Assembly: GCA_029210175.1 (NCBI GenBank)
Contig: JARGPL010000030.1
Span: 62,001-126,000, forward strand
Direction: 5' to 3'
DNA length: 64,000 nucleotides
Origin: Minwuia sp.
Lineage (GTDB): Bacteria > Pseudomonadota > Alphaproteobacteria > Minwuiales > Minwuiaceae
Shown: positions 1-64,000 of the stretch, in pieces
How positions within the stretch are numbered: position 1 is the stretch's first letter
Layout: every line of letters starts with the position of its first letter
The notes under the pieces: model-generated
Databases searched by the model: none
Told to the model about the DNA's origin: nothing
The model's input: the letters and a program-made list of their open reading frames with translations, nothing else
Position numbers and translations under genes: made by a program

Positions 1-571
1 CGAAGATGTTCAGCGCCGCCGTGTCCTGTTCATAGGCATACATCGTGGCCAGCCCGCCACCGGTCAGCCAGGACAGGATCGCCCGGTTGGTGCCGCCATG
101 GGCAACGATCAGCATCGATTTCCAGTCGTCCTGCACCAGGACTTCCTCGATACCGCGGGTCACCCGCGCGTAGAAATCCGCATAGGCCTCACCGCGGGCA
201 AACCGGGCGCCGGGTTTCGCGGCATGTTCCATGGAATAGACGAATTCGTTGACCGCCTCCGCCCGCGTCATCAGATCGGTGGCACCCGACTTGATCTCCC
301 GCAGGTCCGGCGCGACAGCAAGCTCTGGCGCGGTTCGGCCACCCAGCGCGCCCTCTGCCGTCTGGCGGGTACGCAACAGGCCGGTGCAATAGGCCTTGTC
401 GAAGTTCGTGTCCGCCAGCAATTCACCCATCATCCGGGCCTGATCCAGGCCGCGTTCGGTCAGCGGCACCAGGTCCGGGTCCGCCACCCGCATCCCGGCG
501 TCGTCGTAGTAGCGGACATCACCATGCCGCATCAGATAGACACGCCGCCGGTTGGCTGTCGGATTTTCCAT
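1..571 (-). CDS. Histidine phosphatase family protein (3' end cut by window edge)
   Basis: The gene reads leftward from an ATG at 571 and is still open at base 1, giving about 190 residues. Near the N-terminus is the phosphohistidine signature LMRHGD (residues 14-19), and further on TGLLRTRQTAEG and VAHGGTNRA, which supply the second arginine and histidine of the phosphoglycerate-mutase/acid-phosphatase fold. The family removes phosphate from small molecules or proteins through a phosphohistidine intermediate; the substrate cannot be told here. A GGGGAGAGG ribosome-binding site lies just upstream. It is separated from nadX by 71 bp and may be co-transcribed with it. The family is clear; a specific name such as cobC or gpmB is not supported. 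Confidence 0.85.
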   Translation of the reverse strand, partial: MENPTANRRRVYLMRHGDVRYYDDAGMRVADPDLVPLTERGLDQARMMGELLADTNFDKAYCTGLLRTRQTAEGALGGRTAPELAVAPDLREIKSGATDLMTRAEAVNEFVYSMEHAAKPGARFARGEAYADFYARVTRGIEEVLVQDDWKSMLIVAHGGTNRAILSWLTGGGLATMYAYEQDTAALNIF

Positions 572-642
572 GTTGCCTCTCCCCAGGATGTTCAGTTAGC
601 GATGGTCATAGCATCCGACAACGCCTTCGTTGCGACAGAAGC

Positions 643-1479
643 TCACGATCCGATCTTCAGGGTGCTGACCAGCCCCTCCAGCGCGGCCATGGCGGACAGG
701 GGTGTCAGCCTGCCCGTCGCAGGTTTGCCGGGCGACGGCACACCGGCGATCTCCATGCGGAACCGGGTGCTGTCGGCCTCCACCTCGATGACATGCGTAT
801 TGCGGCTGACCCCGGGGTCAGCCCAGATCTCGTAGCGGGTACGGTCCAGCCCGATCCCGGCCAGCGCCAGGGCGACCGAGACATTGACGTTGGCGGGGAA
901 CTTCTGCGCCGCATCACGCACCGGGCCTTCGTAGAGCTTCATCGGTTCGGTCAGGTTCGTCAGATCAAGACCGAGTTCCACGACATGGGGCGTATCGATC
1001 AGGCCAGCCGGCGGTTTCCGCGTCATCATGGTGACCGACTGCACATTCCCCTTGGCCGCCGCCCGCACTGCGTCCAGCCCCAGAATCGCACCGGTTGGCA
1101 CGATGATCCGCGCACCGTTCGCCTCCGCCAGGTCAATCAGGTCCATGTGCAGGATCAGCTGTGTAACGGTCAGCGGCACGAAGATCAGACCCTGCCCCAG
1201 CACACACTCCGCCAGCGGCCGGAACAGGGCTGGTGGCAGCCCCTCCACCACCACGTCCGCACCATCGCAGAGGGTGTCCAGATCACGGATGGGAGGCAGC
1301 ACCCTGAAATCCGACATGCGGGCGGTTGCGCGGGCCTGATCCTGCGCACTGACGGCATGCAGGGCCAGGCGCCGCTGGCCCTGGTCCAGCCAGCGGGCCA
1401 GCGGCAGGCCGACTGCGCCAAGCCCGGCCACGGCAACCTTCAAGGGGCTCGAGGGGACATTCTGCATTGTTTCATCCAT
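643..1479 (-). CDS. nadX: L-aspartate dehydrogenase
   Basis: A 278-residue protein, the usual size for the NadX family, which oxidises L-aspartate to iminoaspartate with NAD(P)+ and can feed NAD synthesis. A Rossmann motif GLGAVG starts near residue 20. The C-terminal half has the DUF108 signature FPANVNVSVALALAG and then NTHVIEVEADS, which shape the active site. The start is uncertain: ATG at 1479 sits directly behind GAGG, whereas ATG at 1467 has looser spacing. It lies 31 bp after ruvC on the same strand. No nadA or nadC is visible, so a role in NAD synthesis versus aspartate catabolism is not decided by context. Confidence 0.85.
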   Translation of the reverse strand: MDETMQNVPSSPLKVAVAGLGAVGLPLARWLDQGQRRLALHAVSAQDQARATARMSDFRVLPPIRDLDTLCDGADVVVEGLPPALFRPLAECVLGQGLIFVPLTVTQLILHMDLIDLAEANGARIIVPTGAILGLDAVRAAAKGNVQSVTMMTRKPPAGLIDTPHVVELGLDLTNLTEPMKLYEGPVRDAAQKFPANVNVSVALALAGIGLDRTRYEIWADPGVSRNTHVIEVEADSTRFRMEIAGVPSPGKPATGRLTPLSAMAALEGLVSTLKIGS

Positions 1480-1510
1480 CCTCGATCAGAGTTTCCGGTC
1501 GACAAGTCTA

Positions 1511-2032
1511 TCAGGCACCCTTGACGCCAGCCTGCCGCAGCAGGGCACCGCGCCGTCCACCTTCATTGTGAGCCAGACAGATCGCGGCAGCCAGCGCATC
1601 CGCCGCATGTTCGTTGGCGATCACCGCACCTGGCAACAGGGTCTTCACCATCAGGTGGATCTGTTCCTTGGCGGCGTGGCCGGTGCCGACGACAGCCTTC
1701 TTGATGGCGTTTGGGGCATATTCGGTCACCGGCAGGCCGTTCAGCGCAGCCACCAGCAGGGATACGCCCCGCGCCTGCCCCAGTTTCAGGGTGGAAACCG
1801 GGTTCTTGTTCACGAAGGTTTCCTCCACCGCCGCGATGTCGGGCTGCCATTCGGCGATCACCTGCTGGATACCGTCATGCAACTGGCGCAGGCGCGTGGC
1901 GAGATCGTCCTCTGCATTCGATGCCACGGCACCGTCAGCCACCCAGCTGAGGCGGTTGCCGCGCTGGTCGACAATTCCCCAGCCGGTAAAGCGCAGGCCG
2001 GGGTCGAGGCCGATCAGTCGGGTGGTCTGCAA
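1511..2032 (-). CDS. ruvC: Crossover junction endodeoxyribonuclease RuvC
   Basis: A 173-residue Holliday-junction resolvase. Visible are the first catalytic aspartate in [12 protein letters not shown] (about residues 8-19), the glutamate in AAVEETFVN, and the C-terminal [13 protein letters not shown] with the last acidic residues. The protein cuts four-way junctions symmetrically as part of the RuvABC resolvasome. The start is TTG at 2032: GGGAGAG lies 5 nt upstream and no in-frame ATG exists close by. Unusually, ruvA and ruvB are not adjacent; the downstream gene is nadX. The upstream gene points the other way, so the promoter is in the 99-bp gap to 2132. Confidence 0.95.
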
Positions 2033-2131
2033 ACGCTCTCTCCCAAGGGTTCCGAATCACTTCCGCCAGCGTGACACAGTCCCGCACAGGTTTCACTTTC
2101 GTTCCCCGACAGGGTTGGTAATCTGATCCTC

Positions 2132-2638
2132 ATGACAGATGCAGCACCAGAGTTCGATTTCCGGTTGCGGCCTTATCGGTCGCTGGGTCCGCGCGGATTC
2201 CTGATCGTCATGGGACTGATCGGCGGGGTGAGTTTCATCACCGGCCTGCTGTTCATGCTCAAAGGGGCCTGGCCAGTCTTCGGTTTCCTCGGGCTGGATG
2301 TGGCGCTTGTCTGGTTCGCGTTCCAGAAGAGCTACAGGTCCGGTCGGGCGGAGGAACGCCTGTTCATTCAGGATAGCGACATGGTGGTCACCCGCATTCA
2401 TCCGGACGGTCGCCAGCAGATCTGGCGATTCCCCGCCTACTGGGCCCGCGTCGATCTGGCCCCGCACCACAGCGGCGACAATGAACTGACCATCGGCAGT
2501 CACGGCGACAGGATCAGGATTGCCGGCTTCCTGTCACCCGATGAACGGGTGCATCTGGCCGACGCCCTGCAGGACGCCATTCGCGCCTGGCGCAATCATG
2601 TCCCCGGTCTGGGACTCGACCCGGAACGGCAGGCCTGA
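2132..2638 (+). CDS. DUF2244 family membrane protein
   Basis: A 168-residue protein starting at ATG 2132. After about 20 polar residues it has two membrane segments (roughly 25-45 and 48-66: LIVMGLIGGVSFITGLLF and VFGFLGLDVALVWFAF), followed by a soluble tail with the family's aromatic-rich stretch around IWRFPAYWARVDL. DUF2244 proteins are conserved in alphaproteobacteria, often annotated as putative integral membrane proteins, with no settled function. The neighbours (ruvC, agmatinase) point away or converge and give no clue. The assignment rests on overall layout and wording of conserved segments, not a profile search. Confidence 0.75.
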   Translation: MTDAAPEFDFRLRPYRSLGPRGFLIVMGLIGGVSFITGLLFMLKGAWPVFGFLGLDVALVWFAFQKSYRSGRAEERLFIQDSDMVVTRIHPDGRQQIWRFPAYWARVDLAPHHSGDNELTIGSHGDRIRIAGFLSPDERVHLADALQDAIRAWRNHVPGLGLDPERQA

Positions 2639-2641
2639 GGC

Positions 2642-2995
2642 TTACCCCTCAACCGCAAGGGGCCAGACGCCATCCGCGATGATGCGCAGCGCCAGCGGAC
2701 CATTGATCCGGTCCATGGACCAGAAACCGCCCCGGCCCCATACGTCCGCCTCCGCCATGGCAGCGATATGGCCGAAGTCCGCCTTTGCGACGATCGTCAG
2801 ACACAGCATCCGCTCCCCCTTCGACATGGGAAAGTCATCCTTCTCGACACGTGCCAGAACGCCCTTTTCCGCAATCGCCTCCCCGAAGGCCAGCCAGTTG
2901 GTGAAATCTTCGGGCGGTATCTGGAAGAATCTTTCGATGGCCGCTGTCGCCGCGCAGGCCGCCGCATAGAGCGCCTTGCTTTCCGGGTGGATCAT
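2642..2995 (-). CDS. Hypothetical protein translationally coupled to agmatinase
   Basis: A 117-residue soluble protein that I do not recognise. It has no signal peptide or membrane segment; its middle is amphipathic and the C-terminal half contains a W/G-rich stretch (EADVWGRGGFWSMDRING). Its ATG overlaps the stop of the agmatinase gene by 4 bp (ATGA at 2992-2995), the typical sign of translational coupling, so it is probably made together with the arginase-family enzyme. It converges with the DUF2244 gene 3 bp away. Coding is supported by the overlap, by codon use like that of the neighbours, and by the lack of competing frames. Confidence 0.6.
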   Translation of the reverse strand: MIHPESKALYAAACAATAAIERFFQIPPEDFTNWLAFGEAIAEKGVLARVEKDDFPMSKGERMLCLTIVAKADFGHIAAMAEADVWGRGGFWSMDRINGPLALRIIADGVWPLAVEG

Positions 2996-3957
2996 GCGCT
3001 TCGCCCCTCCGCATGGAAGACAAACCCAAGCAGATTCATCAGCACCTGCGCCGCAAGGAACGCGGTCGTGCCATCGCGGTCATAGTCGGGGGCGACCTCC
3101 ACCAGATCCATGCCGACCACCTGGCCCCGTGCGGTAAGTCCCTGCAGAAACTCCAGTATCTCGTAATAGAGAAAGCCACCATGGCTGGGGGTGCCGGTGC
3201 CGGGCGCGATTGACGGGTCAAAGCCGTCGATGTCCATGGTGATGTAATAGCGTGCGCCTGCCGGGACCCGCTGCAACACACCCTCCGGCCCCAATGCCCG
3301 GAACTGCCGCACGGACAGGATGTCGGACCCCGCCGCGCGGGCCGCGGCATAGTCGTCGCGGTTCGACGAGGAAACGTTGCGGATGCCGAGCTGGCTGAAC
3401 CCGGTCACATGCGCCATCTCCGACGCCCGGCGCAGGGGGTTTCCGTGGCCGTAGCGTACGCCATGGCGTTCATCGACAAAGTCCAGATGGGCGTCGATGT
3501 GGATGATGTGCACCGGTGGCTGATCATCAAATGCCCTGATGCAGGGTATGTGGACCGAATGATCTCCCCCCAGGGTCACTGGCAAGGCACCGGCAGCCAG
3601 GATGGCGCGCACACCCTTTTCGATATTGTCGTGGCTTGCCAAGGTGTCGGTGTGGATGATGTCGGCATCACCGATATCCACGATCCGCACCTTGTCCACC
3701 GGCAGATAGGTCACATCGTCCTCATGATCGTAGGCACCGCCATGACCGAAGGAGAACAGGGTCGAGGCTTCACGGATCGCACGCGGCCCGAACCTTGCGC
3801 CGGCGCGGTACTGCGTGCCCATGTCGAACGGTGCCCCCAGGATGGCCACGTCAGCATCGATCGCGTCCCAGTCGAGACACATGGGTTGCTTGCCGAAGGT
3901 GCAGATGCCGACGAAGGGCAATTCGAGGCGGCCGCTGTCATAGGTGTTGCTGCTCAT
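2992..3957 (-). CDS. Agmatinase / arginase-family ureohydrolase
   Basis: A 321-residue Mn-dependent ureohydrolase. The metal ligands are all present: GGDHS with His133, DAHLDF with Asp155, His157 and Asp159, and MDIDGFDPS with Asp242 and Asp244. The family hydrolyses guanidino compounds to urea plus an amine; agmatine to putrescine is the usual annotation, but guanidinobutyrate or related substrates are possible. The start at 3957 (MSSNTYD) fits family length; a longer frame upstream would run into the divergent gene. It forms a two-gene unit with the small unknown gene that overlaps its stop, and is divergent from the VWA-like gene at only about 20 bp. Confidence 0.85.
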   Translation of the reverse strand: MSSNTYDSGRLELPFVGICTFGKQPMCLDWDAIDADVAILGAPFDMGTQYRAGARFGPRAIREASTLFSFGHGGAYDHEDDVTYLPVDKVRIVDIGDADIIHTDTLASHDNIEKGVRAILAAGALPVTLGGDHSVHIPCIRAFDDQPPVHIIHIDAHLDFVDERHGVRYGHGNPLRRASEMAHVTGFSQLGIRNVSSSNRDDYAAARAAGSDILSVRQFRALGPEGVLQRVPAGARYYITMDIDGFDPSIAPGTGTPSHGGFLYYEILEFLQGLTARGQVVGMDLVEVAPDYDRDGTTAFLAAQVLMNLLGFVFHAEGRSA

Positions 3958-3978
3958 GATCGGTCCTGGTTTCCGGGT

Positions 3979-4686
3979 GTGCTGATCTTCGCCGTCATCC
4001 TTGCTTGGCTGACCGCCTTGCCGCAAGTCAGTCGCGCCGACATGGCCCAGGTGGACAGCACCGTCGATGTCGCCATCGTGCTGGCCATCGATGCGTCGTC
4101 CAGCGTGGATGCGCAGGAATACCTGCTGCAGATGGGCGGCGTTGCCTATGCCATCAGCGACCCGTCCGTGCAGGCGGTCATCGCGGCAGGCCGAAACAGG
4201 GCCATTGCCCTGACCGTCGTTACCTGGTCAGGGGCGCGGGATCAGACGGTCCTGCTGCCCTGGACCCGGATCGACAGTGCGCCCGCCGCGAAACGGGTGG
4301 CCGACAGCCTGCTTGCGGCACCACGGATCTACACCATCGGCGGCACGGCAATCGGTGCGGCTCTGAGTTACGCGCTGCTGCTTTTCGATCAGTTGCCCTG
4401 GGCCACGCCGCGCAAGGTCATCGATGTGTCAGGCGACGGTCGCAACAACCATCCGCCCCTGATCCGCAGCCTGCGACCGGAGGTGGAAAGGCGCGGTGTG
4501 ACCATCAATGGCCTGCCCGTCACCAACAACGACAGCGGCCTGGCCCGATACTACCGCGATGTCGTGATCAGCGGATTCGGCGCCTTCATCGTGCCGACCT
4601 ACAGTTTCGAGACCTTTCCCGAAGCATTCCGCGTCAAGCTGATGCGCGAAATCCGGGGTGACCCCATGGTGTCCCTGCTTCCTTGA
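3979..4686 (+). CDS. DUF1194 (VWFA-like) exported protein
   Basis: About 235 residues with an N-terminal hydrophobic leader (LIFAVILAWLTALPQVSRA) likely cleaved after SRA. The mature part has a VWA fold with a MIDAS-type DASSS motif (VLAIDASSSVD), a threonine in GGTAIGAAL and an aspartate in DVSGDGRNN, matching DUF1194 proteins of alphaproteobacteria, whose function is unknown. I chose GTG at 3979 because it starts right at the signal peptide; the same frame stays open further left, but that part is antisense to the agmatinase gene. An ATG at 4039 would remove the leader. The first 21 bp gap to the divergent gene leaves little promoter room. Confidence 0.75.
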   Translation: MLIFAVILAWLTALPQVSRADMAQVDSTVDVAIVLAIDASSSVDAQEYLLQMGGVAYAISDPSVQAVIAAGRNRAIALTVVTWSGARDQTVLLPWTRIDSAPAAKRVADSLLAAPRIYTIGGTAIGAALSYALLLFDQLPWATPRKVIDVSGDGRNNHPPLIRSLRPEVERRGVTINGLPVTNNDSGLARYYRDVVISGFGAFIVPTYSFETFPEAFRVKLMREIRGDPMVSLLP

Positions 4687-4854
4687 ATGATGGCCCTTGC
4701 CGAGGTGGCCCTTTCCGCCTATCAAGAGGGAATTGTTGCAGTGCAGCAAATTTGACGTTCACCTGCCTGCCTGACGAAGCTGCCCCCGACCTACCTGACC
4801 GACTGAATTGCGCCGACTGACAACCTGTCAATCGGTGCCTGCTGGAGATGTTTC

Positions 4855-6345
4855 TTGAACTCTGACATGCTGCTGCGCCTGCGTTCCGAATGGTTTGGCA
4901 ACATCCGCGGCGACATCCTCGCCGGGCTGGTGGTGGCGCTGGCCCTGATTCCGGAAGCCATCGCGTTTTCCATCATTGCCGGGGTCGATCCGAAGGTCGG
5001 ACTGTTCGCATCCTTTTCCATTGCCGTGATCACGGCCATCGTCGGCGGGCGACCGGGCATGATCTCGGCCGCGACGGCAGCGACGGCCGTGCTGATGATC
5101 ACCCTGGTGCGTGAACACGGGCTGCAATACCTGCTCGCCGCCACCGTGCTGGCCGGGTTGCTGCAGATCATCGCCGGGGCGCTGCGCCTCGGGTCCGTGA
5201 TGCGGTTCGTTTCAAAGTCCGTGATGACGGGTTTCGTCAATGCGCTGGCCATCCTGATCTTCATGGCACAATTGCCGGAACTGATCGGTGTGCCATGGAT
5301 GACCTACATCATGGTCGCCGCCGGACTGGCCATCATCTACCTGCTGCCGCGTCTGACGCGCGCCATCCCGTCGCCGCTGGTCTGCATCGTTGCCCTGACG
5401 TCCGTGACGCTGACCTTCGACATGGACCTGCGCACCGTCGGCGATATCGGCGAACTGCCTTCTACCCTGCCGATCTTCCTGTTGCCCGACATTCCGCTGA
5501 CCCTGGAAACGCTGCTGATCATCCTGCCCTATTCGGCAGCGGTCGCAACGGTGGGTCTGCTGGAATCCCTGATGACCGCATCCATCGTCGACGAACTGAC
5601 AGACACCACCAGCAACAAGAACCGCGAATGCATCGGTCAGGGCGTCGCCAACACGGCAACCGGCTTCATCGGCGGCATGGCCGGGTGCGCCATGATCGGC
5701 CAGTCGATCATCAACGTGAAATCAGGTGGCCGGGGACGGCTCTCATCGCTCTGTGCAGGTGTCTTCCTGCTGATCCTGGTGGTGGTGCTGGGCGACTGGG
5801 TGAGCATCATCCCGATGGCAGCACTGGTCGCGATCATGATCATGGTCTCCATCGGCACCTTCAGCTGGTCATCGCTGCGCAACCTGCGCGACCATCCGGG
5901 ATCATCGTCGGTTGTCATGCTGGCCACCGTCCTCACCGTGGTCTTCACACACAATCTGGCCATCGGCGTGCTGATCGGGGTGCTGCTGTCGGGCATCTTC
6001 TTCGCCTGGAAGATCGCGCAGATTTTCCGGGTCACCTCGACCCTGTCAGCGGATGAAACCCACCGCACGTATCTGGTGCAGGGTCAGCTGTTCTTTGCCT
6101 CCGTCGATGATTTCACGGCGTCCTTCGACTTCAAGGAAGCGCTCGACCAGGTGACCATCGACGTCAGCCGGGCACATATCTGGGACATTTCAGCCGTTGC
6201 TGCCCTGGACATGGCGGTCCTGAAGTTCCGGCGCGAAGGCGCGGAGACGGATGTGATCGGCCTGAATACGGCAAGCGAGACCATCGTTGACCGTCTCGGC
6301 ATCCATGACAAACCGGACGCGATTGATCGCCTGATGGGTCATTGA
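4855..6345 (+). CDS. SulP-family anion transporter with STAS domain
   Basis: A 496-residue inner-membrane transporter of the SLC26/SulP family, which carries sulfate, bicarbonate or other anions. Residues 15-375 are strongly hydrophobic with 10-12 segments, including [23 protein letters not shown], the conserved SulP entry motif. The last about 110 residues form a STAS domain ([20 protein letters not shown]). The TTG at 4855 is the best start: GGAG at 4844-4847 is 7 nt upstream, while the first in-frame ATG at 4867 is 19 nt away. It is followed 60 bp later by a universal stress protein on the same strand, a frequent pairing. The transported ion cannot be read from sequence. Confidence 0.9.
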
Positions 6346-6405
6346 GTGTAGGGTGCAGGCAGAACAAGACGAACAAACAGAAATGCCCGGGGGAGTGACA
6401 ATCAG

Positions 6406-7260
6406 ATGACCAGGCTGTTGGCCTTGATCGACGGATCGGTTTATTCGCAGAGCGTCTGCGACCATGCGGCCTGGGTGGCGGAGCGCACGGATGCCTCCGT
6501 CGAGTTCCTGCATGTCCTCGGGCGCCGCAACACGTCCAGCGCGCCAGCGGACCTCAGTGGCAGCATCAATGTCGACGCCAAGGAGCATCTGCTGGAGGAA
6601 CTGGCCAATCTGGACCAGCAGCAGGCCAAGCTGACGCAACAGCGTGGCCGGGTGCTGCTGGAAGATGCAAAGGCACGGCTGACCGCAGCCGGGGTCGCCC
6701 GGGTCACCGGCAAGCTGCGCCATGGCGACCTGATCGAGAACCTGCAGGACTGCGAAGCGGACGTGGACCTGGTGATGATCGGGAAGCGGGGCGAAGGTGC
6801 CGACTTCGCCAGGCTGCACCTGGGGTCGAACCTGGAACGGGTGGTGCGGGCCAGCAAGAAGCCGATCATGGTCACGTCCCGCGCCTTCAAGCCCGTCAAC
6901 AGCCTGCTGATCGCCTTCGATGGTGGCGAGAGTGCCATGAAGGCCGTCCGCCACATCGCACACGGGTCCCTTTTCCCCGGCACGGTCTGTCACCTGCTGA
7001 CCGTTGGCAACCGCACCGATGAGAGTGACCGGAACCTGGAAAACGCCGCCGGTATCCTGCGCAAGGCCGGCTATGAAGTGGAGGCGGGCACCCGTCCCGG
7101 ACAGCCCGACAAGGTCATCGCCAACAAGGTCGAGATCGAGAAGATCGACCTGCTGGTCATGGGTGCCTACGGCCATTCCCGCATCCGCAGCCTGATCATC
7201 GGCAGCACCACCAGCGAGATGATCCGGTCCTGCCTGGTCCCCGTGATGCTGTTCCGCTGA
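6406..7260 (+). CDS. Universal stress protein, tandem UspA domains
   Basis: A 284-residue protein with two UspA domains. The first (about 1-150) begins RLLALIDGSVYSQS and contains DLVMIGKRGEG; the second (about 163-284) begins SLLIAFDGGESAMKA and ends with the ATP-binding-type loop MGAYGHSRIRSLIIGSTTSEMIR. The G-x2-G-x9-G-S/T pattern in the second half suggests it is the nucleotide-binding domain. Such proteins bind ATP and modulate stress survival. It is 60 bp downstream of the SulP gene and probably co-transcribed; it may tune the transporter, but that is inference. Confidence 0.9.
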   Translation: MTRLLALIDGSVYSQSVCDHAAWVAERTDASVEFLHVLGRRNTSSAPADLSGSINVDAKEHLLEELANLDQQQAKLTQQRGRVLLEDAKARLTAAGVARVTGKLRHGDLIENLQDCEADVDLVMIGKRGEGADFARLHLGSNLERVVRASKKPIMVTSRAFKPVNSLLIAFDGGESAMKAVRHIAHGSLFPGTVCHLLTVGNRTDESDRNLENAAGILRKAGYEVEAGTRPGQPDKVIANKVEIEKIDLLVMGAYGHSRIRSLIIGSTTSEMIRSCLVPVMLFR

Positions 7261-7499
7261 CGCCCGGGGTGACCGTTGGCGTGCGCTGCAGCTTGATCCC
7301 ACCACCACTCACGGCGCACGCGGACCTGATCCGCGTGTCCAGCCTTTCAGCGGTTGAGCGGCACTCTCGGCACCCGGGTCAAGCCCGGGCACGCCGTCAG
7401 ATGGGGTAGTCCAACCTGTCATGTCGACCAGGCGCGGCGCCGATCCGGCATCCATGCCTTGCAGAGCGCAAGAGCGCAGGCGCGTAATCTGGTTGGGCG
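7261..7499. other. Intergenic region between convergent usp and recQ
   Basis: This 239-bp stretch lies between two convergent stop codons. It contains one copy of the dispersed palindromic repeat described separately (7311-7406) and, from 7407 to 7499, GC-rich sequence in which I see no gene or clear terminator. Confidence 0.6.
7311..7406. repeat. Dispersed palindromic intergenic repeat, copy A
   Basis: Contains two characteristic modules: near-inverted arms CGCGGA...TCCGCG and, after GCCTTTCAGCGGTTGAGCG, the dyad CCCGGGTCAAGCCCGGG. The same modules in the same order occur at 10764-10820 and 10857-10945. The sequence is non-coding, located between convergent genes, and is a type of short extragenic palindrome common in alphaproteobacterial genomes. 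It could form hairpins in the transcripts of usp or recQ. Confidence 0.75.
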
Positions 7500-9329
7500 T
7501 TACCGCGCCGCGATTGCAGTCAGGAAAGCTGCGCCGAACTTTTCCAGCTTGCTTGCACCAACGCCATGTATCTCGCCGAACGTCTGCATGTCCGCCGGGC
7601 GGCGGCTGGCCAGTTCGATCAGCGTGGCATCATGGAAGATGACATAGGGCGGCACCCCCCGTGCACGCGCCAGGGAAAGGCGGACTTCCTTCAGCGCCTG
7701 CAGCAGTTCCTGACCCTCATCATCCAGTGCCGCCTCCGATGGCTTGCGGGACTTGCGGCTGCTCTTCTCGCCCTTGCCCGCCTTCAGGATGTCCGTGCTC
7801 AGCTGCAGGGTATCCGCACCCTTCAGCAGGGCCTGGCCGCGCGGGGTGACAGTCAGGCCACCAAAGCGGTCTGCATTGATTTCCAGGAACCCGGCCGCGA
7901 CAAGCTGGCGGATGATGGCACGCCACTCGGCCATTTTGCGGTCCGCGCCGATGCCGAAGGTGGAAAGCTGGTCATGGCCAAACTGCACGATCTTGGGTGT
8001 CGCCTTGCCCAGCAGGGAATCGGCGATATGCACCGCACCGAAACGCTCCCCCGTGCGCAGCACGGTGGACACGACCTTCTGACCCAGGTCCGTGCCGTCA
8101 ATCAGTGTCGGCGGATTCTGGCAGATGTCGCAGTTGCCGCACGGACCGGATTCCTCACCGAAATAGTGCAGCAGCATGACACGACGGCAGGACACGGCCT
8201 CGCAAAGCCCGACGAGTGAATCCAGCCGCCGCCGCTCGATGCGTTTCACGGCATCGTCGGCGTCACTGTCCTCGATGAACTGCCGACGCATCCGGATGTC
8301 GTTCAGACCGAAGAAAAGCTGTGCATCCGCCGGTTCACCGTCACGGCCCGCGCGCCCGATCTCCTGATAATAGGCTTCGATGGTGGCAGGCAGGTCGGCA
8401 TGCACGACGAAGCGCACGTCCGGCTTGTCGATGCCCATGCCAAAGGCAATCGTGGCAACGACGATGATCCCCGGCTCTGTCATGAAGCGATCCAGCCAGC
8501 GCGCCTTGGTCTCGGAATCCAGACCTGCATGATAAGCCAGCGCATTGTGCCCCGCGTCCCGCAACGCCTGGGCCATGTCCTCCGTCCCCTTGCGCGACAG
8601 GCAATAGACGATGCCGGACTGGCCCTGGCGTTCAGCGACAAAGGCCGCCACCTGTTTTTCCACCCCCGCTTTCACGTCGATGCCCAGGCGGATGTTGGGG
8701 CGGTCAAAGCCAGCCACATGCACTTCCGCCGCACCGCCGAACAGCCGATCGACGATGTCGGCGCGGGTTTCAGCGTCTGCCGTGGCGGTGAAGGCCCCGA
8801 TGGGAATATCGGGAAAGCGCACCCGCAATTGCGCCAGATCACGATACTCGGGGCGGAAGCTGTGGCCCCATTGCGATATGCAGTGGGATTCATCGACCAC
8901 GATCAGACCGATGGGCAGCGCCGCAAGCGCCTGCAGCATCCGGTCCGTCATCAGGCGCTCCGGCGACATGTAGAGCAGGCTGACATCGCCATCGCGCACC
9001 CGCAGCCAGGCATCCACGTTGTCCTGACGGCTGCGCCCGGAATTGATCGTCACCGCCGCCACCCCGGCAAGCTGCAACGCCGCCACCTGGTTCTCCATCA
9101 ACGCCACCAGTGGCGAGACAACCACCGTCAGACCGCTGCGAACCAGCGCCGGCACCTGAAAACAGAGCGACTTGCCCGCGCCCGTGGGCATGACTGCAAG
9201 CGTATGGCGACCGGCCAGCAGGTCATCCACCACCGCCTCCTGCCCCCGGCGGAAGCCGTCGAAACCGAATACGTCGCGCAGGATCTCGTGCTTGTTGTCG
9301 GCAGGTATCGGGTCGGCCTGAATGGTCAT
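7500..9329 (-). CDS. recQ: ATP-dependent DNA helicase RecQ
   Basis: A 609-residue 3'-5' superfamily 2 helicase that unwinds forked and gapped DNA in recombination and replication repair. In order: Walker A MPTGAGKS (47-54), motif II VVDESHCISQWGH (DESH instead of the common DEAH), motif III AFTATAD, motif V ATIAFGMGIDKPDVR, motif VI QEIGRAGRDG, a zinc-binding cysteine cluster (CEAVSC...CGNCDIC), a winged helix, and a C-terminal HRDC domain ending GVGASKLEKFG. The ATG at 9329 gives family length; upstream codons continue in frame but overlap the divergent gene. Expressed from the 168-bp divergent gap with the acyl-CoA dehydrogenase-fold gene. Confidence 0.95.
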   Translation of the reverse strand: MTIQADPIPADNKHEILRDVFGFDGFRRGQEAVVDDLLAGRHTLAVMPTGAGKSLCFQVPALVRSGLTVVVSPLVALMENQVAALQLAGVAAVTINSGRSRQDNVDAWLRVRDGDVSLLYMSPERLMTDRMLQALAALPIGLIVVDESHCISQWGHSFRPEYRDLAQLRVRFPDIPIGAFTATADAETRADIVDRLFGGAAEVHVAGFDRPNIRLGIDVKAGVEKQVAAFVAERQGQSGIVYCLSRKGTEDMAQALRDAGHNALAYHAGLDSETKARWLDRFMTEPGIIVVATIAFGMGIDKPDVRFVVHADLPATIEAYYQEIGRAGRDGEPADAQLFFGLNDIRMRRQFIEDSDADDAVKRIERRRLDSLVGLCEAVSCRRVMLLHYFGEESGPCGNCDICQNPPTLIDGTDLGQKVVSTVLRTGERFGAVHIADSLLGKATPKIVQFGHDQLSTFGIGADRKMAEWRAIIRQLVAAGFLEINADRFGGLTVTPRGQALLKGADTLQLSTDILKAGKGEKSSRKSRKPSEAALDDEGQELLQALKEVRLSLARARGVPPYVIFHDATLIELASRRPADMQTFGEIHGVGASKLEKFGAAFLTAIAAR

Positions 9330-9497
9330 GGGTTCTCGCTGAGGCGTCGGAGGCGATTCGGTGTCGGGCGCATTAGAGCAGGTCACCCATGCGGGGACAC
9401 GCCCTGTTGTTTCGCCCCCGGCAGGATGGTGTAGTTTGGGCGCGCAGGCTGGTGGTGCCAGCATGACAGCGAAACGCCGAAGGGGAGAACGACCAGC

Positions 9498-10727
9498 ATG
9501 CAATCACCATTGAGCACGGCGGAGCAGGACATTCGCGCACGGGCCCGCGACCTCGCGGAGCGGGTGATTGCCCCGAATGCTGCTGAGGTCGACAGGTCCG
9601 AACAATACCCCTGGGACAACGTGAAGGCGCTGAACGACGCCGGTTTCATGGGCATGACCGTGCCGAAGGACCTGGGCGGCCCCGGCCTGAGCTACATGGA
9701 TGCCACGCTGGTGATCGAAGAGATGGCTCGGGTCTGTGGCGTCACCGGGCGGATCGCTGTCGAAGCCAACATGGGGGCGATCTCTGCCATCCTGCAATAC
9801 GGCAGCGATGGACAACGCAAGATGGCCGCCGAGTTCGTGCTGTCCGGCGACAAGCCCGCAATCTGCATCACGGAACCGGATGCAGGCAGCGCGGCGACGG
9901 AGATGACCACAACCGCCGTGAAGCGGGGCGATACATACGTCCTGAACGGCAAGAAGCACTGGATCACCGGCGGTGGTGTGTCCCGTCTGCACCTGATCTT
10001 TGCCCGCGTCATGGATGAACAGGGCAACCGTCTCGGCATCGGGGGCTTCATCGCCGTCCGCGACGAAGACCCCGGCCTGCGCATCGGGGCGCGGGAACCG
10101 ACGATGGGCCTGCGCGGCATTCCGGAGGCGGAAGTCTATTTCGAGGATCTGGAACTGGGGCCGGAGCGGGTGCTGCTGCCGCCCTCCGGGTTCGGGCGTG
10201 GCTTTGCCGATCTGATGAATGCCTACAACAGCCAACGCGTCGGGGCGGGCACCGTGGCGCTGGGTCTGGCCGCAGGAGCCGCGGACCTTGCCCGCGACTA
10301 TGCCATCAACCGCCACCAGTTCGGACGCCCCATCGCGGAGTTCCAGGGCCTGCAGTGGATGCTGGCCGACATGGCGACCCAGGTTGATGCTGCGCGGCTG
10401 ATGATCCACAACGCGGCCCGTTCACGCGGCCCGGACAACAGCCCCTTCCCCGACCCCTATTCAGCGGCTCAGGCAAAGGTCTTCGCGTCGGAGATGGCGA
10501 TCAAGGTCACCAACGACGCCCTGCAGGTCTATGGCGCGAAAGGGTATTCCCGCAACACACCGATCGAGCGGATGCTGCGTGACGCGCGAATGTTCACCAT
10601 CGGCGGCGGCACCGCGCAGATCCTGCGCACCGTCATCGCATCGCGCCTACTGGACATGAAGTTCCCGCAGACCCGCGACGGCTATGTCGGGCGCAACAGC
10701 CCTGCCCCGCGCGAAGCAGCGGAGTAG
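9498..10727 (+). CDS. acd: Acyl-CoA dehydrogenase-fold protein, probable 3-sulfinopropanoyl-CoA desulfinase
   Basis: A 409-residue protein with the full acyl-CoA dehydrogenase fold: N-terminal helices, FAD-binding CITEPDAGSAA and HWITGGG, and the C-terminal helical domain. Both places where the catalytic glutamate of dehydrogenases can sit are substituted: the MCAD position reads TIGGGTAQIL (Gly for Glu) and the isovaleryl-CoA dehydrogenase position is Gln246 (AYNSQRVGAG). Gln at 246 plus Arg85 in VTGRIAVEAN are the hallmarks I recall for the desulfinase AcdDPN7 of Advenella (EC 3.13.1.4; Arg84/Gln246), which releases sulfite from 3-sulfinopropanoyl-CoA to give propanoyl-CoA. EQYPWDN and QTRDGY also match that family from memory. 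GGGGAGA precedes ATG 9498. An alternative is an ordinary dehydrogenase with altered base; the desulfinase call is likely, not proven. Confidence 0.7.
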   Translation: MQSPLSTAEQDIRARARDLAERVIAPNAAEVDRSEQYPWDNVKALNDAGFMGMTVPKDLGGPGLSYMDATLVIEEMARVCGVTGRIAVEANMGAISAILQYGSDGQRKMAAEFVLSGDKPAICITEPDAGSAATEMTTTAVKRGDTYVLNGKKHWITGGGVSRLHLIFARVMDEQGNRLGIGGFIAVRDEDPGLRIGAREPTMGLRGIPEAEVYFEDLELGPERVLLPPSGFGRGFADLMNAYNSQRVGAGTVALGLAAGAADLARDYAINRHQFGRPIAEFQGLQWMLADMATQVDAARLMIHNAARSRGPDNSPFPDPYSAAQAKVFASEMAIKVTNDALQVYGAKGYSRNTPIERMLRDARMFTIGGGTAQILRTVIASRLLDMKFPQTRDGYVGRNSPAPREAAE

Positions 10728-10763
10728 CCGCCGACCCACCTTCCCGCACCACCCTCACGACGC

Positions 10764-10820
10764 GCCTTTCAGCGGTTGGGCGACACCCTGGGTACCCGGG
10801 TCAAGCCCGGGCACGCCGTC
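10764..10820. repeat. Dispersed palindromic intergenic repeat, copy B (partial)
   Basis: Carries GCCTTTCAGCGGTTGGGCG and then CCCGGGTCAAGCCCGGG followed by CACGCCGTC, nearly identical to the second module of copy A at 7311-7406. The first module (CGCGGA...TCCGCG) is missing here but returns 40 bp later in copy C. It lies in the 247-bp non-coding gap between the desulfinase-like gene and the sulfotransferase gene. Confidence 0.75.
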
Positions 10821-10856
10821 TGGGGGCGGCTGGTGGTACATTGCCTCTCCACCTCC

Positions 10857-10945
10857 CACGGCGCACGCGGACTTGATCCGCGTGCCCAGCCTTCTGGGCG
10901 GTTGGGCGACATCCTGGATACCAGGGTCAAGCCCGGCCACTTCGG
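10857..10945. repeat. Dispersed palindromic intergenic repeat, copy C
   Basis: Contains the perfect 8-bp inverted arms CACGCGGA and TCCGCGTG around CTTGA, then GCCCAGCCTT, a GCGGTTGGGCGACATCCTGG stretch and a degraded version of the second dyad (AGGGTCAAGCCCGG). It is a diverged tandem partner of copy B. Both copies lie between convergent stop codons, where they may act as hairpins at transcript ends. Confidence 0.7.
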
Positions 10946-10974
10946 CAGTTGGGTCACGGGAAACGTGTCGGCCG

Positions 10975-11844
10975 TCAATCCTCGAACCAGTCGAAGCGCG
11001 GGCCTGCAAGTTCCCGCAGCCGGGCGTAGTCATCGGCGAAGGTGGCCATCAGCTGCTCGCGGACATGTTCCGGGATGCGGTCGTCATACCCACCGACGTT
11101 CTGGGCGGCATAGTCGATGCCATGGGCGGCTTCCAGTTCAAGGAACCCGAAAACGCGTTCGGTCTCAGTTTCCGGATCAGTAAAAAATGCTTCTGACTTG
11201 ATAACACACACGTTTTCCTGGCCCAGAACCTTCTGCAACCGTTCGATCTGTGGCGCATAGAGGCTGCGGTCGACGTAGGAAAAATGCTGATGATTCCAGG
11301 ACTGGTAATCCGGATCGCTGCGGATCCTGGCCGCTTCCCCCGCCAGTCGCGTCGGCTCCTGCGCGATCGCATCCTCGAGGCTCAGGTCATCCTGACCCTT
11401 CTTGTTCTCATGCCAGTAGTGGGAGAAGGTTCGGTCGATGGGGTTGCGCAGCATGGCGATGACGCGAACACCCGGCAGGTCGGCCGCCATCCGCTCGATC
11501 GCCAGCGGGTGATACATGTAATAGGGACTGGCCTCGAACGTCAGGACGGCGGCACCGAGCTGTTTCTCGAGTTCCAGCTTCTCGGCGGCGCGGGCGAAGT
11601 GGCCCCGATACCAGTTCTCTCCCTTCGGATAGCCATAGTCGAAGTAATGCACCTCCTTCGAAGACGGAGCCAAAACCAGCGGGTGCTGCTGCAGGTAATG
11701 ATGCAGGGACGTGGTCCCGGCCTTCTGCGCGCCAACGATGATGAAATCCGGCAGCACCCGGTCATGCGCCGAAACAGCCACCTTGGCCCGGTGCCCGGCG
11801 TTGCGAATGATGTCCTTGGTTCGCTGCCACATTGCGTCTGCCAT
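10975..11844 (-). CDS. PAPS-dependent sulfotransferase domain protein
   Basis: About 289 residues with the sulfotransferase_1 fold. The 5'-phosphosulfate loop is VGAQKAGTTSL (Lys41, Gly43, Thr44, Thr45) and the 3'-phosphate-binding element is LRNPIDRTFSHY (Arg133, Ser141), the two hallmark PAPS contacts. ENKKGQDDLSLEDAI resembles the heparan/carbohydrate sulfotransferase group, so a glycan or lipid acceptor is possible but unknown. The start is uncertain: ATG at 11844 (MADAMW) follows AAGGG too closely, and GTG at 11877 or ATG at 11832 are alternatives. It is divergent from a decayed arylsulfatase gene, so the ability to add sulfate persists beside a lost ability to remove it. Confidence 0.85.
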   Translation of the reverse strand: MADAMWQRTKDIIRNAGHRAKVAVSAHDRVLPDFIIVGAQKAGTTSLHHYLQQHPLVLAPSSKEVHYFDYGYPKGENWYRGHFARAAEKLELEKQLGAAVLTFEASPYYMYHPLAIERMAADLPGVRVIAMLRNPIDRTFSHYWHENKKGQDDLSLEDAIAQEPTRLAGEAARIRSDPDYQSWNHQHFSYVDRSLYAPQIERLQKVLGQENVCVIKSEAFFTDPETETERVFGFLELEAAHGIDYAAQNVGGYDDRIPEHVREQLMATFADDYARLRELAGPRFDWFED

Positions 11845-11967
11845 CCCTTGCTGACTGCCCTTGGCGCGAACATGCACCAGCAGAAGGCGCACCGCAAACC
11901 GAAGACTGTCTTCCGCGCCACCGATTGAAGTCAGACTGTGCGGACGCAAGGTAGGGGGGAACAGGCA

Positions 11968-13598
11968 ATGAGCTACAAGCACCCGGCGGAGCCGAACTTT
12001 GGCGGCAGGATCGGACGCACCTTCGACGAGTCGGAAGCCTGGTGGCCCGAACCGAAACTGCCCAGGGGCAAACCGAACGTCCTGCTGATCGTGCTTGACG
12101 ACACCGGTTTCTCCCATTTCGGCTGCTATGGCTCGACCATCGAAACGCCGAACGTCGACCGTCTGGCGGCCAACGGCCTGCGCTATTCCAGTTTCCACAC
12201 CACGTCGCTCTGCTCCCCCACCCGGGCCTGTGTCATGACCGGGCGCAACCACCACACGGTTGGCATGCGGGCCATTTCCAACATGGACAGCGGTTTCCCA
12301 CACATGCGGGGTGCCATGCCCAGGTCCACGGCCACCATCGCCGAAGTGCTGCGCGACGAGGGCTATGCCACCTTCGCCACCGGCAAGTGGCACCTGGCCC
12401 CGATGTCACAGTGTTCCGCCACCCATTCCCCGCACCAGGCCCCGCACCAGGCCCCGCAGGACTATCTGGACAGGTACCGGGGCCGTTTCGACGATGGCTG
12501 GGATGCGGTGCGGGATGAATGATTTGCCCGCCAGAAGGCATCCGGCATCATCCCCGCCAACACGAAACTCGCCCCACGCAACTGCGGGGTTGAGCCCTGG
12601 AACGACCTGCCCCCCAACCACAAGGCCTTCGCCAACCGGCTGCAGGAAGCCTTCGCCGACATGCTGGACCATACCGACCACCAGATCGGACGCATGGTGG
12701 CATTCCTGGAGGAGATCGGACGGCTGGACGACACCATGGTGATCGTCATGTCGGGCAATGGTGCCAGCCAGGAGGGTCAGTCGACCGGTGTGTTCGATGA
12801 AATGCGCCATTTCAATCAGTTACACGAAGATGTTGATGTGGCAAGAGTTTCAAAGATGACCAACGGAAACTTCATAATCTGGATGAAAACTTTTCCGAAT
12901 GTGATGATCTGGCAGAGCAGGAACCTTCGAAGCTGAAGGAACTGACCGATCGCTGGTGGGTGGAGGCTGAGCGCCATGGCGTCCTGCCGCTGGATGACAG
13001 GGGTGCAGCAGTGCTGTTCCGTGCATCACGCCAACCCGGCACGCCGACCGCGCGGCGGCGCCATGTCTATCTGCCACCGATCAGCCATATCGTGTCGGAC
13101 GCCTGCCCCAGCATGGCACGGTCGTTCACCATCACCGCGACCATCGGTCATCCCGTAAGCGGCGGCAATGGCGCAATCCTGGCCCGGGGCACCATCAACA
13201 GCGGCGTCGTACTGTATGTGCAAGATGGCCGGCTGGTGTTCGTCTACAATTGTTTCCGCGAACATAGCCGGGTCGAGATGGCCACAACCCTCGGCCCCGG
13301 CGCGCATGAGATCGTGGTGCATGTGGAACGCAGCGCGGATCAGTCGGCCATCGCCAGCATGTCCGTTGATGGTGTGGATGCAGGCTCGGCCCATGTCCCG
13401 CTGCTGCTCAGGATCATTTCCTCGACCGGCATGGACTTCGGTCGCTCCAACGCGCCCGTCACCGACGACTATCAGGCGCCGTTTGTCTATCCCGGCACGA
13501 TCAGTCGGGTCGTCATCCAGCTGCCCGAGATCGCCAACGCCAGGGACAGGAAGGCTGATGTGGAGGTCGAGGCGCGCGCTGCAATGACCCGACAATAG
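11968..13598 (+). pseudogene. Decayed type I arylsulfatase
   Basis: The reading begins MSYKHPAEPNFGG and has the arylsulfatase start (VLLIVLDDTGFSHFGCYGS) and the formylglycine signature CSPTRACVMTGRNHH. Compared with the intact paralogue at 59178-61457, the region after GKWHLAPM has lost roughly 90 codons and jumps to HSPHQAP, with an in-frame 12-bp duplication (HQAPHQAP). At 12520-12522 a TGA replaces the Trp expected before FARQK. The same frame resumes until GVFDEMRHFN; then about 150 codons are missing and the C-terminal part (DENFSECDDLAE ... AAMTRQ) continues in another frame to 13598. GGGGGG-type RBS is still present at the start. No single intact product is possible. Confidence 0.88.
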
Positions 13599-13670
13599 GG
13601 GCTGCGCTGACACGGGAAAAACCAAGTTCGCTGATGGCCTCCCTCCTCCGCCCGCGCTATAAGCGGCGGC

Positions 13671-14264
13671 ATGATTGATTTTGATCCCGATGAGGATTTC
13701 TCCGGCGCCGATCTGCCACCCACCCTGCGTGCCGTGGGCCTGTTCGCGCAGACCCTGCGTCAGGTTTCGTGGTTCCATCGGCTTGGTGAACTGTTGAGCG
13801 CCGAAGAAGCTGATGCGGCGCATGCCTACCTCTCGGCGCTGGGCTTTCCCGATGCCGGGCCCGCCGAGGTCGGGGACTGGATGGAGGCGGAGGAAGCCGC
13901 CAACAACCTCGACTGGAACGGTGCCGGTTGGGAAGCGGAGGAACAGCTGCGTGCCGCCCTTTCGGTGCAGGCGGTCGAACTGGTGGGTGATGAGCAGGCC
14001 GTACTGGTCGCCCTGACACATGTCACCAGCCAGGCCTCCGACGCCGTGCATGCCGCCGCCGCGCAGGCCGCGTCCCGGTTCGGCATCGATGACGATGGCC
14101 TGATCCGCGCCGCCGCCGGTGCCGCAACCCAGGGCGCCTATCTGGCGGCGCTGGTGCTGGCCGCTGGCGAAGACGAGGACCATGCATTCGCCCACAAGTT
14201 CCGACTGTTCGAAGCCGGGCGCTGGCCGCTGGGTGTCACCGGTGCCACCCTGAACATCTTCTGA
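13671..14264 (+). CDS. Acidic conserved hypothetical protein
   Basis: A 197-residue, strongly acidic protein (MIDFDPDEDFSGADL at the N-terminus) rich in Ala and Glu, predicted mostly alpha-helical with no signal peptide or membrane segment. I do not recognise a named domain. It lies 48 bp upstream of xthA on the same strand and may share its promoter. A TATAAG sequence about 10 bp before the ATG, with no strong Shine-Dalgarno, leaves open a near-leaderless start. Codon use matches the neighbours, so it is probably a real gene. Confidence 0.65.
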   Translation: MIDFDPDEDFSGADLPPTLRAVGLFAQTLRQVSWFHRLGELLSAEEADAAHAYLSALGFPDAGPAEVGDWMEAEEAANNLDWNGAGWEAEEQLRAALSVQAVELVGDEQAVLVALTHVTSQASDAVHAAAAQAASRFGIDDDGLIRAAAGAATQGAYLAALVLAAGEDEDHAFAHKFRLFEAGRWPLGVTGATLNIF

Positions 14265-14312
14265 TCGATTCTCCGCCCATCCCTCCCCGCACAACGACCA
14301 CAGGCCGCCCCC

Positions 14313-15116
<804 letters not shown>

Positions 15117-15124
15117 GGCAGAGG

Positions 15125-16300
15125 TCAGGTGGCCTGTTCGGCAAGCCAGCCCTTCATCCGCGCCATCGCTTCTTCGATGTTCTCGATGGAGCTGGCGCAG
15201 CTGAACCGCACGTAGCCTTCACCGAAACGCCCGAAGCTGGTGCCGGCAATCGCTGCAACGCCGGTTTCCTGCAGCAGGCGGTCCTGCAACGTCGCGCTGT
15301 CGATGCCCGTGCCGGTGATGTTGGGGAACGCGTAGAATGCGCCCTTGGGCATGACGCAAGACACGCCGGGCATGTCGTTCAACAGGGCGACCATGCGCTG
15401 GCGGCGCTGATCAAAGGCGGCGACCATCTCCCCCACCGCATCCTGCGGTCCTTCCAGCGCCGCAATACCGGCGAACTGGGTTGCGGCATTGACGCAGGAG
15501 TGGGTGTTGACGGCCAGCTTTCCCGCCAGCGGAGCAAGCGCCGCTGGCCAAAGCCCCCAGCCCAGCCGCCAGCCGGTCATGGCATAGGTCTTGGACCAGC
15601 CATCCAGCACGATCAGCCGGTCGCGGATCGACGGGAAATCGAGCAGCGTCACATGATCCAGCCCATCATAGGTCATGCAGGAATAGATCTCGTCGGACAT
15701 GATGGCGACTTCGGGGAACCGCTCCAGTCCCGCCACCAGAGCCTCGATCTCCGACCGTGGCACAACACCGCCGGTCGGGTTGGCCGGGGAATTCAGGATG
15801 ATCAGCCGGGTGCGGTCCGTTATCTGGCCCAGCACCTCCTCCGCCGAGAAGCTGAAGCCATTGGCTTCATGCAGGCGGATGGGGACAGCTGTCGCGCCGG
15901 AAAACTCGATCATGGAACGATAGATCGGAAACCCCGGATCCGGATACATGATCTCCGCCCCCGCTTCCCCGAACATCAGCATGGCGAAGGCCATCGTCAC
16001 CTTGCCGCCAGGCACGCAGACGATGTGATCAGGGTCCACGTCGGCCCCGTGACGGCGGTGGATATCCGCCACGACAGCCGCACGCAGGGCCGGAATGCCG
16101 TTGGCAGGCGTATAGCCATGATGACCGTCAGCCAGCGCCTTGCGCCCGGCCTCCACGATATGGCCCGGCGTCGGAAAGTCCGGCTGACCGATTCCGAGAT
16201 TGATCACCGACTTTCCGGCCGCGACCAGCGCATTCGCTCGCGCCAGCACCTCGAACGCCGTCTCGGTCCCCAGTTGCGCCATGCGACCGCTGAGTTTCAT
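15125..16300 (-). CDS. Class I/II pyridoxal-phosphate aminotransferase
   Basis: A 391-residue fold-type I aminotransferase. Visible: NLGIGQPDFPTP at the N-terminus, NSPANPTGGV (Asn contacting PLP), MSDEIYS (Asp and Tyr), the PLP lysine in GWSKTYAMTGWRLGW, and the substrate-carboxylate arginine in YVRFSCA. The family includes aspartate, aromatic and branched-chain aminotransferases; the exact substrate is unclear. The ATG at 16300 (MKLSG) has GGAGGGG 5 nt upstream and is preferred to a GTG at 16318. It is divergent from the SDR-led operon across a 174-bp gap. Confidence 0.9.
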   Translation of the reverse strand: MKLSGRMAQLGTETAFEVLARANALVAAGKSVINLGIGQPDFPTPGHIVEAGRKALADGHHGYTPANGIPALRAAVVADIHRRHGADVDPDHIVCVPGGKVTMAFAMLMFGEAGAEIMYPDPGFPIYRSMIEFSGATAVPIRLHEANGFSFSAEEVLGQITDRTRLIILNSPANPTGGVVPRSEIEALVAGLERFPEVAIMSDEIYSCMTYDGLDHVTLLDFPSIRDRLIVLDGWSKTYAMTGWRLGWGLWPAALAPLAGKLAVNTHSCVNAATQFAGIAALEGPQDAVGEMVAAFDQRRQRMVALLNDMPGVSCVMPKGAFYAFPNITGTGIDSATLQDRLLQETGVAAIAGTSFGRFGEGYVRFSCASSIENIEEAMARMKGWLAEQAT

Positions 16301-16474
16301 CTGGACCCCTCCCCCCACTGACAGGACTTTCCCGTTTCATAGAGTGATTGGAAGGCGGTCGAAACCCCTGCGACCACTCCATGCGGTGTTTCTGACTTCT
16401 CCACCACGCCCGTTTGTGGTCAGGTTCACGGACAGAAAATGACAATGGCAGGAACGGTGGGGAGGATCAGCGAC

Positions 16475-17332
16475 ATGCAGGATCTGGCGGGCAAGGTTGC
16501 CTTTGTCACGGGCGCGGCCAGCGGTATCGGGCTGGCCATTGCACGGTCGATGCACCAGTCGGGCATGCGGGTCATGCTGGCTGACATCGATGCAGACGGT
16601 CTGGCGCAGGCAGCGTCGGAGCTGGAAGGCAGTGCCACGGTGATCTGCGACGTGCGCGATCCTGCGTCGGTCAAGGCGGCGGCGGATGCCACGATCGAGA
16701 CCTTCGGCAAGGTTCATGCGGTGGTCAACAATGCGGGCGTTGGCCTGGGCGGCAGCCCCGGCAGTATTCCGCTGGAAGACTGGCGCTGGATTGTCGACAT
16801 CAACCTGATGGGCGTCGTCCATGGGGTCGAGATATTCACGCCGCTGATCCGGTCACACGGTGAGGGTGGCCATTTCATCAATACCGCTTCCATGGCCGGA
16901 CATTGGGGGCATCCGAACATGGGGCCCTATTGCGCCACGAAGTTCGCGGTTGTCGGCTATTCGGAGTGCCTGCATGAAGCTCTGGCGCCAGAGGGGATCG
17001 GCGTGTCTGTCCTCTGCCCCGGTTTCGTGAAGACCAACATCGCCAATGGCGGGGTCAACCGCCCGTCCGGGGTTGAGATTCCACGCGTGGAACCGGAAGG
17101 GGGCGACAAGGACGGCGTTCCCGCCAACGCGTCCGACCTGGTGGCCAACGGCATGCCGCCGGAGGTCCTGGGCGACTGGGTTGTCGAATGCATGCAGCGA
17201 GACGCGCGCTACATCTTCACCCATCCGGACATGGCCCCGCTGATCGAGGGTCGCCACGAGATGATCCGCGCCGAGTTCGCGCGCAGTGCGGCCAATGCCA
17301 CGCTGATGGCCAACCAGACGTCGCAGGGATAG
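16475..17332 (+). CDS. Short-chain dehydrogenase/reductase (SDR)
   Basis: A 285-residue classical SDR: cofactor loop TGAASGIG (residues 12-19), NNAG near 85-88, catalytic Ser139, Tyr152 and Lys156 (GPYCATK), and PGFVKTNI. It uses NAD(P)(H) to interconvert an alcohol and ketone, substrate unknown. The C-terminal 60 residues are longer than in minimal SDRs. ATG 16475 has GGAGGA upstream at good spacing; an earlier ATG at 16439 lacks one. First gene of a tight four-gene unit: next gene starts 12 bp after its stop. Confidence 0.9.
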   Translation: MQDLAGKVAFVTGAASGIGLAIARSMHQSGMRVMLADIDADGLAQAASELEGSATVICDVRDPASVKAAADATIETFGKVHAVVNNAGVGLGGSPGSIPLEDWRWIVDINLMGVVHGVEIFTPLIRSHGEGGHFINTASMAGHWGHPNMGPYCATKFAVVGYSECLHEALAPEGIGVSVLCPGFVKTNIANGGVNRPSGVEIPRVEPEGGDKDGVPANASDLVANGMPPEVLGDWVVECMQRDARYIFTHPDMAPLIEGRHEMIRAEFARSAANATLMANQTSQG

Positions 17333-17344
17333 GAGACGCTTGCC

Positions 17345-18667
17345 ATGGCAGACCTGATCGATCTGAGTTCCCGTATCATCGACGAAGGCGCGGAACAGGC
17401 CCCCGGCCTGCTGAACCGCGTGACCCGGGAACTTTCGGAGGTGGCGGACGGCGTGGCCGTGGTCGAGGCATTCAGTCACGTCGTCAGCTTTCGCACCGAC
17501 GACGGGCTGGTGCTGTTCGACACCAGCCTGCAGGCGCACGCCCCCGCAATCATCAAGGCCCTGCGTGGCTGGTCGAAGGATCCGGTCAATTCCATCGCCT
17601 TCACCCATGGTCACGTGGACCATATCGGCGGCACCCAGGCGTTCCTGGATGAGGCATCAGACAGCGGCGACCCGCGCCCGCGCATCATCGGCCACGAAAA
17701 CGTCGGACCGCGCATAGACCGGTATATTCGTACCAACGGCTACAATGGCCACATCAATGCCCGCCAGTTCGGCGCCAGCCGCCCCGGTGGCGGCAAGGTG
17801 CCCGGGAAACAGGATGGGCCGCCGCCCTTTGGCCCGAAGACCTGGGTGAAGCCAGACACGACATTCGAAAGCCGGATGAACATCCGCGTTGGCGATGAGC
17901 ACATCGAGCTGTTTCACGACAAGGGCGAGACCGACGACCACCTCTGGGCCTGGTGGCCGGAGCGCAAGGCGATCTGTGCCGGTGACTTCATCATCTGGAT
18001 GTTCCCTAACGCCGGAAACCCGCAGAAGGTCCAGCGTTATCCGCTGGAATGGGCCAGCGCGCTGCGCCAGATGATGGCGTTGAAGCCCGAACTGATCCTG
18101 CCGGCCCATGGCCTGCCCTTTGCCGGACAGAAACGCATTGCGACCGTGCTGGATGACATGGCCTGTGCGCTTGAAGGACTGGTCGAGGACACCCTGTCGA
18201 TGATGAACGACGGTGCCCGCCTGAATGACATCATCCACAGCGTCCGCGTGCCAGACGACCTGTTGTCCAAACCCTACCTGCGCCCGTTCTACGACGAGCC
18301 GGAATTTGTCGTGCGCAACATCTGGCGGCTGTATGGTGGCTGGCACGACGGCAACCCCGCGAACCTGAAGCCCGCGCCGGATGCAGCACTGGCAGAGGAG
18401 CTGTCGCGGCTGGCCGGTGGCGCCCCTGCCCTGGCCTATCGTGCCCGCGAACTGGCGGAAGCCGGCGAACACCGCGTTGCCTGCCATCTGGTGGAGTTCG
18501 CCGCACAGGCGGCACCCGGCACCGCATCTGTCCATGCCGCCCGGGCTTTCGTCTATTCCCGGCGGCGCGAGAATGAGCTTTCCCTGATGTCGCGCGGGAT
18601 CTATGGCGCGGCGGTCCGCGAGTCCGAGGATCTGGGGCAGTTGCAATCGGGCGACGACAGGAACTGA
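17345..18667 (+). CDS. MBL-fold hydrolase with alkylsulfatase dimerisation domain
   Basis: A 440-residue metallo-beta-lactamase-fold protein. The metal motif THGHVDH (His88, His90, Asp92, His93) is followed by GETDDHLW, CAGDFIIW and LPAHGLPF, which supply further ligands. Residues from about 270 onward (LDDMACALEGLVEDTLSMMNDG, then YGGWHDGNPANLKP) match the alkylsulfatase dimerisation region of SdsA/BDS1-type secondary or linear alkylsulfatases. Unlike those about 650-residue enzymes it lacks an SCP2-like C-terminal domain and has no signal peptide, so it is probably cytoplasmic and may act on a different sulfate or thio-ester-like substrate. AGGAGA precedes ATG 17345. It is the second gene of the SDR operon, next to a crotonase. 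Confidence 0.85.
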   Translation: MADLIDLSSRIIDEGAEQAPGLLNRVTRELSEVADGVAVVEAFSHVVSFRTDDGLVLFDTSLQAHAPAIIKALRGWSKDPVNSIAFTHGHVDHIGGTQAFLDEASDSGDPRPRIIGHENVGPRIDRYIRTNGYNGHINARQFGASRPGGGKVPGKQDGPPPFGPKTWVKPDTTFESRMNIRVGDEHIELFHDKGETDDHLWAWWPERKAICAGDFIIWMFPNAGNPQKVQRYPLEWASALRQMMALKPELILPAHGLPFAGQKRIATVLDDMACALEGLVEDTLSMMNDGARLNDIIHSVRVPDDLLSKPYLRPFYDEPEFVVRNIWRLYGGWHDGNPANLKPAPDAALAEELSRLAGGAPALAYRARELAEAGEHRVACHLVEFAAQAAPGTASVHAARAFVYSRRRENELSLMSRGIYGAAVRESEDLGQLQSGDDRN

Positions 18668-18680
18668 GAGGACGTTCGCA

Positions 18681-19508
18681 ATGACGGTCAGAACGGAACG
18701 GGACGGCCCTGTCTGGACAGTGATCCATTCACGCCCGGAAGCCCGCAATGCGATGGATCCGCAGAGCGCCGAGGCGCTGAACGCGGCCTTTCTGGCGTTC
18801 GAACGGGATGATACCGCGCGGGTTGCCGTGTTCTTTGGCGAGGGCGGCGCGTTCTGCGCCGGGTGGGACCTGAAACATGCAGCCGCGCTGCAGGGCGCGG
18901 AACCCGAGGGGCAGGCGTTGAGCGACCTCGACTTCCAGGCTGATGGCCCCGCGCCCGGGCCGGGCGACGATATTCCCCGCGGTCCGATGGGACCTAGCCG
19001 TCTCGAACTCGACAAGCCGGTCATTGGTGCCCTTGCCGGGCCGGCGGTGGCTGGCGGCATGGAACTGGCCATGTGGTGCGACTTCCGGGTGATGGAGCGG
19101 AGCGCGTACATGGGCGTCTATTGTCGGCGCTGGGGCATTCCCCTGATCGACGGCGGCACCGTGCGTCTGCCGCGGTTGGTGGGACAGGGCCGGGCGCTGG
19201 AACTGATCATGACCGGGCGTCAGGTCATGGCGGAGGAGTGTTCACGGATCGGTCTGTGCGAGTATGTGGTCGATGACGGAGCCGCACGGGCAAAAGCAGA
19301 AGATCTGGCCCACCAGATCGCGCGCTTTCCGCAAGGGTGCATGCGTGCCGACCGGCGATCAGCCATCGCGCATCAGGGCATGTCGATCAGGGAAGGCCTC
19401 GCCGGGGAGTGGCGCAACAGCATCGGGCAGATGTCTGCAGAGGGACTGGCAGGCGCTGGCCGGTTCAGCTCCGGCAAGGGGCGCGGCGGCGACTTCGACG
19501 ATATTTGA
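18681..19508 (+). CDS. Enoyl-CoA hydratase/isomerase (crotonase family)
   Basis: A 275-residue crotonase-fold protein starting at ATG 18681 behind GAGAGGA. The oxyanion-hole segments are present: GGAFCAGWDLK early on, and AGPAVAGGMELAMWCDFRV. The first glutamate region (PLIDGGTVRLPRLVG) resembles enoyl-CoA hydratases, but the usual second catalytic Glu is not obvious, so a hydratase, isomerase or hydrolase activity cannot be fixed. There is 13 bp between the MBL gene and this one, consistent with an operon acting on CoA esters. Confidence 0.85.
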   Translation: MTVRTERDGPVWTVIHSRPEARNAMDPQSAEALNAAFLAFERDDTARVAVFFGEGGAFCAGWDLKHAAALQGAEPEGQALSDLDFQADGPAPGPGDDIPRGPMGPSRLELDKPVIGALAGPAVAGGMELAMWCDFRVMERSAYMGVYCRRWGIPLIDGGTVRLPRLVGQGRALELIMTGRQVMAEECSRIGLCEYVVDDGAARAKAEDLAHQIARFPQGCMRADRRSAIAHQGMSIREGLAGEWRNSIGQMSAEGLAGAGRFSSGKGRGGDFDDI

Positions 19509-19563
19509 ACCTTACCGGCACAGACCATAGTCTGCGATGGAAGTGACAGCGGGGAGAACAGAG

Positions 19564-21042
19564 ATGACGGAATTTTCAAAGGTGCTTATCGCCAACCGGG
19601 GCGAGATCGCCTGCCGTGTTGCCCGTACCCTGCGGGAGATGGGTATCCCCTCCGTCGGGCTCTACCACGCGGCTGACCGTCTGTCGGCCCATGTGTCAGC
19701 AGTTGATGAAGCCCTGCTGATCGAAGGCGAGACGCCGGTCGCGGCACATCTGGACGCCGAACAGATCATTGCGTGTGCCAGAGAGGCTGGCGCCGACGCC
19801 ATCCACCCCGGCTATGGCTTCCTGTCGGAAAATGCCGCTTTTGCGGAAGCGGTCCAGCAGGCCGGGCTGACGTTCATCGGCCCGGACCCGGCCAGCATTC
19901 GCCTGATGGGTGACAAGATCGAGTCCCGCACCTTTGCAGCGGAGCATGGAGTCCCGGTTGCCCCGTCCGTGCTGCCGACCGGTGATATCGACAGCTTCAT
20001 CGCGGAGGCCGCGTCCATCGGCTTTCCCCTGCTGGTCAAGGCGTCGGCAGGCGGTGGCGGCAAGGGCATGAGCATTGTCCGCGACCCTGTCGATCTGGCC
20101 GATCATGCAAAGCGCGCTGCCAGCGAGGCACTGCGCTATTTTGCCGACGGTCGGGTCTACGCGGAACGCTACGTCGATCAGCCCCGCCATATAGAGGTTC
20201 AGGTGTTCGGAGATGGCCAGGGTGGTGTCATCCACCTGCATGAGCGCGAATGCTCCATCCAGCGCCGGTTCCAGAAGATCGTCGAGGAAGCGCCCGCTGC
20301 CGATCTGGCAGAATCCCTGCGTGCCGAAATCTGTGAAGCCGCCGTGCGCCTGGCGTCTGCCGCGAAATACCTCAATGCCGGCACGGTGGAATTCATTCTG
20401 GCCCCGGACGGGGCGTTCTATTTCCTGGAAATGAACACCCGCCTGCAGGTCGAACACCCGGTGACGGAGATGATCACCGGACTGGATCTGGTGCGCATGC
20501 AACTGGAAATCGCAGCCGGTCGCGGGCTCTCGGTGAAACAGCAGGACGTGCAACTGATCGGCCATGCCATCGAATGCCGGATCTGCGCCGAGGACCCGAC
20601 CAACGATTTCCTGCCCGAAACCGGCAAGGTCCTGAGCCTGAGTGCCCCGCAGGGCGACCAGATCCGGTTCGAGAACGGGCTGACGGTCGGCCAGGCGGTC
20701 ACCAGCGACTTCGACCCGATGCTGGCCAAGCTGGTTGTCCACGGCTCGGACCGGACCGCCGCCGCCGAACAGATGGTCAGGGCGTTGCAGGACACCACGT
20801 TGCTGGGTGTCGGCAGCAACATCGACTATCTGGCATCTGTCGTGGCCCACCCCGCCTTCGTTGCCGGGGACCTGCATACCGGCTTCGTCGATGTCCACGC
20901 GGAAAGCCTGATCCCGGCTGAACTGGATGAAGCCAGCACCAGCGCCGTCCTGCTCGCCGCCCTGATGGGCAACAACGCGTACCACAGACAGATCGTCGAC
21001 TATCCGGAACCCTATGCCTCCATGGGGCACTGGCGGAACTAG
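19564..21042 (+). CDS. Biotin carboxylase subunit (acyl-CoA carboxylase alpha, no BCCP domain)
   Basis: A 492-residue ATP-grasp biotin carboxylase. It begins KVLIANRGEIACRVART, carries the glycine-rich ATP loop KASAGGGGKGM, HERECSIQRRFQKIVEEAP, and EMNTRLQVEHPVTE. It carboxylates biotin for an acyl-CoA carboxylase. The BC part ends near residue 445; the last 45 residues (AELDEASTSAVLLAALMG ...) resemble the linker found in propionyl/methylcrotonyl-CoA alpha subunits, but there is no biotinyl AMKM-type motif. A separate carrier and carboxyltransferase must be supplied elsewhere. It is the last gene of the SDR-MBL-crotonase unit, 55 bp after the crotonase stop. Confidence 0.9.
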   Translation: MTEFSKVLIANRGEIACRVARTLREMGIPSVGLYHAADRLSAHVSAVDEALLIEGETPVAAHLDAEQIIACAREAGADAIHPGYGFLSENAAFAEAVQQAGLTFIGPDPASIRLMGDKIESRTFAAEHGVPVAPSVLPTGDIDSFIAEAASIGFPLLVKASAGGGGKGMSIVRDPVDLADHAKRAASEALRYFADGRVYAERYVDQPRHIEVQVFGDGQGGVIHLHERECSIQRRFQKIVEEAPAADLAESLRAEICEAAVRLASAAKYLNAGTVEFILAPDGAFYFLEMNTRLQVEHPVTEMITGLDLVRMQLEIAAGRGLSVKQQDVQLIGHAIECRICAEDPTNDFLPETGKVLSLSAPQGDQIRFENGLTVGQAVTSDFDPMLAKLVVHGSDRTAAAEQMVRALQDTTLLGVGSNIDYLASVVAHPAFVAGDLHTGFVDVHAESLIPAELDEASTSAVLLAALMGNNAYHRQIVDYPEPYASMGHWRN

Positions 21043-21084
21043 ATCGTTCGATCAAGTCGTAGATTGCATCACCGGCCTTTCGAC

Positions 21085-22113
21085 CTATCCATCATCCTTC
21101 GGGGCCGGAATCGGCGACGCATCAGGGGTGATGTTCATGTTGCCTTCATCATCCCAGTAGTCCTGAAACAGGGTTTCATCGAACTTCTGCCCGGTTCGGA
21201 TACGACGGGTCAGTTCCTGGATCGAATGCAGGCACATTTCCCGCAGGCGCCGATGCAGGGGGTCATTGTCGGACCGGGGATGCCAGACCATCACGACGTC
21301 CGACGGCGGCGCGGCGATGGGCGGTGGATGCAGGTCCAGCCCGAACCGGTTCTTGAAGAAGATGGCGAACGCCAGCGGCACGACGGCGACCATGTCACTG
21401 TTGGCAACGATGTGTGGCACGCTCCAGCCGCGGTTCAGCCGACAGGTCGGCACAGCATATGGACCGTCGGGATTGTAAATGACCGGGGCTTCGACCTGCA
21501 CATGATCACCGTCCAGTTGCACCCGACTGGCCCGGGCAAATGCGTCCCGTGTCAGCGGCCCGAAATCCGCACTCCATCCCCGCCGCGTGATGCAGACCCA
21601 GCGCCCGTCGACCAGATACTGATGCCGCAGGACGTCGTGTTCGAAAGCGCCGACATTGTACGCCAGATCCAGGGCACCACTGAACATTTCCTCCTCCAGG
21701 TTCACTCTGAAAAAGGGAACGATCTCGACTGTCACGCCGGGCATTTCCCGCCACATCTGGTCCAGGACGGGGACGAAGATCGTCGGCTCTCCGAAATTGG
21801 GGACCGAGATCCGGAAATTGCGCTTGCGCTGCTCCGGAATTGCATGGGATCCCGTGTCCAGCCCGGTCTCGAAGGCATGCAGACCTTCCCGGATCGGGTC
21901 GATCAGCTTGTCTGCAGCCACCGTGGGCGCGACCCCGTTGCTGACGCGTTCGAACAGCGGCTGTCCGAAATGCCGGGCCAGACGGGACAACCCTGCACTC
22001 ACGGCAGGCTGGCTCATGCCCAATTGTTCTGCAGCCTGGGTGACATGGCCGGTTTCGTAAACGGTCACGAAGATACGCAGCAGATTGAGGTTCAGCCTGC
22101 CCTGATCAGCCAT
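21085..22113 (-). CDS. LysR-family transcriptional regulator 1
   Basis: A 342-residue LysR regulator: N-terminal helix-turn-helix (NLLRIFVTVYETGHVTQAAEQLGMSQPAVSAGLSRL, written here in family terms as residues 9-43) and a PBP2-like effector domain of the NodD/PcpR-like subgroup. It overlaps the second LysR gene by 8 bp (22106-22113) and lies downstream of it, so both are likely in one transcript. It converges with the biotin carboxylase operon at 42 bp. Possible targets are the four-gene operon or its own neighbours; no effector can be named. The C-terminal tail is about 30 residues longer than usual and rich in D, P and K. Confidence 0.88.
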   Translation of the reverse strand: MADQGRLNLNLLRIFVTVYETGHVTQAAEQLGMSQPAVSAGLSRLARHFGQPLFERVSNGVAPTVAADKLIDPIREGLHAFETGLDTGSHAIPEQRKRNFRISVPNFGEPTIFVPVLDQMWREMPGVTVEIVPFFRVNLEEEMFSGALDLAYNVGAFEHDVLRHQYLVDGRWVCITRRGWSADFGPLTRDAFARASRVQLDGDHVQVEAPVIYNPDGPYAVPTCRLNRGWSVPHIVANSDMVAVVPLAFAIFFKNRFGLDLHPPPIAAPPSDVVMVWHPRSDNDPLHRRLREMCLHSIQELTRRIRTGQKFDETLFQDYWDDEGNMNITPDASPIPAPKDDG

Positions 22114-23062
22114 GCCCTGCCCCCTGCTCTCCTGCCTGTCCTGCGGCCACGGCACGTTCATGAGCGCGGAAGACCCGCGCGCAACTGTTGCGAATCCAGG
22201 TCAGGGCCGGGTCGTCATCGGTGCGCGCGTGCCAGATCAGATAGCCGAAATCCTTCGGCACGTCATAGGGGATGGGGATCTCCTCAAGATCGAAGTTGGC
22301 ATGCACTTCATTGAAGAAGATGCGCGGCAGCACGGCGACGGTTTCGGTTCCGGCAACCAACCCTGACATGGACCAGTATCCGGACGTCTGATAGACGATC
22401 CGCCGCACGCAACCCTGGGACGCCAGAACCCTGTCCAGCATCATGTGTGCCCGTTCCTTCGTCTTCAGCGCGATGAAGGGCAGGCTGGCGAAATTCTCCC
22501 GGGTCACTGCGGCATTGCGTTCCTGCCATCCGCGCTGCGCCACACAGACCAGTTCGGTCTGGAACATGATCTCGCAATGGATGTGGCGCGCTTCCACCGG
22601 TGTGTCGTGCACCGCCATGTCGATGCTGCCGTCGTAAAGCCCGGTCGAGACGTCCTGATCGGACAGGTCACGCAGCAACAGGGACAATTCGGGCGCATCA
22701 TCGCGAATGACCGGCAGAAGATTGCGCAACAACAAGGCCTCGGCACTTTCCACCACCCCCAGGGTGACTGTCCGCGTGATGCTGGCAGGGTCGAATGACG
22801 TCTGGAAGACAACAGCCTGATCAATGCGCGCAAGCCCATCCCGTATCGGCCCCGCGATCTCTTCAGCACGGAGTGTGGGCGCAACGCCCTCCCGCGCGCG
22901 GACAAACAGCGGGTCGTCCGTCGCCTCACGCAAGCGGGCCAGTGCCGCACTGACGGTGGGCTGGCTCATGCCAAGCAGGCGCGCGGCGGCGCTGACACTG
23001 CCGGCACCATATACGGCATCGAAAACGCGCAGCAGGTTCAGGTCGAGGGTCCGGAGGTTCAT
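22106..23062 (-). CDS. LysR-family transcriptional regulator 2
   Basis: A 318-residue LysR regulator with helix-turn-helix (LLRVFDAVYGAGSVSAAARLL, then MSQPTVSAALARLR) and an effector-binding domain. It is similar in wording to LysR 1 across the whole length, including the R-GW segment in the effector domain (QRGWQERN versus TRRGWSADF), which suggests an old tandem duplication. ATG 23062 is preceded by two TTG codons; no strong RBS is visible. Divergent from a fragmentary RTX-like frame with a 40-bp gap. Confidence 0.88.
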   Translation of the reverse strand: MNLRTLDLNLLRVFDAVYGAGSVSAAARLLGMSQPTVSAALARLREATDDPLFVRAREGVAPTLRAEEIAGPIRDGLARIDQAVVFQTSFDPASITRTVTLGVVESAEALLLRNLLPVIRDDAPELSLLLRDLSDQDVSTGLYDGSIDMAVHDTPVEARHIHCEIMFQTELVCVAQRGWQERNAAVTRENFASLPFIALKTKERAHMMLDRVLASQGCVRRIVYQTSGYWSMSGLVAGTETVAVLPRIFFNEVHANFDLEEIPIPYDVPKDFGYLIWHARTDDDPALTWIRNSCARVFRAHERAVAAGQAGEQGAGHG

Positions 23063-23102
23063 CAACAAACCATATGTCGCTTATCAGAAATCCGAATTTC
23101 AC

Positions 23103-23657
23103 ATGTCCCGCCCTTCCGGCAAAGCTCTTACTTGGCCATCAGGGGAATTGCGTGACATGTCCGGTTTCTGCTGGAAACGCTTCAACAGGTTCGTGTCTTG
23201 CGGTCAGCACGACGACGGACTGACCGGCAACACCCATGCGGACGCATTCTTCACGGGCCATGGCGCGATCTTCCGGTTCAAAGCGCTGGACCAGATCGTC
23301 CAGGACCTTGAGGACCTGGACATCGAAATCGTTGGTGGTGGTGGTAATGCGGCCCCCCTGGCAGTCGATGATATCGCCAATACCGCAAGGGATTCGTCAG
23401 TCAGCATCAATTTGCTGGCCAGCGATTCGGCTGCGGACGGCGATACTCTGACTGCCGGTGCAGCCACCGCCACCAACGGCACCAACGACACCATTGTCAT
23501 CGAAGCCGGCAGCGCCAACACCCTGTCCGACGGCATTTCCGTCGCGCCGGACAGCATCGCTTTCCGCAGATTGCACGACAACGATTACCTGCATCAGGTC
23601 GTCGGATCACGGGTTGGAAGCGGACAACTGATGCGACCCGTCGTTGGCCGTTCCTGA
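23103..23657 (+). pseudogene. Fragment of an RTX/VCBS-type (cadherin-like) repeat protein
   Basis: A 184-codon open frame that looks like pieces of a large secreted calcium-binding protein. Residues around 80-115 read GGGGNAAPLAVDDIANT, then VSINLLASDSAADGDTL, matching the N-A-P-x-A-x-D-D ... DxDxDxL pattern of VCBS/cadherin-like repeats. The next part (NDTIVIEAGSANTLSDGIS, then PDSIAFRR) resembles the RTX-associated 'related' domain. One and a half domains, without signal peptide, glycine-rich RTX nonapeptides or partner type I secretion genes, suggest a remnant rather than a functional gene. It could also be a short expressed orphan. Confidence 0.5.
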
Positions 23658-23688
23658 TGTTCCCTGGGTCGGGGCACTGACTGCCCGG

Positions 23689-26600
23689 TCAGCCCCCGCC
23701 TTCGGGGCTGGCCGGGCGGATGCCACGGTCACGGGCGCCATTGATCCAGCGCGAAATCCTCTGCCGCTGCACGCCAATGTCTTCCAGCATGCCGAGCAGG
23801 GCTGGCACGACAAACAGCACGAGCACGGATGCGGTGGCGAGACCGAATACAATGGTGACCGCCATGGGAATGAGGAACTGCGCCTGCAGGCTGGTTTCGA
23901 ACAGCAAAGGCACCAACCCGACGATGGTCGTGATCGACGTCAGCGTGACGGCACGCAGCCGGTCGCAGGAACCATCGACGATCGCCGTCATCACGTCCTG
24001 CCCCTCCTTCACCCGTTCATCGATGGTGGAAACAAGGATGATGGAATTGTTGACCAGGATCCCGGCCAGCCCGATCAGCGCCACCAACGACAGGATGGTG
24101 ATGTCATAGCCAAGGATCAGGTGTCCGGTCACAGCTCCGATCAGGCCAAAGGGGATGATCGACATGACGATGATCGGCCGCGCATAGGACGCGAAGACCC
24201 AGGCCAGAATGATGTAGATGCCTGAAAGGCCGATCATGGCACCGGTCTGCATGTCGCCAAGGGTCTGTGCCTGTTCCTCTGCCTTGCCCGCGAACCGGTA
24301 CGACACGTTGTGGCGCTGCGCGATCGCCTGAATGGTCGATCCTGAAAGCCCGTCGATCACCACACCGGATTTCGTCACGGCCTCGTCAACCTCGGCGAAA
24401 ACGGCAACTTCACGCTGACCGTCCTTGCGGCGGATGCGGGCAAATCCGGCGTCCTCACGGAATGCCACGACTTCTTCAAGTGGCGTCTCCGCGCCCGAGG
24501 CGCTGCGCAGATACAGACCACGGGCGGCAGCTTCGGTCGCCTCCGATTCCGGCAACTGAACGCGGATCGTGACTTCCTCGTCATCGCGCGGGAACCGCTT
24601 GGCGATGGAACCTTCGAACGCATCGCGCACCTGACGCGCAACACTTTCGGTGGTGAAGCCCAGCGCCCGTCCGCGCGGTGTCAGTTCCAGGATCAGTTCC
24701 TGCTTGCCGTACGGCAGGTCATCCTCGATATCCGACAGACCGTTGTAGCGCTGCAGTTCCAGCTTCACATCCTCGGCGGCCAGCTTCAGCGCCTGGATGT
24801 CACTGCCGCGAAAGCGGATATCCAGTTCGCGGCCCGGCGGCCCACCGGCGCGTTCCTGCAGGGTGATCCGGCGCACGCCGGACAACTGGGGTATTTCCTC
24901 CCGCCAGATCTCGATGAATTCATTGGTGCGGACGTTCCTGTAGTCGGATGCAACCAGTTCGACCTGAATGCCGCCCAGGTGGTCGCCGGATACACGTTCG
25001 AACGACCGGCCCTGGCTCTGCCCCAGGCGCTGGAAGCCCATGACGACGATATTGCTGGTTTCACCCGCAACCCGCTGTTCCGCCCGCAGCAACGCCTGTT
25101 CCATGGCCAGCAGCGCATCTTCCATGGCCGATCGCGGTGTCCCGGCGGCCATTTCGACATTCACGTCGATCGTGTCGGATTCGGGGTTGGGGAAGAAGAC
25201 AAAGCCAACGCGACCACTTGCCAGAATGCCGATGCTGATGATCAGCGCGGCCACGATGCCGCCGATGGTGACATACCGATAATCGACCGCACGCACGACC
25301 ATGCGACGGAACCGGCCCTGCCGCAGCTGATCGAAGCGGCCATCGAACCAGACCCGGAACCGGTGATACCTGCCACCGGATGACTTCGGTTCCCCCGCCA
25401 TTGCACCGCGCAGATGACCCGGCAGCACGAAGAAGCACTCGATCAGACTGGCCACCAGCACCGCGACGACCACCAGCGGAATGGCGCCGATGATCTGGCC
25501 GATGACATCGCCGATCGCGAACAGCGGCATGAAGGCCGCAATGGTGGTGAGTGCAGCGGCTGTCACCGGGGCCAGCATTCTCAGGGCACCTGCCTCCGCC
25601 GCGTCAACGGCGCTCATCCCCTTCGCGCGCAGGTGAGCGGCGTGTTCGCCCACGACGATGGCGTCATCGACAATGATGCCGAGCGTCATGATCAGGGCGA
25701 ACAGGCTGACCATGTTGATGCTCTGCCCGGACCAGAGCATGACCGCACCTGTCGCGAAGATGGCGACGGGTATGCCCATGGCCACCCAGAACGCAATGCG
25801 ACCCGACAGGAACACGAACAGCACGATCAGGACCAGCACCAGACCGCTCAGACCGTTGCGCAGCAGCAGGTTGATACGGTCGGAAATCAGGGAAGCCTGC
25901 ACATCATACTGCCGGATCTCGATATTCGGCGGCAGGGTGCTGCGGATCTCGTTCAGGTAGGAGTTGACGATTGCAGCGGCCTCAAGCGCATCCGTGGTCT
26001 GGGATCGCTGGACAATCAGCTCGATCGCCGGGTTCGAGTTGCGGCGACCGACCGGCTGACCATCGTCAAAGCTCTCGCGCACCTCCGAAACATCACGCAG
26101 GAATATCTTCTCGCCATTCGCGGCGGAGGCCACTTCGATGCCGGCAATCTCGTCGGCGCGCTGCAACTCGCCCAGCGACCGCAGCTGTTTCTCCGATGCG
26201 CCGGACAAGTCACCGGACGGCAAGTCGACGGACGTGTCGCTGATGGTGCGCGACAGGTCCGCCAGCGTCAGATTCAGGCGGCGCAGGGTCGATGGGGGCA
26301 CATCGACATGTATTTCCTGGTCCCGCTTGCCGAAGAAGTTCACCAGATCGATTCCCTGATCCAGCAAGCCATCCCGGACCCGCTTGGCCAGCGCCTTCAG
26401 CGCACCTTCCGATATGGGTCCAGAGATCGACACGCGCGAAATCAGGTCATAGCGTACGACGCGCTTGATCCGCGGTTCCTCCGTATCCTCCGGCAGCGTC
26501 GTGATGCCAGCGACAGCGGCATCGATGTCCGACAGGGCCGACTGCATGTCGGTGCCCGTCTTGAACTCGACAACGACAACGCCCACACCTTCCTGGGAGT

Positions 26601-26856
26601 AACTGTTGACCTGCTTCACGCCGTCGCCGAAACGGACTTCCGGCTCTATCGCAGCGACAATTCCGGCGTCGACATCTTCCGCGCTCGCGCCCGGCCAGAC
26701 CACCGTGACGGTAATGAAATCCAGCCCGGTATCGGGGAAGAACTGGGTGTTGAGCTTGCTCACACTGAACAGGCCTGCGATCAGCATCAATGCCATCAGC
26801 AGGTTCGCGGCATTCGGATGCCGGACGAATATCCGGACCAGTTCTGCCGGGTTCAT
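23689..26856 (-). CDS. RND efflux pump inner-membrane permease (HAE1/AcrB type)
   Basis: A 1055-residue proton-driven resistance-nodulation-division permease. It has 12 predicted membrane segments in two halves, with porter loops between TM1-2 and TM7-8. TM4 contains GIIVDDAIVVGE, the Asp-Asp proton-relay pair. The N-terminus (FVRHPNAANLLMALMLIAG) and FFPDTGLDFITVTVVWPGAS are typical. It exports drugs, detergents or lipophilic metabolites from the periplasm with an adaptor and a TolC-like channel. Its ATG overlaps the stop of the adaptor gene by 4 bp (26853-26856). No outer-membrane channel gene is present here, so a TolC elsewhere is presumably used. Confidence 0.95.
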   Translation of the reverse strand: MNPAELVRIFVRHPNAANLLMALMLIAGLFSVSKLNTQFFPDTGLDFITVTVVWPGASAEDVDAGIVAAIEPEVRFGDGVKQVNSYSQEGVGVVVVEFKTGTDMQSALSDIDAAVAGITTLPEDTEEPRIKRVVRYDLISRVSISGPISEGALKALAKRVRDGLLDQGIDLVNFFGKRDQEIHVDVPPSTLRRLNLTLADLSRTISDTSVDLPSGDLSGASEKQLRSLGELQRADEIAGIEVASAANGEKIFLRDVSEVRESFDDGQPVGRRNSNPAIELIVQRSQTTDALEAAAIVNSYLNEIRSTLPPNIEIRQYDVQASLISDRINLLLRNGLSGLVLVLIVLFVFLSGRIAFWVAMGIPVAIFATGAVMLWSGQSINMVSLFALIMTLGIIVDDAIVVGEHAAHLRAKGMSAVDAAEAGALRMLAPVTAAALTTIAAFMPLFAIGDVIGQIIGAIPLVVVAVLVASLIECFFVLPGHLRGAMAGEPKSSGGRYHRFRVWFDGRFDQLRQGRFRRMVVRAVDYRYVTIGGIVAALIISIGILASGRVGFVFFPNPESDTIDVNVEMAAGTPRSAMEDALLAMEQALLRAEQRVAGETSNIVVMGFQRLGQSQGRSFERVSGDHLGGIQVELVASDYRNVRTNEFIEIWREEIPQLSGVRRITLQERAGGPPGRELDIRFRGSDIQALKLAAEDVKLELQRYNGLSDIEDDLPYGKQELILELTPRGRALGFTTESVARQVRDAFEGSIAKRFPRDDEEVTIRVQLPESEATEAAARGLYLRSASGAETPLEEVVAFREDAGFARIRRKDGQREVAVFAEVDEAVTKSGVVIDGLSGSTIQAIAQRHNVSYRFAGKAEEQAQTLGDMQTGAMIGLSGIYIILAWVFASYARPIIVMSIIPFGLIGAVTGHLILGYDITILSLVALIGLAGILVNNSIILVSTIDERVKEGQDVMTAIVDGSCDRLRAVTLTSITTIVGLVPLLFETSLQAQFLIPMAVTIVFGLATASVLVLFVVPALLGMLEDIGVQRQRISRWINGARDRGIRPASPEGGG

Positions 26857-28175
26857 CGGCCTGCAACCTCCTTGGGTGCGGCGGCAGGTTCAGCATTCGC
26901 GGGCAACGGCTCCCGGACCAACACGCCGACACCGATCTCGTTGAAGCGCGTCAGGACCACCCGATCGCCGTCCGCCAGGTCACCGGAAACCACGACATCA
27001 TTTTCTGCCCGTGCCAGCGCCGAGACATCGCGGCGCTGCAACCGGTCATCGGGACCGATCACGAAGACATGGTTCTCGTCATGCAGCGCGATGCCGGGCA
27101 GGCGAACCGTATCGGGGAACCGCCTGTCTGGCAGTTCGATACTGACAAACGCGCCGGGGCGTATCGGCAGATCGAGGCCATCTGCCGCCAGCAGGGCGTA
27201 GAAGGTGACACCGCCCGTCTCCGGCCTGATCTCTGCCGTGATGCGGGCGACGGTCGCGTCGTAGGCGAGCTTGCGGTCGCCCACCGTCCAGACGACCTTT
27301 GCCGGTCGACCCTCCAGCCCGCCATCCGCAAGCAAGCGTCCATACTGCGCATCGGAAAGATGGCCCCGGGCCTCGAGCTGTCCGGCACCGACCAGGCGCG
27401 CGATGCGGTCGTTGACGCTGACCCGCTGGCCCAGCTGCGCATTCACCTCCGACAGGAACCCGTCGAACGGTGCGACCAGCCGGGTCCGGACAAGATCGCG
27501 TTGCGCGCGTTCCAGTTCCACGGCCAGACGATCCAGGGCGGCGCGCTGTTGAATGACACGGGCGTCGTTGCTTTTCAGGGCGGCTTCGCGGCGTGCCAGG
27601 GTCTGTTTCTGTCGGGTCAGTTCGATCTTGGCCTGATCCAGTGACTTGTCGGAGATATTGCCGCGTCCGTGCAGTTCCGTGGTTCGGTCCAGATCACGCT
27701 GCAGCAGCTGCGTCATCTCCCGGTCCTGGGTCAGCGATACCTTTTCGGAATCCCGGTTCGCCTCCGCTTCCACCAGCCGCGCCCGGGTCTCGGCAATGCT
27801 GGCGCGCAGTTCGGAAATCGCCGCTTCATACTCGAAGCGATCGATTTCGATCAGAACCATCCCTTTCGACACGACAGCGCCATTGCGGAAATAGTCGCCA
27901 ACCGCTGCGACCTCTCCCTGCACCAGAGCGCGCATCTCGCTGCTGCGCCCCGCCGCCAGTTCACCAAAGACACGCAAGCGTGGCTGGTGATCCTGGCGCA
28001 CCACGACCTGCGTCTCGACGTTCCACACCCGCTCCACCGGCTCCGTCGGAACCGGTTCGTCCTTCGTCGCCAGAAGCAGGACCGTCGCGACGATGGCCAG
28101 CGCAATCAATCCGACGAAGCCGATCATGTTGACGGTGCGGCGGCGACGCGGCTGTGTCAGGTCACTGGATGCCAT
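26853..28175 (-). CDS. RND efflux periplasmic adaptor (membrane fusion protein)
   Basis: A 440-residue adaptor. After a basic start it has one membrane anchor (about residues 17-37, IGFVGLIALAIVATVLLLA), then a lipoyl half (GEVAAVGDYFRNGAVVSKG), a long coiled-coil hairpin (about 115-215, rich in E, A, R, L), the second lipoyl half (RTRLVAPFDGFLSEVNAQLGQ) and a beta-barrel. It links the permease to an outer-membrane channel. ATG 28175 is preceded by AAGGCAGG. A TTGTAG/TATACC promoter lies about 33-60 bp upstream. It is the first gene of the two-gene pump operon. Confidence 0.92.
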   Translation of the reverse strand: MASSDLTQPRRRRTVNMIGFVGLIALAIVATVLLLATKDEPVPTEPVERVWNVETQVVVRQDHQPRLRVFGELAAGRSSEMRALVQGEVAAVGDYFRNGAVVSKGMVLIEIDRFEYEAAISELRASIAETRARLVEAEANRDSEKVSLTQDREMTQLLQRDLDRTTELHGRGNISDKSLDQAKIELTRQKQTLARREAALKSNDARVIQQRAALDRLAVELERAQRDLVRTRLVAPFDGFLSEVNAQLGQRVSVNDRIARLVGAGQLEARGHLSDAQYGRLLADGGLEGRPAKVVWTVGDRKLAYDATVARITAEIRPETGGVTFYALLAADGLDLPIRPGAFVSIELPDRRFPDTVRLPGIALHDENHVFVIGPDDRLQRRDVSALARAENDVVVSGDLADGDRVVLTRFNEIGVGVLVREPLPANAEPAAAPKEVAGR

Positions 28176-28207
28176 GGGAAGCCTGCCTTGTTGACGTGTG
28201 CGTAAAG

Positions 28208-28236
28208 GGTATAGGTCGCCGGAAGAATGGCTACAA
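28208..28236 (-). promoter_or_regulatory. Probable sigma-70-type promoter of the RND operon
   Basis: On the minus strand TTGTAG (28236-28231) and TATACC (28213-28208) are separated by exactly 17 bp, about 33 bp upstream of the adaptor start codon at 28175. The match is by eye, in a 131-bp non-coding gap to the monooxygenase stop. Confidence 0.45.
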
Positions 28237-28306
28237 CGCCAAGCGTATGCGTGGTTACAACTGGTCACATTGGTCCAAGGATATACAGGCGGAAGCCTGC
28301 TCCGGT

Positions 28307-29485
28307 TCAGTTTCCCGGTTGCCAGCCGTAAAGCCATTCAAGGCTGTCATGGAACTGGGTCGGGCTCTTGGCCTGAAACACCGCGTTGCGAACAGCAGCC
28401 TCGGGTCCGGCGGGGTGATAGACATGATCCCCCATCGCCCGCGAAGACATCTGCACCCGCGCTGTCCGCACCATCCGCCGTGCATGGTAGTCGGCAAAGG
28501 CTGCATCGATCGCACCACTGTGCGCGGCCATGGATTCGGCCAGCGTCACCGCGTCCTCCATCGCCATGCACGCGCCTTGCGCCATGTACTGCAGCATCGG
28601 GTGTGCCGCATCGCCCAGCAATGCCACCCTGCCGTCTATCCAGGTTTCCTGCGGGTCACGGTCGCACAGCACCCACATCCGCCAGTCGTTGGCGCATTCG
28701 ATGATCCGTCGCGGGCGTTCGGCAATGTGGCTGAAGCCGTCGCGGACCAGTTCACGCGGTACGGGCATGCCCGCCACCGGTTCGTCGGCATCGGAATGAT
28801 AGGTAACGACCAGATTGAAGACCTTCCAGCCACTCAAGGGGTAATGCACGATGTGGCATTTCGGTCCGGCCCATAATGTCGCCGCATTCCAGCGCAGTTC
28901 TTCCGGCATCATCTCGGTCGGGATCACCGAACGGTAGGTCGTGTGACCGGACACGCGCGGTTCCCCATCGCCCACCAGTTGCGCCCGGATCGCCGATCGC
29001 AGGCCATCCGCACCGACAAGCGCGCTGCCCGACATGCTGGCTCCATCCGCCAGCAGAACCGTCACCGACCCGGTATCCTGCGTGTAGCCCGTCACCCGGT
29101 GATCGGTATGAAGACTGATCAGCGGATGATCGATGCAGCCCTGGTGCAGGGCGCGATGCAGGTCGGCGCGATGCACGACAGCGTATGGGTTGCTGAACCG
29201 GTCGCGAAATGGCTTGTCGACGGGGATCGTGCAGATTTCCCGGTCGGTCATGCTGTCCATCAGCACCAGACCATCAACGTATACTGCGGTCGCGCGCGCG
29301 GCCTCTCCCACACCCAGGTAGTCAAAGCAGCGGAATGCATTGGGGCCAAGTTGAATGCCCGCACCGATCTCACCGAACGCCGATGCCTGCTCCAGCACCT
29401 CGACGCGGACTCCCTTCCCCGCCAGACCAAGCGCCGTCGAAAGCCCCCCGATACCGCCGCCCGCCACAATGATGCTGTCTGTCAT
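28307..29485 (-). CDS. FAD-dependent aromatic monooxygenase (3-hydroxybenzoate 6-hydroxylase-like)
   Basis: A 392-residue class A flavoprotein hydroxylase. It has the FAD GxGxxG loop (IIVAGGGIGGLSTALGL, residues 5-21), the middle DG motif (LVGADGLRSAIRAQLVG) that binds FAD and NADH, and GRVALLGDAAHPM. The active-site-side sequence QYMAQGACMAMEDAVTLAE is typical of salicylate/3-hydroxybenzoate hydroxylases, which add a ring hydroxyl using NADH and O2. No ring-cleavage genes are adjacent, although a fumarylpyruvate-type or pentenoate hydratase lies at 38.3 kb. ATG 29485 sets the FAD loop at the normal position. It is divergent from a broken FAD oxidoreductase. Confidence 0.85.
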   Translation of the reverse strand: MTDSIIVAGGGIGGLSTALGLAGKGVRVEVLEQASAFGEIGAGIQLGPNAFRCFDYLGVGEAARATAVYVDGLVLMDSMTDREICTIPVDKPFRDRFSNPYAVVHRADLHRALHQGCIDHPLISLHTDHRVTGYTQDTGSVTVLLADGASMSGSALVGADGLRSAIRAQLVGDGEPRVSGHTTYRSVIPTEMMPEELRWNAATLWAGPKCHIVHYPLSGWKVFNLVVTYHSDADEPVAGMPVPRELVRDGFSHIAERPRRIIECANDWRMWVLCDRDPQETWIDGRVALLGDAAHPMLQYMAQGACMAMEDAVTLAESMAAHSGAIDAAFADYHARRMVRTARVQMSSRAMGDHVYHPAGPEAAVRNAVFQAKSPTQFHDSLEWLYGWQPGN

Positions 29486-29583
29486 GCCTGCTGCCCCGCC
29501 TTCACCCTGAAACCCGCCTTTCCATGGGTCGTCTGCCACGGCAAAGGTATACGTCAACATGGCGCAGCGGGGAGGCTTGAATC

Positions 29584-30925
29584 ATGGCGCGACATCCAGG
29601 CATGCGGACTGTCCGGCGGACAACCCGGACGGACACCCTTTCAGCTGACCTCTGTATTGTCGGTTCAGGCGCTGCGGGGCTTTCAGCCGCGCTGGAGGCG
29701 CGGGCGCTGGGGCTGTCGGTTGTCATGATCGACGCGGCACCGCAGCTCGGCGGGCAGGCCGTGAACTCCGCCATCGGCACGATCTGCGGCCTTTACGCCA
29801 ACGGCATGACGCCCGGCCGCGTGACCCACGGTGTCATGGACCCCATGCTGGCTGAACTGACGACCAATGGGCAGGCAACGGCCCGGCGTGCGCGCAATAC
29901 GCTGATCATCGACTATTAGGTGAATGGCTGGATGCGCTGGGTGGAACGGCAGGTGCTGGCCACGGACATCATGCCTGTTACAGGTGCTGTGCTGCGTGCC
30001 GTGGAAAGGGATGACCGGCGGATCACGGCCCTGCACCTGGCCACCCGCTGGGGTGACCTGACCGTGACCGCCGACAGCTTCGTCGACGCGTCCGGTGACG
30101 CAGTGCTGTCCTGGCTTGCAGGGCTGGATCTGCAACAGGCGGATGCGGATATCCACGGTACCATCATGGCCGTGTTCGAAGGTGTCGATACCGACCAATC
30201 AGATGCCGCGGGAGACCTATCACGCAGCCATGCGCGCCCGCGGTGATGAGTTCGGGCTGGTGCGGCACGACGGTTTCCTGTTTCCCCTGGCCGAGCCGGG
30301 CAAGGTCCCGGCCAACATGACCCACATCGAAACCCCGCAGGACCCCGTCGGTCTGGCACGGGCTGGCATGCAGGCGCGCGCGCAGGTCGATGGGTTGCTG
30401 GCCCTGTTCAAGGCCGAGTTCCCCGACGCCTTTGGCGCTGCCCGCGTCGCAACCTATGGCCAGCCAGGTATCCGACAGACGCGCACGATCGAAGGGCGCA
30501 GCCGCATCACGGTCGATGATGTGCGTGCAGGCCATCGGCCCGATGACACCATCGCCCGCTGCTCCTGGCCGATCGAACTGCATACCGACATGGCCGACAC
30601 GCATTGGGAAGTCTTTGCCGACGACCACATGCACTGGATCCCGTTCGGGGCGATGGTGCCGCAGGGCCTCGACAACGTGATCACGGCAGGCCGCTGCATC
30701 GAAGCGGAACCGGCGGCGCTTGCCAGTGTCCGCGTCATGGGCCCCTGCTTCGCCATGGGGCGCGCCGCCGCCAACGCCGCCGCCCAGGTCGGCGCCGGTT
30801 CATTCCATCAGATCGACATGAACGCCTTGCAGGATGCCGTCGCCGAGAACCTCGACGCCACCACAGACGACCCCTGGACCGCAGCTTTCGTCAGCGAACG
30901 CGGGCGGGAGGCTGACGGGGCGTGA
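29584..30925 (+). pseudogene. FAD-dependent oxidoreductase (FAD_oxidored type), disrupted
   Basis: The frame starts MARHPGMRTVRRTTRT and has the dinucleotide-binding loop CIVGSGAAGLSAAL and the GGQAVNSAIGTICGLYANG motif typical of pfam12831 oxidoreductases. At 29917-29919 an in-frame TAG interrupts it, and the same frame resumes at once. A +1 net frameshift lies between about 30180 and 30215: GVDTDQ in the first frame continues as PRETYHAAMRARGDEFGL in the next, running to 30925 and including GRCIEAEPAALASVRVMGP near the end. Total length would be about 445 codons, normal for the family. Two lesions only: recent pseudogene or assembly error. Confidence 0.8.
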
Positions 30926-30932
30926 ATTTGTT

Positions 30933-31250
30933 TCAGGCGACCGCCTGCAATCCGTGCCTGGCCACAAGTGTCAAAAGCTTCAATGAAGCGCCTCTGGGGT
31001 GTTTTTCGCCGCGTTCCCACTGACTGACAAGTCCGGGGGTGACGTTCAGGTGTCGGGCAAAGACGGATTGGCTGACCTGCTCCCGCAAGCGCAGCTGCCG
31101 AATCTCAATGCCAGACAGTTCCCGAACAGGGGTCAGACACATCTCATCAAATGTCTTCATCGTCTGTTTCGAAACCAGACCTGCCTGCTCCAGCCCGCCA
31201 GCTATTTCATGCACGGCAGCAAGTGCATCACTCTTGTATTGGTCAGCCAT
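30933..31250 (-). CDS. HTH antitoxin / regulator of HigA-YiaG type
   Basis: A 105-residue protein with a C-terminal Xre-type helix-turn-helix (IRQLRLREQVSQSVFARHLNVT, then GLVSQWERGEKHPRG) starting near residue 52. The N-terminal half (KQTMKTFDEMCLTPVREL) matches antitoxins of the COG2944 group. It starts 8 bp inside the end of the toxin gene (overlap 31243-31250), the reversed toxin-first order of HigBA-type modules. It should neutralise the toxin and repress the shared promoter at 31644-31678. Confidence 0.88.
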   Translation of the reverse strand: MADQYKSDALAAVHEIAGGLEQAGLVSKQTMKTFDEMCLTPVRELSGIEIRQLRLREQVSQSVFARHLNVTPGLVSQWERGEKHPRGASLKLLTLVARHGLQAVA

Positions 31251-31617
31251 CGTTCTCAACCTCGAAAATGGTGTGGTTTCGAATGGCAGCCTGCACCTCT
31301 GCGTCACCAAAATTCAGCATCTGGTCCGCAAGCATGCGAAAGGCCTGCAACTCGTCCTTCCCGATATTTTCCCGATCCTTCTTGGCAAACCCATAGGCAA
31401 AAAAGACGATTTCACCATTCCTGAACAAAAGAATCGTCCTGAATCCACCTGAACGACCTTGCCCCTTTCGTGCCACGCGCTGCTTGACGACGCCGCCACC
31501 AAGATCAGCATCAACTAATCCCCTGGAGGCACGTTCGGCGGCGTCGCGCAGAGCACTGTCTTCAATGCCGTTCCTTCTGGCAAACCGACCAAAGGGGACT
31601 GTCTTGAATATCCGCAT
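31243..31617 (-). CDS. RelE/HigB-like type II toxin
   Basis: A 124-residue protein of the COG4737 RelE-like toxin group: MRIFKTVPFGRFARRNGI at the start, GGGVVKQRVARKGQGRSGGFRT in the middle and FFAYGFAKKDRENI near residue 85. Members are ribosome-associated mRNA interferases. I start it at ATG 31617; a longer frame upstream to 31662 overlaps the promoter and is unlikely. It is followed by its antitoxin with an 8-bp overlap, and preceded by a dedicated promoter with palindromic operator. Confidence 0.88.
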   Translation of the reverse strand: MRIFKTVPFGRFARRNGIEDSALRDAAERASRGLVDADLGGGVVKQRVARKGQGRSGGFRTILLFRNGEIVFFAYGFAKKDRENIGKDELQAFRMLADQMLNFGDAEVQAAIRNHTIFEVENDG

Positions 31618-31643
31618 ATGAGCAACCAGAGATCTGGAATATC

Positions 31644-31678
31644 GTGTTACATATAACACCAAGTGTTAGAGTAAGCAA
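31644..31678 (-). promoter_or_regulatory. Promoter with palindromic operator of the toxin-antitoxin pair
   Basis: On the minus strand a TTGCTT -35 (31678-31673) and TTATAT -10 (31656-31651) are spaced 16 bp. The -10 lies inside a perfect dyad GTGTTA-CATA-TAACAC (31644-31659), and a third GTGTTA half-site lies at 31663-31668 within the spacer. The AT-rich island stands out from the GC-rich surroundings. An autorepressor bound there would block RNA polymerase, as is usual for type II modules. Confidence 0.7.
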
Positions 31679-31707
31679 TTTCTGCCAAGCTGCTCTGTAT
31701 CGTCCAC

Positions 31708-33213
31708 CTACCAGATCGACTTGCCTGATCCGGGCAGGCCGAGGCGGGACCATTTTTCGTCGATGGTGGCGATGATGTCGTCGGTCATGCGGATCCTGGT
31801 GCCCCACTCGCGCTTGGTCTCGGGTGGCCACTTGTTGGTGGCGTCGAGGCCGATCTTCGATCCCAGACCATCCTCGGGCGAGGCGAAGTCGAGATAGTCG
31901 ATCGGCGTGTTCTCGATCACCGTGACGTCGCGGGCCGGGTCCATGCGGGTGGAGATCGCCCACATCACGTCCTTCCAGTCGCGCGCGTTGATGTCGTCGT
32001 CCACGACGATCACCCACTTGGTGTACATGAACTGGCGCAGGTACGACCAGATGCCCAGCATCACCCGCTTCGCATGGCCCGGATAGGCCTTCTTCATCGA
32101 CACCACGGCGATGCGGTACGAACAGCCTTCCGGCGGCAGCCAGAAATCCACGATCTCCGGGAACTGCTGGATCAGCAGCGGCACGAAGACGTCGTTCAGC
32201 GCTTCCCCCAGCACCGAAGGCTCATCCGGCGGGCGACCGGTGAAGGTCGAGAGGTAGATCGGGTCCTTGCGGCGGGTGATCGCGGTGACGGTGAAGACCG
32301 GGAATTTCTCGACGGCATTGTAATAGCCGGTGTGATCGCCGTAGGGGCCTTCGTCGGCATAGTCTTCCAGGCTGACATGCCCTTCCAGCACGATTTCGGC
32401 GTGCGCCGGCACTTTCAGGGGCACCGTCTGGCAATCCACCAGCTCCACCTTCCGACCGCGCAGCAGCCCGGCAAACTGATACTCCGACAGGGTGTCTGGC
32501 ACCGGTGTCACCGCCGCCAGAATGGTGCCGGGATCTGCCCCGATGACTACAGCCGCGGGCAAGGGCTCAGGGTTTTCAGCCGCCCAGCGCCGGTGATGCT
32601 GCGCGCCGCCGCGATGCTTCAGCCAGCGCATGATGGTCTTGTTCCTGCCCAGCACCTGCATGCGGTAGATGCCGAGGTTGAAGGCATCTTCCCTGGCGTC
32701 TGTCGGCCCTCTGGTCACCACCAGTGGCCAGGTGATCAGCGGCGCAGGCTCCCCCGGCCAGCAGGTCTGAACGGGCAACTGAGTGAGGTCAACGGCATCG
32801 CCCGTCTGGATCACGTCCTGTACCGGGCCATATCCCAGGGTCTTCGGCCGCATGGCCATCACGGTCTTCAGCAGGGGCAGCTTGTCCAGCGCATCGCGGA
32901 ACCCGCCCGGCGGCTCGGGCTGGCGCAGGAACGCAAGCATCTCGCCGACACTGCGCAACTCCTCCGGCTTCCGGTCCATGCCCATGGCAACCCGTTCCAC
33001 AGTGCCGAACAGGTTGACCAGAACAGGCATGGATGCGGGCGATCCATCCGCATTGACAGCATTCTCGAACAGCACCGCCGGGCCCCCTTCGGCCAGCAGA
33101 CGGGTCTGAATCTCCGTCATTTCCAGTACTGTCGAGACAGGCTCCGTCACCCGGACCAGGTCGCCCTTGCGCTCCAGACGGCTGATGAAGTCACGCATCG
33201 ACTGGTCGGTCAT
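31708..33213 (-). CDS. ubiD: UbiD family decarboxylase
   Basis: A 501-residue UbiD protein, close to the 497 residues of E. coli UbiD, which decarboxylates 3-polyprenyl-4-hydroxybenzoate in ubiquinone synthesis using prenylated FMN. Family landmarks: RKGDLVRV near the N-terminus, [22 protein letters not shown], and [16 protein letters not shown] with the conserved acidic residues, and [22 protein letters not shown]. Its ATG overlaps the GNAT gene's stop by 4 bp. No ubiX is next to it. ubiG and COQ9 lie 8 kb upstream on the same strand. A role in another aromatic-acid pathway is possible. Confidence 0.9.
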
Positions 33214-33755
33214 GCGGAGCCTTTCGGTATCGGGCGCAGCATCGCGTCTTCCCGACTGTAGGGAACGAAGCCGATCCGCTGATACATCGGCAGGGCCGAC
33301 GGATGATCGGCGGTGCAGGTATTGATGATGATGCTCTGCGGCCCGCGCGACCAGAGTTCGCTGACCGCCCAGTGCAGGAACCAGCCACCGAGCTTTCGCC
33401 CGATGAACTCCGGCATCAGGCCGAAATAGGCCAGTTCCGCTTCATCAGGCAGCTTGCGGAAATCCAGTTCGGCAAACCCGGCAGGCACCCCTTTGACATA
33501 GAGCACCATGATCTCGACCAGGTCGTCCTGAACAATGGCCCCGAGTTCCTGGTCGGACATGTATCGCCGCTTGGACCATGTCCATTTCTCGCCCACCGTG
33601 TTGTAGAGGTAGCGGTAGAAATGCACCGTCGGCTTCTCGGCGCGCATGATTGCATGCGGGGTTGCGGGCGCGGGCGGCGTCGGGCGGGTCGGCTGCCGCT
33701 CCATGCGCAGGTAGGTGATGGTGATCGGGATCAGGTCATCGTCCGCCGGTTCCAT
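33210..33755 (-). CDS. GNAT family N-acetyltransferase
   Basis: A 181-residue GNAT protein. The acetyl-CoA-binding region is around [23 protein letters not shown] (the R/Q-x-x-G-x-G/A loop), followed by [16 protein letters not shown], where the alternation of N-A-L-Y-x-x-x-G-F is typical. Substrate unknown. ATG 33755 is 5 bp after the stop of the sulfurtransferase gene; a longer frame would overlap it. It is coupled to ubiD through a 4-bp overlap. Confidence 0.85.
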
Positions 33756-33760
33756 GGTGC

Positions 33761-34609
33761 TTACCGTTCCACCGGCGTATCGGACCGCCCGCCCCATTCG
33801 GTCCAGGACCCGTCATAGACGGCAACCTGGCGATGACCGACAAGGTGCAGGCCCAGCGCCAGCACACAGGCCGTAACGCCGGAACCACAGGTGGTCACGA
33901 CGGGTTTCCTCATGTCCAGACCGGATTCAGCCAGCTTGCCGCGCAAGGCATCAGCCTCAAGGAACGTGCCATCGCTGTTGAACAGGTCCTGATAGGGCGT
34001 GTTCAGACTGCCGGGAATGTGGCCGCCGCGCAGCCCCTTGCGGGGTTCCGGATCGGTGCCGGCAAAACGACCGGCGGAGCGGGCGTCGAGCACCTGTTCC
34101 CGACCGCGTTTCACGTTGGCCAGCATCTGGTCCACGTCGCGCACCAGGAAGCTGTTGACGCGCGCGGACAGATGCCGTTCGCGCGGAATATCCGGCAGGT
34201 CGGCCAGGGGACGGTTCTCCGCCTTCCATTTCGGCAGGCCACCATCCAGCACCGACACATCTTCATGACCAAAGGCACGGAACGTCCACCAGACGCGGGC
34301 AGCTGCCGTGCAGCCACCGCCATCATAGACGACGATGCGGACACCATCGCCCAGCCCCAGACGACGACAGCGCGAAGAGAACTTCTCCGGCGACGGCAGC
34401 ATGTGCGGCAGATCGCTGTCGGTGTCCGCGATCTCGTCGATGTCGAAGAACACGGCACCGGGAATGTGTCCTTCGGCAAATTCGGCCTTCGGATCCCGTC
34501 CCAGATGCGCCATGTACCAGGATGCATCGACCACACGAATGTCCGGCGCATCGATGTGCTGGGCCAGCCACTCCGTGGAGACCAGTGATTGCGGATTGGC
34601 ATAGCCCAT
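33761..34609 (-). CDS. sseA: 3-mercaptopyruvate sulfurtransferase
   Basis: A 282-residue protein with two rhodanese domains. The first is catalytically inactive (PGAVFFDIDEIADTDSDLPHMLP, then YDGGGCTAAARVWWTFRAFG), the second carries the active-site loop TTCGSGVTA, the form that separates mercaptopyruvate from thiosulfate sulfurtransferases. The enzyme moves sulfur from 3-mercaptopyruvate to thiol acceptors or cyanide. It precedes GNAT and ubiD by 5 bp and follows the AlaX gene by 29 bp, so is probably co-transcribed with them. Confidence 0.92.
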   Translation of the reverse strand: MGYANPQSLVSTEWLAQHIDAPDIRVVDASWYMAHLGRDPKAEFAEGHIPGAVFFDIDEIADTDSDLPHMLPSPEKFSSRCRRLGLGDGVRIVVYDGGGCTAAARVWWTFRAFGHEDVSVLDGGLPKWKAENRPLADLPDIPRERHLSARVNSFLVRDVDQMLANVKRGREQVLDARSAGRFAGTDPEPRKGLRGGHIPGSLNTPYQDLFNSDGTFLEADALRGKLAESGLDMRKPVVTTCGSGVTACVLALGLHLVGHRQVAVYDGSWTEWGGRSDTPVER

Positions 34610-34638
34610 TGCTTGGCCCCCTTCAGGGATGTTGCGGT

Positions 34639-35352
34639 TCAGGAAGCGAACTGAATGCTGACGCGCCGGTTCTGGCGGCCCTTCTTCTCGATCTTGCGGA
34701 CTTCAACCCTACCGATCTCGCCGGTGCGGGCCACATGCGTCCCGCCGCAGGGCTGCAGATCCATGCCATCGACTTCTATCAGGCGCACATGACCGGCGCC
34801 GGTCGGCGGCTTCACGGACATGGTCCTGACCAGATCGGGCTGTGCGGCCAGTTCATCATCCGTGATCCAGCGCATGCCGACCGGCGCATCGCGCGCGATC
34901 AGGTCGTTCAGGGTTGCGGCGATCTCTTCCTTGTCCAGGGTCGCCTCCGGAATGTCGAAATCCAGTCGGCTCTTCTCCGCCCCGACCTGCCCGCCGGTCA
35001 CGGGATGGCTCAGCACGGCGGACAGCAGGTGCAGGCACGTATGCATGCGCATGTGGGCATGCCGCCGGTCCCAGTCCAGTTCGATGGTCACTGCGGTCCC
35101 AACGGCTGGCAGGGTGGAGCCTTCGGCGGGCACGTGGACGATCTCGTCCGGGGTCGCACCCTTGACGGTGGTCGCGATGCTGACCGGCGGGTTGTCCGCC
35201 CACCGCATCGTACCGCTGTCACCCGGCTGCCCGCCCCCGTTGGGGTAGAACACGGTCCGGTCCAGCACGACGCCCCCCTTGTCCGTTACCGCCACGACGG
35301 TCGCATCACACGATTTCAGGTAGGCATCGTCGCGAAAAAGCGGCTCGGTCAT
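34639..35352 (-). CDS. alaX: Alanyl-tRNA editing protein AlaX
   Basis: A 237-residue stand-alone trans-editing protein that hydrolyses Ser- or Gly-tRNA(Ala). It has the N-terminal beta-barrel (AlaX-M type) and the editing domain with zinc ligands in MRMHTCLHLL (HxxxH) and CGGTHVA. GQVGAEKSRLDFDI is the typical substrate-loop segment. It is followed by sseA and preceded by cysK (38 bp). Confidence 0.92.
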   Translation of the reverse strand: MTEPLFRDDAYLKSCDATVVAVTDKGGVVLDRTVFYPNGGGQPGDSGTMRWADNPPVSIATTVKGATPDEIVHVPAEGSTLPAVGTAVTIELDWDRRHAHMRMHTCLHLLSAVLSHPVTGGQVGAEKSRLDFDIPEATLDKEEIAATLNDLIARDAPVGMRWITDDELAAQPDLVRTMSVKPPTGAGHVRLIEVDGMDLQPCGGTHVARTGEIGRVEVRKIEKKGRQNRRVSIQFAS

Positions 35353-35390
35353 CAGGGGCCTCCGGCAAGCGGGTGTATCAGCCCTCGGGA

Positions 35391-36392
35391 TTAGTCCAAC
35401 CAGGGCGGGGTGGGCAAGCCCTTCTCCGCCAGAAACGCCGGATTGTAGAGGCGGCTGAAGTACCGCTGCCCACCATCGCAGAGGATCGTCACGATGGTGT
35501 GCCCCGGTCCGAGCGCCTTGGCCAATCGTTTGGCTCCGGCGACATTCATGCCGCTGGACCCGCCGAGGATCAGCCCTTCGTGCTGCGCCAGATCGAATGT
35601 CGTGCGCACCATCTCCTCATCGGGAATGCGGAACGGGTGGTCGATCTTCAGCCCCTCCAGATTGGCGGTGATGCGCCCCTGCCCGATTCCTTCGGAGATC
35701 GAGCTGCCCTCCGACTTCAGTTCGCCATGGGCGTAGTAGCGCCAGAGTGCGGCACCATGCGGGTCGGCGAGACCGATCTGGATGTCCGGATTACGCTCCC
35801 GCAAGGCCGCCGATACCCCGGCCAGCGTGCCACCGCTGCCGACCGCGCAGATGAAGCCATCCACCTTGCCATTGGTCTGATCCCATATCTCCGGCCCCGT
35901 GGTCTCGAAATGACCCTGCCGGTTGGCAACATTGTCGAACTGGTTGGCCCAGATCGCGCCATTCGGATTGGTGGCCGCGATCTCTTCGGCGAGGCGACCG
36001 GAATAGCGCACGAAGTTGCCGGGATTGCTGTACGGCAGGGCCGGAACCTCCCGCAGGTCCGCACCACAGATCCGCAGCATTTCCTTCTTCTCTTCGCTTT
36101 GCGTTTCCGGGATCACGATGACACACTTGTAGCCGCGTGCCGCCGCGACGAGTGCCAGGCCGATCCCTGTATTGCCCGCCGTGCCTTCGACGATCACGCC
36201 GCCGGGCTTCAGCAGGCCACGCCGTTCCGCGTCATTGATGATTGCCAATGCCGCCCGGTCCTTGACCGAACCACCGGGGTTCAGGAACTCCGCCTTGCCC
36301 AGGATTTCACACCCGGTCTCCTCCGACGCCTGTTTCAGGCGGATGAGCGGTGTATTCCCGACCGAACCAATGAAACCCTGCTTAATATCCAT
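35391..36392 (-). CDS. cysK: Cysteine synthase A
   Basis: A 333-residue PLP beta-family enzyme that makes cysteine from O-acetylserine and sulfide. The N-terminus reads GFIGSVGNTPLIRL; the PLP lysine is in NPGGSVKDRAA; EGTAGNTGIGLALVAAARG binds the phosphate/substrate; and GSGGTLAGV contacts PLP. Starts at 36392 (MDIKQ), 36413 and 36449 are all in frame; 36392 gives the standard N-terminus but has only a weak GAG upstream. It is slightly longer than the E. coli enzyme. Together with sseA it makes a local cysteine-sulfur pair. Confidence 0.9.
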   Translation of the reverse strand: MDIKQGFIGSVGNTPLIRLKQASEETGCEILGKAEFLNPGGSVKDRAALAIINDAERRGLLKPGGVIVEGTAGNTGIGLALVAAARGYKCVIVIPETQSEEKKEMLRICGADLREVPALPYSNPGNFVRYSGRLAEEIAATNPNGAIWANQFDNVANRQGHFETTGPEIWDQTNGKVDGFICAVGSGGTLAGVSAALRERNPDIQIGLADPHGAALWRYYAHGELKSEGSSISEGIGQGRITANLEGLKIDHPFRIPDEEMVRTTFDLAQHEGLILGGSSGMNVAGAKRLAKALGPGHTIVTILCDGGQRYFSRLYNPAFLAEKGLPTPPWLD

Positions 36393-36532
36393 TTTTTTCT
36401 CGTACAATCTCATGACATGCGAAGTTTCATGGGATTTAGGACAGACCACAGTGAAGGTAAAGCCAGATCGCTGAACAACAGCATGACATCCCGCGGTACG
36501 GACGGCTAAAGGAGGGGTCAGATCGGGCGACG

Positions 36533-36847
36533 TCAGACGCTGCCAGCGCGCTCGATCACCAGAACACGAACGGTACCGACCGGATGGGCGACGTGCTCAT
36601 CCCTGCTCTCTGCATGGAAGATGTCGCCGGGCATCAGCCGATGAACCTGTTCGGTTCCAGTGCCGTCACGCACATGCATGTCGACCTGACCGTCCAGCAC
36701 GACGAAGACTTCCGGCCCGTCGTTGACGTGCCAACTGTAGGGCGCATCCGTCCAGTGGAGGCGCACCGTGGCGTCGTCGATACGCTCAATCGGCAGCGCA
36801 TCCCAGGGTTCGGCACCGTTGAAATCCGCTGGTCGGATCACCCGCAT
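36533..36847 (-). CDS. Cupin domain protein
   Basis: A 104-residue single-domain cupin: WHVNDGPEVFVVLDGQVDMHV (motif 1, with His and Glu) and HRLMPGDIFHAESRDEHVAHPVG (motif 2, with His). Metal-binding barrels of this kind are dioxygenases, isomerases or sensors; substrate unknown. Its ATG at 36847 touches the stop codon of the photolyase gene (TGATG, one shared base) and has GGGGGAGG 7 nt upstream, so the two genes are coupled. GTG 36850 is an alternative start. Confidence 0.85.
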   Translation of the reverse strand: MRVIRPADFNGAEPWDALPIERIDDATVRLHWTDAPYSWHVNDGPEVFVVLDGQVDMHVRDGTGTEQVHRLMPGDIFHAESRDEHVAHPVGTVRVLVIERAGSV

Positions 36848-38289
36848 CACGCATCCTCCCCCTTCATCGTCCGATAGCCTGCCAGCGCCCGCTTCCGTGC
36901 CTCGGCGTGGTCAACGACAGGGTGCGGATAATTCTCGCCCAGACGCACGTCCGCTGCTTTCAATACAGCATCGGGGGCCGTCCAGGGCGCATGGACATAC
37001 TTGTCGGGCAGGTCCTTCAACACCGGCAGCCAGCGTCGGACATAGACCCCCTTCGGGTCGAACTGTTCCCCCTGCCGTATGGGGTTGAAGATGCGGAAAT
37101 AGGGCGCGGCATCCGCGCCGGATCCGGCAACCCACTGCCAACTGGCAGCATTGTTTGCCAGGTCAGCGTCGACCAGCGTATCCCAGAACCACTCCTCACC
37201 CCGTTTCCAGTGGGTCATCAGGTGCTTGATCAGGAAAGACGCCGCGACCATCCGCACCCGGTTGTGCATGTAGCCGCTGATCCATAGTTCCTGCATGCCC
37301 GCATCGACCAATGGATAGCCGGTCTTGCCCTGGCACCAGGCTTCATAGGATGCCGGGTCATCCTGCCAGGGAAAGGCATCGAAGGCATCGCGCCAGTTGG
37401 CTTCCGGCAGGGACGGGTAGTGATACAGCAGGTGGTAAGCGAATTCCCGCCAGATCACCTCTGCCCGGAACTTGCCTACGGAGCGGGCACCGGCATCTTC
37501 GCGATGGTTCAGGGTGTGCCAGATCGTGCGGACGCCGATCTCGCCGAAATGCAGATGCGGGGACAGGCGGGACGTCGTGTTCTCATCCATGCGATCGCGT
37601 GCCTTGGCATATTCGTCCAGCCGGTCGTCCAGAAATGCCTCGAACCGGGCCGCTGCCCCCGCCTCCCCCGGTGTCCAGTGTTCGCGCAGACCACCGGCCC
37701 AGTCAGGCTTCGTCGGCAACAGGTTCCAACTGTCGAGGGGTTCCGAATCCGGCACCAGCGCGGCCATGGGCAGGCTGTTCGGTGTCCCCAGAGGACGCCC
37801 CGGAGGTTCCGACCGCAGGCAGGCCTTCATGAAGGGTGAGAAGACACGATAGGGACCATCATCTCCGGTCCGGACCGTCCAGGGTTCGAAGGCCAGATTC
37901 CCGGCGTAGCTGTGAACGGTGACGCCGTCACCCTTCAAAGCCGCCTTCAGATCGCTGTCACGTCGAATGGCATGGGGTTCATACAGCCGGTTCCAGAAGA
38001 CCCCGGACGCGCCGGTTTCAGCCACCAGGTCGGGGATCACCCGATCCGCAGGCCCCTTGCGCAGAACAAGGGTGCCGCCGCGCGCCGCAATGCTTTCACC
38101 CAGTGCCTGCAGCGACTTGTGCAGCCACCACCGGCTTGCTCCGCCCGGTGCCCAGCCGTGTGCATTCTCATCATCCAGTACGTAGACGGGAATGACCGGC
38201 CGGCCGGACGAAAGGGCGGCGTGCAGGGCAGGATTGTCGCTCAGCCGGAGGTCCTGGCGGAACCATACGATCACGGGTTGTTCAGCCAA
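36847..38289 (-). CDS. phrB: Deoxyribodipyrimidine photo-lyase
   Basis: A 480-residue cryptochrome/photolyase protein that repairs UV-induced pyrimidine dimers with light. Motifs: VIVWFRQDLRLSDNPAL at the N-terminus (antenna domain), SRLSPHLHFGEIGVR, WREFAYHLLYHYP, the FAD-binding LPLVDAGMQELWISGYMHNRVRM and WQWVAGSGADAAPYFRIFNP. The start is TTG at 38289: GGAGG lies 5 nt upstream, and the ATG-like start further out (38358) would put 23 unrelated residues in front. It is followed by the cupin with a one-base overlap and preceded by the hydratase gene (34 bp). Confidence 0.92.
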   Translation of the reverse strand: MAEQPVIVWFRQDLRLSDNPALHAALSSGRPVIPVYVLDDENAHGWAPGGASRWWLHKSLQALGESIAARGGTLVLRKGPADRVIPDLVAETGASGVFWNRLYEPHAIRRDSDLKAALKGDGVTVHSYAGNLAFEPWTVRTGDDGPYRVFSPFMKACLRSEPPGRPLGTPNSLPMAALVPDSEPLDSWNLLPTKPDWAGGLREHWTPGEAGAAARFEAFLDDRLDEYAKARDRMDENTTSRLSPHLHFGEIGVRTIWHTLNHREDAGARSVGKFRAEVIWREFAYHLLYHYPSLPEANWRDAFDAFPWQDDPASYEAWCQGKTGYPLVDAGMQELWISGYMHNRVRMVAASFLIKHLMTHWKRGEEWFWDTLVDADLANNAASWQWVAGSGADAAPYFRIFNPIRQGEQFDPKGVYVRRWLPVLKDLPDKYVHAPWTAPDAVLKAADVRLGENYPHPVVDHAEARKRALAGYRTMKGEDA

Positions 38290-38323
38290 GGAAACCTCCG
38301 GTCGGGTCAGTCGTGTGTCCCCG

Positions 38324-39118
38324 TCAGGCGATGTCTGCGCGCACCTCCCCCAGGACACTGTGCTTGTAGGTCAGTGATGCGCCTACGTCGGGGAAACAGG
38401 TGCGGATCACGGTTCCGGTCAGGACCCAGTCGCCAGCGTTCAGGGTGCGTCCGTGCGCGGCCCATTCGTTGGCCAGGAACTTCAGGCTGTTGAACGGATG
38501 CCCCATGGCATCGGCTCCCTTGCCTTCGCCGACCTTCTCGCCGTCCACATGCAACTCTGCCGTCGCATCAGCCAGCGTTGCCGCATCGAATTCCGTCACG
38601 ACATCGCCAATGATGATGCCCGCGTTCCAGGCATTGTCGGCAATCATGTTCAGGGCATCGAGTGACTTGTAATCGGCGTTGCGGTCATCCGCGATCTCGA
38701 ATGCGGCGGCACAGGCGTCGACTGCAGCCGCGATATCCTCATCGGTGAACGGACCATCGGCAGGGTCGAGTGTCTTGCCCAGACGGACAGCCACTTCGCA
38801 TTCAATGCAGACACGACCCAGTTGCGACGCACGGATGCGTGCGGGTGAATGCTGGATCTCGTTACCGACGATGGTACCGCCGACGGGGTGGTCGATGCCG
38901 ACCATTTCCTGCATCTGGGGGGAAGAAAGGGCGATCTTTGCGCCAAGCGGGCGCAGGCCGCGCATCTGCATCCGGCGCACGAAAGCGCTCTGCACTGCGT
39001 AGGCTGACGCGAGACTGTCGGGTGAGAGCTTCTCCGGCAGCGGTTCATACTTCGCCAGCCGGGTGTGCATGTCATCGAGCCAGAGCGCAGCCTGTTCGTT
39101 CATCATCGCATCGCTCAT
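38324..39118 (-). CDS. 2-keto-4-pentenoate hydratase-like protein (FAH superfamily)
   Basis: A 264-residue protein of the MhpD/HpaH hydratase group. Landmarks: GAKIALSSPQMQEMVGIDHP, CIECEVAVRLGK with the metal-binding Glu pair, AFEIADDRN, and GDWVLTGTVIRTCFP (in the family GDxVLTGSL). These enzymes add water to 2-hydroxypenta-2,4-dienoate-type intermediates in meta-cleavage pathways, but isolated members can be decarboxylases or fumarylpyruvate-type hydrolases. ATG 39118 follows AAGGAG at 7 nt. No meta-cleavage dioxygenase is nearby, so its pathway is unknown. Confidence 0.85.
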   Translation of the reverse strand: MSDAMMNEQAALWLDDMHTRLAKYEPLPEKLSPDSLASAYAVQSAFVRRMQMRGLRPLGAKIALSSPQMQEMVGIDHPVGGTIVGNEIQHSPARIRASQLGRVCIECEVAVRLGKTLDPADGPFTDEDIAAAVDACAAAFEIADDRNADYKSLDALNMIADNAWNAGIIIGDVVTEFDAATLADATAELHVDGEKVGEGKGADAMGHPFNSLKFLANEWAAHGRTLNAGDWVLTGTVIRTCFPDVGASLTYKHSVLGEVRADIA

Positions 39119-39291
39119 CGGGTGCTCCTTGGGTAGTGCAGGCGAACCGGTACGCGCGCATGCTTGCGCCGCAAACGATTTGCTGCATTGGGGAACCACC
39201 AACCTATGCACCCGGCAGGTCTCTCGCAATGGCGTGTGACAAGACGCCATGCCCCCTGACAAAATCCGATCGGGGGGCGTGGCTGGCAGGA

Positions 39292-40407
39292 TCAGATGGG
39301 TTTCTGGCCGATCTTCCTGCGCCCCTTGTTGATACCCTTCAGGAACTCGATGCCATCAGCGGCAATTACTTCACCGACATGCAGCCCCTCTTCACGCTCC
39401 AGCGCGTCAATATCCAGCCAGTTGGCGTAGAGTTGCCGTGTGCGGTCCGTGATGATGTTCGCGTTCAGCAGCGTCTTGACCAGAACCCGCATGATGTTGG
39501 TCGGGTCCTTCAGGTCGTTGCGCCGCAGCGAATCCCGGTCCGCATAGACTTCACGCACGGAATCCCGAACCCATTCCCATTCCAGCCCGAACTGCGGATA
39601 GATCGATCGCTTCTGGCGGATGTTCGTCAGGTTGAACAGCAGGGTCTCGAAGCAACGCGCGGCCCAGTCCTCGACGATCTCGTGCTCCGCCGTTTCCAGC
39701 TTGGGGATGGTCCGGTCTGCCCAGATCTTGCCAAAGCGGTGATGGAACGCCTCATCGGTCATGACCAGCTGCACAAGCCGCTTCAGCACCGGATCATTGG
39801 TGTGGCGGTGCAGATTGGCAAATGCGCCCATGGCCAGGCCTTCGACCAGCATCTGCATGCCCACCAGCTTCTTGTAGACCTCCGGCGCCGCAACCAGTTC
39901 ATTCATCAACCGACCCAGCTCATCACCAACCGGATAGGCCGTGCCCCAGCGATTGCCGATATAACGGGCAAATCCCGTGACGTGACGTGCCTCTTCCCGT
40001 GCCTGATTGGCGGCATATTCCTGCGCGCCGGGATCCAGCATGATGTGGCAGAGGCTTGCCGACAGGCTCAGCGCGCCCTGTTCCCCATGCAGGATGCCGG
40101 AAATGCCCCAGCGGGTGGATTCATTGGCCAGGCGGATGCACTGGCCTTCGTCAAGGCGGTCCCGCACGGCACCCGACAGTTCTGGCACCTGTTCCGGCGG
40201 CATCAGATATTCATTCTTCAGATCGAATGGTTTTGACAGATCGACGTACGCGGGGTCGAGCGGATCCCAGAAATGATCATGCGTGGCGGCAATGATCTCA
40301 TCGAAGGCATCGCTGCGATTATTGTAGCGGTCTACCTCCATCATCGCCGGAAAGGCGTCCCGGTCGACGGTGAGATAGGCGGCGTCGCGCGTGATGTGAT
40401 GGTTCAT
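39292..40407 (-). CDS. Ferritin-like (R2-type) di-iron protein, function unknown
   Basis: A 371-residue helical protein with a complete carboxylate-bridged di-iron site: Glu109 in HGEQGAL, Glu139 and His142 in REEARH, Glu189 in MLVEGLAMG, and Glu219 and His222 in TDEAFHH. The spacing E...ExxH...E...ExxH is that of the ribonucleotide-reductase R2 / ferritin-like oxygenase superfamily. It is longer than Coq7 (about 200 residues) and different from canonical R2. I do not know a named family for it. GGGGAG precedes ATG 40407. It lies 93 bp downstream of COQ9 on the same strand, behind def and ubiG, which hints at a role in oxygen-dependent ubiquinone metabolism. Confidence 0.8.
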   Translation of the reverse strand: MNHHITRDAAYLTVDRDAFPAMMEVDRYNNRSDAFDEIIAATHDHFWDPLDPAYVDLSKPFDLKNEYLMPPEQVPELSGAVRDRLDEGQCIRLANESTRWGISGILHGEQGALSLSASLCHIMLDPGAQEYAANQAREEARHVTGFARYIGNRWGTAYPVGDELGRLMNELVAAPEVYKKLVGMQMLVEGLAMGAFANLHRHTNDPVLKRLVQLVMTDEAFHHRFGKIWADRTIPKLETAEHEIVEDWAARCFETLLFNLTNIRQKRSIYPQFGLEWEWVRDSVREVYADRDSLRRNDLKDPTNIMRVLVKTLLNANIITDRTRQLYANWLDIDALEREEGLHVGEVIAADGIEFLKGINKGRRKIGQKPI

Positions 40408-40500
40408 TGTACTCCCCTGATCGTCAATGGGCATGCTTCACCGGCCCGTTGCGCCAAGGTTATTCGGCAGTTGACGTCAACGTCAATACCTATCCCCGCT

Positions 40501-41187
40501 TCAGGCCCTAAACGGTCGGCGGCGGCGCACATTTTCCCCGATACGCTGTATGGCACGCAGCGGACTGGGGGCGGAGCCGCCCTTGCTCAGCAGCCGCGCC
40601 TTCGCCTTTTCGATCTGCATCACATTGCCGATGCGACGGTCGAGAAAGGCCCAGGTCGATGCATGTTCCTCCGACCGGTCATTCAGCCAGTACAACAGTG
40701 TCGACATGTAGACACCGGCCAGCAGTGTCCGCTTCGTGTAGAAATTGAAGTCTGTCGAGGTATCACCGATCGCGCGCCAGATCAGGTCAACCGTGCGCCA
40801 GAGCGCACGGGTCGCGCGGGGGCCGCGATGCGGCAACCCCAGGTGATTGAAACCACGACGCACCGCCTCCTTGTGCGGGGCAGCCGCCTCCAGACGCAAC
40901 CGCACGGCCTGGGTGATCTTGTCGCGAATCTTCATGTTGTCGAGGTCGAGCGCCAGTATGCCCTCCACCATCTGGCGATCCGCCATCAACAGGTGATGGT
41001 CCAGCAGGTCCTCGACCCCGCCGGGGAAGGCCCGATAGACATCCAGGTCACTGGCACCGGCATCTTTCGCGGCCGCACGAACGGTCTGTTCCGTCCAGCC
41101 GTCAAAGACGGCATGCAACAGCGCCGCCTCGGCCATCCGGTCCTTCAGACTGTCCAGGTCCATCACGTCACCCGCTTCGTCAGTCAT
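40501..41187 (-). CDS. COQ9 family ubiquinone biosynthesis protein
   Basis: A 228-residue COQ9-like protein, a TetR-fold lipid-binding factor that in eukaryotes presents the quinone intermediate to the COQ7 di-iron hydroxylase. The N-terminal HTH-like half (MAEAALLHAVFDGWTEQTVRAAA) is followed by FNHLGLPHRGPRATRALWRTVDLIWRAIGDTSTDFNFYTKR, the conserved core. Its ATG overlaps the stop of def by 4 bp (41184-41187). It lies between def and a di-iron protein gene. Confidence 0.88.
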   Translation of the reverse strand: MTDEAGDVMDLDSLKDRMAEAALLHAVFDGWTEQTVRAAAKDAGASDLDVYRAFPGGVEDLLDHHLLMADRQMVEGILALDLDNMKIRDKITQAVRLRLEAAAPHKEAVRRGFNHLGLPHRGPRATRALWRTVDLIWRAIGDTSTDFNFYTKRTLLAGVYMSTLLYWLNDRSEEHASTWAFLDRRIGNVMQIEKAKARLLSKGGSAPSPLRAIQRIGENVRRRRPFRA

Positions 41188-41744
41188 TCTTCCTGTCCTT
41201 CCGGTTCTGTCTGGTCCGGCGCCGCCGTCGGCAATGGTGCCTGGTGCCGCATCTCGCTCTCGAAGACCAGATGTGTCAGGTCCGGCATCCGCTGCGGATA
41301 CAGGACCCCATCCAGATGATCACACTCATGCTGTACGACACGGGCGTGGAAACCGCTCACTGTCCGATCGATCATCTTGCCGTCCAGCCCCTGACCACGG
41401 TAGCGGACGGTTGCCGGTCGCGGCACCAGACCGCGCAGCCCCGGCACGGACAGACAGCCCTCCCACCCCCATTCGATCTCGTCACCGATCGGATCGATGA
41501 CAGGATTGCAGAGGATGAGCAGGGGCGCTTCCTCCTGCCCCCTGCCCGGCGGCACCTGAAACATGACCAGACGGACCGATTCATGCACCTGGGGCGCGGC
41601 CAGCCCGGCACCACCGATATCCTCCAGGGTCTCGATCATGTCACCGGCCAGATTCAACAATTCCGGCGCGGTCGGATCCGGCACGACGTGCGCCACCTGG
41701 CGCAATACAGGGTGCCCCATCCGGGCAATCTTCAGAATGGCCAT
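41184..41744 (-). CDS. def: Peptide deformylase
   Basis: A 186-residue metalloprotease that removes the N-formyl group from nascent proteins. Motif 1 GGAGLAAPQV, motif 2 WEGCLSVPG with the metal cysteine and motif 3 VVQHECDHLDG with both metal histidines and the catalytic Glu are all present. The C-terminal tail is Pro/Glu rich. Its start overlaps the end of ubiG by 13 bp and it couples to COQ9 by 4 bp. The location within a quinone cluster rather than with fmt is unusual, so it could be a second deformylase copy. Confidence 0.92.
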   Translation of the reverse strand: MAILKIARMGHPVLRQVAHVVPDPTAPELLNLAGDMIETLEDIGGAGLAAPQVHESVRLVMFQVPPGRGQEEAPLLILCNPVIDPIGDEIEWGWEGCLSVPGLRGLVPRPATVRYRGQGLDGKMIDRTVSGFHARVVQHECDHLDGVLYPQRMPDLTHLVFESEMRHQAPLPTAAPDQTEPEGQEE

Positions 41745-42484
41745 CGGACCGACCTGCGCGTTGCCGAGGCAAAATAGTTCACGTCCAGATCACGACTGTT
41801 CAGTGACCAGCCGGAAAGCGGGCTGAACACGAGGCCCGTCAGGTCATCCAGTTCCAGACCGCCGTGGCGGAAATGTGCGGCCAGTTCGGATGGCTTCACG
41901 AACTTTTCGTAGGCGTGGGTGCCCACAGGCAACCAGCGCATCACCCGCTCCGCGCCAAACACGGCCAATGCCCAGGCCTTGGGCGTACGATTCAGCGTGG
42001 AGAAGATCACCCGGCCACCGGGCCGCACCAGCTTGGCCACCGATGAAACGAACAGGCCGACGTCTGCCACATGCTCCACGATCTCCAGCGCCAGTACGGC
42101 ATCGAACTGCGCGCCCTCCGCCACCAGCGCCTCTGCCGTGTCATGCCGATAGTCGATCGCCAGACCCAGCCCGGTGGCGTGCGCCCGCGCGACGGCAATG
42201 TTGTCGCCTGCCGCGTCAACGCCCGTGACGGTCGCGCCCAGTCTGCTCATGGGTTCGGACACCAGCCCGCCGCCGCAGCCGATATCCAGTACCGAAAGCC
42301 CCTTCAGCGGTGTCGCACTGTCCGAATCGCGGTTGAAATGCCGGACCAGCTGGTCCTTCAGGTAGCGCATGCGGGCGGTGGTCAGCTTGTGCAGTGGCTT
42401 CATGGGACCATCCGGGTCCCACCAGGTTTCTGCCATGGCACTGAACCGGTTGATCTCTTCCGGGTCGACGGTGGTTGCAGCCAT
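41732..42484 (-). CDS. ubiG: Bifunctional ubiquinone O-methyltransferase UbiG
   Basis: A 250-residue class I methyltransferase that carries out both O-methylations of ubiquinone synthesis. Motif I LDIGCGGGLVSEPMSRLG is followed by GVDAAGDNIAVARAH and ALEIVEHVADV; the C-terminal HAYEKFVKPSELAAHFRHGGL is characteristic of UbiG. The ETWWDPDGPMKPLHKLTTARM start is also typical. It is the first gene of the ubiG-def-COQ9 unit, read leftward from the divergent gap with aspartate kinase. Confidence 0.93.
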   Translation of the reverse strand: MAATTVDPEEINRFSAMAETWWDPDGPMKPLHKLTTARMRYLKDQLVRHFNRDSDSATPLKGLSVLDIGCGGGLVSEPMSRLGATVTGVDAAGDNIAVARAHATGLGLAIDYRHDTAEALVAEGAQFDAVLALEIVEHVADVGLFVSSVAKLVRPGGRVIFSTLNRTPKAWALAVFGAERVMRWLPVGTHAYEKFVKPSELAAHFRHGGLELDDLTGLVFSPLSGWSLNSRDLDVNYFASATRRSVRWPF

Positions 42485-42669
42485 GAAAGCTCCTGCTCAG
42501 GACGTCCATCCGGTCGATTTGCCGCGAACGCATGAACGTTGCGCGCTTGCGACCGGCTCTCTGGCTAATTAAGACGTGCGGCCTTGAGCTCGCAAGGGGC
42601 CGCGACACATTGGTCGGGTCAGAATTCACGCAGGGGGCGACCCGGTGCTGCCGGGTCGGGACAAATATT
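42485..42669. other. Divergent gap between ubiG and aspartate kinase
   Basis: A 185-bp non-coding gap with outward promoters on both sides expected. A stretch around CTGGCTAATTAAGACG at 42561-42576 is unusually AT-rich. Close to lysC is the hairpin at 42639-42657, listed separately. I see no other gene here. Confidence 0.5.
42639..42657 (+). promoter_or_regulatory. Stem-loop in the lysC leader
   Basis: Perfect arms GACCCGG and CCGGGTC close around TGCTG, 12 nt before the ATG of the aspartate kinase gene. It abuts the only candidate ribosome-binding site (GGGTCGGGAC), so it could limit initiation or be a leader element. No T-run follows, so it is not a terminator. Confidence 0.5.
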
Positions 42670-43896
42670 ATGGCGCGCATCGTCATGAAGTTCGGCGGCA
42701 CATCCGTCGGCGATGTCGACCGGATCCGCAACGCAGCGCGACGCGTCAAGGCGGAAGTCGAGGCCGGCAATGAAGTCGCAGTGGTGGTTTCCGCCATGTC
42801 AGGTGAGACCAATCGGCTGGTCGGTCTGACGCGGGAAGTCGCTGCCATGCATGACGCCCGCGAATATGACGTGGTTGTCGCGGCAGGTGAGCAGGTGACC
42901 ATCGGTCTGATGGCGATGGCGCTGCAGGACATGGAAGTCAACGCCCGGTCATGGCTGGGCTGGCAGCTTCCGGTCCATACATCCGACGCACACAGCGCCG
43001 CGCGGATCGAAGGTATAGAGACGGACGAGATCGTGCGTCGCTTTGGTGAGGGTCAGGTGGCCGTGGTCGCCGGGTTCCAGGGCATTGCCGTGGACGGACG
43101 CATCTCGACTTTGGGGCGCGGCGGTTCCGATACATCGGCGGTTGCGCTGGCTGCGGCGCTGAAGGCAGACCGCTGCGACATCTACACGGACGTGGATGGT
43201 GTCTATACTGCTGACCCGCGGATCGTGAAGGCCGCGCAGAAGCTGGATCGGATCACCTACGAGGAGATGCTGGAACTGGCGTCGCTCGGTGCCAAGGTCC
43301 TGCAGACGCGATCGGTGGAACTGGCCATGAATCACGGCGTGCGTGTGCACGTTCGGTCCAGTTTTTCGGACACAGAAGGGACCCTGGTGGTCGACGAGGA
43401 GGAAATCGTGGAACAGCAGATGGTGAACGGCGTCACGTATGCGCCGGATGAGGCCAAGGTGACACTGCGGCAGGTGGCGGATCGGCCAGGTGTGTCGGCA
43501 GCGATCTTTGGCGCGATGGCGGATGCCAACATCAATGTCGACATGATCGTGCAGAACATTTCCGAAGATGGATCGACGACCGACCTGACCTTCACCGTGG
43601 GTCGCGATCAACTGCCCCGCACGCTGTCCCTGCTGGATGGCCTGAAGGACGAAGTCAGTTATCGGGAGGTCGTTTCCGCCGCCGACGTCGTCAAGGTTTC
43701 CATCGTCGGTGTCGGCATGCGCAGTCATGTCGGTGTGGCACAGACCATGTTCCGGGCGCTGGCCGAAAAGGGCATCAACATCCAGGTCATCACCACGTCG
43801 GAGATCAAGGTCAGCGTGCTGATCGCCGCCGACTACAAGGAACTGGCCGTGCGCGCCCTGCATACCGCCTTCGGACTGGACGCCGCCGGCGCCTGA
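42670..43896 (+). CDS. lysC: Aspartate kinase
   Basis: A 408-residue aspartokinase, first step of the lysine/threonine/methionine family. Motifs: MKFGGTSVGDVDR (N-terminus), LGRGGSDTSAVALA, DVDGVYTADPR, then two ACT regulatory domains (VTLRQVADRPGVSAAIFGAMADANINVDMIVQNIS and VSIVGVGMRSHVGVAQTMFRALAEKGINIQVI in family form). The two ACT domains indicate allosteric feedback by lysine and/or threonine. ATG 42670 has a weak RBS behind a stem-loop. It is followed by an LLM oxidoreductase 68 bp later. Confidence 0.95.
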   Translation: MARIVMKFGGTSVGDVDRIRNAARRVKAEVEAGNEVAVVVSAMSGETNRLVGLTREVAAMHDAREYDVVVAAGEQVTIGLMAMALQDMEVNARSWLGWQLPVHTSDAHSAARIEGIETDEIVRRFGEGQVAVVAGFQGIAVDGRISTLGRGGSDTSAVALAAALKADRCDIYTDVDGVYTADPRIVKAAQKLDRITYEEMLELASLGAKVLQTRSVELAMNHGVRVHVRSSFSDTEGTLVVDEEEIVEQQMVNGVTYAPDEAKVTLRQVADRPGVSAAIFGAMADANINVDMIVQNISEDGSTTDLTFTVGRDQLPRTLSLLDGLKDEVSYREVVSAADVVKVSIVGVGMRSHVGVAQTMFRALAEKGINIQVITTSEIKVSVLIAADYKELAVRALHTAFGLDAAGA

Positions 43897-43964
43897 TGCA
43901 ATCCGACCCCGACTTTATCTAGTATGGTGCCAGACATCAGGGTGAATTCAGGGGAGGAAGCATC

Positions 43965-45023
43965 ATGAAGCTCGGATTGATGATCGGCTATTCCGGTGGC
44001 CAGATGGAACTGCCCGTGGAGCGGGTTCAGCGGGCGGAGAAGCTCGGCTACCACTCGGTCTGGACGGCGGAGGCCTATGGCTCCGATGCGGTGACGCCGC
44101 TGGCGTTCCTGGCTGCGAAGACCGAACGGATCAAGCTCGGCACCGCCATCATGCAGGTATCCGCCCGCACCCCGGCAAACGCCGCGATGTCCGCGGCGAC
44201 GGTGGATGCGATGGCTGGCGGTGGTCGCTTCATCGCCGGACTGGGCGTTTCAGGACCGCAGATCGTCGAAGGCTGGTACGGACAGCCCTGGGGCAGCCCC
44301 TATTACTGGCTGAAGGACTATGTGGAGATCATGCGCAAGATCTTCCGCCGCGAAGAGCCTGTCACCCATGACGGCAAGCAGATCAAGTTGCCCTACACCG
44401 GCGAAGGGGCGGCAGGCGTTGGCAAGCCGTTGAAGTCCATCCTGCACATGAACCCCGACATTCCGATCTATCTCGGTGCGGGCAATGAACAGACCGTGCG
44501 CCTGTGCGGCGACCTCTGCGACGGTTGGCTGCCGCTGGGGTTCACCCCTGGCACGATGCACGAATACGCGGGCTGGATCGAACAGGGGTTCGAGCGCGCG
44601 CGGAAACGCGGCGAGGACAAGGGCTGGCACAACTTCGAGGTGGAATCGATGATCCATGTCGAAATGGATGACGACGTCCAGGCCGCCCTGGATCGCATGA
44701 AGCCTGAAGTCGCCCTGTACGTTGGCGGCATGGGCCACAAGAACAAGAACTTCCACAAGGAAATGATGATCCGTCGGGGCTATGGCGATGCCGCAGATCG
44801 TATTCAGGAACTCTATCTGGCGGGTCACAAGGCGGAAGCGACGGCGGCAGTGCCCGACGATTGGGTTGACGCCAAGTCACTGGTCGGCCCGGCGAAACGC
44901 ATCCGCGACCGGTTCAAGGCATGGGAGGAATCCGGCGCCACGACCGGACTGGTGCGGACCCAGCAGGACGAAGCCGTTGACCTGATGGCAGAGGTCGCAC
45001 GGCTCAACCAACCACGCGGCTGA
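43965..45023 (+). CDS. LLM class (luciferase-like) oxidoreductase, F420-type annotation
   Basis: A 352-residue TIM-barrel flavin/F420-dependent oxidoreductase. It starts MKLGLMIGYSGGQMELPVERVQRAEKLGY and contains TERIKLGTAIMQVSARTPANAAM and RFIAGLGVSGPQIVEGWYGQPWG, a typical bacterial luciferase-like core. The cofactor (FMN or F420) and substrate are not clear. GGGGAGGAAG lies upstream of ATG 43965. Same direction as lysC, but function and shared transcription are unrelated as far as can be seen. Confidence 0.85.
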   Translation: MKLGLMIGYSGGQMELPVERVQRAEKLGYHSVWTAEAYGSDAVTPLAFLAAKTERIKLGTAIMQVSARTPANAAMSAATVDAMAGGGRFIAGLGVSGPQIVEGWYGQPWGSPYYWLKDYVEIMRKIFRREEPVTHDGKQIKLPYTGEGAAGVGKPLKSILHMNPDIPIYLGAGNEQTVRLCGDLCDGWLPLGFTPGTMHEYAGWIEQGFERARKRGEDKGWHNFEVESMIHVEMDDDVQAALDRMKPEVALYVGGMGHKNKNFHKEMMIRRGYGDAADRIQELYLAGHKAEATAAVPDDWVDAKSLVGPAKRIRDRFKAWEESGATTGLVRTQQDEAVDLMAEVARLNQPRG

Positions 45024-45065
45024 CCCCCTGCCTGTCGGGGCGAATGAAACGACGGAACGGGTCGG

Positions 45066-47531
45066 TCAGTAGACCCCGTCGGTTGCCTTGGCACCGACGG
45101 CGCGTCGTTCCGGGATTCGCAGGGGAATGCTGCCCTGAAGGGTCCCGTCGCTTGCTGAATTGTCCAGACTGCTGCCGATCAGGGCGGGTGCATCACGCGG
45201 GTTCGGGTCCGTACCCGCCGCGAACGCTTCCCAGATCACCTTTTCGTCCCCGGCCCGCGCGGCCGTGCCCGTGCGGCTGTCGATACGGACCAGGCGCACC
45301 TGCTCCGGCACCCGGAACGGCAGCCCCGGCTGTTCGGCCAGCGCCTCCGCCATGATGGTCTGGAAAATCGGTGCGGCGACACTGGATCCGGTTTCGCGAC
45401 GCCCCAGCGGTTCGGGATTGTCGAAGCCCGTGAAGACGCCCACTACCAGATCAGGCGAGAAGCCGATGAACCAGGCGTCCTTGCTTTCGTTCGACGTGCC
45501 GGTCTTGCCGGCCAGTGGCTTGCCCACCTGCGCGATGCGCGCACCAGTGCCGCGAATGACGACGCCTTCCAGCATGGACACCATCTGATAGGCGGTCGTG
45601 GTGTCGACGACCCGCGCGCGTTCATCAGGCAGCACGGGTTCCGGCTGCTGCGCCCATTCGCTGACAAGGCAGGTGCCGCATTGCCGTGATTCATGGCGGA
45701 AGATCGTGAGCCCCCGGCGGTCCTGAACCTGATCGATGATGGTCGGGCGAATGGCACGCCCACCATTGACCAGCATGCCATAAGCCGCTGTCAGCTTGAT
45801 CAGCGTGACCTCACTGGACCCCAGCGCATTTGCCAGGGTCTGCGGCAGGCGGTCATAGATGCGGAACCGTTCGGAATAGTCGCTGATGACATCCATCCCG
45901 ACCTTCTGGGCCAGCCGGACCGTCATCAGATTGCGCGACTTCTCGATGCCAAGACGCAGGGTGCTGGGACCATAGAAGCGATTGGAATAGTTGGACGGTT
46001 TCCACTTGCCCTGCCCCCCGCCCTGGTCGATCACGAACGGCGCGTCGAGCACCAGCGAGGCTGGCGTGAACCCATGCTCAAGGGCCGCCGCATAGACGAA
46101 CGGCTTGAAGGCGGAGCCGGGCTGCCGCGCGGCCTGGGTCGCGCGGTTGAACTGGCTGCGCTCATAGGCAAAGCCGCCGACAAGCGCCAGCACACGCCCG
46201 GTATGCGGATCCAGCGCGACCGCACCGCCGTCGATGCGTGGCATCTGCCGCAATTGCGGCTTGTCCGGGTCTTCCGTATCCGGCCCGATCAGCACCACGT
46301 CACCCACCGCGAGCAAATCCGACGCGGCAGAGGGTGCAGGGCCGACAAGACCATTCTTCAGCGGCTTGCCTGTCCAGGCCAGGCGTTCGAGCGGCAGTTT
46401 CACACGGGTGCGGTCGATCAGCCCCAGTTCCGCGCCATTGCGCCCGACCTCCAGCACCGTGGCCAGCTGCCAGTCATCGGGCATGCCAGCCGGTGCATTC
46501 ACGGACGCGAGCCGGGTCGGCCAGTTGTCCATGGTCGGCAGGCGGGTCAATGGCCCCCGGTAACCGTGCCTGCGATCGTAGAGAGTCAGTCCTTCACGCA
46601 GGGCGTCGCGGACGATCCGCTGCATGTGCGGGTCCATGGTCGTCTGAACGGAAAGGCCACCGTCATACAGCCCGTCATCGCCGAACCGGTTGGCCAGTTC
46701 ACGCCGGACTTCCTCCGCGAACCAGTCCGCCTTGACGAAATCCACGTCGCGTCCCCGGCGCGCCTCCAGCGGCTCGGCCCGCGCCTCTTCCGCTGCTTCT
46801 TCGGAAATCTTGCCCAGGATCGCCATCCGACCAATGACCCAGTCCCGCCGGGTCACCGCCCGCTTGTGGTGACGGAATGGATCATAATTGCTGGGGGCCT
46901 TGGGCAAGGCGGCAAGAAAGGCGGCCTCCGCCACGGTGAGTTCGTTCAGTGGCTTGTCGAAATAGGTCAGGGCGGCAGATGCGACACCATATGCACCCTG
47001 CCCCAGATAGATCTCGTTCAGATAGAGTTCCAGAATGTGGTTCTTGTCGAACGCCTTTTCGATCCGCAGCGCCAGGATCGCCTCCTTGATCTTGCGCTCG
47101 TAGGATACCTCGTTCGTCAGCAGGAAGTTCTTCGCCACCTGCTGCGTGATCGTTGAAGCGCCGACCGGGCGGCGCCCGGTGCCGATGTTGCGCAGGTTCT
47201 GGACGACGGCACGGGCCACGGCACGGAAATCCACCCCGATGTGGTCATAGAACCCGCCGTCCTCCGCCGCCAGAAAGGCATTGATCACCCGCTCCGGCGT
47301 GGACTGGATCGGCACGAACAGTCGCCGCTGCCGCGCGTATTCGGCCAGCAGCTGCCCGTCCCCGGCATGGACCCGGGTGACAACGGCGGGGGCGTATTCC
47401 GCCAGTTGCTCATGTTCAGGCAACTCACGACCGAAATGCCAGAAGGCATAGGCGACAAAGCCAACCGCCGCGCAGGCCCCAAGGACACCAAGCACGGTCA
47501 GGCCAAGGAAGATCTTCCAGAAGATACGCAT
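45066..47531 (-). CDS. mrcA: Penicillin-binding protein 1A
   Basis: An 821-residue bifunctional peptidoglycan synthase. Membrane anchor at residues 5-29. Glycosyltransferase signature from Glu90 (AEDGGFYDHIG) followed by GASTITQQVAKN and the LNEIYLGQGAYGV motif. An OB-like linker follows (about 300-430). The transpeptidase has SAFK (QPGSAFKPF, serine nucleophile), SRN and KTGTSNE. The C-terminal tail is non-conserved. The amidase gene follows upstream by 145 bp on the same strand. ATG 47531 gives a standard N-terminus (MRIFWKIF); ATG 47570 is possible. Confidence 0.95.
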   Translation of the reverse strand: MRIFWKIFLGLTVLGVLGACAAVGFVAYAFWHFGRELPEHEQLAEYAPAVVTRVHAGDGQLLAEYARQRRLFVPIQSTPERVINAFLAAEDGGFYDHIGVDFRAVARAVVQNLRNIGTGRRPVGASTITQQVAKNFLLTNEVSYERKIKEAILALRIEKAFDKNHILELYLNEIYLGQGAYGVASAALTYFDKPLNELTVAEAAFLAALPKAPSNYDPFRHHKRAVTRRDWVIGRMAILGKISEEAAEEARAEPLEARRGRDVDFVKADWFAEEVRRELANRFGDDGLYDGGLSVQTTMDPHMQRIVRDALREGLTLYDRRHGYRGPLTRLPTMDNWPTRLASVNAPAGMPDDWQLATVLEVGRNGAELGLIDRTRVKLPLERLAWTGKPLKNGLVGPAPSAASDLLAVGDVVLIGPDTEDPDKPQLRQMPRIDGGAVALDPHTGRVLALVGGFAYERSQFNRATQAARQPGSAFKPFVYAAALEHGFTPASLVLDAPFVIDQGGGQGKWKPSNYSNRFYGPSTLRLGIEKSRNLMTVRLAQKVGMDVISDYSERFRIYDRLPQTLANALGSSEVTLIKLTAAYGMLVNGGRAIRPTIIDQVQDRRGLTIFRHESRQCGTCLVSEWAQQPEPVLPDERARVVDTTTAYQMVSMLEGVVIRGTGARIAQVGKPLAGKTGTSNESKDAWFIGFSPDLVVGVFTGFDNPEPLGRRETGSSVAAPIFQTIMAEALAEQPGLPFRVPEQVRLVRIDSRTGTAARAGDEKVIWEAFAAGTDPNPRDAPALIGSSLDNSASDGTLQGSIPLRIPERRAVGAKATDGVY

Positions 47532-47676
47532 GTCGATTTTGAATCCGGGTCCTTCGAAACTGCACGACATCGGCCAATGGTGACCAACGCGCAAACGCAG
47601 TAATTGTTCCTCACCTGGAAGCAAAGCCTAGGCCAGAATCATGGCCTTGCGAAGGCAACAGCGGTCGTCGGCGAAC

Positions 47677-48918
47677 CTAACGCCTGAAATAGGCATCGAT
47701 TGCATCCGCGAGACCACGGGCAATGCGTTGCCTGGTGCGCGACGACTTCAGTTGGGCCTCTTCCTGGCGGTTGGTCAGGAACCCGATCTCCACCAGCACC
47801 GACGGCACATCGGGCGCTTTCAGAACGCGAAAACCCGCGAACCGGTGCGGATTGGATCGCATCGTGACCCGCTCTCCCAGTTCGACCACGACCGTCTGTG
47901 CCAGAATGGCGGACTGATTCATGGTCTCGCGCTGCGCCAGATCGATCAGGATGGAAGTGACATCGTCCGCCTCGTCACTCAGATCGACCCCGGCAATGAT
48001 GTCGGAACGGTTTTCCCGCCGGGCAAGTGCGGCGGCTTCCCGATCCGACGACTTCTCCGACAGTGTGTAGACGCCCGCGCCGCGCGCCGTGCGCCCGGCA
48101 GCCGCATCGGCATGCAGGGAAACGAACAGATCGGCATTGGCACGGCGCGCAATGCGCACCCTGTCGCCAAGGCGCACGAAGCGGTCACTGTCACGGGTCA
48201 TGACCACGCGGTAATTACCCATGGAAAGCAATGCCTTGCGCAATTCCAACCCGACCTGCAGGACAATATCCTTCTCCCGCGTGCCGCCCGCACCGATGGC
48301 GCCGGGGTCCACGCCCCCATGGCCCGGGTCGATCACGATCACCTTGGCTGAACCCGGACGCCGGGGGGGCAACGGGGGAACGCCCTTGGGCCAGAACGCA
48401 GCAACATTCTCGGTTTTCTCCGGCCTGGCGGCCACTGCATCACGGCGGGCTGCTGCGAAGGCGGCGCTGTCCGCGGCCCTCAGATCGATCACCAGCCGCC
48501 ACTGCTGCCCCGCCTGCGGCGGCAACATGAACACGCGGTGGGCCACGACCGGCTGGTCGGCGTCCATCACCAGACGACCGGTCGCATCACGGAACTGTCC
48601 GAAGCGCAGGTCCCGGACCACGCCCCGGGGCGGATCAGGCCGACCTGTCAGTGCCCAGTCCGCATTCTTCAGGTCGACGACCACGCGGTACGGATTCTCC
48701 AGCACGAAGACATTCCAATCAGCCTTGCGGTCAAGGTCCAGGACAACCCGTGTTGTTGCTGCATTCTCGCCTGTACGGATGGCCGTGATCACGGTCGCGT
48801 TGGCCATGCTGGCGAACAGGGACAGGATACAGGCAAGCAGGACGGCTGCGCCTGTCCCGCGCCGCCAGGAACCTGGCAGTCGTGGCGGGCCAGACCTGCG
48901 GCTTTTCACGCGAATCAT
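47677..48918 (-). CDS. amiC: N-acetylmuramoyl-L-alanine amidase (AMIN + Amidase_3)
   Basis: A 413-residue exported amidase that splits septal peptidoglycan. A basic N-terminus and leader (VLLACILSLFASMANA) lead to an AMIN domain (about 42-150, for septal binding), a short linker rich in Pro/Arg, and an Amidase_3 domain with IDPGHGGVDPGAIG, GTREKDI (Glu), SLHADA, and VEIGFLTN with the catalytic Glu. It lies directly upstream of PBP1a and is divergent from rne. A far longer frame continues to 49581 but overlaps the rne leader and is not credible; ATG 48918 is the only good start. The gene name is by family layout. Confidence 0.9.
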   Translation of the reverse strand: MIRVKSRRSGPPRLPGSWRRGTGAAVLLACILSLFASMANATVITAIRTGENAATTRVVLDLDRKADWNVFVLENPYRVVVDLKNADWALTGRPDPPRGVVRDLRFGQFRDATGRLVMDADQPVVAHRVFMLPPQAGQQWRLVIDLRAADSAAFAAARRDAVAARPEKTENVAAFWPKGVPPLPPRRPGSAKVIVIDPGHGGVDPGAIGAGGTREKDIVLQVGLELRKALLSMGNYRVVMTRDSDRFVRLGDRVRIARRANADLFVSLHADAAAGRTARGAGVYTLSEKSSDREAAALARRENRSDIIAGVDLSDEADDVTSILIDLAQRETMNQSAILAQTVVVELGERVTMRSNPHRFAGFRVLKAPDVPSVLVEIGFLTNRQEEAQLKSSRTRQRIARGLADAIDAYFRR

Positions 48919-49459
48919 GGCCCAACTATACCTGCCCCGCAGCCATACGGTAGCCGCCCCATGCCTGCCCAACAAAGGCGCACGTACAATGCTTGCCGCC
49001 GGGCCATGCAATTTGCTAGTGTCCCCCTGCGAGTTTCCGTTGCCGCCGCGACGACCGGGTGAAACCGGCCCGCGGCGCGGTAGGGATGAGCTCCGACGAA
49101 AGGTAATCCGGGCCATTTTCTCTGGCCGATCCCCTGTACTTCGACTGACCGAACGACTGGCTGGTCTTGGGGTTTTGGTGAGAGGTTCGGATAACCAGAC
49201 CGTCCCAGCCCATCCGATCACGTGTTTGATGATCGCCGCACAAGGCATTCGGAGGGATAATAGAAACTCGGGATCTGTCCGCACGCCAGTCTGGCGGCGG
49301 GTGCATGGACTGACGGACCGCATCTTGGCGAGCTGGCAGGGGTAACACCCTTTCGGCGCCGTTCGATGTCGGGGCCCGACCTTGCCGATCCTGACATAAC
49401 CAAAGACGGCCCCGTACCGATGGCTCGCCGGTACTGTTGCCGTCACGGAGATATGGCTG
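48919..49459 (+). promoter_or_regulatory. Long hairpin-rich leader and promoter region of rne
   Basis: No gene in this 541-bp gap between the divergent amidase and rne. A plausible promoter is CTTGCC (48992-48997) and GCTAGT (49015-49020), 17 bp apart, giving a transcript leader of roughly 430 nt. Local stems: GGCCA...TGGCC (49110-49127), GTCGGG/CCCGAC around 49369, and GTACCG/CGGTAC (49414-49434), just 26 bp before ATG 49460. RNase E autoregulates through its 5' leader in enteric bacteria; a similar role here is inferred. Confidence 0.55.
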
Positions 49460-52183
49460 ATGGCCACCCGTATGCTGGTCGACGCGGCACACCCGGAAGA
49501 AACCCGGATCGTGATCGTGAAAGGCAACCGACTCGATGAGTTCGATTTCGAGGTCGATAGCCGCAAACCCCTGAAGGGCAATATCTACCTGGCGAAGGTC
49601 ACCCGCGTGGAACCGTCGTTGCAGGCAGCTTTCGTGGAATTCGGTGGTAATCGCCACGGCTTCCTCGCCTTCAATGAAATTCACCCCGACTATTACCAGA
49701 TCCCTGTTGCCGATCGTGAAGCCCTGATCGCCGAACAGCGTCGCGAAGTCACCCGCGAGGCCGAGGCCGAGGAAGCCGAGATCGAGGAAGAGGGTGAAGG
49801 TGAAGGTGATGGCGAAGCCAGCACCGAAGACGGCGACGAGGAGTCGCGCAACTCCGGTCGTGACCGCAACAAGCGCGGTCGTGGTCGCGGGCGGCGCAGG
49901 CGTGCCGGACCGACGTCCGATGACGAATCGGATCTGGCTGTCGAAGACATGGGTGGCGATGAACTGGAAGAGGACATCGCCCCGCGACGCCCCTCGACCC
50001 ACAGCCGCCCCTACAAGATCCAGGAAGTCATCAAGCGCCGCCAGATCCTGCTGGTTCAGGCGGTGAAGGAGGAGCGCGGCAACAAGGGTGCAGCGCTGAC
50101 GACCTACCTGTCGCTGGCCGGTCGATACTGCGTCCTGATGCCGAACACGGCGCGGGGCGGCGGCATCAGCCGCAAGATCGCCAATGTGGCCGACCGCAAG
50201 AAGCTGAAGTCTGCGGTGAAGGAACTGGAAGTGCCGGAAGGCACGGGCGTCATCGTCCGCACCGCCGGCGCCAAGCGCACGAAGTCGGAAATCAAGCGTG
50301 ATTTCGAATTCCTGCTGCGGCTCTGGGACGACATCCGTGACCTGACCCTGCAGTCGACCGCACCGACCCTGGTCTATGAGGAAGCATCGCTGATCACCCG
50401 CGCGATCCGCGATTTCTACTCCAAGGACATCGATGAGGTTCTGGTCGAGGGCGAGGACGGTTATCGCGTCGCCAAGGACTTCATGAAGCGCATCATGCCG
50501 TCGCACGCCAAGAAGGTTCAGCCCTACCGCGATCGCATTCCCCTGTTCCATCGCTATCAGGTGGAACAGCAGCTGGACAGCATGTACGGCACCGAAGTGA
50601 CCCTGCCGTCCGGTGGCTACATCGTCATCAACTCGACCGAGGCGCTGGTTGCGATCGACGTGAACTCCGGCAAGTCCACCAAGGGCAGGTCGATCGAGGA
50701 AACGGCGACCAAGACCAACCTGGAAGCCGCCGAGGAGGTCGCGCGGCAACTGCGCCTGCGTGACCTTGCCGGACTGGTGGTCATCGATTTCATCGACATG
50801 GATGAATCGCGCAACAACCGATCCGTCGAACGGAAGCTGAAGGACTGCCTGCGGGTGGACCGGGCGCGCATCCAGATCGGGCGCATCAGTCACTTTGGCC
50901 TGCTGGAAATGTCGCGGCAGCGTCTGCGCCCCGGGGTGCAGGACGTCAACATGATGCCCTGCAGCAATTGTCACGGGGTCGGCGTCGTGCGGTCCATCGA
51001 TTCGACGGCGCTGCACCTGCTGCGATCCGTCGAGGAGGAAGGCATTCGTGAGCGGTCCGCCGGTATCCGTATCCACATGCCTGCCGACGTCGCCATCTAC
51101 ATCGTGAATCACAAGCGCCGCGCCCTGGCGGAGATCGAGGAGCGGTATGGCTTCGCCGTGGAGATTGCGGCGGACATGACTCTCGTGTCGCCTGATCACC
51201 GTATCGAGCGGATCGCCGCGTCCGAGATCAGTGAAGAGATCGAGCGCCCGCAACGTGACACGACTCCGCAGCAGTACGACGACGACAATGATGCGGATGA
51301 CGAGCCCGTTGAACAGTCTGCGCCCGATGAAGAGGAAGCTGAACGCAACTCTGACGAAGAAGGTGGACGCCCGCGCGGACGTCGTCGCCGTCGGCGTCGT
51401 GGTGGCAACCAGTCCGATCCGTCAGAACAATCCGATCAGGATGACTCGACGCAGGAGTCCAGTGATCAGGGCAGCGCCGATGATGAAAGTGGGCAGACAA
51501 CTGCCCGTTCATCCGACGATGAGGAAGATGGTGATGGTGATGGCCGAAGCCGCCGTCGCCGGGGCCGTCGCGGTGGCCGTCGCAGGCGGGGCCGCAAGGA
51601 CGAGGATCAGAACGGTTCGGAACAGGGCGCGTCAGGGCAGAACAGCACGGACGCCGGACCGGTCGGTGATGGAGAGGTCAATGATGAGGGCGTGCAATCG
51701 CCCTTCCTGATGGCTGCCGCCGTGCCGCCGTCCCAGGCCAAGGCCGCCATCGTCGCCGAACAGAGCGCCGAGGAAGAAGCTGCAGCAGAGGTCGAGGAGA
51801 AACCCGGAACCGAAGCGCAGCCCGCAGCGGAAGCTGAGGCCGCACCAGAGCCTGTACAGGAAGCAGAGCCTGTTGAGGAAGCTGAGCCGGTGCAGGAAGC
51901 TGAGCCGGTACAGGAGGCGGAAGCGGCATCGACGCTGATGACGGAAGACCCGCCGGAACCTGCCAATGAGCAGGGCGACATGATCGCGGATCAGAACACG
52001 GCTCCCGCCCATGAAGCTTCTGTCAACGCCCCTTCTGGCGATGACACATCGATTGCAGCAGCAGCAGAACCGGTTGTCGAAGTCGTGGCGGAGGCCGAAC
52101 CGGAACCGACACCGGAACCGGAAGTCGTGGTCGACAATACGCCGAAAGGCCCGCCGAAGCGGGGCTGGTGGTCCCGCAAGTAA
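49460..52183 (+). CDS. rne: Ribonuclease E
   Basis: A 907-residue endoribonuclease that initiates mRNA decay and organises the degradosome. The S1 domain is split by a charged insertion of about 90 residues (about 95-185: acidic EAEAEEAEIEEEGEGEGDG, then an arginine-rich RGRGRGRRRRAG stretch). The DNase I-like catalytic core has the Mg-binding aspartates in AIDVNSG (about 399) and VVIDFIDM (about 442) and a Zn-link CSNC near 500. The C-terminal 350 residues are low complexity: acidic and Arg-rich blocks, then imperfect repeats of EAEPVQ, ending GPPKRGWWSRK, the typical tail of alphaproteobacterial RNase E. Preceded by a long leader and followed by an intrinsic terminator. Confidence 0.96.
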   Translation: MATRMLVDAAHPEETRIVIVKGNRLDEFDFEVDSRKPLKGNIYLAKVTRVEPSLQAAFVEFGGNRHGFLAFNEIHPDYYQIPVADREALIAEQRREVTREAEAEEAEIEEEGEGEGDGEASTEDGDEESRNSGRDRNKRGRGRGRRRRAGPTSDDESDLAVEDMGGDELEEDIAPRRPSTHSRPYKIQEVIKRRQILLVQAVKEERGNKGAALTTYLSLAGRYCVLMPNTARGGGISRKIANVADRKKLKSAVKELEVPEGTGVIVRTAGAKRTKSEIKRDFEFLLRLWDDIRDLTLQSTAPTLVYEEASLITRAIRDFYSKDIDEVLVEGEDGYRVAKDFMKRIMPSHAKKVQPYRDRIPLFHRYQVEQQLDSMYGTEVTLPSGGYIVINSTEALVAIDVNSGKSTKGRSIEETATKTNLEAAEEVARQLRLRDLAGLVVIDFIDMDESRNNRSVERKLKDCLRVDRARIQIGRISHFGLLEMSRQRLRPGVQDVNMMPCSNCHGVGVVRSIDSTALHLLRSVEEEGIRERSAGIRIHMPADVAIYIVNHKRRALAEIEERYGFAVEIAADMTLVSPDHRIERIAASEISEEIERPQRDTTPQQYDDDNDADDEPVEQSAPDEEEAERNSDEEGGRPRGRRRRRRRGGNQSDPSEQSDQDDSTQESSDQGSADDESGQTTARSSDDEEDGDGDGRSRRRRGRRGGRRRRGRKDEDQNGSEQGASGQNSTDAGPVGDGEVNDEGVQSPFLMAAAVPPSQAKAAIVAEQSAEEEAAAEVEEKPGTEAQPAAEAEAAPEPVQEAEPVEEAEPVQEAEPVQEAEAASTLMTEDPPEPANEQGDMIADQNTAPAHEASVNAPSGDDTSIAAAAEPVVEVVAEAEPEPTPEPEVVVDNTPKGPPKRGWWSRK

Positions 52184-52253
52184 CGGCTCCGCCCGTCGAC
52201 TGAAACCTGCCTGTACACGAACTGAGGGTTTCAGACGGCAAGACGATCTGACG

Positions 52254-52296
52254 GGGCCGATCCTGCGATATCTGCAGGGTCGGCCCTTTCTCGTTC
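52254..52296 (+). terminator. Intrinsic terminator of rne
   Basis: A 13-bp stem, GGGCCGATCCTGC (52254-52266) pairing with GCAGGGTCGGCCC (52274-52286) with a single G:U mismatch and a 7-nt loop, followed by TTTCTCGTTCTT. It lies 70 bp after the rne stop in a 292-bp gap before acuI; nothing else is seen in that gap. Confidence 0.85.
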
Positions 52297-52475
52297 TTGT
52301 CTGCGATCGCCCCCCTGCATCTCGGGCGTTCAGTCCGCTGATGCGGCCGAAGTGCCCCGCACAAATCAGGCGCATGATCTGACGCCGGTACAAAAAAGCC
52401 CCTGACCACGCAGGACCGGTTCTGGTACGACTGCGGACAAGCACTGTCATTTACCTGAACTACCGGGGGAGAATC

Positions 52476-53468
52476 ATGAGCGATTCATTCAAGGCGCTGG
52501 TCGCCGACAAGACGGACGCGGGCTACAAGAGCGAAATCAAGAACATCACGCTGGATGACCTGTCTGCGGGCGACGTGGTCGTCGATGTGGCCTGGTCCAC
52601 GCTGAACTACAAGGACGGGCTGGCTGTTACCGGCAAGGGCAAGATCTGCGAGAGCTTTCCCATGGTCTGCGGCATTGATTTCGCAGGCACGGTCGCGTCC
52701 TCCGACAATGCCGATTTCAAGCCCGGCGACCGGGTTGTGGTGAACGGCTATGGCCTGTCCCAGTCCCATTCCGGCGGTTATGCGCAAAAGGCGCGGGTGC
52801 GTGCCGACATGCTGGTGAAACTGCCGGACGGCATCGACATGAAGCAGGCAATGGCCATTGGCACTGCCGGTTACACCGCCATGCTGTGTGTCCTGGCCCT
52901 GGAAAAGAATGACGTCACCCCGAAGGATGGCACCATTCTGGTCACCGGCGCCGCGGGTGGCGTTGGTTCCGTTGCCATCGCAATTCTGGCCAAGCTTGGC
53001 TACACCATTGCCGCGTCCACAGGCCGCGCCGAGACCCATGATTACCTGCGGTCTCTGGGCGCGTCGGAGATGATCGATCGCAACACCCTTTCGGAAGCGG
53101 GAAAGCCGTTCCAGAAGCCGCGCTGGGCGGGCGTCATCGATACGGTTGGTTCCACGACGCTGGGCAATGCGCTGGCCCAGACCAACTATGGCGGTGCCGT
53201 CGCGGCCTGCGGTCTGGCGGGCGGTCCTGATCTGCCGACCACCGTCCTGCCGTTCATCCTGCGCGGCGTCACCCTTGCCGGTGTCGACAGCGTTTTCGCG
53301 CCGATGGCCGCGCGCCAGGAAGCCTGGAACCGCATGGCCACCGACCTGCCGAAGGACAAGCTTGCCGACATGGTCGAGGAAGTGCCGCTGGCCAAGGTCC
53401 TGGACCTGGCCCCGCAGATCCTCGCTGGCCAGGTACGCGGGCGCGTGGTGGTCGATGTCAACGGTTGA
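52476..53468 (+). CDS. acuI: Acryloyl-CoA reductase-type MDR (YhdH/AcuI)
   Basis: A 330-residue zinc-independent medium-chain dehydrogenase. Family landmarks: FKALVADKTD at the start, NYKDGLAVTGKG, GTAGYTAMLCVLALE, and the cofactor loop VTGAAGGVGSVAIAILAKLGY (residues about 150-170), then STGRAE. AcuI/YhdH members reduce acryloyl-CoA to propanoyl-CoA with NADPH; AcuI is used in DMSP/acrylate detoxification in alphaproteobacteria. GGGGGAGAATC precedes the ATG. The next gene starts 14 bp inside this one's 3' end. Generic YhdH function without acrylate metabolism is possible. Confidence 0.85.
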   Translation: MSDSFKALVADKTDAGYKSEIKNITLDDLSAGDVVVDVAWSTLNYKDGLAVTGKGKICESFPMVCGIDFAGTVASSDNADFKPGDRVVVNGYGLSQSHSGGYAQKARVRADMLVKLPDGIDMKQAMAIGTAGYTAMLCVLALEKNDVTPKDGTILVTGAAGGVGSVAIAILAKLGYTIAASTGRAETHDYLRSLGASEMIDRNTLSEAGKPFQKPRWAGVIDTVGSTTLGNALAQTNYGGAVAACGLAGGPDLPTTVLPFILRGVTLAGVDSVFAPMAARQEAWNRMATDLPKDKLADMVEEVPLAKVLDLAPQILAGQVRGRVVVDVNG

Positions 53469-55260
53469 ACGGGTCGAGATCACTGCCGCCGCCCCATCCG
53501 CAACAGCTGATGCGGCGGCGGCAAGCGACTGGCTGACCGCATTCGGTGATGCGCTGCAACGGCGCGACGTGGATGCGGCAGCGTCGCTGTTTCTCGACGA
53601 TGGCCACTGGCGCGACATTCTGGCCTTCAGCTGGCATCTGACCACCGTCAGCGGCATCGCGGACATTCGTGCCCGGCTGAATGCAACCATCGCCACGGCC
53701 GAACCGCGCGGCCTTGCGCTTGCCGACGGTCGCACACCGCCACGCACCGTGAAGCGGGCGGGGCAGGAATCGCTGGAAGTCCTGTTCACCTTCGATACGG
53801 CGGTCGGTCATGGGCAAGGTGTCGTGCGCCTGGTCGAGGACCCGTCAGGCAGCGGGGACCTGAAGGCCTGGACGCTGATGACCGCGCTGCATGACCTGCG
53901 GGACCATCCCGAGCGGTTGAGCGCCGCCCGCGCCGGGGGCGATGCCTTTGCCCGCGAATTTGGCGGTGCCAACTGGCAGGACCACCGGGACCGCGCCCGG
54001 GCCTATGCCGACCGCGAACCGGCGGTCGTGGTTGTGGGTGCGGGACAGGCCGGGCTGGCCATCGCCGCACGGCTGAATGCGCTGGGTGTCGATACCCTGC
54101 TGGTAGAGCGGAACAAGCGCGTTGGTGACAACTGGCGCACCCGCTACCACTCCCTGACCCTGCACAATGAAGTCTACGTCAACCATCTGCCCTACATGCC
54201 GTTCCCGCCGACCTGGCCGGTCTACATTCCGAAGGACATGCTGGCCAACTGGTTCGAGTTCTATGTCGAGGCGATGGAACTGAACTGCTGGACGGACACA
54301 TCGCTGACCAGCGGCGCTTACGATGCGGCGTCCGGCACCTGGACACTGAAGCTGGAGTCCGGCAACGGCAGCAGTCGCACGATGCGACCGCGCCATGTGA
54401 TCATCGCGACCGGTGTCAGCGCCATTCCCGTGATACCGGACCTGCCCGGCCTCGACATGTTCCGGGGCACGGTCATGCATTCGGGTGAATATACCGACGG
54501 CAAGGCCTGGTCGGGCAAGCGGGCACTGGTCATCGGCACGGGCAACAGCGCCCATGACGTTGCCCAGGACCTGCACGCCAGCGGTGCGGACGTCACGATG
54601 GTACAGCGCAGTGCCAGCTACATCGTCAGCCTGGCCGAAGCGCAGAAGGTCTATGCCCTGTATGATGAGGGACCACCGCTGGATGACTGCGACCTGCTCG
54701 CCGCATCCTTCCCCTTCCCCGTGATGCGCCGGTCCTACCAGCTTTCGACCGCCGAGATGAAACAGGTCGACGCAGACCTGCTGAACGGTCTGGAGGCCCG
54801 AGGCTTCAAGCTCGATTTCGGCGAGGGCGAAACCGGGTTCCAGATGAAATACATGCAGCGCGGCGGCGGCTATTACTTCAATGTCGGCTGTTCAGACCTG
54901 ATCGTCAGCGGTGACATCAAACTGTTGCATGACGCGCAGATAACGGGCTTCGCGGAAGACGGCGCACGACTGGATGACGGTACGCTGCAGCCAGTTGATC
55001 TGATTGTCGCGGCCACTGGCTACCTGAACCAGCAGGAAACGGTAAGGACCTGGCTGAACAGCGACGTCGCAGACCGGATCGGACCTGTCTGGGGCTTCAA
55101 TGACGGGGGCGAACTGCGCAACATGTGGTGCCGGACGCCACAACCAGGCCTCTGGTTCACTGCCGGCAGCCTGGCCCAGTGCCGCATATTCTCCCGCTAT
55201 CTCGCCTTGCAGATCAAGGCGTGCGAGGAAGGTCTGATTTCGGCAGACCTCGACGGTTGA
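53455..55260 (+). CDS. NTF2/SnoaL-fused flavin-containing monooxygenase-like protein
   Basis: A 601-residue two-part protein. Residues 1-150 look like an NTF2/SnoaL-like domain (WLTAFGDALQRRDVDAAASLFLDDGHWRDI). The rest is an FMO/NAD(P)-binding oxidoreductase with two Rossmann loops (VVVVGAGQAGLAIAARL and VIGTGNSAHDVAQDL) and RNKRVGDNWRTRYHSLTLHN, the YUCCA/FMO-like FAD motif. It probably oxygenates a heteroatom or carbonyl substrate with NADPH and FAD. The ATG at 53455 is inside the last 14 bp of acuI, so the two are translationally coupled. The ABC ATPase gene follows 35 bp later. Confidence 0.85.
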   Translation: MSTVERVEITAAAPSATADAAAASDWLTAFGDALQRRDVDAAASLFLDDGHWRDILAFSWHLTTVSGIADIRARLNATIATAEPRGLALADGRTPPRTVKRAGQESLEVLFTFDTAVGHGQGVVRLVEDPSGSGDLKAWTLMTALHDLRDHPERLSAARAGGDAFAREFGGANWQDHRDRARAYADREPAVVVVGAGQAGLAIAARLNALGVDTLLVERNKRVGDNWRTRYHSLTLHNEVYVNHLPYMPFPPTWPVYIPKDMLANWFEFYVEAMELNCWTDTSLTSGAYDAASGTWTLKLESGNGSSRTMRPRHVIIATGVSAIPVIPDLPGLDMFRGTVMHSGEYTDGKAWSGKRALVIGTGNSAHDVAQDLHASGADVTMVQRSASYIVSLAEAQKVYALYDEGPPLDDCDLLAASFPFPVMRRSYQLSTAEMKQVDADLLNGLEARGFKLDFGEGETGFQMKYMQRGGGYYFNVGCSDLIVSGDIKLLHDAQITGFAEDGARLDDGTLQPVDLIVAATGYLNQQETVRTWLNSDVADRIGPVWGFNDGGELRNMWCRTPQPGLWFTAGSLAQCRIFSRYLALQIKACEEGLISADLDG

Positions 55261-55295
55261 TGATCGCCCGGTTGAACATCAGTTGAGGCACCGAC

Positions 55296-56342
<1,047 letters not shown>

Positions 56343-56354
56343 CTGTGCCCATCA

Positions 56355-58079
56355 TCAGTCCCGCCAGGGCACGACACCCGGCGGCGCACGGCGACCGATC
56401 CAATGCAGCACCAGCATCAGGATGACGGTTGCGATGACCGTGATGACCGACATGGCCGAAGCAAGGGTCGTGTATCCACCGTCCTCGTAATTGAAGATGG
56501 TCGTGCCAATGGTCTCGTTCCCGGTCGACCAGAGCAGCGCAGAGACCGTGACCTCATTGTAGGCGGTCAGGAACACCAGGATCGCGCCGGACGCCGCTGC
56601 CGGGGCAACCATGGGCAGGAATATCCGCCGCAACCGCCGCCCGAACCCCGCGCCTGCCACGCGCGCCGCATCGTCCAGACTGGGGTCGATCTGGGCATAG
56701 GCCGCCGAAACGGGCTTCATGGCGATGGACAGGAACACGGCCAGATAAGCCACCAGAATGATGCCCAGCGTATTGTAGATCGACAGGTTGAACAGCGGCA
56801 GGGGTCGGATGAAGGCCAGGATGCAGGCGACCGAGATAACCAGGCCTGGCAGGGCAAAACTGACGTCGGCCAGGCCGGAGATGGCACTGGCGATCCGGCG
56901 AAGGTTGCGAACAGGCCGGGCCTCGAAAAATCCGAGCGTCACCGCGTAGGCCGCCAGCAGGAGGGCCGCCAGTCCGGCGACGATCGTCGAATTCATGAAG
57001 GCACGCAGGGTGACCGTCTGGGTAAACAGCACCTCGGTGAAATTCTCGAACGTCAGGGTTTCGAGCGACAGGCGCACGCCGTAGGTCGGGGCCAGCGCGG
57101 TGGTCACCAGCGAAAGTATCGGCAGGACCAGAACGCCCGCGATGAGCAACACGAGAATACCCTCCACCACCGGTCGCGCCGCGCCGAGCCGGAACATCAG
57201 CGTCTGCTGCGCCATGCCGACAAGATGCACCCTTGCGCGGCGCTGCAACCAGACCTGAAGGCCGACAGCGGCAATGGCCATCATGCCGACGAGAATGGAT
57301 ATCATCGCCACATTGGTCAGCATGTCCGGGCCGAAACTGGACATGCGCCGCCAGATCAGGACCGGCAGGGTGGTATAGCGCGCCGGGATACCCAGCAACG
57401 CCTGAATGCCGAAATTGCCGAGCGCCGAGACGAAGGCCAGGGCGAAGGCGGCAATCAGGTTCGGCACCAGCAGAGGCAGGGCGACCCGGCGCAGCATCAG
57501 CCAGGCATTTGCACCGAACACCCGTGATGCATCGGACAGTTCCCCCGGCAGGCTGCGCAGGGCGGCGCGCATGACAAGGAAGACAAGCGGGCCGTGCTGC
57601 AATGCCAGCAGCACGATGATGCCTTCGCGGGAGTAGAGCGGATGAGCACTGCCGATTTCCGGTGCCAGACCGAGCCATTGCAGCAGCGCACTGCCCGGCC
57701 CCAGAGCCTGAATCCAGGCGATTGCCGTGACATGCGGCGGAATCATCATGGGCAGCAGGATGAGGAAGATGAACGGACCACGGGCGCGCACGTCCGTCAG
57801 GCCGATCAGGCAGGCCAGCACCGTGCCGTACAACAGCGCCAGGATCGCCGACAGGAAACTGGTTTCGAACGAATGCCACATCGCACGCTGGACCGACCTG
57901 CTCTGCAGCGTGTCGATCAGGGGCGAAACGGCAATCGCGCCGCCCGGTGCCAGCCCCTCCAGCGCGATCATTGCCAGCGGGAACCCGCAGAGCACAGTCC
58001 CCAGCAACAGAAGAACGGCGAGGGTGCTGCCCTCGCCGTTCCAGTTCCGGCCCACCAGATGTGACAGGGGGTGCCTCAA
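56355..58079 (-). CDS. Iron(III)-type ABC transporter permease (fused FbpB-like)
   Basis: A 574-residue permease made of two homologous binding-protein-dependent halves, each about 6 membrane segments, with ABC-coupling loops near SLPGELSDASRVFGANAWLM and DPSLDDAARVAGAGFGRRLRR (the EAA motifs). The start appears to be TTG at 58079 overlapping the stop of the binding protein gene (TTGA), since no early ATG is in frame. Such fused permeases serve Fe3+ or 2-aminoethylphosphonate importers. Its ATPase is presumably the convergent gene at 55296. Confidence 0.9.
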   Translation of the reverse strand: MRHPLSHLVGRNWNGEGSTLAVLLLLGTVLCGFPLAMIALEGLAPGGAIAVSPLIDTLQSRSVQRAMWHSFETSFLSAILALLYGTVLACLIGLTDVRARGPFIFLILLPMMIPPHVTAIAWIQALGPGSALLQWLGLAPEIGSAHPLYSREGIIVLLALQHGPLVFLVMRAALRSLPGELSDASRVFGANAWLMLRRVALPLLVPNLIAAFALAFVSALGNFGIQALLGIPARYTTLPVLIWRRMSSFGPDMLTNVAMISILVGMMAIAAVGLQVWLQRRARVHLVGMAQQTLMFRLGAARPVVEGILVLLIAGVLVLPILSLVTTALAPTYGVRLSLETLTFENFTEVLFTQTVTLRAFMNSTIVAGLAALLLAAYAVTLGFFEARPVRNLRRIASAISGLADVSFALPGLVISVACILAFIRPLPLFNLSIYNTLGIILVAYLAVFLSIAMKPVSAAYAQIDPSLDDAARVAGAGFGRRLRRIFLPMVAPAAASGAILVFLTAYNEVTVSALLWSTGNETIGTTIFNYEDGGYTTLASAMSVITVIATVILMLVLHWIGRRAPPGVVPWRD

Positions 58080-59053
58080 CCGCCGAATATATCCTCGAAC
58101 TTCAGACGGTAGGCGGCTGCATTCTTCAGGGCATCAGCCGGATCGAACGGCATCAGCTTGATCTCTTCGCGACCCGGAAATCCCTCAGGCGGCGCGATGC
58201 CCGGATGGGCGGCCAGATAGCCCTGATCTGCGGCCATCTGCTGGCCCTCGATGGACAACAGGAAGTCGACAAAAGCCTTCGCAGCATCCGGGTTCCTGGC
58301 GGTGGACAGGATCGCCACCGGCTCCGTCACGGCGGAAACGCCCTCCTCCGGAAACACGAACGCGACCGGCGCACCCTTCAGCCTGTTGCGGATCGGCAGG
58401 AAGTCGACAACGAACCCGTAAAGCTTTTCGCCACCGGCAATCGCCTTGTAGGTGCCACCGTTGCCGCCCTTCGGGTTGGCGCCCTGGTCCGCCAGTGCCT
58501 GATAGAAATCCCAGCCCAGATCCGGATTCGCGGTCAGCGTTGCCATGTGAATCGTCGCCGCGCCTGAAGTCAGCGGCGACGGCATCGCGATCAGGTTCCT
58601 GGCCTCCGGCTTCGCGAGGTCCTTGTAGGACGTCGGCACCATCGGCGCGTTCGTGTTGTAAATGATGCCCGTGGTGATCAGCTTGGTGGAGAAATAGAAC
58701 CGGTCCTTGTCCATAAGTGCCGGGTCATAGGCCTCAACGCTGGCACCGGAATGGGCCATCAGGCGACCTTCCTGCTTCAGCCCCTCCATCGTCACCATGT
58801 CGGCGATCAGCAGGATATCGGCCTGCGGTGCGCCGGCCGCGAACTCGGCCCGCAGCTTCGCCATCATCTTGGTGGTGCCATCACGCACCCATTCAACCTC
58901 GATACCGGGGTTCTTGGCGATGAACGCATCAACTGTCTGCTGCGCATCCTTGTTGGGTTGCGATGTATAGATGACAAGCTTGCCCGTTGCGGCCTGGGCC
59001 GCGCTTGCAGTCAATCCTGCCGCGAGCAGTGTTGCCAGTACGAACCGTTTCAT
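58076..59053 (-). CDS. ABC transporter extracellular substrate-binding protein
   Basis: A 325-residue periplasmic protein. Signal peptide KRFVLATLLAAGLTASAAQA, then KLVIYTSQPNKDAQQTVDAFIAKNPGIEVEWVRDGT, typical of the iron(III)/AEP-binding group. The tyrosine pair that coordinates iron in FbpA is not evident, so a substrate other than ferric iron, such as a phosphonate or polyamine, is possible. The permease starts within its stop (4-bp overlap). Its promoter should lie in the 124-bp gap to the sulfatase gene's end at 59178. Confidence 0.88.
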   Translation of the reverse strand: MKRFVLATLLAAGLTASAAQAATGKLVIYTSQPNKDAQQTVDAFIAKNPGIEVEWVRDGTTKMMAKLRAEFAAGAPQADILLIADMVTMEGLKQEGRLMAHSGASVEAYDPALMDKDRFYFSTKLITTGIIYNTNAPMVPTSYKDLAKPEARNLIAMPSPLTSGAATIHMATLTANPDLGWDFYQALADQGANPKGGNGGTYKAIAGGEKLYGFVVDFLPIRNRLKGAPVAFVFPEEGVSAVTEPVAILSTARNPDAAKAFVDFLLSIEGQQMAADQGYLAAHPGIAPPEGFPGREEIKLMPFDPADALKNAAAYRLKFEDIFGG

Positions 59054-59177
59054 GTGTCTCGTCCCCTGTCTGAAGGTTTTGCATCGCGAACGGGTGGTGG
59101 CGCCCGCGATCGTCGCGGAAGCTAGATGCGAAATATGACAATCGTCTGTCAGGTGATGTGCGGCTGTGCCGACGGGG

Positions 59178-61457
59178 CTACTGTCTTGCCATCTCCGCAT
59201 TGCCGATCATTTCCCCATCCAGCGCGCCACGCGGATGCAGGTCGACACCAACGCGGGTCAGCGTGCCCGTGAAACCGTATGGCGCTTCATAGGTGCCAAC
59301 CGGGCTGCCCCGATCCCGTCCGATGTCCAGCCCCGACCAGGACACGAATGGCCCGAAGGTCAGATGCGTGCGCACCGATCCGGCTGCCTGACCGTCGATC
59401 TGCAGCGTATAGACGATTCCCGCACGCTGTCCGTCGGCGCTGGCCGGAACCTGTCTCGCCTGCAGGCCCAGCGACGCGGTGCCTGCCGGGATCGGTTGTT
59501 CGGACGTGACCTGTGTCAGTTCGCCGCCAATATTGGCCACATGCACCAGCCGACCCGTTGCGTCCATGTACAGCGCATAGCCCGATGTCGCATCGCCGTG
59601 GGCGATCAGAATTCCTTCCGGCATCGTCCCGCCATCAATCGCCACATGCGCGGTGATATCGTAGTTCCGCTCCCGAATGTCCGGCGCCACTTCGGTGGGG
59701 ATGTGGCCCATTCCCATGTGGAAATCGAAGCGCGTGCGCGCGCCCTGATGCCGCTCGGCGTTCTCCGCAAACCGCTCGGCGAACCGGTCATCCAGGGGCA
59801 GGACATTGTGGCCCGCGGCCTCTTCCCACCAAAGCGCGATCATGGCCTGCAACCTTTCCGGATGCCTTTCCGCCAGGTCAGTGCTCTCGGAGAAGTCCTT
59901 GTCCAGGTGATACAGCTCCCAGACGTCGTCATCGAACGGCTTGCCCCGCGGGTGATAGGCCACGGCCTTCCAGCCGTCGTGGACGATACCCCGATGACCG
60001 AACATCTCGAAATATTGCGCGCCTGTGCGCGATGGTGCCTCGGCATCGGTCAGGCTGGCGGCAAAGCTTTCCCCCTCGATGGGCATCTGCGGCACACCAT
60101 TGACGGTTTCGGGCGCCGGGATACCGACAATATCCAGCAGCGTTGGCACCAGATCGCTGACGTGGGCGAACTGATGGCGCAGCCCCGGCTCGGTCCCCAA
60201 TCCCTTCGGCCATGAAATGACCAGGGGGTCGCGAATTCCGCCGCCGTGGGTGTTCTGCTTGTAGCGCTTCAGCGGCGTGTTAGCTGCCATCGCCCAGCCA
60301 AAGGGGAAGTTGGTGTGGGTATCAGGGCCACCGATGTCGTCGATCCGCGCGATCTTCTCCGGCACCGATTCCTTGCGCCCGTTGAATGGTCCCATGGCAT
60401 TGACGAAGCCGAACGGGCCGCCTTCCTGGCTGGCGCCATTGTCGGACATGACGATGATGATCGTGTCATCACGCACACCCGCCTGATCCAGAAAGCCGAT
60501 CAGCCGCGCCAGATGCTGATCCGCATGGTCGAGCATCGCCGCGTAGGCTGATTGCAGGCGCGTGAACAGACGCTGCTCATCGGGGCCGAATTCGGACCAG
60601 GGCCGGACATTGTCATTGATCGGTGGCATGGCGGTGTCGGGCGGAACAAGCCCCAGTTCCTTCTGCCGCGACAGGCGCCGATCCCGTTCCACCTCCCAAC
60701 CGTCGGCGAACATGGCGTCATAGCTCCTGATCAGATCAAACGGGGCCTGATGCGGGGCATGGCATGCGCCAAAGGAGAGCAGCGTCATCCATGGCACATC
60801 CGGCTGCTCCGCGATGTGGTTGGACAGGAACCTGATCCCCTCATCCACCAGATCACTGGTCAGATGATAGCCGTCGGCGTAGCTGCCCGGCGGATCGATG
60901 TGGGAATTGTCGCGCACCAGTTCAGGCGAGAACTGATCGGTCTCCGCATCCATGAAGCCATAGAAGCGATCGAAGCCGCGCCCCAGCGGCCAGCCGTCAA
61001 AGGGTCCCGCCGAACCGGTTTCCGTCAGTGGCGTCACATGCCACTTGCCCAGCATGTAATTGCGATAGCCGTGTGGTCGCAGCATTTCCGCGATGGTGCC
61101 CGCATGCCTGCTGATCTTGCCGGTATAACCCGGATAGCCGCTGTCAAAGTTTGCCAGGCTGCCGACACCGACCGAATGATGGTTTCGCCCGGTCAGCAGC
61201 GCCGCGCGGGTGGTCGAGCACATGGCCGTGGTGTGAAAGCCGGAATAGCGCAGCCCACGCGCCGCCAGCGCGTCAATTGTCGGCGTCCGGATGGTCGAGC
61301 CATAGCAGCCGAAGTCAGAGAACCCGACGTCGTCGAACAGCACCATCAGGATGTTCGGTGCGCCCTTTGGCGGTGACGGTCTTTCCGGCCACCAGGGCTG
61401 TGAATCGGCAATCGTGCGCCCGATCTTCCCCGGAAAGCCACGTTGCTGCTCGGCCAT
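59178..61457 (-). CDS. Type I arylsulfatase
   Basis: A 759-residue formylglycine sulfatase. Metal and active-site elements: LMVLFDDVGFSDFGCYGS, the modification site CSTTRAALLTGRNHHSVG (note Thr where Pro/Ala is usual in CxPxR), GKWHVTP, MSDNGASQEG with the Asp-Asn metal ligands and the histidine/lysine in KQNTHGG. A long linker leads to a C-terminal beta-rich domain (about 590-759). No signal peptide is visible (MAEQQRGFPGKIG), so it may act in the cytoplasm. GGGGAGGGG is upstream. It is the intact paralogue of the decayed gene at 11968. Divergent from a CaiB/BaiF gene across a 125-bp gap with a candidate operator. Confidence 0.9.
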   Translation of the reverse strand: MAEQQRGFPGKIGRTIADSQPWWPERPSPPKGAPNILMVLFDDVGFSDFGCYGSTIRTPTIDALAARGLRYSGFHTTAMCSTTRAALLTGRNHHSVGVGSLANFDSGYPGYTGKISRHAGTIAEMLRPHGYRNYMLGKWHVTPLTETGSAGPFDGWPLGRGFDRFYGFMDAETDQFSPELVRDNSHIDPPGSYADGYHLTSDLVDEGIRFLSNHIAEQPDVPWMTLLSFGACHAPHQAPFDLIRSYDAMFADGWEVERDRRLSRQKELGLVPPDTAMPPINDNVRPWSEFGPDEQRLFTRLQSAYAAMLDHADQHLARLIGFLDQAGVRDDTIIIVMSDNGASQEGGPFGFVNAMGPFNGRKESVPEKIARIDDIGGPDTHTNFPFGWAMAANTPLKRYKQNTHGGGIRDPLVISWPKGLGTEPGLRHQFAHVSDLVPTLLDIVGIPAPETVNGVPQMPIEGESFAASLTDAEAPSRTGAQYFEMFGHRGIVHDGWKAVAYHPRGKPFDDDVWELYHLDKDFSESTDLAERHPERLQAMIALWWEEAAGHNVLPLDDRFAERFAENAERHQGARTRFDFHMGMGHIPTEVAPDIRERNYDITAHVAIDGGTMPEGILIAHGDATSGYALYMDATGRLVHVANIGGELTQVTSEQPIPAGTASLGLQARQVPASADGQRAGIVYTLQIDGQAAGSVRTHLTFGPFVSWSGLDIGRDRGSPVGTYEAPYGFTGTLTRVGVDLHPRGALDGEMIGNAEMARQ

Positions 61458-61541
61458 GTTGCTGCCCCTCCCCTGAAACTTTTGACGGGACATTAGCCTG
61501 CTTGTTCCGCCGGGGCGAGTGATGCTCCGTCCTGCTCGCAA

Positions 61542-61560
61542 ACTGGTCTATAAGACCGGT
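61542..61560. promoter_or_regulatory. Inverted repeat, possible TetR-type operator
   Basis: Arms ACTGGTCT and AGACCGGT (7 of 8 paired) around ATA, in the divergent gap between arylsulfatase and the CoA-transferase gene, 22 bp before the latter's ATG. TATAAG overlaps it and could be a -10. GACCGGTC-type dyads are common TetR-family sites; the regulator is not in this window. Confidence 0.5.
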
Positions 61561-61582
61561 CAGTCTGATGGGAGAGAGCCGC

Positions 61583-62743
61583 ATGAACATCGATACTCTG
61601 GCCGGTGTCCGCGTAATCGAGATGAGCCACATGATCATGGGTCCGTCGTGCGGCATGTTCCTCGCCATGTTCGGCGCTGACGTGATCAAGGTGGAACCGC
61701 CGGAAGGCGACCGGACGCGGGCGCTGACCGGCATGGGTACGGGCTTCTTCCCGGTATTCAACCGGGGCAAGCGGTCCGTCACCCTGGACCTGAACACCGA
61801 CGCGGGGATGCAGGCGCTGCATGCCCTGCTGGCAGACGCCGATGTCTTCATCGAGAATTTCCGCGACGGGTCCCTGGAAAAGCGCGGGCTGGATGCAGCC
61901 ACCTTGCGCAAGCGCTATCCGCGGCTGATCGCGGCGCCGCACAAAGGCTTCCTGCATGGCCCTTACAAGGACCGGACCGCCCTGGACGAGGTCGTGCAGA
62001 TGATGACCGGCCTCGCCTACATGACCGGCCCGACAGGGCGGCCCCTGCGCGTCGGATCATCGGCCAACGACATCATGGCCGGCATGTTCGGGACGATGGG
62101 AATCATGGCAGCCCTGATGGATCGCGACAAATCCGGGGAGGGCCGCGAGGTGCGCGTCGGCCTGTTCGAGAACTGCCTGCTGATGGTCGCCCAGCACATG
62201 GTGCAGTTCGACCTGCTGGGCACGGAAGCCCCGCCGATGCCGGAAAGGGATTTCTCCTGGCCGGTCTATGACATCTTCGAGACGTCGGACGGGCAACAGC
62301 TGTTCATCGGCGCGGTCACGCTTGGCCATTGGGACTCGCTTTGTGGCCTGCTCGGGCTGCAGGAATTGCTGGGGCGCGACGACCTCAAATCCAAGATGGA
62401 TCAGATCGACGCCCGTTCCTGGACGATCCCGCTGATCGCCACAGCCGTGAAGAACCATGCCCTGGCCGAGCTGGAGGCCGCATTCCTGCCGCTGGGCATT
62501 CCCTATGCGCCGATTGCGCGGCCTGCCCAGATGTATGACGACCGGCACGTCAATCGCCCCGGCGGTCTGCTGACTTCCGACTACAACGGCAAGTCCTTTC
62601 GCGCGCCGGGTCTGCCGCTGGACATCGACGGGCAACCCACAGGATTCGATGCCGAAGTTCCGGCGATCGGTGAGCATACCGAGGAAGTGCTGCGTGCCGC
62701 CGGGCTGGACAAGTCGACAATTGCCGCAGCGTCTGGCAAATAG
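61583..62743 (+). CDS. CaiB/BaiF family CoA-transferase
   Basis: A 386-residue class III CoA-transferase. N-terminal LAGVRVIEMSHMIMGPSCGMFLAMFGADVIKVEPPEGD; the catalytic aspartate is in DRTALDEVVQMMTGL (Asp that forms the acyl anhydride); RVGSSANDIMAGMFGTMGIMAAL is the family's conserved centre. It exchanges CoA between acyl-CoA and a free acid; substrate unknown. GGGAGAG is upstream of ATG 61583. Placed before a TRAP transporter, it may activate the acid the transporter brings in. Confidence 0.88.
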   Translation: MNIDTLAGVRVIEMSHMIMGPSCGMFLAMFGADVIKVEPPEGDRTRALTGMGTGFFPVFNRGKRSVTLDLNTDAGMQALHALLADADVFIENFRDGSLEKRGLDAATLRKRYPRLIAAPHKGFLHGPYKDRTALDEVVQMMTGLAYMTGPTGRPLRVGSSANDIMAGMFGTMGIMAALMDRDKSGEGREVRVGLFENCLLMVAQHMVQFDLLGTEAPPMPERDFSWPVYDIFETSDGQQLFIGAVTLGHWDSLCGLLGLQELLGRDDLKSKMDQIDARSWTIPLIATAVKNHALAELEAAFLPLGIPYAPIARPAQMYDDRHVNRPGGLLTSDYNGKSFRAPGLPLDIDGQPTGFDAEVPAIGEHTEEVLRAAGLDKSTIAAASGK

Positions 62744-62775
62744 AAAGCAATCAACATCAAGTTGGAGGGAACCCC

Positions 62776-63780
62776 ATGAAAAAAAAGATCCTGCTGACGG
62801 CAGTTGCCGTCGCCGCACTGGCCGGAATGGGCCAGTCAGGTACCGCACAGGCTGCCGAAACCATGCGTTGCAGCCATCAGCTGCCGCCGCAGCACCACAT
62901 TGCCCGCGTCATCGACCGCTGGGCCGCCGAAGTCGAGAAGCAGTCGAACGGTGATATCGACGTTCAGATCTTTGGCGCCAACAGCCTGTCCGGCGCGAAG
63001 GAAAACATCCCCTCCGTTGCCAAGGGCAGCATCGAATGCGCGTTCTCGGTGAACTTCCAGTGGGGCAAGACCCTGCCGCTGATGAACGTGACCCTGAAGC
63101 CCTATGCGGTCACCAGTCTTGGCGTCCTCGCCGGCTGGCCGGATTCGGAAGCCGCCGAGTTTCTCGAGGCTGCGCTGCTGAAGAAGGGCGTGCGCAACGT
63201 CGCCTGGCTGTTCACCACCCGCATGAGCGCCTACACATCCAAGGGCAAGGCCCTGCTGACCCCGGCCGATTTCAAGGGCGTCAAGATTCGCGGTCTGAAC
63301 CCCATCGTTGATGCCGGTCTGTCCGCCCTGGGTGCGGCACCGTCAGCCATGTCCGGGTCCAAGGTCTACCAGGCCCTGTCCACCGGTGTCATCGACGCCG
63401 GCCTGACCGACATCGCCGCCACCTGGTCGCGCAAGTACTACGAAGTGCAGGATCAGGTCGTGGCCTCGCCGCTGTTCAGCGTCTTCTTCCATGGCTACGT
63501 CAATCCGGCCTGGTATGACGGCCTGAGCGACGCCAACAAGGGCGCACTGGCTGAAGCCGGTGCCAAGGCTGCAGTCTGGGCCGTGGCCGAGACCGAAAAG
63601 GCCGCAGGTGCCGCGCCGTACAACCTCGCCACCAAGAACGTCACGGTGCACATGCACACCGCCAAGCAGGTTGCGGTCATGAAGGCCGTCATGGGCCCGG
63701 CATTCGATGCAGCATTTGCCGCCGAGACTGGCGAAGACGGCAAGAAGCTGCTGGCACTGGTCAACAAGATCGGCGAGTAA
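62776..63780 (+). CDS. dctP: TRAP transporter substrate-binding protein DctP
   Basis: A 334-residue periplasmic binding protein. Signal peptide KKKILLTAVAVAALAGMGQS ending near AQA. The family core includes FGANSLSGAKENIPSVAKGSIECA, the conserved arginine-type ligand in FKGVKIRGLNPIVD, and ALSTGVIDAGLTD. It captures organic acids or related anions for the DctQM membrane pair. GGAGG lies upstream of the ATG. Its small permease starts 38 bp later. Confidence 0.92.
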   Translation: MKKKILLTAVAVAALAGMGQSGTAQAAETMRCSHQLPPQHHIARVIDRWAAEVEKQSNGDIDVQIFGANSLSGAKENIPSVAKGSIECAFSVNFQWGKTLPLMNVTLKPYAVTSLGVLAGWPDSEAAEFLEAALLKKGVRNVAWLFTTRMSAYTSKGKALLTPADFKGVKIRGLNPIVDAGLSALGAAPSAMSGSKVYQALSTGVIDAGLTDIAATWSRKYYEVQDQVVASPLFSVFFHGYVNPAWYDGLSDANKGALAEAGAKAAVWAVAETEKAAGAAPYNLATKNVTVHMHTAKQVAVMKAVMGPAFDAAFAAETGEDGKKLLALVNKIGE

Positions 63781-63818
63781 GCCATCGAACGCGCGATAGC
63801 GGCCCGCAGGGGCACATC

Positions 63819-64000
63819 GTGAATCACGGCACAAAGGGGGAGGATGCGCCAGCCGCACCCTCCCCTGTGTTGCTTGAGCGACTGGTCACGCCGCTTTCCA
63901 GGCTGGGGGCCAGCATCGCCGCCATTGGTGTGCTCGTTGTCCTGGCGATCACCGGCTACAGTGTCTTCAACCGCTATGTGCTCGGCATACCGGTGACCTG
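63819..64000 (+). CDS. dctQ: TRAP transporter small permease DctQ (5' part; runs off window)
   Basis: Starts at GTG 63819 with AGGGG about 6 nt upstream, open to the edge (60 codons). After a polar start the sequence enters a membrane segment (ASIAAIGVLVVLAITGYSVF) and reads NRYVLGIPVT, the YSVFNRYVLGIP pattern of DctQ first helices. The rest and the DctM partner should follow beyond base 64000. Confidence 0.85.
   Translation, partial: MNHGTKGEDAPAAPSPVLLERLVTPLSRLGASIAAIGVLVVLAITGYSVFNRYVLGIPVT

Follow-up and report, generated by a model that had tools for sequence, protein, structure and literature searches.

The window is a stretch of 64,000 nucleotides from an assembly of Minwuia sp.; this genus belongs to the alphaproteobacterial order Minwuiales. 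An open reading frame at 9498-10727 (forward strand) runs unbroken from the ATG at 9498 to the stop at 10727, and encodes 409 amino acids with an acyl-CoA dehydrogenase fold. The complementary frame contains four stops and also a 301-aa open stretch (9504-10409); the window has 63% G+C, and long antisense frames are common there. A ribosome-binding-site-like sequence, AAGGGGAG (9480-9487, forward strand; found by eye), lies 10 bases 5' of the ATG. Upstream is a divergent helicase gene, taken as RecQ by eye, whose likely ATG (also set by eye) ends at 9329. The gap between the two genes (9330-9497, 168 bases) leaves space for a promoter of the ORF's own. On the other side, a convergent gene with sulfotransferase domains (PF13469, PF00685) adjoins the ORF at 10975-12393 (reverse strand); its true start is probably further in, as judged by eye. 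When the reading frames of window positions 1-22000 were inspected by eye, neither a dioxygenase nor a CoA-transferase gene was seen close to the ORF. The gene occurs in two contexts in Minwuia: next to the helicase gene in the window and in loci L017-L019, and next to an agmatinase-like gene in genomes G003 and G007 (by eye). The homologue of the agmatinase-like gene in the window lies 5.5 kb from the ORF.

Other sulfur genes were also seen in the window. A decayed arylsulfatase gene (11938-13598, forward strand) consists of three blocks, which correspond to residues 21-177, 261-403 and 533-787 of its paralogue at 59178-61541 (reverse strand); two stretches are missing and the frame changes. 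A metallo-beta-lactamase-fold protein with an alkylsulfatase dimerisation domain (PF14863) is encoded at 17345-18667 (forward strand). At 33761-36449 (reverse strand), the gene of a protein with two rhodanese stretches (33761-34609) lies close to that of cysteine synthase A (35391-36449; NF007989, 564 against a cut-off of 387).

The protein encoded at 9498-10727 passes the cut-off of NF042439, the NCBIfam equivalog for 3-sulfinopropanoyl-CoA (3SP-CoA) desulfinase, with 670.9 bits against 600, and the whole model is covered; the second-best family reaches 308 bits. A phmmer search of the PDB gave 5af7, the desulfinase AcdDPN7 of Advenella mimigardefordensis DPN7, as the best match (E 1e-148), and the next PDB sequence followed at 2.6e-75. 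The protein shares 60% identity with AcdDPN7 (387 columns) and 39% with the dehydrogenases 3pfd and 5ol2, in an alignment which also holds six wrongly stranded rows; the identities in the Foldseek alignments are 59% to 5ahs/5af7 and 37-38% to 3pfd and 5ol2. The AlphaFold model (40 window and locus sequences as input) has a pLDDT of 89.9. Its top Foldseek matches are 5ahs and 5af7, both structures of AcdDPN7 (TM 0.91-0.96, E 1.2e-44 to 9.7e-44), and the next dehydrogenase follows at 6.7e-31. The Pfam domains and the fold are of the acyl-CoA dehydrogenase type.

A quick maximum-likelihood tree was reconstructed from 104 rows. A single clade (SH-aLRT 100) holds all 95 family members, AcdDPN7 among them, and a long stem separates it from nine dehydrogenases. 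Four Betaproteobacterial rows cluster on a clade of their own (SH-aLRT 100). When the tree is rooted with these dehydrogenases, AcdDPN7 branches within the family; the root within the family is unsure, because the outgroup branches are long. The profile, the PDB match, the tree and the fold are not fully independent lines of evidence, since the same sequence underlies all of them. The sequence-only reading had proposed a probable 3-sulfinopropanoyl-CoA desulfinase, and this proposal is supported by the NF042439 score, by 5af7/5ahs as the best relative in both sequence and fold, and by the common clade with AcdDPN7. A position among the normal dehydrogenases, which would have spoken against it, was not what the tree gave.

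The active-site residues were compared in the same 95 family rows and in the nine dehydrogenases, namely seven others of the same genome (7 of its 30 further matches) and two from the PDB. Rows L041, L043, L068, L073 and L084 were trimmed at a stop near their end for the residue counts and for the tree. Arg85, the counterpart of Arg84 in AcdDPN7, is encoded at 9750-9752; Gln246, at the catalytic-Glu position of the isovaleryl-CoA dehydrogenase type, at 10233-10235; and Gly370, at the catalytic-Glu position of the MCAD/SCAD type, at 10605-10607 (all forward strand). Each of the three is conserved in 95/95 family rows, and so is Tyr243. In the dehydrogenases, position 85 is T, A, L, G, L, L, S, L and V, with Arg in 0/9. 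Position 246 is E in two of the same-genome enzymes (L004 and L006); position 370 is E in seven of the nine and A in the remaining two. The pairs at 246/370 are G/E, G/E, E/A, G/E, E/A, G/E, A/E, T/E and G/E, so that each dehydrogenase has exactly one Glu. The combination of Arg85, Gln246 and Gly370 was thus found in all 95 family rows and in none of the nine dehydrogenases. Altogether 22 positions, including these three and Tyr243, are invariant in the 95 rows and present in at most one of the nine. Such conservation is partly to be expected, because the rows were chosen for resembling the window protein or the family model. Judging from the aligned sequences, the Arg85/Gln246/Gly370 pattern is not due to chance.

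The residues lie in the motifs VTGRIAVEA (position 82), AYNSQRVGAG (242) and TIGGGTAQIL (367, with Gly369-371), and the alignment puts the dehydrogenase Glu column at Gly370 of the last of these. The segments EQYPWDN (35) and QTRDGY (391) are common to the window protein and AcdDPN7. These motifs and segments had been named in the sequence-only reading, as had the loss of both catalytic-Glu sites and the AcdDPN7 counterparts Gln246 and Arg84, and the alignment with AcdDPN7 (about 60% identity) agrees with it on these two counterparts and on both segments. The two proteins are alike in fold, in Gln246, in Arg84/85 and in the Gly at the MCAD Glu site; no difference was found between the window protein and the NF042439 desulfinases. 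Arg84 of AcdDPN7 (Arg85 here) is presumably the holder of the substrate's sulfinate end, and we take Arg84 and Gln246 to have specific roles in AcdDPN7. The Gln and Gly at the two Glu sites, together with the Arg84 equivalent, are taken here as defining features of the desulfinase family. The isovaleryl-CoA and the medium- and short-chain acyl-CoA dehydrogenases share the superfamily and the fold; the window protein differs from them in having neither catalytic Glu. Two alternative catalytic bases, nearly 120 residues apart, are described in a section of PMC12369846: E286 in IVD and E401 in ACADM. Positions 246 and 370 probably correspond to these sites, as read from the motifs rather than from aligned human sequences. 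A passage of PMC8360864 describes a sulfinopropionyl-CoA desulfinase branch without the Glu of the YEG motif (AGG), in which the sulfino group is eliminated as sulfite; the window protein has GGG at this motif, whereas that branch has AGG.

Taken as a whole, the best explanation is that the ORF encodes a 3SP-CoA desulfinase, with a probability of about 0.9. This assignment is based on the sequence, the predicted fold, the residues and the family membership, and the reaction would be that of the characterised relatives. The fold stays that of an acyl-CoA dehydrogenase, and the enzyme would cleave the C-S bond of 3SP-CoA to give sulfite and propionyl-CoA in a reaction that is redox-neutral overall. 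Since neither catalytic Glu is present, it should not start an alpha,beta-dehydrogenation in the usual way. Arg85 and Gln246 might hold and polarise the sulfinate group. The window enzyme is an ordinary member of an already catalogued family. Six plasmid records contain the desulfinase at E 1e-100; five are annotated, all five as 3-sulfinopropanoyl-CoA desulfinase, and the sixth has no annotation. The protein is therefore not new.

In Advenella and Variovorax, Mdo turns 3-mercaptopropionate into 3-sulfinopropionate, SucCD or the CoA-transferase Act activates the product, and Acd releases sulfite and propionyl-CoA, according to sections of PMC5373536, PMC6370202 and PMC8102459. The Advenella acd gene adjoins mdo, a family III acyl-CoA transferase gene and a LysR gene, as given in a passage of PMC5373536. 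In contrast, the window gene stands alone between the divergent helicase gene (by eye) and the convergent sulfotransferase gene. In Diaphorobacter, the CoA-transferase, desulfinase and cysteine-dioxygenase genes lie in a row; in Paraburkholderia, the CoA-transferase gene adjoins the desulfinase gene and the dioxygenase gene is about 6 kb off. The window gene has no such neighbours, which weakens the claim for an Advenella-type pathway but not the claim for the enzyme. In Minwuia, 3SP might come from oxidation of a C3 mercapto-acid, for which 3-mercaptopropionate would be the best candidate, and might then be activated by a CoA-transferase or a succinyl-CoA synthetase encoded elsewhere in the genome. 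3-Mercaptopropionate is described as a marine thiol in a part of PMC12947264, so the substrate of the desulfinase need not be new.

Genes for these supply steps were searched in the same genome. The domain PF05995 had no match there (21/385 genomes overall), which was at first taken as absence of a thiol dioxygenase; this was withdrawn when a homologue was found with a protein query. PF05995 also misses, with no match at 1e-4, the annotated cysteine dioxygenase near the Paraburkholderia desulfinase. With the Diaphorobacter dioxygenase as query, one homologue was found in the genome (L138:7033-7632, 28% identity, E 5.8e-9), and none below 1e-40 that would count as a close homologue of this desulfinase-linked enzyme. 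Its best PDB match is the mercaptosuccinate dioxygenase 8vni (4.6e-34), and the 3-mercaptopropionate dioxygenase entries follow at 1e-6 to 3e-4; the Diaphorobacter dioxygenase itself matches the latter entries at 2e-62. The homologue is not linked to the desulfinase gene (contig 40 and contig 4, respectively). It lies in a row (L138:5843-9254) between the genes of a SufS-like PLP enzyme and of a protein with three rhodanese stretches. Seven CoA-transferases of the genome match the Diaphorobacter type at 1e-60; the best class III matches have 41-42% identity, with none above 42%, and none of the seven is encoded on the desulfinase contig.

The desulfinase is a single copy above the NF042439 cut-off in this genome, and the 30 other matches have at most 285 bits. 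It was found in 8/9 genomes of Minwuia's family, own genome included, and in 50 of the 385 genomes of a class-wide draw of Alphaproteobacteria (13%). Among the matches listed, the closest ones with a name come from Minwuia records and 'Kordiimonadales IMCC3096' (89-90% identity); an alphaproteobacterial MAG has 95%. In a scan of named genomes, the labels of the best 80 loci (65-95% identity) include Alpha- and Gammaproteobacteria, Acidimicrobiia and Candidatus Binatia. All 7 genomes of the genus, own genome included, have a match to the Diaphorobacter dioxygenase. In the class-wide draw, 86/385 genomes have one at 1e-5: 38/50 with the desulfinase (expected 11.2, Fisher p 1.5e-18) against 48/335 without it. 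A close dioxygenase (E below 1e-40) was present in 16/385 genomes and in 5/50 with the desulfinase (expected 2.1, p 0.04). Both tests ignore kinship and genome size. Fourteen of the dioxygenase matches sit in open frames of 748-864 codons, and are possibly fusions.

DMSP was also considered as a sulfinate source. The genome encodes a DmdA-like GcvT-family protein (L149:1414-2532, contig C41), which scores 391.2 (protein search) or 392 (genome search) against the NF009133 cut-off of 410; in the PDB it matches DmdA 3tfh best (E 4.4e-83). By eye, its gene is transcribed away from genes that resemble those of carnitine dehydrogenase and BKACE. These neighbours suggest carnitine degradation, and the protein is possibly a betaine-type demethylase. 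Of 45 genomes with the desulfinase, 5 have DmdA above the cut-off, as do 4 of 35 without it; when the cut-off is ignored and E 1e-80 is used instead, the numbers are 10/45 and 5/35. The 45 are those of the 50 desulfinase genomes other than G004, G005, G192, G285 and G286, and the controls are 35 of the 335 others, of 3.5 Mb or more, which are not a random sample because nearly all were listed for a dioxygenase or ThDP-enzyme match. Since the presence of DmdA does not clearly follow that of the desulfinase, DMSP is unsupported as a general source of the sulfinate.

The neighbourhoods in other lineages were examined in the best 80 loci, of which 69 have 1.5 kb or more of downstream flank and 73 of upstream flank. 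An acetolactate-synthase-like ThDP gene lies directly downstream on the same strand in 17 loci, a TPR-protein gene immediately upstream in the same orientation in 13, and a divergent LysR gene upstream in 9; P450, glutamine-synthetase-like (GS-like), aldehyde dehydrogenase and class III CoA-transferase genes occur in the fetched flanks of 17, 11, 10 and 9 loci, respectively, mainly in Acidimicrobiia. In these counts related genomes are counted separately, and genes may be missed or misplaced because gene calling followed a crude longest-ORF rule. The ThDP enzyme is linked to the desulfinase at L028:9251-10870 and at 17 further loci, which include several alphaproteobacterial and some other proteobacterial records. 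In the PDB the enzyme matches an acetolactate synthase best, and no curated cut-off was reached among the best 25 of 52 families (top score 361.6 against 509). It was found in 24/385 genomes of the class. Fourteen of these also encode the desulfinase (expected 3.1, p 5e-8; kinship and genome size ignored), and in 8 of the 14 the coordinates place the ThDP gene within 2 kb of the desulfinase gene. The own genome has no match to the ThDP enzyme at E 1e-100.

On plasmid pML2037 of Mesorhizobium loti (L106:6760-17164), the desulfinase gene clusters with CoA-transferase, putative sulfate exporter, gamma-glutamyl-GABA hydrolase family, TPR, glutamine-synthetase family, permease, 2Fe-2S and P450 genes, and acyl-CoA carboxylase genes are nearby. 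The cluster resembles an amine pathway with desulfination as its last step. The TPR partner protein is presumably TTC38-like. It has a homologue in the own genome (39% identity, G000:C3:9618-10979); no GS-like or P450 genes were seen by eye around it, and the homologue therefore does not show an amine route. Neither ThDP nor GS-like/P450 clusters were found in the Minwuia loci L016-L019, of which L016 is only 4.2 kb long. It is possible that the neighbourhoods of the other lineages represent 2-oxo-acid routes or amine routes that lead to 3SP-CoA.

Two other functions might be considered for the window protein. It has the fold and the Pfam domains of acyl-CoA dehydrogenases, and it could be a normal member of that group with its catalytic base elsewhere. 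However, neither Glu site is occupied, the seven aligned dehydrogenases of the same genome keep exactly one Glu each, and the scores and the tree put the protein with the desulfinases, so that this explanation is extremely improbable. Alternatively, it might be a desulfinase acting mainly on other sulfinate-CoA substrates (longer, branched or substituted), with the non-Betaproteobacterial clade fed by different pathways. The neighbourhoods differ greatly across the family, and hence the substrates could differ: this is suggested by the downstream ThDP genes, by the mainly Acidimicrobial GS-like/P450/aldehyde dehydrogenase/CoA-transferase pattern, by the GS-like, P450 and hydrolase genes in Mesorhizobium, and by the separate, fully supported Betaproteobacterial clade. 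However, Arg85, Tyr243, Gln246 and Gly370 are invariant in every family row, that of AcdDPN7 included; AcdDPN7 sits inside the family under the root used, and NF042439 spans Betaproteobacteria and others. A preference for other sulfinates is quite unlikely.

With 3SP-CoA desulfinase as the function, a further question is how the sulfinate is supplied. The mercaptosuccinate-dioxygenase-like protein at L138:7033-7632 might make it from 3-mercaptopropionate or another mercapto-acid, with the SufS-like and rhodanese neighbours handling sulfane sulfur. This explanation is compatible with the desulfinase assignment. The 8vni match, the position of the gene between the SufS-like and three-rhodanese genes, the presence of a dioxygenase match in all genomes of the genus and its enrichment in desulfinase genomes argue for it; the co-occurrence is uncorrected for kinship and genome size, and the two genes are unlinked. 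Sulfinosuccinate is reported to decompose spontaneously, in a passage of PMC5373536, so that a mercaptosuccinate-dioxygenase-like operon would not necessarily need a desulfinase. Supply by this protein is somewhat unlikely on balance.

The 3SP-CoA desulfinase is of interest for its distribution and not for the enzyme itself, since 50/385 genomes carry it and only 5 of these 50 have a close desulfinase-linked dioxygenase. Tentatively, and with less than even odds, the desulfinase of Acidimicrobiia and of marine Alphaproteobacteria, Minwuia among them, might end at least one undescribed organosulfur route which does not start with the known 3-mercaptopropionate dioxygenase. Such a route could be, for instance, a 2-oxo-acid route via the adjacent acetolactate-synthase-like ThDP enzyme, a route from a gamma-glutamylated C3 sulfur-amine via the GS-like, P450, aldehyde dehydrogenase and CoA-transferase enzymes, or, in Minwuia, a mercaptosuccinate-dioxygenase-like/rhodanese route. 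The recurrent neighbour genes are concrete candidates to test. With many carriers and few close dioxygenases, the release of sulfite from C3 sulfinates may be a common step of marine organosulfur metabolism.
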